A stretch of 34,091 nt of DNA from an uncultured Clostridia bacterium (GTDB lineage Bacteria > Bacillota > Clostridia > Christensenellales > CAG-314): contig CANQGO010000017.1 of NCBI GenBank assembly GCA_947623225.1, positions 1 through 34,091 on the forward strand, read 5' to 3'. Position numbers and translations under genes: made by a program. Numbering within the stretch: the first letter of the stretch is position 1; every line of letters begins with the position of its first letter. The notes below the pieces were generated by a model. The model saw only the letters and a program-made list of their open reading frames with translations, had not been told where the DNA came from and made no database searches. Of the stretch, positions 1 through 34,091 are shown piece by piece.

Positions 1-934
1 TGGCGGTGTGCGCTATCTGCGGGGAGGACGCCTGACTGCCCAGTCGGCGAAGGATATGCTCGCCGAGTTTGTTGTGCAGGATGCCGTAGAAGGACTTGTC
101 ACGTTCGCCTGCCGCGAGGCGGCTGTACACTACCTCCTCCAGCGTCCATTCGTCCATAGCGGGTACCACGTCCAGCACGAAGCGGTAGTCGCCGCTCTTG
201 CGCTGTACCTGTCTGCGAGCGATGATGGCGGACAGGTCGAGTATGCAGATACCGGACAAGCCGTATTCCTTGAACTGCACCTCTCCCGTCTCGCTGCCCA
301 GCAGGTCCTCGCCGTCATACAATGAGACGGTCGCCTGAGCGCGCAGTCCGTTCAATGTGGGGTCCATAGCCTGCACCTTGACGGGCACGAGGGAGGGGCA
401 CATATATGTCAGAGCGGACGCAGGCACGAGGGAGGAGGTATTGACCTCTTCCGCGTGGCTTCTGCCGCCGCACGCCAGCACTACTCTGTCGAAGTGCTCC
501 GTTCTGCCGCCTATATTCACGTCGTAGCCGCCGTTTGCTCGTTCTATACGCGTCACGACGGTATCGGTGAGCAGGCGGACGCGGTACTTGCTCAATTGGT
601 AACGAAGGCAGTCCACTACGTTTGCCGCGCTGTCGGAGAGGGGGTACATACGCCCTTCCCTGTCCGCGTAGGTATATATGCCGCAACTGTTCAGATAGCG
701 CACATACTCCGTGACCGGTATGGCGTGCAGGACGCGACGGACTACTGCGCTATTGTTGTAGCACTTTGCCGACACCTGCACGTGACCAATATTGCACCTG
801 CCGTTGCCCGTGAGGGATATCTTCTTGCCGACGCGGCTGTTGCGCTCGGCGAGCGTGACGGCGTGACCGCACTTCGCCGCGACTATGGCATATGTGAGTC
901 CTGACATACCGCCGCCTATTACCAATGTATTCAT
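1..934 (-). CDS. NAD(P)/FAD-dependent oxidoreductase, HI0933/BaiN-like, 3' end cut by window edge
   Basis: The frame opens with ATG at 934, behind a GAGGTG ribosome site, and stays open to base 1 for 311 codons, so the C-terminus lies outside the window. The N-terminus MNTLVIGGGMSGLTYA is a Rossmann dinucleotide-binding GxGxxSG motif for FAD. About 30 residues later comes GKKISLTGNGRCN, the family signature of HI0933-like flavoproteins (compare GRKLLATGNGRCN). Members are cytoplasmic flavoproteins; BaiN acts in bile-acid dehydroxylation, but most members have no proven substrate, so no reaction is assigned. The aspartate kinase gene upstream ends at 1012, and a small terminator lies between them, so this gene probably has its own promoter. 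Family call confident; function open. Confidence 0.85.
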   Translation of the reverse strand, partial: MNTLVIGGGMSGLTYAIVAAKCGHAVTLAERNSRVGKKISLTGNGRCNIGHVQVSAKCYNNSAVVRRVLHAIPVTEYVRYLNSCGIYTYADREGRMYPLSDSAANVVDCLRYQLSKYRVRLLTDTVVTRIERANGGYDVNIGGRTEHFDRVVLACGGRSHAEEVNTSSLVPASALTYMCPSLVPVKVQAMDPTLNGLRAQATVSLYDGEDLLGSETGEVQFKEYGLSGICILDLSAIIARRQVQRKSGDYRFVLDVVPAMDEWTLEEVVYSRLAAGERDKSFYGILHNKLGEHILRRLGSQASSPQIAHTA

Positions 935-986
935 ACGCACCTCGCTTACGGGTATATTTTAGTAGATAAGCGGCAAAGTGTCAAGA

Positions 987-1007
987 CAAAACGCACCTAC
1001 GGTGCGC
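987..1007 (-). terminator. Rho-independent terminator after the aspartate kinase gene
   Basis: Read on the minus strand, CGCACC and GGTGCG form a 6-bp stem around a 3-nt loop, followed by TTTT. It lies a few bases past the aspartate kinase stop codon. The stem and T-run are short, so termination may be partial. Confidence 0.5.
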
Positions 1008-1011
1008 AACT

Positions 1012-2064
1012 CTACACGAGGCAGTCGTACAGATCGCGAAGCATCGGCTTTCGCGCGCAGGTGTGTACCGCGCCGTCGTCGAAGCGTATCTCCAACTCGG
1101 GATCGAAGCAAAAGGAGCGCGAGAGGGTCTCGAACCTTGTCGTGCGGGCGCGCACCAACTCGCTCATACGGGACATTACCTGCCACAGCGGATAGCCGTG
1201 CAAGGCGCAGGCGGTATACATATTTTCTTGCACTCTCTCCGTCACGGACAGCAGGCGGAGACGTGAAGGGCAATGGGATATGAGGGTATCGGCACCGTCG
1301 GGGTCGAAAAAGTCGGCTATACGTATGGGGATACCCAACCTGCGACAGGGTTCGACGGCGTCGGGGTGCAATACTTCCGCTCCGGCGAGGGACAGCCTGC
1401 GCATCTCGGCATAGCTCATCGCCCTGACGGTAGCGGCACCGGGCACCTTGACGGGGTCTGCAACGCATACGCCCTGCACGTCCGTCCAGTTCTCGTACAG
1501 CGAGGCATCCAACGCGGCAGCCACTATTGCGCCCGTCACGTCACCGCCGCCGCGCGAAAATGTACGGCGTTGTCCGCTCTCCGTACCGCCGTAGAAGCCG
1601 CCGATGACGCACAGCCCGCCGCCGAACAGCGTGCGGATACGGCTATATGTTTCTTCCTCGAGCAGGGAGCCGTTGTCGTCAAAGCGCACAGCCTCCTCCG
1701 CCTCGACATAGCGTGCGCCGAGTGCCGCAGACACCAGACGTGCGGACAATTCCTCACCCAACGAGGCGCAATATTCGCGGCTGCGGCAAGCGCGGGACTT
1801 GGCATCGGCGAGCAGGGCGTCTATGTCCGCAGGTATCCCGTTGTGCACAGCCAAGCGGCGGTATTTGTCCTCCACCGCGCTCCAGTCGCGCTCCTCTCTC
1901 TCGTCGTAGTAGCGCAGCAGCAGGTCCGTCGCCTTGTCGTCGGAGCGATACTCCCTACCCACCGCCGACACCACCACCGCGCCGTGTGCGGGCGTGACGA
2001 TACGCAGAAGGTATATCAGATTGCGCGGAGTCACCGCCGACCCGCCGAACTTGGCAACTATCAT
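1012..2064 (-). CDS. lysC: aspartate kinase, short form with reduced regulatory region
   Basis: Phosphorylates aspartate, the first step to diaminopimelate and lysine. The 350-residue protein starts MIVAKFGGSAV, the conserved KFGG nucleotide-binding motif. It also has SRGGGDVTG at 170-178 (compare SRGGSDYTA), NWTDVQGV at 192-199 (compare WTDVPGI) and AGAEVLHPDA at 227-236 (compare GAKVLHP), so the catalytic domain looks intact. Only about 90 residues follow the catalytic part; typical LysC carries two ACT domains of about 150 residues there, so feedback control may be altered or lost. ATG at 2064 is chosen because the KFGG motif must be near the start; a TTG at 2100 would add 12 residues lying against the terminator. 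No clear ribosome site precedes the ATG, so a very short or absent leader is possible. ddh, asd, dapA and dapB elsewhere in the window complete the pathway. Confidence 0.85.
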   Translation of the reverse strand: MIVAKFGGSAVTPRNLIYLLRIVTPAHGAVVVSAVGREYRSDDKATDLLLRYYDEREERDWSAVEDKYRRLAVHNGIPADIDALLADAKSRACRSREYCASLGEELSARLVSAALGARYVEAEEAVRFDDNGSLLEEETYSRIRTLFGGGLCVIGGFYGGTESGQRRTFSRGGGDVTGAIVAAALDASLYENWTDVQGVCVADPVKVPGAATVRAMSYAEMRRLSLAGAEVLHPDAVEPCRRLGIPIRIADFFDPDGADTLISHCPSRLRLLSVTERVQENMYTACALHGYPLWQVMSRMSELVRARTTRFETLSRSFCFDPELEIRFDDGAVHTCARKPMLRDLYDCLV

Positions 2065-2097
2065 ACTACATTTTATTGGAAAATGTGCAAATAAATA

Positions 2098-2127
2098 CAA
2101 AAAACCGACTCATTGACTTGAGTCGGT
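2098..2127 (-). terminator. Rho-independent terminator after the cdaA operon
   Basis: Perfect 9-bp stem, ACCGACTCA (2104-2112) with TGAGTCGGT (2119-2127), 6-nt loop, and a T-run on the minus strand (2099-2103). It ends the cdaA/microprotein transcript only about 35 bp before the aspartate kinase start, so that gene must have its own promoter or depend on read-through. Confidence 0.88.
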
Positions 2128-2166
2128 CTCGTACATTCCGTATATAGCCGTAAGGGGGCTAAGGTA

Positions 2167-2298
2167 TCAGATATATGCAAACAGCAGCACGGTGACTACC
2201 GCACAGCCTATAGCCAGCAGCAGCAACACGAAGTAGTGACGGAAAAAATGTCCGAATTTCTGTGACAGAGTCATACCTTTTTTCTTTTTCATCATCAT
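2167..2298 (-). CDS. 43-residue single-span membrane microprotein coupled to cdaA
   Basis: A 43-residue frame begins at the first of three consecutive ATG codons (2298, 2295, 2292). The first overlaps the cdaA stop as ATGA, a classic arrangement for translational coupling. The product starts MMMKKKKGM, has an amphipathic stretch around residues 10-22 (TLSQKFGHFFRHY), then one hydrophobic segment at about 23-43 rich in V and L, ending AYI. This suits a small inner-membrane protein with its positive end in the cytosol. In most Bacillota the gene after cdaA is cdaR (YbbR), an extracellular regulator anchored by one helix; no YbbR domain is present here. A strong terminator follows, so it is the last gene of the unit. 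It could be a CdaA-interacting microprotein or a remnant of cdaR; its sequence resembles no family I can name. Confidence 0.7.
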   Translation of the reverse strand: MMMKKKKGMTLSQKFGHFFRHYFVLLLLAIGCAVVTVLLFAYI

Positions 2299-3128
2299 TC
2301 ACCCCACAATCTCTCTTCCGCGCTCTCGTCCGCCAGACCCATAGCACACTCCAGCAACTCCTGCAGTTGGCGGCTGTCGAGGTAACGCTTGGTCTTGCCG
2401 TCGTGCATGGCGGATATGATACCCGTCTCCTCGCTGACCACTATCGCTGTGCAGTCGGGGAACGCCGCAGACACGCCTATCGCCGCGCGGTGGCGCGTGC
2501 CGAACTCACGGGGCAGGTTCTGTGCCTGAGTGAGGGGCAGGTAGCAGCCGGCGGAGACGACCTTGTTCGCACTGATGATGACCGCGCCGTCATGCAGCGG
2601 AGTCTTGGGGAAGAAGAGCGTCTCGATAAGCTCGGCGGTGATCTCGGAATTGATCTTGATGCCCGAGTCCAGTATCTCGTCGGACATATGGTCGGCTATG
2701 ACTATCAGCGCACCGGTGTCCGTCTTGGACAGGCGCAGGCAGGACTTCACTATCTCGCCGACCGACTTGCTCAGATCCTCGCTGCCGTAGTGAGCGGCGA
2801 GATTCTCGCGGAAAAACTTGCGCTTGACGGACAGGCGGAACAGGTGACGGTTGATATCCGAGATGAAGAGCATCAAGCCCAGCACAGCCAGCACCGCATA
2901 TGCCAGCCACACGTAGGTGCCCATCTCCGCTCTGCCGATAAGGAATGACAATGCAAACAGCACGACCACGACTCCCACCGTAATGTAAGTGTAGAGTTGC
3001 AAGTTGCGCTTCTTGGCGTAGAAGAAAAACAAAAAGAACACCAACGTGCACAGCACCGCACATATGATGCGGCCGACCAGCACCTTGATATCCACGTCGG
3101 TAAACATACCCTTCAAAAAGTCTTGCAT
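2295..3128 (-). CDS. cdaA: diadenylate cyclase CdaA/DacA, membrane-bound
   Basis: Makes cyclic di-AMP from two ATP at the membrane; c-di-AMP controls potassium and osmolyte transport and wall homeostasis. The 277-residue protein has three hydrophobic helices at about 20-38, 47-65 and 72-90, then the DAC domain with the two catalytic motifs: PLHDGAVI (DGA at 180-182) and GTRHRAA (210-216). Length and architecture match the CdaA class. ATG at 3128 follows GATAGGG, a modest ribosome site. Usually this gene sits in cdaA-cdaR-glmM; here it is followed instead by a coupled microprotein and a terminator, and neither cdaR nor glmM is present. The divergent spacer to ddh (3129-3375) is very AT-rich near the cdaA side, where its promoter should lie, but I could not settle on one -35/-10 pair. 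Confidence 0.93.
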   Translation of the reverse strand: MQDFLKGMFTDVDIKVLVGRIICAVLCTLVFFLFFFYAKKRNLQLYTYITVGVVVVLFALSFLIGRAEMGTYVWLAYAVLAVLGLMLFISDINRHLFRLSVKRKFFRENLAAHYGSEDLSKSVGEIVKSCLRLSKTDTGALIVIADHMSDEILDSGIKINSEITAELIETLFFPKTPLHDGAVIISANKVVSAGCYLPLTQAQNLPREFGTRHRAAIGVSAAFPDCTAIVVSEETGIISAMHDGKTKRYLDSRQLQELLECAMGLADESAEERLWGE

Positions 3129-3375
3129 TTGGCTACCCTATCTGCTCTCGTGCGACAAGCGCACAAGTAAAAAACTATCTTTTATATTATGATACTATAT
3201 TTATCCGAAAAAATAAAGTATATAGAGAAATTTTTTTCGATTTTTTTCGCAAAATTCGTTGACATTGTACGCCCATAGCCCACCGCTCTGCCGCCGAAAG
3301 CGAGTACGATCCTGTTTTTTGCCTATACGCGGCAATATCCCGAAGGCTGCGGCATATACTGGACAGAGGTCAATT

Positions 3376-4251
3376 ATGAAATATGCAATAATAGGCTACG
3401 GCAATCTGGGCAAAAGCATAGAACGGCTTTGCGGAGAGCAACTCGCGGCGGTATATTCGCGAAGGAAACTCACGCATCCGCTGTACCGCCCCATGCGCGA
3501 GGTGGGCAAGGTCCGCAACTTCGACGTGGCATTGTGCGCCATGGGCAGCTACGCGGACATTGGCGAATACGCCGACAGGCTGGCGTCGCTGGACACGGTG
3601 GACAGCTACGACGTGCATGGCGGTATGGCGGAGTACAAGGCGCGGCTGAATGCGTTGAAAAGGGACAGTCTCGCCATCATAGGCGCGGGCTGGGACCCGG
3701 GAGTGCTGAGCATACAGCGGGGCCTGCTGGGTATAGGGGCGGAGGTCACCGCCACGCTATGGGGAGAAGGAGTCTCGCAAGGGCACAGCAACGCGCTGCG
3801 AGCCATTCCCGGCGTGATAGACGCCGTACAATTCACCCTGCCCAAGCCCGAAGCCGCCGCGCTCATAGCCGAAGGGGTGACGGACGGCAGACAGTTGCAC
3901 GAGCGCGTATGCTATGTCGCCGCCGTCGAAGCGGACAAGGAGCAGATACGCGAGCGGATAGTGGATATGCCCGACTACTTCAGAGGATACACTACTCACG
4001 TGCACTTCGTCACGCCGCGAGAGGTACGCGCCCTGCGCCTGCGTACGAGCCACCGCGGACAGGTGCTGAGCATAGGCAAAGGCTTTCGCGCGCAATGCAC
4101 GCTGACGCTGGAGTGCAACACCGACTACACGGCGAGGATCATGCTGGCATACGCCCGCGCCCTGCCGCAGTTGAAAAAAGACGGCTACACCGGTGCGCTG
4201 GACGTGCTGGATATCCCCCTGCGCTACCTCTGCCCGAGCAATGTGCTGTAA
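3376..4251 (+). CDS. ddh: meso-diaminopimelate D-dehydrogenase
   Basis: Converts L-tetrahydrodipicolinate, ammonium and NADPH directly to meso-diaminopimelate, bypassing the acylase branches. The 291-residue protein begins MKYAIIGYGNLGKSIE, an N-terminal Rossmann motif. It carries DSYDVHGG, GAGWDPGVLS and WGEGVSQGHSNALR, which match the Ddh signatures DTHxxI, GWDPG and GVSQGHSDA. ATG at 3376 is chosen because AGAGG lies 7 nt upstream and the Rossmann motif starts immediately; the frame is open further upstream to 3259, but that part has no conserved sequence. The gene stands alone, ending at a bidirectional terminator. A TATACT box at 3355-3360 could be its -10, giving a leader of only about 10 nt; this is weak. 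The other pathway genes (aspartate kinase, asd, dapA, dapB) are elsewhere in the window. Confidence 0.93.
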   Translation: MKYAIIGYGNLGKSIERLCGEQLAAVYSRRKLTHPLYRPMREVGKVRNFDVALCAMGSYADIGEYADRLASLDTVDSYDVHGGMAEYKARLNALKRDSLAIIGAGWDPGVLSIQRGLLGIGAEVTATLWGEGVSQGHSNALRAIPGVIDAVQFTLPKPEAAALIAEGVTDGRQLHERVCYVAAVEADKEQIRERIVDMPDYFRGYTTHVHFVTPREVRALRLRTSHRGQVLSIGKGFRAQCTLTLECNTDYTARIMLAYARALPQLKKDGYTGALDVLDIPLRYLCPSNVL

Positions 4252-4261
4252 AGCGGATAGC

Positions 4262-4293
4262 AAAAAAAACGCCGGCGGCGAGTCGGCGTTTTG
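4262..4293. terminator. bidirectional terminator between ddh and a convergent gene
   Basis: AAAACGCCG (4266-4274) pairs with CGGCGTTTT (4284-4292) around a 9-nt loop. Plus-strand transcripts end in TTTT, and minus-strand transcripts in a run of eight T. It serves ddh and the convergent membrane protein gene ending at 4311. Confidence 0.85.
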
Positions 4294-4310
4294 CATGCGG
4301 CGACGGACGA

Positions 4311-5054
4311 TCACTTCCATTTGCCGTATGTTGTATTTCCCTCTTTTTTTCTTGTATCTTTGTGACCGCAACAACAGCAGTGAATATATACGTCATGGTA
4401 TTCGGTAGTCACGTCTCGTACATATTTCACATTTCTGTCCCGCTCCACATGCCCTGCGACGCGGTGTTTATCGTCATACACCGTAGCGACGGTTTCCGTA
4501 TATGTTTCCGTTTTTTCGTCTTGGCGTGTTTCTGTTCTGGACGAGTCAGGGACTTTGTCATCTTCTACAATTGATTCAAGCGCGTGACACTCGGGACACG
4601 TTTCAAAGGACTTCTCGTCGGCGCGGAAAGTCGCCATCTCGCCGAAAAATGGGATCAAAAATGCGGTGACGAGGAAGAACCAATTTCGCGTAAAGGCGGT
4701 GATCCCGGAAGTGGCAACGGAAAGTATCCACCCTATCCATCCTATAATGTTAAAAGATTTTCTTATCTTGCCCATTTGATCCCATATTTGCTCTGAGTAT
4801 ATAGGCGTACCCTGCAGAGCAAGTTCACGCAGCCTTTTTTCCGCATTTGCACCTGCCTCAGGATATAATAAACTTGCAGCCACGTATATACTGGAAGTTA
4901 TGGGGACCGCAATTGCCAAAGCAGTGTAATTCAGCATACCAACAGTGCCGGCAACAAACACAGTCACAACGAAATAAAATGCCGGGCTGAGCAGTCCGAA
5001 AGCCAAACCGAATAGCAATCTCTTCAAAACAGTTTCTCTTACAATTCTTTTCAT
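4311..5054 (-). CDS. uncharacterised membrane protein with C-terminal zinc-ribbon-like cysteines
   Basis: The 247-residue protein has about four hydrophobic segments (near 13-35, 42-62, 97-113 and 117-137), then a polar cytosolic-type tail. The tail has CPEC at about 152-155 and a second cluster HCCCCGHKD about 70 residues later, suggesting a metal site made from two distant knuckles. The stretch between is rich in T, E, D and R. ATG at 5054 is preceded by AAAGGAG at ideal spacing; the frame runs upstream but through the structured leader, so the upstream part is not coding. The gene is visibly AT-richer than its neighbours, which may mean recent transfer. It sits alone behind its own consensus promoter and a 190-nt leader with an intrinsic terminator right before the ribosome site. 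I do not recognise the family. Confidence 0.8.
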   Translation of the reverse strand: MKRIVRETVLKRLLFGLAFGLLSPAFYFVVTVFVAGTVGMLNYTALAIAVPITSSIYVAASLLYPEAGANAEKRLRELALQGTPIYSEQIWDQMGKIRKSFNIIGWIGWILSVATSGITAFTRNWFFLVTAFLIPFFGEMATFRADEKSFETCPECHALESIVEDDKVPDSSRTETRQDEKTETYTETVATVYDDKHRVAGHVERDRNVKYVRDVTTEYHDVYIHCCCCGHKDTRKKEGNTTYGKWK

Positions 5055-5084
5055 CTTTCTTCTCCTTTGAAATATATTTTGCAA

Positions 5085-5114
5085 CAAAAAAGTGCCGCTC
5101 TTGCGAAACGGCAC
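5085..5114 (-). terminator. intrinsic terminator inside the leader of the membrane protein gene
   Basis: On the minus strand GTGCCG and CGGCAC (plus 5109-5114 and 5092-5097) form a 6-bp GC-rich stem with an 11-nt loop, followed by six T (5086-5091). It lies just before the AAAGGAG ribosome site of the gene starting at 5054, and downstream of that gene's promoter, so it acts inside the transcript as an attenuator rather than closing an upstream gene. Confidence 0.75.
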
Positions 5115-5250
5115 CTGTAAAGTGCCTACTCGCATAGTTGCAACACCGATTACACAATACATCCTGCAAAGGATCAAATTGAGTGCGAATAAGGTACACT
5201 TTACCTGAGTAAAGTATGCCTTTGCAAAATGTATTAAAATCGGGTTGCAA
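5085..5250 (-). promoter_or_regulatory. structured leader RNA: candidate riboswitch/attenuator or small RNA
   Basis: Transcription from the promoter at 5255-5283 should start near 5248 and cross about 190 nt before the ATG at 5054. The RNA can fold into a long multi-helix arm: plus 5138-5151 with 5238-5250 (13 bp, one bulged A), 5156-5162 with 5229-5235 (7 bp), 5165-5172 with 5219-5226 (8 bp), capped by a 7-bp hairpin ACTTTAC-CTGA-GTAAAGT at 5198-5215. A small hairpin GGCAC/GTGCC (5110-5114 with 5122-5126) follows. Its 5110-5114 strand is the same strand used by the terminator at 5092-5114, so the two hairpins exclude each other, as in transcriptional attenuators. It does not show T-box, TPP or SAM consensus elements I know. 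An independent small RNA ending at the terminator is the alternative. Confidence 0.6.
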
Positions 5251-5254
5251 TGAT

Positions 5255-5283
5255 ATTGTAAAATATTGTGCGCAATTTGTCAA
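5255..5283 (-). promoter_or_regulatory. sigma-A-type promoter of the leader and membrane protein gene
   Basis: On the minus strand TTGACA (5278-5283), a 17-bp spacer and TACAAT (5255-5260). It is the only good promoter between this gene and the deaminase terminator, and places the start near 5248, at the base of the first leader helix. Confidence 0.85.
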
Positions 5284-5444
5284 TAAACTAACAAAAAAAC
5301 GTTGAATTTACCTGCTCGGACAGTAAAGATATTGGCTATTGAGAATTTTTGCAGAAAACCGCAAAAATTTTCAGTAGGCGGGCGGAAGGCGGAGAGTTCA
5401 GGATAAAAAAAACACGTATGCAAGCACGAACGATGGCAGCGGGC
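5284..5444. other. spacer without a recognisable gene
   Basis: No supported coding frame. The only structure seen is a perfect 9-bp inverted repeat, AATTTTTGC (5344-5352) and GCAAAAATT (5361-5369), with an 8-nt loop. It has no T-run in either direction and its role is unclear. Confidence 0.6.
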
Positions 5445-5471
5445 AAAAAAAGCCGACTCGGGGAGTCGGCT
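5445..5471 (-). terminator. Rho-independent terminator after the deaminase gene
   Basis: Perfect 9-bp stem AGCCGACTC/GAGTCGGCT (5451-5459 with 5463-5471), 3-nt loop, then six or more T on the minus strand. It closes the DUF2188/deaminase operon, about 30 bp after the stop at 5500. Confidence 0.92.
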
Positions 5472-5499
5472 CATCGATCATTGGGTATATGTAGGGATA

Positions 5500-5952
5500 T
5501 CAGAGATCTGCGTAGCGGTCCACGACTACGCCGGCTTCGTTCAGCACTTCCAGAGCGAACTCGTCGGGGTAGCCCTCCTTGTACACCACGCGCACTATGC
5601 CAGCGTTGACTATCAACTTGGCGCATATCACGCAGGGCTGGTGGGTGCAGTACAGCGTCGAGCCGTCCAGGCACACGCCCATGCGGGCGGCGTTGACTAT
5701 GGCGTTTTGCTCGGCGTGCACGGAGTAGCATTTCTCGAGATTTTGTCCGCTGGGAATGCCCAACTTCAGGCGCAGGCACTCGCCCTTTTCCTTACAACTG
5801 CGTATGCCCTCGGGCGCACCGTTGTAGCCCGTACACAACACGCGCTTGTCGCGGACTATGACAGCCCCGACCTGGCGATCTTCCTTGAAGCAACTCGACC
5901 ACTGCGCGACTTGCTTGGTCAGTTCCATAAAACGTGAATCCCACTTATTCAT
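5500..5952 (-). CDS. dCMP deaminase-like cytidine deaminase family protein (ComEB type)
   Basis: A 150-residue cytosolic zinc enzyme of the dCMP/cytidine deaminase family, expected to convert dCMP to dUMP for dTMP synthesis. The zinc site is visible: SVHAEQNAIVNAA supplies the histidine and the catalytic glutamate of the HAE motif, and QPCVICAKLI the PCxxC cysteine pair. The N-terminal GAVIVRDKRVLCTGYNGAP and the insert SCKEKGECLRLKLG are typical of the dCMP deaminase/ComEB branch rather than TadA. Length matches. It starts 1 bp after the stop of the DUF2188 gene, so the two are co-transcribed, and ends at a strong terminator. ComEB is named for a competence operon, but nothing else here points to competence. 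Confidence 0.9.
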   Translation of the reverse strand: MNKWDSRFMELTKQVAQWSSCFKEDRQVGAVIVRDKRVLCTGYNGAPEGIRSCKEKGECLRLKLGIPSGQNLEKCYSVHAEQNAIVNAARMGVCLDGSTLYCTHQPCVICAKLIVNAGIVRVVYKEGYPDEFALEVLNEAGVVVDRYADL

Positions 5953-5953
5953 A

Positions 5954-6589
5954 TCAATATTTCTGTTTGCGTATCTGCCCGTTCACTTTGTGAATGGTAA
6001 TGGTGCCGTCCTGATTCTTCGCCTTCTCCTTGGCAAAGGCGATGGCTTCCGCCTGCGTGTCGAACAACTTCAGCGGCTTGGCTCCCTTGCTCAACTTCAC
6101 CTGCCACTTGCCGTCCTCGCGCAGAGATATGTGGTAATTCTTAGGACGTTGCTTGGCCTCGGCAGGCTGCTCGCCGCCCTCGTCCTCGGGCTGCTCCGCT
6201 TGCTCCTCTGCCTGCTCCTCTTCTGTCGGCTCTTCCGCATTTGCCTCCTCGACAGGCTGCTCCTCAGTCGGTTGCTCCTCGTCAACGGGCTGCTCGGCAG
6301 GTTCTTCCGCGCTTGCTTGCTCTACCGGCTGCTGCTCGGCAGGTTGCTCGGAGGTCTCGACGACTGCGGGAGTCTCGGCAGGGGTCTCGGCGGCTGTGGT
6401 CTCGCTCGCACCGCCCGACTGCTCCTCCTCGCCTCTCGCCTCACGGGACGCTTGCTCGTCAGGAGTCTTTTTGCGGCTGAGCACCGCTATCACTACAATA
6501 AGTGCGACTATGAGTATCACCGAGATGAATACCAACAGGTGCCACAGCAGCACTTCGAAAGTTCCAATGGTAAACAATGACTTTTCCAT
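5954..6589 (-). CDS. membrane-anchored DUF2188 protein with long acidic repeat linker
   Basis: The 211-residue protein has three parts. Residues 10-38 form a very hydrophobic single helix. Residues 45-150 are a low-complexity acidic linker rich in E, P, Q, A and T with repeated EEP, EQP and TEEQPVEE units. Residues 152-208 match DUF2188, a small fold seen as NYHISLREDGKWQVKLSKGAKPL and FDTQAEAIAFAKEKAK (shown here in part). The domain has no established function. The start is clear: AAAGGAG followed 6 nt later by ATG. It is the first gene of a two-gene unit with the deaminase. The linker probably spaces the domain from the membrane. Two other proteins in the window (DivIVA-like and the protein at 24260-25420) also carry acidic low-complexity stretches. 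Confidence 0.85.
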   Translation of the reverse strand: MEKSLFTIGTFEVLLWHLLVFISVILIVALIVVIAVLSRKKTPDEQASREARGEEEQSGGASETTAAETPAETPAVVETSEQPAEQQPVEQASAEEPAEQPVDEEQPTEEQPVEEANAEEPTEEEQAEEQAEQPEDEGGEQPAEAKQRPKNYHISLREDGKWQVKLSKGAKPLKLFDTQAEAIAFAKEKAKNQDGTITIHKVNGQIRKQKY

Positions 6590-6619
6590 AGTAATCTCCT
6601 TTATATGTATTACTGTGAT

Positions 6620-6649
6620 AGTATATCATATTTCAAAGGTAAATAACAA
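6620..6649 (-). promoter_or_regulatory. probable promoter of the DUF2188/deaminase operon
   Basis: On the minus strand TTGTTA (6644-6649), an 18-bp spacer and TATACT (6620-6625), giving a leader of about 20-25 nt before the ATG at 6589. It is back-to-back with the groESL promoter. Confidence 0.65.
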
Positions 6650-6711
6650 CACTTTACAAAAAAAATTTTAGCCATTCGGCAAAAAATTTAACAAATTGCC
6701 AAGCAATTATA

Positions 6712-6739
6712 TTGACATTTCCCAAATGTGTAGTATAAT
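6712..6739 (+). promoter_or_regulatory. groESL promoter, sigma-A consensus
   Basis: TTGACA (6712-6717), 16-bp spacer, TATAAT (6734-6739): both hexamers are perfect. The start should fall near 6746, inside the CIRCE operator, so repressor binding would block initiation. Confidence 0.92.
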
Positions 6740-6743
6740 ATAG

Positions 6744-6770
6744 TTAGCAGTCAAAAGAAATGAGTGCTAA
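6744..6770 (+). promoter_or_regulatory. CIRCE operator (HrcA binding site)
   Basis: TTAGCAGTC, nine bases, GAGTGCTAA. The consensus is TTAGCACTC-N9-GAGTGCTAA, so one base differs (G for C in the left arm), leaving 8 of 9 pairs. Known role: HrcA represses groESL here, and heat stress relieves it because HrcA needs GroEL to stay active. hrcA itself is not in the window. Confidence 0.93.
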
Positions 6771-6802
6771 ATTTCGAAAAATTATAAAATGGAGGCGTAT
6801 AA

Positions 6803-7090
6803 ATGAAACTGAAACCGCTCTTTGACAAAGTAGTAGTCAAGAGGAACGAAGAGAAGGAAACGACGGTAGGCGGGATCATACTGCCCACTGCGGCGCAGGA
6901 GAAGCAGGAGGTGGCGACTGTCATAGCGGTAGGCGAAGGCGGGGTCATCGACGGCAAGGAAGTGAAGATGATCGTGTCTGTCGGGGACAGAGTGCTGTAC
7001 AGCAAGTATGCGGGCAGCACGTTCAAGATAGACGGTGAAGAGGTCACCGTAGTCAAGCAAAGCGATATTTTGGCAATTGTGGAGGATTAG
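6803..7090 (+). CDS. groES: co-chaperonin GroES
   Basis: The 95-residue lid of the GroEL cage. It opens MKLKPLFDKVVVKR, has the mobile-loop segment EEKETTVGGIILP and the roof and core motifs GDRVLYSKYAGS and QSDILAIVED; length is standard. GGAGG lies 8 nt before the ATG. The gene starts about 57 nt after the predicted transcription start, behind the CIRCE operator, and is followed 3 bp later by groL. Confidence 0.98.
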   Translation: MKLKPLFDKVVVKRNEEKETTVGGIILPTAAQEKQEVATVIAVGEGGVIDGKEVKMIVSVGDRVLYSKYAGSTFKIDGEEVTVVKQSDILAIVED

Positions 7091-8716
<1,626 letters not shown>

Positions 8717-8730
8717 GCCGGAACTCACGC

Positions 8731-8765
8731 AAAGACGGCGTCTTACACAAGACGCCGTCTTTTTT
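8731..8765 (+). terminator. Rho-independent terminator of groESL
   Basis: A 14-bp perfect stem (8731-8744 with 8749-8762), 4-nt loop ACAC, then a T-run to 8765. The minus strand has only a few T, so it mainly serves groESL, though the convergent gene ending at 8791 may also use it. Confidence 0.93.
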
Positions 8766-8790
8766 AATTGTATATTTATTCAATTTTTCT

Positions 8791-9651
8791 TTATATCAAG
8801 GTGAAGAGCCAGGCGACGGTGCCGCAAAGCGCGCCCAGCATGTACATAAGCAGCAATATGAGCAGGTTGCGCTTCCACTGCCGCCTCTCGCGGAAGAGGA
8901 TAGCCAGCGCGATGCCGCTATTGCTGACCAGCCCTGCAAGCAGAGCGGGCAGACCCACTATGCCCTCGGCGTACATGCCCGTGAGGATGACGCTGCTCGC
9001 GCAGTTGGGTATGAGACCGATGAGCGAAGTGAACAGGCTCTGCGCCGCGCCCAGTCGCGAGGTGAAGTCAAGTATAGGCGTTTCGAAATAGTACAGCAGC
9101 AGTCCGAATACCACGTTGACTGCGAATATATATACAAAAATCTTCAGCGTGTGCAGCAGGGGGTGCTTGACGAACGCCCAGAAGCCGTGCTTGTGCTTGC
9201 CGTCCAGTTCGTGGTGACAGCAGCCGTGCTCGTCGCTCATATCGCACTCCGTTGCCAGCGTGCGACGGTCCAGCAGGTTGATGATATACCCGAGCACGAT
9301 GGCGTAGCCCAACTTCACCGCCAGCACTATCCACACAACGGGCAGGGTGCGCACGTTGGTGAGCAGAATGGGCAAAGCCTCGTCGCTGGTCGCAACGAAA
9401 AAGGCAATGAGCGTGCCCAGCCGTAAGTACCTGCGGCAGTACAGATCCGCCGCCATCACGGAAAAGCCGCACTGCGGTACGAGACCCACGCCGCCGGCTA
9501 CCAGCGGTGCCCATTTGCCATTGAGCAGGCGCACGGTACGGTTGCGGGCGCGGTCGTTGCTCTCCAACCACTCTATGAGCAGATATATGACCAGCAAAAA
9601 AGGAACCGCTATCGCGCTGTCCTTCAATGCGTCGAGTACCACTTCCCACAT
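8791..9651 (-). CDS. ArsP_2-like putative metal/metalloid efflux permease
   Basis: A 286-residue polytopic membrane protein with two half-repeats, each carrying a GL(V/I)P(Q/N)C(G/A) motif: GLVPQCGFS at 56-64 and GLIPNCASS at 212-220. This paired motif is typical of the ArsP_2 family (putative 10-helix heavy-metal exporters, also listed as putative manganese transporters). The loop between the halves, at about 136-157, is dense in His, Cys and acidic residues (CDMSDEHGCCHHELD, then KHKHG), a plausible metal sensor or ferry. It is the last gene of the lgt operon, starting 3 bp after divIVA. Substrate cannot be told; arsenicals or divalent metals are the family guesses. Confidence 0.75.
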   Translation of the reverse strand: MWEVVLDALKDSAIAVPFLLVIYLLIEWLESNDRARNRTVRLLNGKWAPLVAGGVGLVPQCGFSVMAADLYCRRYLRLGTLIAFFVATSDEALPILLTNVRTLPVVWIVLAVKLGYAIVLGYIINLLDRRTLATECDMSDEHGCCHHELDGKHKHGFWAFVKHPLLHTLKIFVYIFAVNVVFGLLLYYFETPILDFTSRLGAAQSLFTSLIGLIPNCASSVILTGMYAEGIVGLPALLAGLVSNSGIALAILFRERRQWKRNLLILLLMYMLGALCGTVAWLFTLI

Positions 9652-9654
9652 AGG

Positions 9655-10473
9655 CTACTTCTTGACTATCAGTCCCAATTCGGCGCACAAGTCCTCAAGG
9701 GACATGTCCGTCCTTGTCAGTTCGCGAAGGTCTATGACCTGTCCCGAAGCCTGTTCCACCTTGCTGATGGGGTTGGAGTAGGTCATGCTCATGGTCGCCT
9801 CGCTGGGCGTGACGTCCACTACGGCTCTCGCCTGACGCCAGCGTTCCTCCTCCGCCATACGCTCCTCGTCCTCCGACTCATGCGTGCCCTCGTCCGTGTG
9901 TTCCGAGTGCTCCGCGTGCTCCACGTGCTCCGTCGGCTCGTCGTCTTGTTCTGTCGCTTGCGGTACGTCCTCCTGCTCTGTCGGCTGCCGAGGCTCGTCT
10001 TGCTCGATAGGCTCGGTCGCAGCCGCAGCGCGGTCGTGCTCGGCTCTATGCTCGTCCATCTCGCGGGCGACGTCCTTGCCTTCGTAGGCGTCGATGATGG
10101 CTTCTATCTTGCGGCGGAGGACGTTGAACTGCCGCACTTCCTCTTCGGAAAGTGCGGCGAGCAGGGTCCTCGCGTAGGCGCGCCAGGTGGCATAGAATAT
10201 CTTGGCGCGGGAAAGCACGAGGTCGGCGTAGCGTTCGGCGTCGAACTTCAACTCCTCAGCCAGGTGCTGGGAGGCGATGAGGGACTTGCTGATAGCCTGC
10301 TCGTCCGTCTCGTACTGCTTGACCTGCCTGCGAAGGGCATAGTTCTCGTCGGCAAGCTCGTCTATACGCTCCTTTTGCGCGGTGCGCAGTTGCTGCTCCT
10401 TCTGTGCCGTCTCGGCGATATATTTGTCTACTTCTTCGGGGTCGTACCCTCTGAATACCCTTTTGAAATTCAT
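9655..10473 (-). CDS. DivIVA-family coiled-coil protein with acidic tail
   Basis: The 272-residue protein opens MNFKRVFRGYDPEEVDKYIAE, close to the DivIVA signature (F.....GY..EEVD.F), which binds curved membrane at poles and septa. Residues about 20-150 form a charged coiled coil broken near 85-105 by a stretch with several Tyr and Trp. Residues about 150-215 are a low-complexity acidic region rich in E, Q, T, D and H. The C-terminus (DMSLEDLCAELGLIVKK) looks structured and may bind a partner. ATG overlaps the pncB stop by 4 bp (ATGA), so translation is coupled. DivIVA proteins recruit division or elongation factors; which one is not shown by the sequence. Confidence 0.85.
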   Translation of the reverse strand: MNFKRVFRGYDPEEVDKYIAETAQKEQQLRTAQKERIDELADENYALRRQVKQYETDEQAISKSLIASQHLAEELKFDAERYADLVLSRAKIFYATWRAYARTLLAALSEEEVRQFNVLRRKIEAIIDAYEGKDVAREMDEHRAEHDRAAAATEPIEQDEPRQPTEQEDVPQATEQDDEPTEHVEHAEHSEHTDEGTHESEDEERMAEEERWRQARAVVDVTPSEATMSMTYSNPISKVEQASGQVIDLRELTRTDMSLEDLCAELGLIVKK

Positions 10474-11909
10474 TTCTTCACCGTTTGACGTTCTTCTTCG
10501 ATGAGCCGCTGTTTCAACTCATACAACTTGTCCGACAGGTCCACCTTGTACTCGTGAGGATGGTCCAGCCGCTTGTACTCGGGCCAGAAGTCGTACAAAC
10601 TGCCCAGGCACTCCTGCTGCAGATCGTATATATCCTTGGCAGGCTGAGTGCGTTTGCCGTCGCGCATGACTTCCTCGTACAACTCTACCGCGCAGAAGTC
10701 GGTGACGGTCTTGGTCTTCCACCGCTCCACCGGGTGGGTGAGGGTGTAAGCCTTGCTCTCGTCTATGGTCTCGCCCTGTAGTGCTATGACGTCGGCGATA
10801 GCCTTGCGCGTCTGCTTATCGTACAGGCGATATACCGTCTTGACGCCCGGATTGGTCATCTTGACGGGGTTGTCGCTTATCTTCATCTTGGGAATATGCA
10901 CTCCCTCGCGTTCTATGTCGGCGAGCTTGTACACGCCGCCGAGGCTGGGGGTGTTGTTGCTGGTGATGAGGCGGGTGCCCACACCGTATATGTCGATGCA
11001 CGCGCCCTGCTCCTTCAGGCTCTGCAATACGTACTCGTCTATATCCGAACTGGCGAATATCTTGCAGTCGGAGTGTCCTGCCTCGTCCAGCATCTTGCGT
11101 GCCTGCTTGCTCAAATACGCCAGGTCTCCGCTGTCCAGACGGATACCGAGGGGCTTGTAGCCCTTGCCCTTCAGGTAGTCGAATATTTTAATTGCATTGG
11201 GCACGCCGCTGCCCAGCGTATCGTAGGTGTCCACCAGCAGCAGGCAGTTGTTGGGATAGGTGTCGGCATACGCCTTGAAGGCGTCGTACTCGGTGGGGAA
11301 GGACATTACCCAACTATGCGCGTGGGTGCCCTTGGGCATCAAGCCGAACAACTTGGCGCACAGCACATTGCTGGTGGAGTCGCAGCCGCCTATGACTGCG
11401 GCGCGCGCTCCGTATATGGCGGCGTCCGGTCCCTGCGCTCTGCGCAAGCCGAACTCCAGCACCGACGCGGGGCTTGCCGCGTGGCATACCCTGCGTGCCT
11501 TGGTGGCTATGAGGGTCTGGTGGTTGATTATATTCAGCAAAGCCGCTTCCACCAACTGCGCCTGACATATGGGCGCGGTGACTATGAGCAGCGGCTCGTA
11601 CGGGAACACCACCGTGCCCTCGGGCATGGCGCGCACGCTGCCTGTGAAGCGGAAATCGCGAAGCATTTCCAGAAATCCCTCATCGAACGCACCCGTACTG
11701 CGCAGGTACTCTATGTCCTCGCCGTCGAAGTGCAGTCCTTCCAGGTACTCTATCGCCTGTTCCAGACCTGCGGCTATACAGAAATTGCTCTCGTCGAAGG
11801 GGCGGAAGAACAGGTCGAATGTGGCTGTTTCCTCCGTCTTGCCCTGCTTGTAGTAGCCGTACATCATCGTAAGTTCGTAAAAGTCCGTCAATAACGTCAA
11901 ATTTCTCAT
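10470..11909 (-). CDS. pncB: nicotinate phosphoribosyltransferase
   Basis: Makes nicotinate mononucleotide from nicotinate and PRPP (ATP-stimulated), the entry of the Preiss-Handler NAD salvage route. The 479-residue protein has MRNLTLLTDFYELTMMYGY at the start, EFGLRRAQGPDAA in the middle, and KGTHAHSWVMSF with the histidine that is phosphorylated in the family; IRLDSGDLAYLSKQARKML is the PRPP-site region. ATG at 11909 is chosen for AAGGTGA upstream and the conserved N-terminus; the frame runs a further 10 codons into lgt. It starts 1 bp after the lgt stop and overlaps divIVA by 4 bp, so it is the second gene of a tight operon. Confidence 0.94.
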   Translation of the reverse strand: MRNLTLLTDFYELTMMYGYYKQGKTEETATFDLFFRPFDESNFCIAAGLEQAIEYLEGLHFDGEDIEYLRSTGAFDEGFLEMLRDFRFTGSVRAMPEGTVVFPYEPLLIVTAPICQAQLVEAALLNIINHQTLIATKARRVCHAASPASVLEFGLRRAQGPDAAIYGARAAVIGGCDSTSNVLCAKLFGLMPKGTHAHSWVMSFPTEYDAFKAYADTYPNNCLLLVDTYDTLGSGVPNAIKIFDYLKGKGYKPLGIRLDSGDLAYLSKQARKMLDEAGHSDCKIFASSDIDEYVLQSLKEQGACIDIYGVGTRLITSNNTPSLGGVYKLADIEREGVHIPKMKISDNPVKMTNPGVKTVYRLYDKQTRKAIADVIALQGETIDESKAYTLTHPVERWKTKTVTDFCAVELYEEVMRDGKRTQPAKDIYDLQQECLGSLYDFWPEYKRLDHPHEYKVDLSDKLYELKQRLIEEERQTVKK

Positions 11910-11910
11910 A

Positions 11911-13518
11911 TTATTCACCTTTTGTGCCCTCGTCGGCACTCTCAGCCGTCTCCTTGGCTGCCTTTTTGCGTTGCTTGTCCGGGTCCACCCACGGCTTCAG
12001 TCCCGCTACGCTATAGTCGCGGTATTCCTTGGGCGGAAAGACAAAGAGCAGGAACTTGTTCAACTTCACTTCGTACTCTCTGCCGCACTCGCACTCCACA
12101 TGCACGCTGCTGCTGCCCTTGCCGTCGTCGGTGCGCGTGGCTGCGGACAGTGCGCGGAAAGCCGGCAATGCGCGCTGGGCGAATATGACAGAAGCCGTCG
12201 CCAAGCATGCCACGAACAACACTATGCCGTTCGCCAGATCGTCTATAATTCCCCACTTGATGAGGCTGAACAGTCCCAGTCCCAATGCCGCGGCGCACAC
12301 CGCCGAGTAGCACACCGCCGCGGTGAATTGCTTCTCGCGCTCGGTCTGCCACTTGTCCGTGGGGAGAGTACGCTGCTTGCAGTCGGGGCAGTACACTTTC
12401 ATTCTGTCCCAAAGCGACCATACGCCCAAGCCGCTGTACACCGCGCCCACCGTGGCGAAGAAGCCGACGATCAGTTCCGCCTGACCGAACTCGGCACGCG
12501 CGCTGAGTACGAACATGGCTATGCCCACGCCCAGCAATACCGCCGATACAGCCATAAGTATCCAGCGGGACTTGGACACTTCCTCGTAGTCCGAGTGAAA
12601 CATTTTCTTGTACAGTCCGTGCAGTTCCTTGCGGTATACCCGACTGAGCAGCAGTACGCCCAACACTATCGTGAACACGGACACCAACTGACTTATCTTG
12701 ATATTGGTCTGCATCTCACCTATATACAGATACAGACTGTCCGAGCGCATTCCCTCGATGATGAGGCGGACGATACCGTAGTATATCCCGTAAAACGCCG
12801 TGCACCACCCGAGCCGGTAATGCTTGCTGCGGGTGAGCACCAGTATGCAGATGAGGAAACCGACGAACGTGCACACCGACTCATAGAAGAATGTCGCCTG
12901 GTACCAACCGCCCACGGAGGGGTTGACGTCCCTGAACCAACTGCCGTCTATCCACACGGCGTAGCCGTTGAACCGACTGAACATACCGCTCGCCGCATGC
13001 GGAAGGGCGTCGTATGCCTTGGTGATGAGATTGCCGTAGGCTTCCTGGTTGGCAAAGTTGCCCCAGCGTCCCATGCTCTGCGCTATCATCACACCCGGCA
13101 ATATGCTGTCCGTGACGATACGGAAGTCCTGCTTCTTGATACGGCTGAGTGCCCAGGCGGATATGTAGCCGAAGATGACGCCGCCGTATATTCCCAGTCC
13201 GCCGTCGCGGATGTCCCATATGGTGGACCAGTCCAGCAGTTGCCCTTCCCAAGGGAATATGTACACGTACATACGCGCGCCTATGACGCCGAAGGGTATA
13301 AGCACCAACGCGTATATGGTCACGTCGTAGGGGTCGTATCCCCGCTTGCGGAAGTAGTAGGAAGCCACCACTATAGCCACGCACATGCCCGAGACTATAC
13401 ACAGGGCGTATACGTATATGGGAAAGTTGAACAGCCACAACGCCGGGTTGCCGTTGTCCCCCGCTCCGAAACCGAATTTCATATCTCGCCATACCTTGAT
13501 GGCAGCAAGTAAACCAGT
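11911..13518 (-). CDS. lgt: prolipoprotein diacylglyceryl transferase Lgt with long zinc-ribbon-like membrane extension
   Basis: Transfers diacylglycerol from phosphatidylglycerol to the lipobox cysteine of prolipoproteins, in the membrane. With the TTG start the protein has 535 residues. About 1-300 is Lgt: DIRDGGLGIYGGVIFGY, the signature MGRWGNFANQEAYG at 149-162, and RLIIEGMRSD near 251. Normal Lgt ends there. Here about 235 residues follow: hydrophobic pairs near 318-338 and 348-370, CPDC at 377-380, two more helices near 402-450, then CECG at 476-479 and a basic tail. TTG at 13518 is preferred because AGAGGAG lies just upstream; ATG at 13482 also fits the family but has only a poor ribosome site. 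It is the first gene of lgt-pncB-divIVA-permease. Confidence 0.9.
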   Translation of the reverse strand, partial: TGLLAAIKVWRDMKFGFGAGDNGNPALWLFNFPIYVYALCIVSGMCVAIVVASYYFRKRGYDPYDVTIYALVLIPFGVIGARMYVYIFPWEGQLLDWSTIWDIRDGGLGIYGGVIFGYISAWALSRIKKQDFRIVTDSILPGVMIAQSMGRWGNFANQEAYGNLITKAYDALPHAASGMFSRFNGYAVWIDGSWFRDVNPSVGGWYQATFFYESVCTFVGFLICILVLTRSKHYRLGWCTAFYGIYYGIVRLIIEGMRSDSLYLYIGEMQTNIKISQLVSVFTIVLGVLLLSRVYRKELHGLYKKMFHSDYEEVSKSRWILMAVSAVLLGVGIAMFVLSARAEFGQAELIVGFFATVGAVYSGLGVWSLWDRMKVYCPDCKQRTLPTDKWQTEREKQFTAAVCYSAVCAAALGLGLFSLIKWGIIDDLANGIVLFVACLATASVIFAQRALPAFRALSAATRTDDGKGSSSVHVECECGREYEVKLNKFLLFVFPPKEYRDYSVAGLKPWVDPDKQRKKAAKETAESADEGTKGE

Positions 13519-13585
13519 CAATGTCTCTCCTCTGTAACGGGCGACCGCCCGCTGCGCCCGAGTCGCGCATATATAATCACAGTTA

Positions 13586-13614
13586 ATTATAATATCTTTG
13601 CACCGACCTGTCAA
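13586..13614 (-). promoter_or_regulatory. promoter of the lgt operon, perfect sigma-A consensus
   Basis: On the minus strand TTGACA (13609-13614), 17-bp spacer, TATAAT (13586-13591). The start near 13579 gives a leader of about 60 nt with a 6-bp hairpin (CGGGCG/CGCCCG, 13538-13551) just before the ribosome site. Confidence 0.92.
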
Positions 13615-13778
13615 ACAAAATACACCGCCGTGAGAATATAATATATATCTATATCCGCAGGCGCGAAGAAGAGAAAATCGCCTGTTTTCGGGGGTAAAAT
13701 GGGGGTATTTTATATATTATGCGTGGCATAGTAGTATATATTTTCACGAAAACGAGCAGAGAAGGGTGTACGGAGCGC

Positions 13779-13812
13779 AAAAAAAGAGTCTCAGCCGAAG
13801 AAGCCGAGACTC
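13779..13812 (-). terminator. terminator overlapping the end of the MazF gene
   Basis: GAGTCTC (13786-13792) pairs with GAGACTC (13806-13812), extended inward by a G-T and two G-C pairs, followed by seven T on the minus strand (13779-13785). The mazF stop (13791-13793) lies inside the hairpin, so the last codons double as terminator. Confidence 0.88.
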
Positions 13813-14135
13813 AGCAGCAAGGCGTCGTCTATCCGACTCATAACGTCGGGCGGAAGCGTGCCTATGCGTTCTTTCAGTCTGCTTTTGTCTATGGTGCGTA
13901 TCTGCTCCAGCAGCACCACCGAGTCTCGTGGCATGGGCGTAGAGAGGCTGCTGAGTTCTATGTGGGTGGGCAGTTTGGCTTTGGTAAGGCGGGAGGTGGT
14001 AGCCGCCGCTATGACGGTAGGGCTGTAACGGTTGCCCGTGTCGTTTTGCAAGACGACGATGGGACGGATACCGCCCTGCTCGCTGCCTACGACGGGATTC
14101 AGATCGGCGTAGTATATCTCTCCTCGTTTGATCAC
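13791..14135 (-). CDS. MazF/PemK-family endoribonuclease toxin, no antitoxin gene visible next to it
   Basis: A 114-residue protein with the MazF fold signature at the N-terminus: KRGEIYYADLNPVVGSEQGG, then RPIVVLQNDTGN, and later TIDKSRLKERIGTL. Family members cut single-stranded mRNA at short sites and are held by a MazE-type antitoxin encoded just upstream. The start is GTG at 14135, with AAGGAG 6 nt before. The 201 bp upstream contain no frame long enough for an antitoxin, only the terminator of the preceding gene. It is therefore a solitary mazF in this window: its antitoxin may be elsewhere or very small, or the protein may have a housekeeping role. Confidence 0.93.
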   Translation of the reverse strand: MIKRGEIYYADLNPVVGSEQGGIRPIVVLQNDTGNRYSPTVIAAATTSRLTKAKLPTHIELSSLSTPMPRDSVVLLEQIRTIDKSRLKERIGTLPPDVMSRIDDALLLSLGFFG

Positions 14136-14290
14136 TTCGCGCTCCTTGTAAGTATACGGCGCGCCTCGCTCCCGAGTCGGAAGATCCCGCTCTGCTGCTA
14201 CTGTCAGTGTATGTACATTGGCTCGGGAATGTGCGTGCCTGCTCTTGTCTACAAGTGTGCCCCACTCTCGCCGAGTCTATACCGAGCAAT

Positions 14291-14321
14291 AAAAAGATCC
14301 CCCGCAACTACTTGCAGGGGG
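14291..14321 (-). terminator. Rho-independent terminator after the DUF4238 gene
   Basis: CCCCC plus GCAA (14299-14307) pair with TTGC and GGGGG (14312-14321) with one bulged base, 4-nt loop, then a T-run (14291-14295). It closes the valS-DUF4238 transcript and separates it from mazF. Confidence 0.85.
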
Positions 14322-14336
14322 CTACATACTCCATCG

Positions 14337-15242
14337 TCACAGGTGAATGCTACACCTGTCCGGATCGCGGACAACTATGCCCGTTCTCGCGCTGTCGATT
14401 ATCATCTGATCTATCCATTCCACTTCGTCTATATATACCTTCTCGGGACGGAAGAGCAAGTGCCCGTCGGGCGTTGCCTTCGGACCCTTGAGCAACTTGT
14501 CGCAGTTCAGCCGCGCCACGTCTCTCGGGATGTCTTGGATATATCTCGTCACGAGAACTATCACTCTGCTGTCGGAGATGGGATAGAAGTAGTATATCGG
14601 CTGGGTGACAGGCTTACCGTCCGACACCACCTCGCCGCACCATACAAGCGGATAGCAGTCGGAAATATGGAAGTCCACGCTGCCGCGACGTTCCAGCAGG
14701 CAGGTATAGAAGCCTAGGAAATCCTGAGTGATGAAAAGCTTCAAAACAGGGTTGACTTCGGGGTCGGACAGCACGTCCTTGATCGTGCGGTGACGGCTCA
14801 AAAATCGGACATTGTGCAACCATAAGTCCTTCGCGTCCACGTCTCTTTGGTCTATGCCGTACAATATCCTCGACTCCTCGGTCATATTGGCGAAGGCGTC
14901 GCGTGTATTCGCCGAGCGGAAGGACAATAGCGACAGGAACATTCGGAAATGTTCGTTTTCCTCACGAGTCAAGCGGATCTCGGAGTCTTGGCTGAACTTC
15001 TTGAAAATGGGAGCCATTTCCATTTCGAATCTTGCCAAGGCCTTCTCTGTCTCGACAGGGTCCTCCGCAGTTGCGTACAGATACTCTTCCATAAACACGT
15101 CCGAGACGTATTCGGAAGTGTACTCCTGCTCGCCCGTTTTGAAAAAGTACACCTCTTTCCTGCCCGAGTCGTGGCAGAAGTTCCTCAGAATGAACTGCGG
15201 GATATAATGTTGCCGCACGTAAGCGTGTTGCGCCTCAGTCAT
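14337..15242 (-). CDS. DUF4238 family protein
   Basis: A 301-residue protein without signal peptide or membrane segments. The N-terminal RQHYIPQFILRNF (residues 10-22) is the recognised start of DUF4238 proteins, which have no established biochemical function and are scattered in accessory regions. The rest is mostly charged helices, with a beta-rich later part (GSVDFHISDCYPLVWCGE, YYFYPISDSRVIVLVTR) that also fits the family. ATG at 15242 lies 3 bp past the valS stop, so it probably rides on the valS transcript, and a terminator follows. That coupling to a housekeeping tRNA synthetase is odd and may simply be an insertion behind valS. Confidence 0.8.
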   Translation of the reverse strand: MTEAQHAYVRQHYIPQFILRNFCHDSGRKEVYFFKTGEQEYTSEYVSDVFMEEYLYATAEDPVETEKALARFEMEMAPIFKKFSQDSEIRLTREENEHFRMFLSLLSFRSANTRDAFANMTEESRILYGIDQRDVDAKDLWLHNVRFLSRHRTIKDVLSDPEVNPVLKLFITQDFLGFYTCLLERRGSVDFHISDCYPLVWCGEVVSDGKPVTQPIYYFYPISDSRVIVLVTRYIQDIPRDVARLNCDKLLKGPKATPDGHLLFRPEKVYIDEVEWIDQMIIDSARTGIVVRDPDRCSIHL

Positions 15243-15245
15243 AGA

Positions 15246-17858
15246 CTATTGCAGTTCGTCGAGGCGGGCGAGGAGTTGGCGGCGGAGTTCGGTGAACTTG
15301 GCGAGTTTGGCGCGTTCGTTGTCCACCAACTGTGCCGGTGCTTTCTCCAAAAAGCCCGGATTGGCGAGTTTGCTCTCGGCGCGGGCTATCTCGCCGCAGA
15401 CATTGTCCAATTCCTTGCGGATACGCTCCGTCTCCTTGTCTTTGTCCACGAGGTCGCCCAGCGGCACTTCGCATGCTGCGGCTGTGCCCACGGCGCGGAC
15501 GGTCTTTTCTCCGTCGGGTGCGGGGGCGAATACCGCCTCTTCGAGGTTACACAACTTGACAAGGTACAGGTCACATTCGCGGATACGCTCGTCCGTCACT
15601 TCCACATACAGGCGTATGCGTTTGGAGGGGGCTACGCCGTACTCGCTGCGGATATTGCGCACCTTGGTGACGAGGTCCTTGAGTTCCTCTACCAACCGGG
15701 CGTCGTCCCGGAAGTCAAGATCCGTCCGCTTGGTGGGGAAGGGTTGGATCATAATGCTCTCGGCGTGGTTCGGCATAGCCTGATATATCTGCTCGGTGAT
15801 ACAAGGAGCGAACGGATGGAGCAGTTTCAGAATGGCGTCCAGCACGTAGCACAGCACGCTGAGGGTATCGCGGCGAGCGTTCTCGTCGGTGCCGTACAGC
15901 ACGGGCTTGGTGAACTCGATATACCAATCGCAAAATTCGCTCCACACGAAGTCGTACAACGTCTGAGCAGCCATGCCCAGTTCGTACTTCTCCAGCAGAT
16001 CCGTCACTTCCGTCACGGTATCGTTGAGACGGGTGAGTATCCACTTGTCCGCGAGGGTCAGGCGGCACTTGGCTATATCCGTCAGCTGCTTGCCGTCGGC
16101 GTTGAGCAGTACGAACCTGCTGGCGTTCCAGACCTTGTTCATAAAGTTGCGCGTGCCCTCTATCTTGTCGGGGGCGAAACGGATATCCGAGCCGTTGGCT
16201 ACGCCGTTGATGAGGGCGAAGCGCAGCGTGTCGGTGCCGTACTTGTCTATGAACTCCACGGGGTCTACGCCGTTGCCGAGGGACTTGCTCATCTTGCGTC
16301 CCTGCTCGTCGCGGACTATGCCGTGCATGAGCACGTGGCGGAAGGGCACCTGACCTGTGGCGTAGAGCGAGCTGAATATCATGCGCGCCACCCAGAAGAA
16401 GATGATATCATATCCGCAGGACAGTACGCTGGTGGGGAAGAACGCCTTGAAGTCGTCGCTGTCCCTGTAGAAGCCCAACGTGCTGATGGGCCACAACGCG
16501 CTGCTGAACCAGGTGTCCAGCACGTCCTCGTCTTGGTGAATGTGCTTGCTGCCGCAGTTCGGGCACTCGGTGGGGTCCGTCTCCTCGCATATCTCGGCAC
16601 CGCAGTCGTCGCAGTACCACACGGGGATCCTGTGTCCCCACCACAACTGGCGGGAAATGCACCAGTCCTTGATATTCTCCATCCAGTTGAAATACGTCTT
16701 GGCGAAACGCTCGGGGTGGAAGGTGATCTCGCCATCGCGCACCGCGCGGATAGCCGGCTCTGCCAGCGGCTGCATCTTCACGAACCACTGACGGGAGACT
16801 ATAGGCTCCACCGTCGTATGGCAGCGGTAGCAGGTGCCGACATTGTGCTTGTGCGCTTCCACCTTCACAAGCCTGCCCATCTCACGGAGCCTGTCCACTA
16901 TGCGCCTGCGCGCCTCGTAGCGGTCCAGACCCGCGAACTCGCCTGCGTTCTCGTTCATGGTGCCGTCGTCGTTCATAACGCGGATGACGGGCAAGTTGTG
17001 ACGTACGCCCACCTCAAAGTCGTTGGGGTCGTGAGCGGGCGTGATCTTGACGGCGCCCGTTCCGAAGTTCATATCCACGTATTCGTCGGCGATGACGGGT
17101 ATCTCTCTATTGACAAAGGGCACGATGACCGTCTTGCCCAAGAGGTGAGTATAGCGTGGGTCGTTGGGGTTGACAGCCACTGCGGTATCGCCCAGCATGG
17201 TCTCGGGGCGGGTAGTGGCGAATACGACGGTGGTCTCGCCGTCGGGGGTGGTATACCCGTAGTGCCAGAGGTGTCCGTCCTGCTCGGAGTACTCCACTTC
17301 GGCGTCGGACAGAGCCGTCTTGCACACGGGGCACCAGTTGATGATACGGTTGCCGCGGTATATGAGACCCTTGCGATACATGGAGACGAACTGCTTGCGA
17401 ACGGCTTCGCTGCACTTGTCGTCCATAGTGAAGGCGAGGCGGCTCCAGTCGCAGCTGCTGCCCAACTTCTTGAGTTGCTCGACGATCCTGCCGCCGTACT
17501 TCTCCTTCCACTGCCAGGCGCGGGCGAGGAAGCCCTCTCTGCCCAGGTCGTGCTTGTCTATGCCTTCCTTCTTGAGTTGCTCGACTATCTTGACCTCAGT
17601 GGCGATACTGGCGTGGTCGGTGCCGGGCAGCCAGAGGGTATTGAAGCCCTGCATGCGCTTGAAGCGGACGACGGTGTCCATGATGGCGTTGTCCAAGCCG
17701 TGACCTATATGCAACTGTCCGGTGATATTGGGCGGAGGGGAGACGATGGAAAAATAAGGCTTGCCTATCTCCGCCTTGGGCGTGAAGTAGCCCTTGTCCA
17801 TCCAGAAATCGTACAGTTTGCTTTCAAATTGCGTCGGATCGTAAGTTTTGTCTAACAT
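15246..17858 (-). CDS. valS: valyl-tRNA synthetase
   Basis: Charges tRNA-Val in the cytosol and edits mischarged threonine. The 870-residue protein has the class I motifs: PPPNITGQLHIGHG with HIGH at 50-53, and GRKMSKSLGNGVDP near 520. DWSRLAFTMDDKCSEAVRKQ and the CP1 editing domain follow the HIGH motif (TTRPETMLGDTAVAVNP). Cysteines in CDDCG and CPNC form a zinc-type knuckle; the last 70 residues form the usual C-terminal coiled coil. ATG at 17858 is chosen by alignment to the family start (MLDKTYDPTQFESKLYDFW); an in-frame TTG at 17891 overlaps the -10 box and is unlikely. The leader is only about 26 nt, so there is no room for the T-box element that often controls this gene in Bacillota. 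Confidence 0.97.
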   Translation of the reverse strand: MLDKTYDPTQFESKLYDFWMDKGYFTPKAEIGKPYFSIVSPPPNITGQLHIGHGLDNAIMDTVVRFKRMQGFNTLWLPGTDHASIATEVKIVEQLKKEGIDKHDLGREGFLARAWQWKEKYGGRIVEQLKKLGSSCDWSRLAFTMDDKCSEAVRKQFVSMYRKGLIYRGNRIINWCPVCKTALSDAEVEYSEQDGHLWHYGYTTPDGETTVVFATTRPETMLGDTAVAVNPNDPRYTHLLGKTVIVPFVNREIPVIADEYVDMNFGTGAVKITPAHDPNDFEVGVRHNLPVIRVMNDDGTMNENAGEFAGLDRYEARRRIVDRLREMGRLVKVEAHKHNVGTCYRCHTTVEPIVSRQWFVKMQPLAEPAIRAVRDGEITFHPERFAKTYFNWMENIKDWCISRQLWWGHRIPVWYCDDCGAEICEETDPTECPNCGSKHIHQDEDVLDTWFSSALWPISTLGFYRDSDDFKAFFPTSVLSCGYDIIFFWVARMIFSSLYATGQVPFRHVLMHGIVRDEQGRKMSKSLGNGVDPVEFIDKYGTDTLRFALINGVANGSDIRFAPDKIEGTRNFMNKVWNASRFVLLNADGKQLTDIAKCRLTLADKWILTRLNDTVTEVTDLLEKYELGMAAQTLYDFVWSEFCDWYIEFTKPVLYGTDENARRDTLSVLCYVLDAILKLLHPFAPCITEQIYQAMPNHAESIMIQPFPTKRTDLDFRDDARLVEELKDLVTKVRNIRSEYGVAPSKRIRLYVEVTDERIRECDLYLVKLCNLEEAVFAPAPDGEKTVRAVGTAAACEVPLGDLVDKDKETERIRKELDNVCGEIARAESKLANPGFLEKAPAQLVDNERAKLAKFTELRRQLLARLDELQ

Positions 17859-17890
17859 ATTCCACTTCTTATAGTATATTTTGATAGTCA

Positions 17891-17920
17891 ATTATACCAC
17901 ACCGCCGCCGCCTTTGACAA
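17891..17920 (-). promoter_or_regulatory. valS promoter
   Basis: On the minus strand TTGTCA (17915-17920), 18-bp GC-rich spacer, TATAAT (17891-17896). It gives a leader too short for a T-box. Confidence 0.78.
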
Positions 17921-17998
17921 GCGAAACGCCGATAGTGAGAGTAACATTTTCCCCCTTTGGTCAATAGGATGAAATATAACCATTACGGAGGAGACACA

Positions 17999-18988
17999 TT
18001 GAAAAAAACATTTGCAATACTACTCGCGTTGGTGATGGCGGCTGTATGTCTGGTGGCACTTGCCGCATGCGAGCGCGATGACGATACCATACGGCTATGC
18101 GAGGTGACGCACAGCCTGTTCTACACGCCGCAGTACCTGGCTATGGCTCTGGGGTACTTCGAGCAGGAGGGGCTGACGTTGGAAGTGACCAACGGGCAGG
18201 GCGCGGACAACGTGATGACGGCGTTACTGACGAACGAGGCGGATATAGGGCTGATGGGCTGCGAAGCCAATATCTACGTGCGGCTGCAGGGCAAGCGGGA
18301 CTATCCGCGCGTTATAGCCCAGCTGACCAAGCGGGACGGGTCCTTTCTGGTGGCGCGCGAGCCGGACTTCGACTGGTCTGCCATCTCGGGCAAGCGCGTA
18401 TTGATGGGCAGAAAGGGCGGAATGCCCGCGATGATCCTGCAATACGTGCTCAACAACAAGGGCTATCGCGACGGGGAAAACATAACGATGGACTACTCTA
18501 TCGAGTTCGGCGCGTTGGGTCCTGCCTTCACGGGCGGAACGGGGGATCTGGTGCCCCTCTTCGAGCCGGCGGCGAGCCAACTGGTACAGGAAGGCAGGGG
18601 ATATATCGTGTCCGCCATCGGGTTGGACAGCGGCGAGATACCCTACACCTGCTACTCCGCCTCGGCGGAATTTCTGCGCGAGCACGGGGACAAGGCGAGC
18701 AAGTTTCTGACCGCCGTATGGCGGGGCGTGGACTACGCGCTGACGCACACGGCAGAGGAGACGGCGACGCTGGTCGCGCCCTACTTCGAGGGGACGTCGT
18801 ACGATCTGCTGGTGTCCGCCGTTGCCAACTACCTCGACGCCGACGTCTGGATGACCACGCCCGTGACGGACGAGGGGGCATTTGAGCGGATACAGGATAT
18901 AATGGAAAACGCGGGGGAACTGAGCCAACGCGTGGCGTACGGGGATATAGTGGACAATGGATATACTGGAACTGCGCGAAGTCTCTGA
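17999..18988 (+). CDS. ABC transporter substrate-binding lipoprotein, NitT/TauT (NMT1-like) type
   Basis: The 329-residue protein is the binding component of an importer. It starts at TTG (17999), chosen because GGAGGAG lies 6 nt upstream and the product then begins with a perfect lipoprotein signal: MKKTFAILLALVMAAV followed by a lipobox LAAC with Cys at 24. The mature part has the NMT1/SsuA-like opening (HSLFYTPQYLAMALGYFEQEGL, seen in parts) and the GADNVMTALLTNEADIGLMG strand-helix typical of the NitT/TauT/thiamine-precursor group. The ligand is uncertain: thiamine pyrimidine precursors, sulfonates or similar anions are all known in the group. No TPP riboswitch precedes it. Lgt, encoded in the same window, would lipidate it. 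Its end overlaps the ATPase gene by 32 bp. Confidence 0.88.
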   Translation: MKKTFAILLALVMAAVCLVALAACERDDDTIRLCEVTHSLFYTPQYLAMALGYFEQEGLTLEVTNGQGADNVMTALLTNEADIGLMGCEANIYVRLQGKRDYPRVIAQLTKRDGSFLVAREPDFDWSAISGKRVLMGRKGGMPAMILQYVLNNKGYRDGENITMDYSIEFGALGPAFTGGTGDLVPLFEPAASQLVQEGRGYIVSAIGLDSGEIPYTCYSASAEFLREHGDKASKFLTAVWRGVDYALTHTAEETATLVAPYFEGTSYDLLVSAVANYLDADVWMTTPVTDEGAFERIQDIMENAGELSQRVAYGDIVDNGYTGTARSL

Positions 18989-19697
18989 GGTATTCTACAC
19001 CGACAGCGACGAGACGGAAGCAGTCAAGGACCTGTCGCTGACCGTGTCCGAAGGGGAATTCGTCAGCATCATAGGACCGTCGGGCTGCGGCAAGACAACG
19101 CTGCTCTCCCTCATATGCGGTTTGCTCAAGCCCACGAGCGGACAGGTGCTGCTGCACGGGAGCAAGCGGGTAGGCTACATGCTGCAGCGCGATCAACTAT
19201 TCGAATGGCGCACCGTCCGACGAAACGTCCATCTCGGTCTCGAAATACAGCACCGTCTGACTCAATCGCAGCGGGACTACGCCGACGGGTTGCTCAAGAA
19301 GTACGGGCTGTGGGAGTTTCGCAAGCACAGACCCATGCAACTGTCCGGCGGCATGCGCCAACGCGCCGCGCTCATTCGCACGCTGGCTACCGAGCCGGAT
19401 CTGCTGCTGCTCGACGAACCATTTTCCGCGCTGGACTTCCAGACCCGCCTCGAGGTGTGCGACGACGTGTACTCCATCATCAGAAACGAGCACAAGACTG
19501 CTGTGCTGGTCACGCACGACATATCCGAGGCGTTGTCCATGTCGGACAGGGTGATAGTACTGTCGGCGCGGCCTGCCACCGTCATAGCCGAGCACCATCC
19601 CAACCTCGACGGTACACCGCTGGAGCGGCGGGAGAGCGCGGACTTTTCGGCGCAGTTCGAACTGCTCCACTCCTATCTGCACGGAGGCGGCGTATGA
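18957..19697 (+). CDS. ABC transporter ATP-binding protein, NitT/TauT type
   Basis: A 246-residue cytosolic ATPase that powers the importer. Motifs: Walker A GPSGCGKTT near residue 41, Q-loop MLQRDQLFEW, signature LSGGMRQRAA, Walker B LLLLDEPFSALD, and switch histidine in VLVTHDISEAL. It resembles SsuB/TauB/ThiZ-like subunits in length and motif spacing. It overlaps the lipoprotein gene upstream by 32 bp and the permease gene downstream by 4 bp (ATGA), so all three are translated together. Confidence 0.95.
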   Translation: MDILELREVSEVFYTDSDETEAVKDLSLTVSEGEFVSIIGPSGCGKTTLLSLICGLLKPTSGQVLLHGSKRVGYMLQRDQLFEWRTVRRNVHLGLEIQHRLTQSQRDYADGLLKKYGLWEFRKHRPMQLSGGMRQRAALIRTLATEPDLLLLDEPFSALDFQTRLEVCDDVYSIIRNEHKTAVLVTHDISEALSMSDRVIVLSARPATVIAEHHPNLDGTPLERRESADFSAQFELLHSYLHGGGV

Positions 19698-20503
19698 AAA
19701 ACACATTTTCCCCCGAGCACCGTGCATATATACGCAGGCGGAGACTGCGGCGGGCGGCGACCGTCTCGGCACAGGCAGGGGTGCTTGTGCTTCTGCTGGG
19801 AATATGGGAGTTGGCGGCGAGGCTGGAATGGGTGGACTCGTTCATCACCAGCAGTCCTTCGCGAATAGCCGTGACGCTGTACCAACTGACCGTGGACGGT
19901 ACGCTGTGGCGGCATGCCGGCATATCCACGCTGGAGACGTTGGCGGGCTTTGCCATAGGCACCGTATGCGGATATCTGGCGGCGGTAGTCCTCTGGTGGA
20001 ACAACTTTCTCAAAGACGTATTCGAACCGTACGTCGTAGTGCTCAATTCCCTTCCGAAAATAGCACTCGGTCCGCTCATAATCATCTGGGCGGGCACGGG
20101 CAAGGCGTCCATCATCACCATGGCGGTGCTCATCTCCGTGGTGGTCACGACGCTGACCATTCTCAACGGGTTCGCCGAGACGGACAGGGACAAGGCGTTG
20201 CTGCTGCGCTCGATGGGGGCGAACCGCTTGCAGATATTCGTCAAGTTGGTCGCGCCTGCCAATGTCCCGACGCTGATGGCGGCATTGAAGATCAATGTCG
20301 GCATGTCCTGGATAGGCTCCATCATGGGCGAGTACCTCGTATCCAAAGAAGGTCTGGGGTACTTGCTGGTGTACGGCAGTCAGGTATTTCGCCTCGATCT
20401 GGTCATGACCTGCACCGTCGTGCTGTGCGCTCTCGCGGGCGGCATGTACGCGCTGGTCGCTCTGGCGGAAAAGTTGGTGAACAGGCACTTCGGGAAGTAC
20501 TAA
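19694..20503 (+). CDS. ABC transporter permease, NitT/TauT type
   Basis: A 269-residue membrane subunit of the importer with about six helices. The EAA loop that docks to the ATPase is visible as LLRSMGANRLQIFVKLVAPANVPTLMAALK (in parts: RSMGANRLQIF, LVAPANVPTLM). ATG at 19694 overlaps the ATPase stop as ATGA; the frame stays open far upstream but there it lies inside the ATPase gene. The start MKNTFSPEHRAYIRRRRLRR is a basic cytosolic end before the first helix. As with the other subunits, the substrate cannot be read from the sequence. Confidence 0.94.
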   Translation: MKNTFSPEHRAYIRRRRLRRAATVSAQAGVLVLLLGIWELAARLEWVDSFITSSPSRIAVTLYQLTVDGTLWRHAGISTLETLAGFAIGTVCGYLAAVVLWWNNFLKDVFEPYVVVLNSLPKIALGPLIIIWAGTGKASIITMAVLISVVVTTLTILNGFAETDRDKALLLRSMGANRLQIFVKLVAPANVPTLMAALKINVGMSWIGSIMGEYLVSKEGLGYLLVYGSQVFRLDLVMTCTVVLCALAGGMYALVALAEKLVNRHFGKY

Positions 20504-20533
20504 AACGTCCGCCGCCGCCATATCTAACAATAT

Positions 20534-21655
20534 ATGGGACGTGTACGTGAGTATCTTGCCGACGTCGCCGTCACGGTAGGCGGCGTAGTGGGAATAGGGT
20601 TTCTGTCCGGCAAAGAAGCGCGGCTGTATGTGGGCGGAAGGGGCTGTGCGGTGCTGTTCGCCCTGTGCTTTACCCTCGCCACGCTGCTGCTGCGCGACTT
20701 TTGCCGAAAACAGCACTGCCGTGACGCGGAAAGTCTGTGTCGCGCCCTCTCGAAGCGGAGCGAAATACTCAACTTTCTGCTCACGCTGTGCTGTCTGGCT
20801 TGCTCGGTGACGGTGCTCGCGGGCGCGGACGAGGTGCTGGGTGCCCTGCTCACACCTCTGCCCCTGCCCGTGTACGCCTTCGCCGCCTGCTGCGTCGCCT
20901 GCGTCCTCACCCTATGTAATATGCGCGTGATGAAAGGGCTGAACGCCCTGACTCTACTGCTGGCAGTGGCTCTGTTGCTCCTCGCCGGTGGGCACCTCGC
21001 CGGTGAGGCAAGTGGGAACAGTCCGGAACTGCGGTCAAATTGGTCGGCGGTTTCGGATATGGGGCTATCATATGATTTTAATGCCGGTAGGCACCTTGCG
21101 GGCGAGTCGGTCGTACGTCCCGTTTTGTATGCGTTATATTCCGTGACGGTATGCGCGGGGTTGACGGCGCGGCTGGGCAGCAATGCCACCGCTCGGCAAA
21201 ATATAGTCGTATCCCTGTGCTCGGGCGGGATATTGCTGGGGTTGGTGCTGTGGATATTGCCGATGAGCCAAGCGGACGCGCCGTTGCCATTGCTGTGCGC
21301 GTTGGAAACGCTGCCCGAGAGGATATTTGCCGCCGTCGTACTGCTGCTTGCCGCCGTGACGGGGTTGGCAGCCAATATCCTGCCCGTCTCCGAATACCTG
21401 TACAGGGCGGTGCCGGACAAAACGCTGTCCACCATGCTCGCGCTCGTCCTCGCCCTGCTGCTCTCCCTGCCCGGACTGGACGCCGTGATGAGCGTAGGCT
21501 ATGCCGCCGTCGCCGCCGTCGGTGCACTCCTGCTCGCCCTCGCCGCGAAAAAGATAAAAAGGCAGAGAAAAAAATCCGACGAATTCCCCAAAAAAAGAGC
21601 CACAATATATAAAAATGAAAGAGAAACCACGAAGGGACTAAAAAACGATCATTGA
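20534..21655 (+). CDS. YkvI-like polytopic membrane protein
   Basis: A 373-residue protein with about ten hydrophobic helices and a basic tail (KKIKRQRKKSDEFPKKR). The first helix holds GGVVGIGFLSGKEARLYVG, which resembles the G-GFASGQE motif at the unwound first helix of YkvI-type and other LeuT-fold transporters. Known YkvI proteins are uncharacterised; transport of a small solute is only inferred. ATG at 20534 has no clear ribosome site, but it starts right before the first helix. It lies 30 bp after the permease gene with no terminator between, so it may be part of the importer operon. The last 30 codons are AT-rich and run up to the repeat-bearing spacer, so the 3' end may have been altered by whatever formed that spacer. 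Confidence 0.72.
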   Translation: MGRVREYLADVAVTVGGVVGIGFLSGKEARLYVGGRGCAVLFALCFTLATLLLRDFCRKQHCRDAESLCRALSKRSEILNFLLTLCCLACSVTVLAGADEVLGALLTPLPLPVYAFAACCVACVLTLCNMRVMKGLNALTLLLAVALLLLAGGHLAGEASGNSPELRSNWSAVSDMGLSYDFNAGRHLAGESVVRPVLYALYSVTVCAGLTARLGSNATARQNIVVSLCSGGILLGLVLWILPMSQADAPLPLLCALETLPERIFAAVVLLLAAVTGLAANILPVSEYLYRAVPDKTLSTMLALVLALLLSLPGLDAVMSVGYAAVAAVGALLLALAAKKIKRQRKKSDEFPKKRATIYKNERETTKGLKNDH

Positions 21656-21896
21656 ATAAAGAGTAGATAACGTAAAGAAAAGAGGAAGTAGGACTGCGAG
21701 GAAATTATAATAAACAATGCGAATTTATAAATAAAATATACGTATTTTTTATAATTTAATTTATAAGTTTCAAAAATAATTTTATAAAATACAACGATAT
21801 CGTTCCGCAAATCAGAGAGATCTCACAGGCTCCGGGGGGGGCAAAAACAAAGCGGAACTTTGAGATAAAAAAACAGATATCGAAAAATAAAATCAG

Positions 21897-21968
21897 AAGC
21901 AGAACTCATCAAAAAATAAGATAGAATTCACACCAAATATAAAATAAAAGAGTCGGTATCAAAAAAAA
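21897..21968 (+). repeat. direct repeat, copy 1
   Basis: About 72 bp beginning AAGCAGAACTCAT, containing GATAGAATTCACACC and AGAGTCGGTATC. It matches copy 2 at 22041-22113 except for one substitution and one inserted A. The two copies are 144 bp apart start to start. A weaker partial copy may begin near 21847 (ACAAAGCGGAACT). Confidence 0.85.
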
Positions 21969-22040
21969 TAAAAAGAAGTTAAAACTCCAAATAAAACTCT
22001 CGATAGATAATAAAACAAGCAGGTCGCAAGTCAAAAAACA

Positions 22041-22113
22041 AAGCAGAACTCATTAAAAAAATAAGATAGAATTCACACCAAATATAAAATAAAAGAGTCG
22101 GTATCAAAAAAAG
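22041..22113 (+). repeat. direct repeat, copy 2
   Basis: Second copy of the 72-bp repeat at 21897-21968, nearly identical. Only two copies with one 72-bp interval are present and the unit is too long and AT-rich for a CRISPR array. Confidence 0.85.
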
Positions 22114-22551
22114 AATGAGAAGAAAGCAAGCAAGGAAGTTACTACCCGAACAGACACGGCAGTAATTTTATTTCTATAAAATGCCGGCTATTCATTGCCC
22201 CGGTGTGTATTTTTTTTGGGACAGCCCGGATCTCTCTTTTTTACTTACGTTATCTACTTTGACCAATAGTTTCCCTTGTTTGTCAGATCGTTCGGAGTCC
22301 ACTATCCCCTTCCTGTATGAGGTCGGCTATCGGGTGGATCTCGCACTATTACTTTTTGAGATTTTTTTGTGCGTCGAGAATTCTATCTGTTTTTATTGAG
22401 TTTCGCATTATATTTTTTCTTTTTTTTCGAAACTTGCTTTTTTGCTGTGTTGCCGGTATGGTGATATCCAATACAAGGCGGGGCGAGAGTGACAGACCTA
22501 TCTATGCCTGAAAATGCCAGGCAAGAGAGTTGCGGAACAGAAGTTTTTTAT

Positions 22552-22574
22552 AAAAAAACCCGTCGGGGACGGGT
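22552..22574 (-). terminator. Rho-independent terminator of the hslO operon
   Basis: ACCCGTC (22558-22564) pairs with GACGGGT (22568-22574) over a 3-nt loop, followed by a T-run on the minus strand (22552-22558). It sits about 94 bp after the hslO stop. Confidence 0.9.
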
Positions 22575-22667
22575 GGAGATAGATATATTTTATGCAAATA
22601 TGTACGCCCTTTTTGGGATACGGGGCGGGAAAACGCGGACGGGAGCGGGGATAAGTGCGGGGCGGGG

Positions 22668-23531
22668 TTACTTCGAGAAGAGTTGCTCCACCTGGTCGCG
22701 GTCGTAGGTGTAGTGCTTGCCGCAGAAGTGGCAGCACACCTCTATCTGACCCATTTCGTCTATGATGGAGAGGGCTTCGTCCTTGCCGAGGCTATGCACT
22801 ATGCCGTCTATCTTGCGGCGGGAGCAGTTGCACCTGTAGGTCACCTTGCTCTGCTCGGTGACGGTCAGTTCCATTCTGCCGAAGAAGCGTCTGAGCACTT
22901 CCTCTGCCGTGCTGCCGTCGAATTGGTAACTCATCTCGTCCATTGCGTACATGACGGTCTCTATCTCGGAGAGCACGTCCTCGGGGCAGTTGGGCAATAT
23001 CCTGAGCCACACGCCGCCTGCGGAAGTGCAACGGTTTTTCTTCAGACCGACGCCCAGCGTCACGCCGCAGGGTTGCTGCTCGCTGTCGGCGAAGTAGTAG
23101 GCAAAGTCCTGCGCGATCTCGCCGCTGACCAGTTGGCAAGAGCCGACATAGGGCTGTTTCAGTCCTATATCCTTTATAACGGTAAGGGTGCCGTCCTTTC
23201 CCACCGCGCTGCCCACGTCGAGGTGGCCGTTGTCCTTCAATGTCGTCTCGACAACGGGGTTAGTAATATCCCCCTTGACATGTCCTGCGCCGTCTGCGCA
23301 CACGGTGATCTTGCCCAGCGGTCCGCCGCCGTCGATGATGACGGTCAGGTAGTCGCGCTTGTCCTTGAACTCCTTGCCCATCAGTGCCGCCATAGTCAGT
23401 GCCCTGCCCATAGCCGCAGCCGCGACGGGGGACAGTCCGTGTATACGTATGGCGCGGTTGACTATATCTTTACTCTCGATAGCCGACACCACTGCGTAGT
23501 CGCCTATCATCGCCTTGGTCAATACAGCCAT
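22668..23531 (-). CDS. hslO: redox-regulated chaperone Hsp33
   Basis: A 287-residue cytosolic holdase that is activated when oxidation releases zinc from four cysteines. The switch is intact: C234 and C236 (RCNCSRRK) and C267 and C270 (CCHFCGKHY); C266 is an extra cysteine next to the motif. GGGPLGKITVCADGAGHVKG and VGKDGTLTVIKD in the N-terminal domain match the family. It starts 3 bp after the methyltransferase gene and ends before a strong terminator, so it is the last gene of a three-gene unit. Confidence 0.96.
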   Translation of the reverse strand: MAVLTKAMIGDYAVVSAIESKDIVNRAIRIHGLSPVAAAAMGRALTMAALMGKEFKDKRDYLTVIIDGGGPLGKITVCADGAGHVKGDITNPVVETTLKDNGHLDVGSAVGKDGTLTVIKDIGLKQPYVGSCQLVSGEIAQDFAYYFADSEQQPCGVTLGVGLKKNRCTSAGGVWLRILPNCPEDVLSEIETVMYAMDEMSYQFDGSTAEEVLRRFFGRMELTVTEQSKVTYRCNCSRRKIDGIVHSLGKDEALSIIDEMGQIEVCCHFCGKHYTYDRDQVEQLFSK

Positions 23532-23534
23532 AGT

Positions 23535-24257
23535 CTACCTCATATCCCGCACGGCGTAGAACGTCCATCTGTCGCTCTCGGGGCGCAATGGCAGTCCGTA
23601 ACTCTCCGTGACCTCGCGCATGGTGAAGCCGTTGCGCTCCACCGCCGCCGTGATGCTCTCTATGGTATGGGGGTACTGTATATGCTGTTCTTCCTTGCGC
23701 AGGTACGCGCCGTGCGTCATCTTGACGAACAGCACCAGGTCCATAATGAGCCGCCTGCCTGTGAACTTGTTGTTCCAGAACAGCGTCGCCTTATCGTCGT
23801 CCCAGTAGTACAGTTGCTTGTCCATCCCCGCCATCTTGTAGGGGGTGGAGATATCGAAGATAAAGGGTCCGCCCGGCGTCATATTGTCGTGTACGTGCAG
23901 GAAAAAGTCGTCCAACTCCGTCGGCTTGAGGTAGTTGATACCGTCATTGACGCAGACGGCAATATCGGCAAGGCGGATAAGCTTGAGCTTGCGCATATCC
24001 TGGTACACCCACAGCGTGCGGTAGTCGTCCCGCGCCCACATGAGCATACGCGTGCTCTTGTCCACGCCGATCATATTCAGTCCCGCCGCGCACAGACGCT
24101 TTGCCATCTTGCCCGTGCCGCAGGCTATGTCCACGCCCCGCTTGGAGCCGTGCTCGTGCGCCGCCTTCAGGATATACTCCGCCCAGCGGTCGTAGTCGCC
24201 GTCGTCCTTGGTGAACTTGTTGTAGAAGGGCGCGAGAAATTTGTAACAATGACTCAT
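23535..24257 (-). CDS. class I SAM-dependent methyltransferase
   Basis: A 240-residue cytosolic protein with the SAM-binding motif I GVDIACGTGKMAKRLCAAG, the acidic residue after strand 2 in MIGVDKSTRML, and DIAVCVNDGINYL as motif IV region; FIFDISTPYK is the usual downstream strand. The opening YKFLAPFYNKFTKDDGDYDRWAEYIL is common in small-molecule methyltransferases of Clostridia whose substrate is unknown. It lies 2 bp after the membrane protein gene and 3 bp before hslO, so the three are one operon, but no functional link between them is evident. Confidence 0.88.
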   Translation of the reverse strand: MSHCYKFLAPFYNKFTKDDGDYDRWAEYILKAAHEHGSKRGVDIACGTGKMAKRLCAAGLNMIGVDKSTRMLMWARDDYRTLWVYQDMRKLKLIRLADIAVCVNDGINYLKPTELDDFFLHVHDNMTPGGPFIFDISTPYKMAGMDKQLYYWDDDKATLFWNNKFTGRRLIMDLVLFVKMTHGAYLRKEEQHIQYPHTIESITAAVERNGFTMREVTESYGLPLRPESDRWTFYAVRDMR

Positions 24258-24259
24258 CT

Positions 24260-25420
24260 TCAGTCCTCGCTCGCGTCGTCGCTTGTCGCAGGCTGCTCTG
24301 CCGCTTCTTCCGCAGGCTCTGCGCCGGACTGCTCGTCCGTCTCGCTCGGGGTATCTTGCGTAGTCTCGTCCGCGTTCTGCTCTGTCGTCGGCTCGCTATC
24401 GGCAAGTTGCTTGGGAGCGGACTTTTTGGTCTTTGCCTTGCGCGGAGCGTCGGAGGGGGTCTCCTGCTCGGGGACGTACTCGTCCTTGATCTCGCGCTCA
24501 GCCGCGTTCTTGGCTTGCTTCTTCTTGCGCACGGGCACGGGATGGAAGAGGGCGAAGGTCTTCATCATATGTGTCTGCCACACCAGCGGGAAGTACAATC
24601 CGCCGAACATGAGCATGATGATCATATATATCTGCTGCAGGAAACTGCCGAATACGAAGTACAGACCTATGGGTATGAGAGCCACGACGAAGTGGATGAT
24701 ATTCGGAAGGATATTCAGCCACATTAGCCGCCAGGCGTCGTCGAGGTTGGCGTAGACGGACTGCTTGTACGTCACGGTGACGGAGCAAAGTATGAGTACA
24801 TACATTGCCACAAAGAATGCCAATATGGAAAGCAGCACCGTGCCCGTGATAGCCAGCCAGAGGATGGTACCCTTGAGGGCGGCGTAGAAGCACCATATGC
24901 CGTACACGCTGCCGGCGATGACGGCGGTACCGACGAAAGCGTAGAGAATGTTCGCCTTGATACCCTTCCACATGCTGCGGAACACGCCCACGGTGGACAA
25001 CTTGCCCGTCCAGAACGCGTCACGTATGACGGCAAAGCCGCCGGAGAACATGAGCGTCATGACCAATGCAGCCACGGCGGACATTCCGAAGTAGAACAGT
25101 TGGGTGTGGAACGTCTGCGCGGTGAGGTAGTCGGCTACGGTCGCGTACTGACCCGTGGAGCCGAACCAGGCACCCGTGGAGAAGCCTATACCGTTCAGCA
25201 TGGGCAATGCGCGCTGTATCTCGGACAGGCGGAAACTGCTCAGCAGTATGATTACCAGCATAGGCAGTATGCACATTATCATAAGGAAGTTGTAGCCGAA
25301 CATGCGCCAGATATTCTCGCGGTATATGACCTTGAAAAATTTCCAAGTGGACAGCCTGTTCAGCCGCTTGGTGACGTGCTCGTTGCGCTCGTTGTCTAAT
25401 CTGATCTTGCTATAATCCAT
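24260..25420 (-). CDS. polytopic membrane protein with acidic low-complexity tail, weakly DUF624/YesL-like
   Basis: A 386-residue protein. Residues about 40-60, 105-130, 150-175, 185-215 and 235-275 are hydrophobic, giving five or six helices. The segment after the first helix and the repeated aromatic-tryptophan pattern (GVFRSMWKGIKAN, DAWRLMWLNILPNII) recall YesL-type DUF624 proteins, but the match is weak. From about residue 295 the tail is hydrophilic: basic first (RKKKQAKNAAER), then a long stretch of E, T, P, A, S, Q and D to the end. ATG at 25420 follows AAGG, and a good promoter lies 50 bp upstream. It heads the operon with the methyltransferase and hslO. Function unknown. Confidence 0.8.
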   Translation of the reverse strand: MDYSKIRLDNERNEHVTKRLNRLSTWKFFKVIYRENIWRMFGYNFLMIMCILPMLVIILLSSFRLSEIQRALPMLNGIGFSTGAWFGSTGQYATVADYLTAQTFHTQLFYFGMSAVAALVMTLMFSGGFAVIRDAFWTGKLSTVGVFRSMWKGIKANILYAFVGTAVIAGSVYGIWCFYAALKGTILWLAITGTVLLSILAFFVAMYVLILCSVTVTYKQSVYANLDDAWRLMWLNILPNIIHFVVALIPIGLYFVFGSFLQQIYMIIMLMFGGLYFPLVWQTHMMKTFALFHPVPVRKKKQAKNAAEREIKDEYVPEQETPSDAPRKAKTKKSAPKQLADSEPTTEQNADETTQDTPSETDEQSGAEPAEEAAEQPATSDDASED

Positions 25421-25469
25421 ATATCTACCTTCATCGCCCCCGCTCGCGCGGTCGTGTATAGTCTATATA

Positions 25470-25498
25470 AGTATACCAAATATCCCGAGATATTTCAA
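25470..25498 (-). promoter_or_regulatory. promoter of the membrane protein/methyltransferase/hslO operon
   Basis: On the minus strand TTGAAA (25493-25498), 17-bp spacer, TATACT (25470-25475). The start near 25463 gives a leader of about 42 nt. The remaining 200 bp up to asd hold no gene; the asd promoter was not identified with confidence. Confidence 0.8.
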
Positions 25499-25703
25499 GT
25501 AAATACGCCATAAAAAAGAAATATATATAAGGGCGGGAAAAGAGGAGAAACGCACCACTCACACCGACAGAAAGATACCGGTGCCGCAAAAGAAGTAAGG
25601 GAGAGAGATCGAGAGAGACAGGCGAGGGGAAAGTTATTGTGTTGGCGCGGGAAAGTGTCACATTTTGCGGGATGAGTCATATCCTACTACAAAAAGGAGA
25701 ATT

Positions 25704-26681
25704 ATGAAAAATATTGCCATTGTAGGTGCGACGGGGTTGGTGGGAATGAGGCTGGTGCGCCTGTTGGAGCAGGTGCGGGGCGTACGACTGCGGCTATTCG
25801 CTCACGCTTCGGCAGGGAGCACGCTGGAATTGCGCGGCAGGTCCGTCACGGTGGAGCCATGCGAGAATATAGCGGGGGCGAACCTCGACTATGCCCTATT
25901 CATGACGCCGGCGGAGGTATCGGCAAGGTTCATCCCCGCGCTTGTACGGCAGGGGGTGGTCTGCATAGACAACAGCGCGCACTTTCGCCTGAAACGGGGC
26001 GTGCCGCTGGTCGTGCCTTCCGTCAACGGCGAGAGCGCGAGAGGGCATTTGCTCATTGCCAATCCCAACTGCTCCACCATCCAGGTGGTCATTCCTTTGC
26101 ACGCGCTGCTGCCGCTGGAGCCTTACGCCTTCACCGCCGTCACGTACCAATCGGCGAGCGGAGCGGGCGGCGAGGCTTTGAAAGAACTCACCGAACGGCG
26201 CGGATACGGGGAGTTGCATGCGCTGCGCCATCCGCTGTACGACAACCTTCTGCCCATGATAGGCAATATCCGCGAGGACGGCAGCACGGACGAGGAGCGC
26301 AAACTGGTAGACGAGAGCAGAAAGATACTGGCTTTGCCGCGACTGAAGGTCAATTCCTTTTGCTGTCGGGTGCCGGTGTCCGTGGGGCACGGCGTATTTG
26401 TCAATGTACGTATGCGCAAAAAGGCGGACATATCGGACATTCGCGCGCTGCTGCAGAGGGAAAAGGACATAATACTGCTGGACGAGGCGGAAGGGGGCGT
26501 GTACCCTATGCCGCTGACCCTGCGCAATACTCGCTACGTGGGCGTGGGCAGAGTGCACCGCGACCCGACGGGCGAGGGCTGGAACTTCTTCTGCGCGGCG
26601 GACAACCTGCTGCGCGGCGCGGCGTACAACGCCTACGAAATTTTGATGAACAGGCTCGCGGAGGACTCGCCATGCTTGTGA
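25704..26681 (+). CDS. asd: aspartate-semialdehyde dehydrogenase
   Basis: Reduces aspartyl phosphate to aspartate semialdehyde with NADPH. The 325-residue protein starts MKNIAIVGATGLVGMRLVR, the Rossmann motif, and has the catalytic cysteine in ANPNCSTIQ, then SASGAGGEALKEL and RVPVSVGHGVFVNVRM, all hallmarks of the family. ATG at 25704 is supported by AAAGGAG 6 nt upstream. It opens the asd-dapA-dapB operon and overlaps dapA by 10 bp. Its product feeds DapA here, with the aspartate kinase gene about 24 kb away supplying its substrate. Confidence 0.96.
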   Translation: MKNIAIVGATGLVGMRLVRLLEQVRGVRLRLFAHASAGSTLELRGRSVTVEPCENIAGANLDYALFMTPAEVSARFIPALVRQGVVCIDNSAHFRLKRGVPLVVPSVNGESARGHLLIANPNCSTIQVVIPLHALLPLEPYAFTAVTYQSASGAGGEALKELTERRGYGELHALRHPLYDNLLPMIGNIREDGSTDEERKLVDESRKILALPRLKVNSFCCRVPVSVGHGVFVNVRMRKKADISDIRALLQREKDIILLDEAEGGVYPMPLTLRNTRYVGVGRVHRDPTGEGWNFFCAADNLLRGAAYNAYEILMNRLAEDSPCL

Positions 26682-27490
26682 CCGCGTTGCCTACGCCGTA
26701 TGTGCGCGGAGCCTTGGACTGCAGGAGCGTCATACGACTTGTCGAGCGGCAATGCAAGGGCGGAGCGGACGGTGTGCTCGTTGCCGGCACCACCGGCGAA
26801 GGGGCTATGCTGTCGCCGACGGAAAAGCACCGACTGGTGCGCTTGGTCAAAAGCGTCGCGCCGACTATGCCCATATGGATAGGTATAGAATGTATCCGAA
26901 CGGCTGCGGAGGACGCTCGTATGGCTGAGGCTTGGGGCGCGGCAGGGGTGCTCGTGTCTCCGCCCGCCTTTGTAAAGTGTACCGAGAGGGGGTTCGTCGA
27001 ATACGTTCGCACCATTGCCCGAGCGGCAGACTTGCCCGTCATGCTGTACAACGCGCCTTCGCGCTGCGGCTACGCCCTGCCCGAGACCGCGCTCGACCTT
27101 CTCGCGGGACGGGTGCGTTACCTCAAGGACGCGGGGACGGACCTCGACTATACCGAAAGACTTGCGACGCGTTTCCAAGTGCTGTGCGGCAACGACGCGC
27201 TGCTTGCTCCGATGACGGAGCGGGGAGCCGTGGGCGCGGTGTCCGTGGTGAGTAATGTCGCGCCCCTTCTCACTCGCAGGCTGCTCGAGGGCGTGGGCAG
27301 TGCTCGGGACAGGGAAGTTTTCGACAAATTGGCAAAGGCGATGAGCCTCGAAGTCAATCCGATACCCGTGAAGTATCTCCTCTGCCGCTTGGGGATATTC
27401 GCTACCGACGAAGTGCGGCTGCCGCTGACGGCGGCGGAGCCTGCCCCCATAGACGCGCTGACGGCGGACATTTGGGAGGAGATATGCTGA
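26672..27490 (+). CDS. dapA: 4-hydroxy-tetrahydrodipicolinate synthase
   Basis: Condenses pyruvate with aspartate semialdehyde. The 272-residue TIM barrel has AGTTGEGAMLSPTEK with the pyruvate-binding TT pair, the catalytic tyrosine in YNAPSRCGY, and the Schiff-base lysine in RYLKDAGTDL; NPIPVKYLL near the end matches the family. It is about 20 residues shorter than usual (about 290). ATG at 26672 overlaps asd by 10 bp; the frame is open upstream, but that part lies within asd. It overlaps dapB by 7 bp. Confidence 0.96.
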   Translation: MLVTALPTPYVRGALDCRSVIRLVERQCKGGADGVLVAGTTGEGAMLSPTEKHRLVRLVKSVAPTMPIWIGIECIRTAAEDARMAEAWGAAGVLVSPPAFVKCTERGFVEYVRTIARAADLPVMLYNAPSRCGYALPETALDLLAGRVRYLKDAGTDLDYTERLATRFQVLCGNDALLAPMTERGAVGAVSVVSNVAPLLTRRLLEGVGSARDREVFDKLAKAMSLEVNPIPVKYLLCRLGIFATDEVRLPLTAAEPAPIDALTADIWEEIC

Positions 27491-28146
27491 CGATAGCCGT
27501 ATTCGGAGCAAAGGGACGAGTGGGAAGTCGGGTGTGTCGACTGGCTGTCGAGCGGGGATACAAGATCGTTCCCATAGACGTCGACACGACGGAAGCGGAG
27601 TTACAAAACGCGCGTGCCGACGTGGCGATAGACTTCGCGCTGCCCTGCGCCACCGAGCGGGTGTGCGGATTTTGCAGGCAAAGGCGTATTCCGCTGGTCA
27701 CGGGAGTGACGGGCAGAAACGCAACCGAGCAGGGGCTTGTAGAACAACTTGCCCGCCATGTCAAGGTGGTAGAGAAAGACAACTTCGCGCAAGGCGTCGA
27801 AGTGCTGACGCGGCTGGTACAGGTAGCGAGCGAGGCACTCGCGGGGTGGGAATGTGAGATCGTGGAAGCGCACAGGCGGGGCAAAAAGGACGCGCCGAGC
27901 GGAACGGCGCGTATGTTGGCGGCGAAGATCGCCGAGAAAAAAAACTTCGGCACCGTCACCGTGCACTCGCTCCGACTGGGAGACGAGACAGGGACGCATA
28001 CCGTCGTATTTGCCGCGCGAGGCGAGACTGTGACTATCTCGCACCGCGCCGTATCTATAGATATATTCGCTCGGGGCGCGCTGGACGCCGCTGTCAGAGT
28101 TTGCGGCGCAGCATGTCCCCCGCCTGCAAGCGGTAAGGACAGCTGA
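27484..28146 (+). CDS. dapB: 4-hydroxy-tetrahydrodipicolinate reductase, compact form
   Basis: Reduces the DapA product to tetrahydrodipicolinate, the substrate of Ddh. The 220-residue protein starts MLTIAVFGAKGRVGSR, the nucleotide-binding motif, and has VTGVTGR, the catalytic EAHRRGKKDAPSGTA (canonical E.HH..K.DAPSGTA, so the second histidine is Arg here), and SHRAVSIDIFARGALDAA near the end. Usual length is about 250-270; both the N-terminal domain and the tail are reduced. The last 17 codons lie opposite the end of the convergent U32 gene (28094-28146), and the usual PGLYDM-type ending is missing. ATG at 27484 has GGAGGAG upstream and overlaps dapA. Confidence 0.92.
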   Translation: MLTIAVFGAKGRVGSRVCRLAVERGYKIVPIDVDTTEAELQNARADVAIDFALPCATERVCGFCRQRRIPLVTGVTGRNATEQGLVEQLARHVKVVEKDNFAQGVEVLTRLVQVASEALAGWECEIVEAHRRGKKDAPSGTARMLAAKIAEKKNFGTVTVHSLRLGDETGTHTVVFAARGETVTISHRAVSIDIFARGALDAAVRVCGAACPPPASGKDS

Positions 28147-29320
28147 TGGTCACGCGCTGCTTGACTCTGTTGCACACCGTGAGGGGCTGTCCGTCGGGGT
28201 CTGTCGCGCTCTCGACTACAAAGGGCAGACCGCTGTCCTCGCCCGCCGAGACAGACTCCAGCGCGTCGCCTGTTTCGAAACGGTTGCGCACCTCCACCGT
28301 CGCGCTGTGCCCGTCGCTGCTCAAGACTGCCGCGACGAACTTGTACGTCTCCACCGCCTTGCTGTCATTGAGATACTGTCCGCCTCTGTCGCCGTCGAAG
28401 TAGAAACCCGTCGTGTAGTCGCGATGAGAGGCTTTGTCCAACTCGGCGAGCAGTTTCCTCACCAAGACTTCGTCGAATTTCCCTTCCGCTATGGCGTCCA
28501 GTGCCCGTCTGTATGCCGACACCACCGTAGCCACGTAGAAGGACGACTTCATCCGCCCTTCTATCTTGAGACTGGTCACGCCCGCGCTTATAAGCTCCGG
28601 CAGATATGCCAGCATGTTCATGTCTTTACTATTGAAAATGTACGTGCCCCGCTCGTCCTCATACACCGGAAGGTAGTCCTCGCGGCTGACCTCGCGCACC
28701 TGCCATTCCCAACGGCACGCCTGCACACATTCGCCGCGATTGGCGTCGCGCTCCGTAAGGTAGTTGGACAGCAGGCACCTGCCCGAGTAACTCATACACA
28801 TGGCTCCGTGCACGAACGCTTCCAACTCCACCTCTGGACAAAACTCGCGTATCTCGCGAATTTGCGTGATGGGCACCTCGCGCGCCAGTACTACCCTCTC
28901 CGCGCCCAGCCTCGCCCAGTGGCGCACCGCGTACTTGTTGGTGGTGTTGGCTTGGGTGGAAAGGTGCAGTTTCAAGTGCGAATGTTCGCGCACAAAGTCC
29001 CACACGCCGGGGTCGGACACAAGCACGGCGTCCGCCTGCGCCTCTTCGAGAAGGTGCAGATACTCCTCTAGGTCCATAAAGTCGGCGTTGCTCGCGAAAA
29101 TATTGAGCGTGACATACACCCGTCTGCCGAGCGAATGAGCGTAAGCGACAGCCTCTCGGATCTCGCTGTCCGTGAAGTTGTCGGCAAAGGCGCGCAAGCC
29201 GTAACGCTTGCCTGCCAGATACACCGCGTCCGCACCGAAGTGCAATGCCGCTTTGAGTTTTTCCATATTGCCCGCCGGCGCGAGTAACTCCACGCTCGCT
29301 CTGCCACTGTCTTTCGTCAT
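28094..29320 (-). CDS. trhP: U32 family protein, TrhP-like tRNA uridine-34 hydroxylation protein
   Basis: The 408-residue protein has the U32 (collagenase-like) signature ELLAPAGNMEKLKAALHFGADAVYL (in parts) and the four-cysteine set of the TrhP/RlhA group: AMCMSYSGRCLLSNYLT and GECVQACRWEW, which bind an iron-sulfur cluster. TrhP makes 5-hydroxyuridine at position 34 of tRNAs using prephenate. The family was once called peptidase, but this branch acts on RNA. ATG at 29320 follows GAGGAG; a GTG at 29344 is the alternative. The 3' end overlaps dapB by 53 bp in convergent orientation. The expected next enzyme, a TrmR-like methyltransferase, is encoded upstream at 31657-32256, separated by the ATPase/RloB pair. 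Confidence 0.88.
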   Translation of the reverse strand: MTKDSGRASVELLAPAGNMEKLKAALHFGADAVYLAGKRYGLRAFADNFTDSEIREAVAYAHSLGRRVYVTLNIFASNADFMDLEEYLHLLEEAQADAVLVSDPGVWDFVREHSHLKLHLSTQANTTNKYAVRHWARLGAERVVLAREVPITQIREIREFCPEVELEAFVHGAMCMSYSGRCLLSNYLTERDANRGECVQACRWEWQVREVSREDYLPVYEDERGTYIFNSKDMNMLAYLPELISAGVTSLKIEGRMKSSFYVATVVSAYRRALDAIAEGKFDEVLVRKLLAELDKASHRDYTTGFYFDGDRGGQYLNDSKAVETYKFVAAVLSSDGHSATVEVRNRFETGDALESVSAGEDSGLPFVVESATDPDGQPLTVCNRVKQRVTISCPYRLQAGDMLRRKL

Positions 29321-29437
29321 CTTGCTCCTCACGACCGACTTCACGCTCTGTACTGCTCTAACTCTACACTTCGTGAAGTTTCAGCCCTTTTTCGCCCCTT
29401 TCGGGTATATTATGTCAGTAATAGTAATCTATAAAAT

Positions 29438-29502
29438 GCGGAATTTCCGCAAAACCGCAATATTATTGCGGAGGTATACCCTGCTCCCGTAGGGATAGCA
29501 GG
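29438..29502 (-). terminator. cluster of hairpins, probable terminator of the RloB/ATPase unit
   Basis: Three hairpins follow the RloB stop on the minus strand: CCTGCT-CCC/GGG-AGCAGG (29480-29502), CCGCAATA/TATTGCGG (29455-29471) followed by TTTT, and GCGGAA/TTCCGC (29438-29450) followed by an AT-rich stretch. The second is the most terminator-like. Confidence 0.6.
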
Positions 29503-29520
29503 TCGCGGATATAGGGACAT

Positions 29521-30147
29521 TTATTCTATTTTTTTGTTGATATCCACGATCCACTTTGGATCACCGGAGTCCAACGCCTGAAAAAGTCGCAACACATTGC
29601 TACTCGGTATATCGGTATATATATCACTCATCTGCGCCAAATGTCGCCGCATAACTTCGTAATTTTCGACGGTTATCTTGCGGTAGATCGCTACTCGTTG
29701 TCGCATAGAGGCGTCATAACCTTTTACGCCTGTCAGTTTTTCCACTATCGCTGCGTTATCGGTTTTGCTATTGGAAGTCAATCTTACCGGCTGAAAATGC
29801 GACAATACCACTTGCAACGTACATGGATTTACAAAATACACGACCTCATCTGCTACTTTATCGCCGTGAATTTTGTTTATTTTATTTTTCATCGCAAGGA
29901 ATTGCTCATACGGATATCTTTCGGTATCGCAAAATATCACTACCAACTTGTAGTTGTCCGCTCTGTAGCTATAGGCATACACCGCGGAAATATTATCTAT
30001 AGACTTGGCGTCTTTTAACTCGATAGAGAAATTTCGGCTCCACATGCCAAGCGATCTCAAGCGATCCATATAGTCGTACTCTTCTGCACCTTCGCAGATG
30101 ATCAGAATACTGTTTTCATTCCGTGTGGGAGGCAGTCTCTTTGCCAT
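29521..30147 (-). CDS. RloB-like protein with TOPRIM-type acidic motifs, putative defence effector
   Basis: A 208-residue protein that begins MAKRLPPTRNENSILIICEG. The ILIICEGAEEYDYMDRL motif (residues 14-30, shown in part) resembles the ICEGEKTEPxYF opening of RloB-like proteins, and VVIFCDTERYPYEQF with DTE near 74-76 plus NPCTLQVVLSHF resemble their later motifs (NPCFELWLLLHF). The E...D-x-E arrangement is what a TOPRIM nuclease needs. RloB proteins usually accompany an AAA ATPase and are found in restriction or abortive-infection islands. The E.KTE motif is degenerate here (EGAEEYDY). ATG at 30147 is 1 bp after the ATPase stop, with GGGGAA upstream; two in-frame starts upstream lie within the ATPase end. 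Clearly AT-richer than flanking genes. Confidence 0.72.
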   Translation of the reverse strand: MAKRLPPTRNENSILIICEGAEEYDYMDRLRSLGMWSRNFSIELKDAKSIDNISAVYAYSYRADNYKLVVIFCDTERYPYEQFLAMKNKINKIHGDKVADEVVYFVNPCTLQVVLSHFQPVRLTSNSKTDNAAIVEKLTGVKGYDASMRQRVAIYRKITVENYEVMRRHLAQMSDIYTDIPSSNVLRLFQALDSGDPKWIVDINKKIE

Positions 30148-30148
30148 T

Positions 30149-31444
30149 TCATTCTTCCCCATTGTCACTCGTATTCTTTAGCAGTATAGATATCATATCC
30201 GGCTCCGGCAACGCGCCCAATACCCCCGAATTATACCTATCAAACAGATCTGTTTCCGAACGGATCTTATTTTCTTTTGCAGTAAACTCCGCCAGCGAAT
30301 ATAAGTACTCGTTTGCACTATCTTTAGAGGCGAACCATATCTGATCCTTTCGGAACAGCTTTTTGCAATCTAACAAAGTGGCGTCATGAGCAGTAAATAT
30401 CAACTGCGCACCGACATTCAATTCGTTGTTAAACAATGCCACGATGGCACGTGTGAGTTTGAAATGCAAACTGCTATCCAGCTCATCCACAACAAGTGTT
30501 TTACCCATCTCCAGTGCTTCCACGATATAACTCGCTATCGATACGATCTTCTTTGTCCCGGTCGAGTCAAAGGAAAAACTCTGCACCGATTTGCCACGGT
30601 GCACTGATGTCAAACGAAACATATCGTCAATAGCAACGCTCTGTCTCAGCACCGCCTCTCGCGGATCGGGAGATCCTGCTTCATTGGACAAGCCCAGCGT
30701 TGTCAGATCGGAGCCTTCTTTATAGTACAAGAAATCTTCTATATCCAGATCCGCCAAACGAATAAGCTCTACCGTCTTGGCTTTGATCTTTTCGTTATTC
30801 TTCAAAACCTCGATAGTCCTATTGATCGGTATATTATTCATGTCGAGTAGCGTGATGCTATCGGCAAATTGGCGCAATATCTCTTTGTACTCTCCTATCT
30901 TAGAATACCTCACAGCGTTCAGCGTGTAGATAAGAATGTTATCGTTTGACACAAGACTCAGTACCTTACTCAACTCTTCATCTTCATGAAAGCGATATAT
31001 GCCGTGTGCGACGTCTCGTATAAACAATTCTTTACTTGAAATATTCTTGTGCTGATCGATAGTCGATTCTCTCAGGCACTCATAGACAAAACCTCTTTTA
31101 TAGCCATCCGAGAGGGTGGAATCGTATTTGAAATCATAGTCAAATACCCTGCCTCTCTCCATAAATGTAACGCCAAATGAGCATACTTTGTCATCTCTGA
31201 AAATGTTCGAAGGAACTTCGGCAACATATCCAAGCAATACATTTTTTATAGAGTTTATTGCACGAACGAGACAAGTTTTGCCGGAATTGTTCGCGCCGTA
31301 AATACAAGCCGATTTGAGAATATTGAATCCGTGCTGCATGTGTACATTATCGGCAAACTTTTTTATTCTCATATCTGCAACCAATGAGAGTTCTACTTCA
31401 TTGGAATAGACCAAGAAATTGTCTACACGAACATTTAAGATCAT
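30149..31444 (-). CDS. AAA/ABC-class ATPase of the RloA/COG1106 (AAA_15) type, putative defence partner of RloB
   Basis: A 431-residue ATPase. Walker A GANNSGKT at 50-57, a signature-like SFDSTGTKKIVSI near 291-303, Walker B TLVVDELDSSLH near 316-327, and FTAHDATLLD with the switch histidine near 350. This spacing and the beginning MILNVRVDNFLVYSN are typical of the SMC/RecF-like AAA_15 ATPases (COG1106) encoded beside RloB and in OLD-like or abortive-infection systems. It probably senses phage or DNA and activates the partner; that is inference from family context. ATG at 31444 is chosen because AAAGGAG lies about 10 nt upstream and the family begins there. It carries its own promoter and precedes the RloB gene by 1 bp. 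AT-rich composition and position between trmR and trhP point to acquisition. Confidence 0.8.
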   Translation of the reverse strand: MILNVRVDNFLVYSNEVELSLVADMRIKKFADNVHMQHGFNILKSACIYGANNSGKTCLVRAINSIKNVLLGYVAEVPSNIFRDDKVCSFGVTFMERGRVFDYDFKYDSTLSDGYKRGFVYECLRESTIDQHKNISSKELFIRDVAHGIYRFHEDEELSKVLSLVSNDNILIYTLNAVRYSKIGEYKEILRQFADSITLLDMNNIPINRTIEVLKNNEKIKAKTVELIRLADLDIEDFLYYKEGSDLTTLGLSNEAGSPDPREAVLRQSVAIDDMFRLTSVHRGKSVQSFSFDSTGTKKIVSIASYIVEALEMGKTLVVDELDSSLHFKLTRAIVALFNNELNVGAQLIFTAHDATLLDCKKLFRKDQIWFASKDSANEYLYSLAEFTAKENKIRSETDLFDRYNSGVLGALPEPDMISILLKNTSDNGEE

Positions 31445-31478
31445 AAAAATACGGCTCCTTTGGATCTTCCTGATACAT

Positions 31479-31507
31479 AGTATATCACGAGAATATTTTT
31501 CGTGCAA
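31479..31507 (-). promoter_or_regulatory. promoter of the ATPase/RloB unit with embedded palindromes
   Basis: On the minus strand TTGCAC (31502-31507), 17-bp spacer, TATACT (31479-31484). CACGA and TCGTG (31486-31490, 31500-31504) form a palindrome across the spacer, and GTGCAA/TTGCAC (31502-31507, 31513-31518) straddles the -35, so a repressor could bind here. Confidence 0.75.
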
Positions 31508-31586
31508 GTTTTTTGCACAAAAAATCTAATTTAATTATGCACAATTTATAATAAGCCATACCATTGAGATCCACTTGCGCACAAGT

Positions 31587-31626
31587 AATATGCACACAAA
31601 AGGAAATGTCTCTTTGTGTGCATATT
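31587..31626. repeat. 14-bp perfect inverted repeat between trmR and the ATPase gene
   Basis: AATATGCACACAAA (31587-31600) and TTTGTGTGCATATT (31613-31626) with a 12-nt loop. It lies 30 bp after the trmR stop and could fold as a terminator for that gene, but the T-run on the minus strand is poor, so an operator or element end is also possible. A second palindrome ACTTG/CAAGT lies at 31573-31586. Confidence 0.75.
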
Positions 31627-31656
31627 TTAATTCAATTACATTCGGTGTCGGCGCGG

Positions 31657-32256
31657 TCAGTCGGAGAGTTTGTAGGACACGGTCACGCCGTCGCCTATGC
31701 GGTGGAGGGTCGTGCGGTAGCGGGAGTCGGCGGTGAGCCTATCCAGGAAGGCGCGCATATTGCGGGCGACGGTTATGTGCTTGTGCCGCGGGTCGTCGGG
31801 GATATGCTCCACCAGTCCCTTGTACAGCACGTTGTCGCACACGAGAGTGCCGCCCACCGTCAGCAGGCTATCCAGATAGGGAAAGAAGGTAATATATTGC
31901 CCTTTGGGTCCGTCGAGGAAGATGAAGTCGTACCGTCCCGTAAGCAGGGGCACCGTCTCGCGGGCGTCGCCGACGAATATATTCACGCGCTCGGACATGC
32001 CGGCTGCAGCGAAGTTGTCGCGCGCTATTGCCGCCGAAGTCTCGTTCATCTCGAGAGTATTGAGCGTGGCTGTAGGGGCTGCGGTCAGCATGACTATGCC
32101 GCTATATCCTATAGCCGTGCCTATCTCGAGTATCCTACTCGGGCGGGCTGCGCGTACCGTCTCGAACAGCAGTCGTCGGGTCTCCTCCACCATCACGGGG
32201 ATATACCGCTCTCGGGCGAAACGCTCGAGTTGTTGCAATTCCTCTTCTATACTCAC
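31657..32256 (-). CDS. trmR: TrmR-like tRNA 5-hydroxyuridine methyltransferase (O-methyltransferase family)
   Basis: A 199-residue SAM-dependent O-methyltransferase. ILEIGTAIGYSGIVML is motif I; NTLEMNETSAAIARDNF holds the acidic residue that binds SAM ribose; IFLDGPKGQYITFFPYL and LVCDNVLYKG carry the metal-binding acidic residues of the catechol O-methyltransferase-like class. YrrM/TrmR of Bacillus subtilis belongs here and methylates 5-hydroxyuridine-34 to 5-methoxyuridine. The assignment to TrmR is strengthened by the TrhP-like gene further downstream on the same strand. Start is GTG at 32256, overlapping the RNase J stop by 4 bp (GTGA), so it is coupled to RNase J. Alternative: another small-molecule O-methyltransferase. 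Confidence 0.82.
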   Translation of the reverse strand: MSIEEELQQLERFARERYIPVMVEETRRLLFETVRAARPSRILEIGTAIGYSGIVMLTAAPTATLNTLEMNETSAAIARDNFAAAGMSERVNIFVGDARETVPLLTGRYDFIFLDGPKGQYITFFPYLDSLLTVGGTLVCDNVLYKGLVEHIPDDPRHKHITVARNMRAFLDRLTADSRYRTTLHRIGDGVTVSYKLSD

Positions 32257-34091
32257 TCTGTCACCACCACGGGCAGGACTATCGGGTTACGCTCGAAGGT
32301 GACGCGGAAGTAGTGCCGCACGGCGCGAGTGACGACAGACTTCACCGTCGTCTCGTCCTTGTCGCCCGACTTGAGCTTGGCTACCGCGCTCATCACCTCG
32401 CGGGAGATCTCGCCGATGACGTTTTGCGAGCCTTTTTCCTCAAAGAAGCAGCCTTTGGACGCTATCTGCGGCTCGCCTATTACCTTGCCGTCCTTCATAG
32501 TCAGTACGCACACTATTATCCCGTCCTCGGAGAGGGTCAGGCGGTCGCGAAGGACGCTATTGCCTACGTCGCCCACGCCCAAGCCGTCCACCATCACGCT
32601 GCCTGCGGGGACCTGCCCCGTCACCTTGAAGTAGCCGTTGCCCACCTCCACGCAGTCGCCGAGATCGGGGACTATCACGTCCGCGGGGCGGTGCTTGAGG
32701 TTCTCCACCAGCATGGCGTGCTGACGAAGGTGTCTGTACTCGCCGTGTATGGGAATGAAGTACTTGGGCTTGACTAAGGTGTATATGAGTTTCAACTCTT
32801 CCTGACATGCGTGACCGGACACGTGCACCGCGCTCAGGGCGGAGTACACGACGTTGGCACCCAGGCGGTAGAGTTTATTGATAACGTTGTACACGTCCCG
32901 CTCGTTGCCGGGGATGGGGTTGGCGGAGATGACGATGGTATCGTTGCTGCCCACCTTGACCTTGTTGAACTCGCCCGAAGCCATTCGCGTGAGCGCGGAC
33001 ATAGGCTCGCCCTGGCTGCCTGTGCTGAGAATGACGAGTTTGCCGTCCTCTATGGAGCCTGCGCGGTCTATGTCTACGAACATATCGCTGTCTATGGACA
33101 GTATCCCCACTCGCGCCGCCGTCTCGATATACTTGGTCATAGAGTAGCCGGAGAGCGCGATCTTGCGCTTGTATGTCTTTGCCAACTCTATGATCATTCC
33201 AAGGCGGTCGACGTTGGAAGCGAATGTCGCAACGATGAGCCTTCTGCCCTTGGCGTCGCGGAAAATTCTATTCAATGTCTCCTGCACTACCGATTCGCTG
33301 ACGGTATAGCCCGGCTTTTCCACGTTGGTGGACTCGCTCATCAGCAGCAACACGCCCTGTCTGCCTATCTCGGCGATACGGTTGAGGTTCATGATCTCAT
33401 TGCCCAGCGGCGTGTAGTCTATCTTGAAGTCGCCCGTGTGCAGTACCGTGCCGACGGGAGTGCGAAGTGCTATCGCCACGCTGCCCGCCACACTATGCGA
33501 TACGTGGATGAACTCGGCGGAGAATGCGCCCAATGCCACCACGCTGCGGTCGGAAACGGGTACCATATTCACCCTGTCCGTCACGCCGTGCTCGACCAGT
33601 TTGTTTTCGGCAAGTGCCAACGTCAGTTTGGTGCCGTACAGGTCCACTTTGCCGCCGCCCAACTTGTCCACTATATACGGAAGCGCGCCTATGTGGTCCT
33701 CGTGTCCGTGCGTGAGCAGTATGCCCTTCAACTTGTGCCTGTTCTCCTGCAGATACGTAATGTCCGGAATGACAACGTCCACGCCCGGCATATCCGTAGT
33801 GGGGAATGCCATACCTGCGTCGATGACCACCAGGCTGTCGCCGTACTCGAACGCCGTCATGTTCTTGCCTATCTCGCCCACTCCGCCCAGGAATATGACC
33901 TTGAGCCGCTCCGGTGCTCGCTTGGTCGCTTGCCGCGCCGCTTGCCGCGGGGTCGGTGCTCGCCGCACGGGCGTGTTGTGGGTTTGTTTCGTATTTTTGG
34001 TTTGTTTCGGAGTAGGTGCTTGCCGCACGGGCGACCGGGTGGTCGGCTTTGGTGATTTAGTGGTTTTCGGAGCAGAGGCTTGCCGCTTGCT
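32253..34091 (-). CDS. rnj: ribonuclease J with long basic repetitive N-terminal tail, 5' end beyond window
   Basis: A beta-CASP metallo-beta-lactamase that acts as 5' exonuclease and endonuclease in mRNA decay and rRNA maturation in the cytosol. The core begins at LKVIFLGGVGEIGKNMTAFEYG and has the zinc motif HGHEDHIGALPY, HTGDFKIDY, the beta-CASP residues in STGSQGEP and SGHACQEEL, and the C-terminal domain (EGSQNVIGEISREV-like). About 550 residues from that point is normal length. Ahead of it at least 62 more residues are in frame without stop to the window edge, basic and P/T-rich with a 20-residue period. A GTG at 34028 could start translation, but the repeat continues upstream, so the true start is probably outside the window. 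It overlaps trmR by 4 bp. Confidence 0.94.
   Translation of the reverse strand, partial: SKRQASAPKTTKSPKPTTRSPVRQAPTPKQTKNTKQTHNTPVRRAPTPRQAARQATKRAPERLKVIFLGGVGEIGKNMTAFEYGDSLVVIDAGMAFPTTDMPGVDVVIPDITYLQENRHKLKGILLTHGHEDHIGALPYIVDKLGGGKVDLYGTKLTLALAENKLVEHGVTDRVNMVPVSDRSVVALGAFSAEFIHVSHSVAGSVAIALRTPVGTVLHTGDFKIDYTPLGNEIMNLNRIAEIGRQGVLLLMSESTNVEKPGYTVSESVVQETLNRIFRDAKGRRLIVATFASNVDRLGMIIELAKTYKRKIALSGYSMTKYIETAARVGILSIDSDMFVDIDRAGSIEDGKLVILSTGSQGEPMSALTRMASGEFNKVKVGSNDTIVISANPIPGNERDVYNVINKLYRLGANVVYSALSAVHVSGHACQEELKLIYTLVKPKYFIPIHGEYRHLRQHAMLVENLKHRPADVIVPDLGDCVEVGNGYFKVTGQVPAGSVMVDGLGVGDVGNSVLRDRLTLSEDGIIVCVLTMKDGKVIGEPQIASKGCFFEEKGSQNVIGEISREVMSAVAKLKSGDKDETTVKSVVTRAVRHYFRVTFERNPIVLPVVVTE
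33952..34091 (-). repeat. 60-nt tandem repeat in the 5' part of the RNase J gene
   Basis: On the plus strand GGTGCT-CGCCGCACGGGCG at 33955, GGTGCT-TGCCGCACGGGCG at 34015 and AGGCT-TGCCGCTTGCT at 34076 recur at 60-bp spacing and keep the reading frame. The encoded units read KRQASAPK, VRQAPTPK and VRRAPTPR, each followed by T/K/P/N-rich sequence. At least two full periods and part of a third are visible; the array may continue beyond the edge. Confidence 0.8.

Follow-up and report, generated by a model that had tools for sequence, protein, structure and literature searches.

We have found a structured RNA leader in front of a membrane-protein gene of an uncultured Clostridia bacterium and, judging from sequence comparison, it is probably a strand-exchange attenuator that controls transcription in cis, one member of a large family spread over the class Clostridia (probability about 0.8). 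The leader lies on the minus strand of the window, by which we mean the whole 34,091-nt stretch of DNA that was analyzed. An initial annotation of this DNA had proposed an attenuator or riboswitch for this one leader. The attenuator architecture is borne out by homologues, by covariation and by a conserved overlap of antiterminator and terminator, while the picture of a single leader gives way to that of one member of a large multicopy family. Automated candidate lists aside, the family looks new relative to Rfam release 15 and the open literature searched.

The leader in the window

The 170-nt leader RNA, starting at about position 5251, folds with a minimum free energy of -63.9 kcal/mol, against -37.1 +/- 3.7 kcal/mol for 200 dinucleotide shuffles, none of which was equally low (z -7.3). 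Its parts are listed in Table 1. The rod seen in the initial annotation is present, although the three stacked helices of 13, 7 and 8 bp described there resolve into a single long stem interrupted by a hinge, with about 13 bp in P1a and about 17 bp in P1b. The capped hairpin, here P2 (5217-5196, loop UCAG), also exists, with a length of 9 bp rather than 7. The pairing of GGCAC (5126-5122) with GTGCC (5114-5110) was confirmed, and so was its exclusion of the terminator (GTGCCG...CGGCAC, 5114-5092, then six U, 5091-5086): GTGCC is an arm of both small hairpins, so the two cannot coexist. The antiterminator is longer than had been stated, with an outer stem of UGCGA (5134-5130) and UCGCA (5106-5102). 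Copies of ACUUUAC/GUAAAGU were found in the capped hairpin, as reported, and also within the loop of the antiterminator. Absent from the initial annotation is an alternative helix (ALT), in which the P2 3' strand and CCUUAUUCGCA can pair with UGCGAGUAGGCACUUUAC in the tail over 18 bp. The helix energies in the window are -22.1 kcal/mol for ALT, -16.9 for the antiterminator, -14.6 for the terminator and -6.9 for local P2, and the minimum-energy fold of the complete leader contains the antiterminator and not the terminator.

The promoter called consensus in the initial annotation is nearly so, TTGACA-17-TACAAT (5283-5255, minus strand) matching at 11 of 12 positions. The +1 of the window leader is predicted to be the G at 5248, within the P1 5' arm. 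The gene that the leader precedes gave no lead, because the protein search returned no relative: its product has no Pfam match, and no relatives were found in public genomes. The start of the gene behind the closest leader (L003) is visibly similar to its own.

Table 1. Features of the leader, its promoter and its gene, in window coordinates
Feature	Position	Strand	Remark
-35 box TTGACA	5278..5283	-	
-10 box TACAAT	5255..5260	-	17-nt spacer to -35 box
P1a 5' arm	5238..5250	-	closing stem at RNA 5' end; equivalent stem covaries
P1b 5' arm	5219..5235	-	upper rod, sequence variable from copy to copy; conserved AAUA hinge at start
P2 5' strand	5209..5217	-	segment 1
P2 3' strand	5196..5204	-	segment 2; partner either segment 1 or the tail (ALT helix)
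CCUUAUUCGCA	5184..5194	-	single-stranded, past P2; ALT helix extension, possible toehold
P1b 3' arm	5155..5172	-	
P1a 3' arm	5138..5151	-	
Tail segment 3, UGCGAGUAGGCACUUUAC	5117..5134	-	would pair with segment 2 when OFF
5' part of segment 3	within 5117..5134	-	would be antiterminator 5' arm when ON
Segment 4	5102..5114	-	antiterminator 3' arm; overlaps terminator 5' arm and loop
Intrinsic terminator hairpin	5092..5114	-	segments 4 and 5
Terminator six-U tract	5086..5091	-	
Ribosome-binding site AAAGGAG	5062..5068	-	
Controlled gene	4311..5054	-	247-aa membrane protein; C-terminal HCCCCGHK zinc-ribbon-like motif

Distribution and subtypes of the family

A search of Rfam release 15 (4227 models, gathering threshold) with the window and 32 homologous loci matched no element, and the loci from the order and class were again without a match. 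E-value mode gave chance-level matches or unrelated matches elsewhere, the best over the window leader being mir-374 (E 0.18). The search against Rfam that the initial annotation had recommended thus places the window leader in no known family. BLAST of the leader against 41 genomes of the taxonomic family revealed dispersed multicopy relatives in its own genus. These form two subtypes, type 1 (UUGCGACAC...GUGUCGCAACUAUGCGAA), to which the window leader belongs, and type 2 (UACCACAUUA...UAGUGUGGUAACUAUCG), and we treat them as one family because a covariance model of type 1 finds type 2 and vice versa. All type 2 matches that carry a name come from uncultured Clostridia or Clostridiales MAGs, and nearly all of these belong to a single set labelled Lapin, a label from which we read a rabbit gut origin. 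In its own genome the leader has three copies: besides the window copy there is one at C12, upstream of a zinc-ribbon gene, and a degenerate copy at C3, upstream of a lipoprotein gene.

Covariance models, whose E-values come from short calibrations, were used for wider searches. Within the genus, model R1 hit 22 of 25 genomes, against 0 of 16 from other genera of the taxonomic family; it also hit 47 of 347 genomes in the order and 29 of 391 in the class. Model R3, for which most members came from outside the order and a few others were added, found the family in 97 of 371 class genomes, representing 56 of 213 genera, when no more than eight candidates were scored in each genome. When more candidates were scored, one 3.0-Mb genome held 30 copies, and others held 14, 16 and 10. 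Across a phylum sample of 378 genomes the only match was the window's own genome, so the false-positive rate is low. The window element itself matches models R2 (44 bits) and R3 (47.9 bits), both built without it, and has every family part: the P1 spacing, P2, ALT, the antiterminator, the terminator and a downstream gene.

Tandem copies occur, with a second promoter visible between copies in the window's genus and at L123. At L006, L007, L008, L030 and L032 a type 2 copy is followed by a type 1 copy, each with its own promoter, and the pair precedes one lipoprotein or zinc-ribbon gene. No plasmid matches were found. Among viral contigs the genus patterns matched 0 and the class pattern 3, and further copies are present on two scaffolds from human faeces that are labelled as phage; these viral or phage-labelled occurrences (L184-L186, L191 and L192; IMG/VR, human faeces) may be either prophage-borne or on mislabelled bacterial contigs.

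Promoter spacing and comparative support for the pairings

Of 81 relatives with sufficient upstream DNA, 73 have a promoter scoring at least 8/12 near P1, a score also reached by 25% of shuffled upstream regions, and 64 of the 81 tested have an extended -10. Of the 73 scored promoters, 65 have 3 nt between the -10 box and the start of the model, and 7 have 4 nt. Since the start of P1 is thereby fixed 3-4 nt past the -10 box in 72 of 73 cases, promoter and leader form a single cassette, and its RNA is predicted to start at or beside the P1 5' end.

Counts for the named structures were made on 34 class-level sequences. In P1, 99% of cells hold standard pairs and 9 of 12 pairs show double changes; for the ALT helix the figures are 91% and 8 of 14. 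Compensatory changes were found in 4 of 8 pairs of P2 and 7 of 8 of the antiterminator, for which 65% of cells pair, a shortfall that is partly misalignment. Both mutually exclusive structures beat all 500 shuffles and every slid register on all measures. A consensus fold from RNAalifold by itself did not recover P2 and offered weak alternatives, and pairing was for this reason tested by permuted partners and named structures.

In the alignment-free test, the duplex energy of each element's own strands was compared with that of permuted partners among 114 non-redundant elements. ALT averaged -18.3 kcal/mol against -12.8 for permuted partners (sd 0.28; 0/5000), and the antiterminator -15.6 against -10.0 (sd 0.27; 0/5000). 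For the 73 elements outside the genus the values were -18.1 against -13.0 for ALT and -16.2 against -10.1 for the antiterminator, each 0/5000. Permutation leaves relatedness in, which makes these probabilities inexact; the effect nevertheless amounts to many standard deviations and is seen in separate lineages. Within subtype 2 alone, ALT beats permuted partners (0/2000), and within type 1 alone it does no better than they do (1152/2000), because type 1 sequences are too alike. The antiterminator region is more stable than with a shuffled segment 3 in 112 of 114 elements. The mean energies of antiterminator (-13.1) and terminator (-15.9) make them a closely balanced pair.

Segment 3 resembles segment 1, and both are complementary to segment 2. 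The type 1 ALT helix extends into CUUAUUCGCA, beyond the reach of segment 1, and this extension speaks for selection on ALT itself. Unpaired bases are conserved across the class at two places, AAUA atop P1a and UUUUC after P2. The initial annotation had staked its proposal on covariation in homologues and on conservation of the overlap between antiterminator and terminator: homologues exist and covary strongly, and the overlap is conserved across the bacterial class. Strand exchange, which it had called plausible, has the best statistical support of all.

Genes behind the leaders

An open reading frame with a ribosome-binding site of at least 5/6 begins within 110 nt of 84 of the 119 elements, at a median gap of 28 nt. 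The remaining elements, about 35, have no clear gene start in that distance, some owing to contig ends, an intervening second promoter or a second copy. By simple patterns, 54 of the 84 downstream frames have a signal-like N-terminus and 37 a lipobox-like motif. Among 83 downstream proteins, Pfam found BspA-type LRR_5 (20), Listeria-Bacteroides repeats (11), zinc ribbons (9), DUF6273 (5), Big_2 (3), collagen (3) and YpsA/SLOG (2). The downstream genes are mostly those of surface lipoproteins, BspA-type repeat proteins and zinc-ribbon proteins. In the 30-copy genome, reading of the sequence placed further copies before BspA-like proteins, AbrB-like small CxxC proteins and other exported proteins. 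In some genera of the class (L115, L117, L120, L123, L126, L160 and L178) the distance from the leader to the gene is between a few and about 80 nt, and the gene encodes a short CSCFGH.../CSFFGH... protein; these proteins look from their sequences like the SLOG (YpsA) group, two members passing Pfam YpsA.

At six loci of the window's genus (L008:363, L033, L042:1743, L043, L077 and L179:1014) a second promoter lies between the leader terminator and the gene. The 15-17 nt spacer between its -35 and -10 boxes holds a run of 8-10 G (e.g. TTGACAACCGCAAGGGGGGGGGGTAGAAT), and these look like slipped-strand, phase-variable promoters of surface-protein genes. The window has an isolated G8 run as well (21834-21841), which is unrelated to these promoters, there being no promoter around it. 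It lies in an A/T-rich region of about 0.9 kb (21660-22560) that has no open reading frame of at least 80 aa and contains a near-identical repeat about 150 nt apart (gcagaactcat...aaaaataagatagaattcacaccaaatataaaataaaagagtcggtatcaaaaaaa).

Resemblance to known RNAs

The family resembles transcriptional riboswitches such as c-di-GMP-I (RF01051), by which surface genes of some clostridia are also controlled, in having a structured 5' leader with a choice between antiterminator and terminator, an association with surface-protein genes, and multiple and tandem copies in a genome. It differs from them in having no sequence or structure match, and c-di-GMP-I riboswitches are present separately in 3 of 12 genomes. 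With the trp and his leaders it shares the parity logic of 1:2 plus 3:4 against 2:3 plus 4:5; unlike them, it has no conserved leader peptide and its P1 starts at or beside +1. A leader-peptide attenuator was rejected, a Shine-Dalgarno sequence and start codon preceding the tail in only 9 of 114 elements.

T-box leaders (RF00230) are likewise long antiterminator/terminator leaders of Bacillota, but no element matches RF00230, and the sole T-box found (L148:265-502) is a different site. Nor do the leaders have the unpaired UGGN with which a T-box antiterminator receives the NCCA of tRNA: UGGU occurs inside P1 of subtype 2, where it is replaced along with its partner in other members, and is absent from subtype 1. 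The 6S RNA (RF00013) is similar in being a rod of about 160 nt with an internal bubble and dissimilar in that the leaders precede genes and carry an antiterminator. No RF00013 match was obtained up to E 10. The genome has a separate, likely 6S RNA at G000:C15:22963-23171 (L001), which scores 31.6 bits, below the Rfam cut-off.

The family was not described in the open-licence papers searched. Fremin and Bhatt (2021; PMC8040213) list 3161 automatically predicted structured RNAs from human microbiomes, the same type of habitat; excerpts of their main text describe no such family, and the list could hold pieces of it.

Discussion

Comparison of family members shows, at the level of sequence, the pairing of P1, P2, ALT, antiterminator and terminator, the promoter spacing and the position before genes. 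What we infer is the formation of both states in cells, the state that an effector would favour and the nature of that effector. In the proposed mechanism, transcription would start at or beside the first base of P1, and the 5' half of the RNA would form a rod of P1a, hinge and P1b with P2, made of segments 1 and 2, as its cap. In the ON state P2 would remain closed and segments 3 and 4 would form the antiterminator; segment 5 would be denied segment 4, and transcription would read through into the gene. In the OFF state segment 3 would pair with the 3' strand of P2 and with the unpaired nucleotides that follow (2:3, ALT), and the freed segment 4 would pair with segment 5 as the terminator, stopping transcription. 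An effector could bias this choice via the P1 hinge, P2 or the junction. Besides the type 1 permutation result, the incomplete pairing in the antiterminator count and the elements with no clear gene start, further observations speak against such an attenuator: P1 is very stable and formed before segment 3 is made, and the length of P1b varies between copies. With P1 intact, ALT would be a pseudoknot. Candidate routes by which ALT may form in the presence of the rod are a pseudoknot bent at the AAUA hinge, opening of P1, or pairing between two RNA molecules. The candidate effectors are a metabolite, a protein or another RNA, and "riboswitch" is a candidate label.

Two specific forms of the attenuator may be considered. 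It is possible, at somewhat less than even odds, that the leader is a riboswitch binding a metabolite or ion, with an aptamer made of the AAUA hinge, P2 and the junction. The family does have a conserved structured leader with an expression platform, and the strong conservation of the unpaired AAUA and UUUUC, the lack of a conserved upstream open reading frame and the numerous and tandem copies in a genome, a trait of some known riboswitch regulons, are in keeping with this, whereas the downstream genes (surface, zinc ribbon, SLOG, AbrB-like) point to no metabolite. Equally tentative is the wider proposal of an orphan riboswitch class absent from Rfam 15, through which one common small molecule would coordinate the cell-surface proteome of many gut Clostridia by up to 30 promoter-leader cassettes per genome. 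The P1 primary sequence (GCGACACA/UGUGUCGC) is largely conserved despite its ability to covary, and presence is patchy between genera, as would fit a regulon with a losable trans factor; these points favour the second form, in which a dedicated RNA-binding antiterminator or anti-antiterminator protein would recognize P1/P2 and set a surface-protein regulon. We regard this as rather unlikely, and the conservation of P1 could instead reflect the initially transcribed sequence.

Other readings dispense with cis-acting attenuation. The leader might be chiefly a terminated stand-alone small RNA, or a terminated leader acting in trans on other copies, given that segments 2 and 3 can also pair between two RNA molecules, that the terminator is intact, that a paired 5' end would stabilize the RNA and that the poly-G-spacer promoters could express some genes without readthrough. 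We consider this improbable: a plain small RNA would not need the conserved and covarying antiterminator pairing, the elements stand consistently just before a ribosome-binding site and start codon, and they are not 6S RNA, for which the genome has its candidate elsewhere. The dispersed and tandem copies in each genome would also suit a mobile or selfish, MITE-like inverted repeat lying before genes by chance. This is highly improbable, as pairing is kept despite sequence divergence, promoter distance and gene orientation are fixed, the variable part is inside the rod and not at the ends, and there were 0 plasmid matches and few in phage-labelled contigs.

Conclusions

The preferred reading, a strand-exchange attenuator, would mean that an RNA switch absent from Rfam occurs in about a quarter of the Clostridia genomes sampled and reaches 30 copies in one of them, which would place it among the commoner cis-regulatory RNAs in the gut microbiota. 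Its complementary segments provide exact test mutations, which makes the effector of this surface regulon a tractable question. Many of the downstream proteins (BspA-type, lipoproteins, zinc ribbons) are likely to meet the host or other bacteria.
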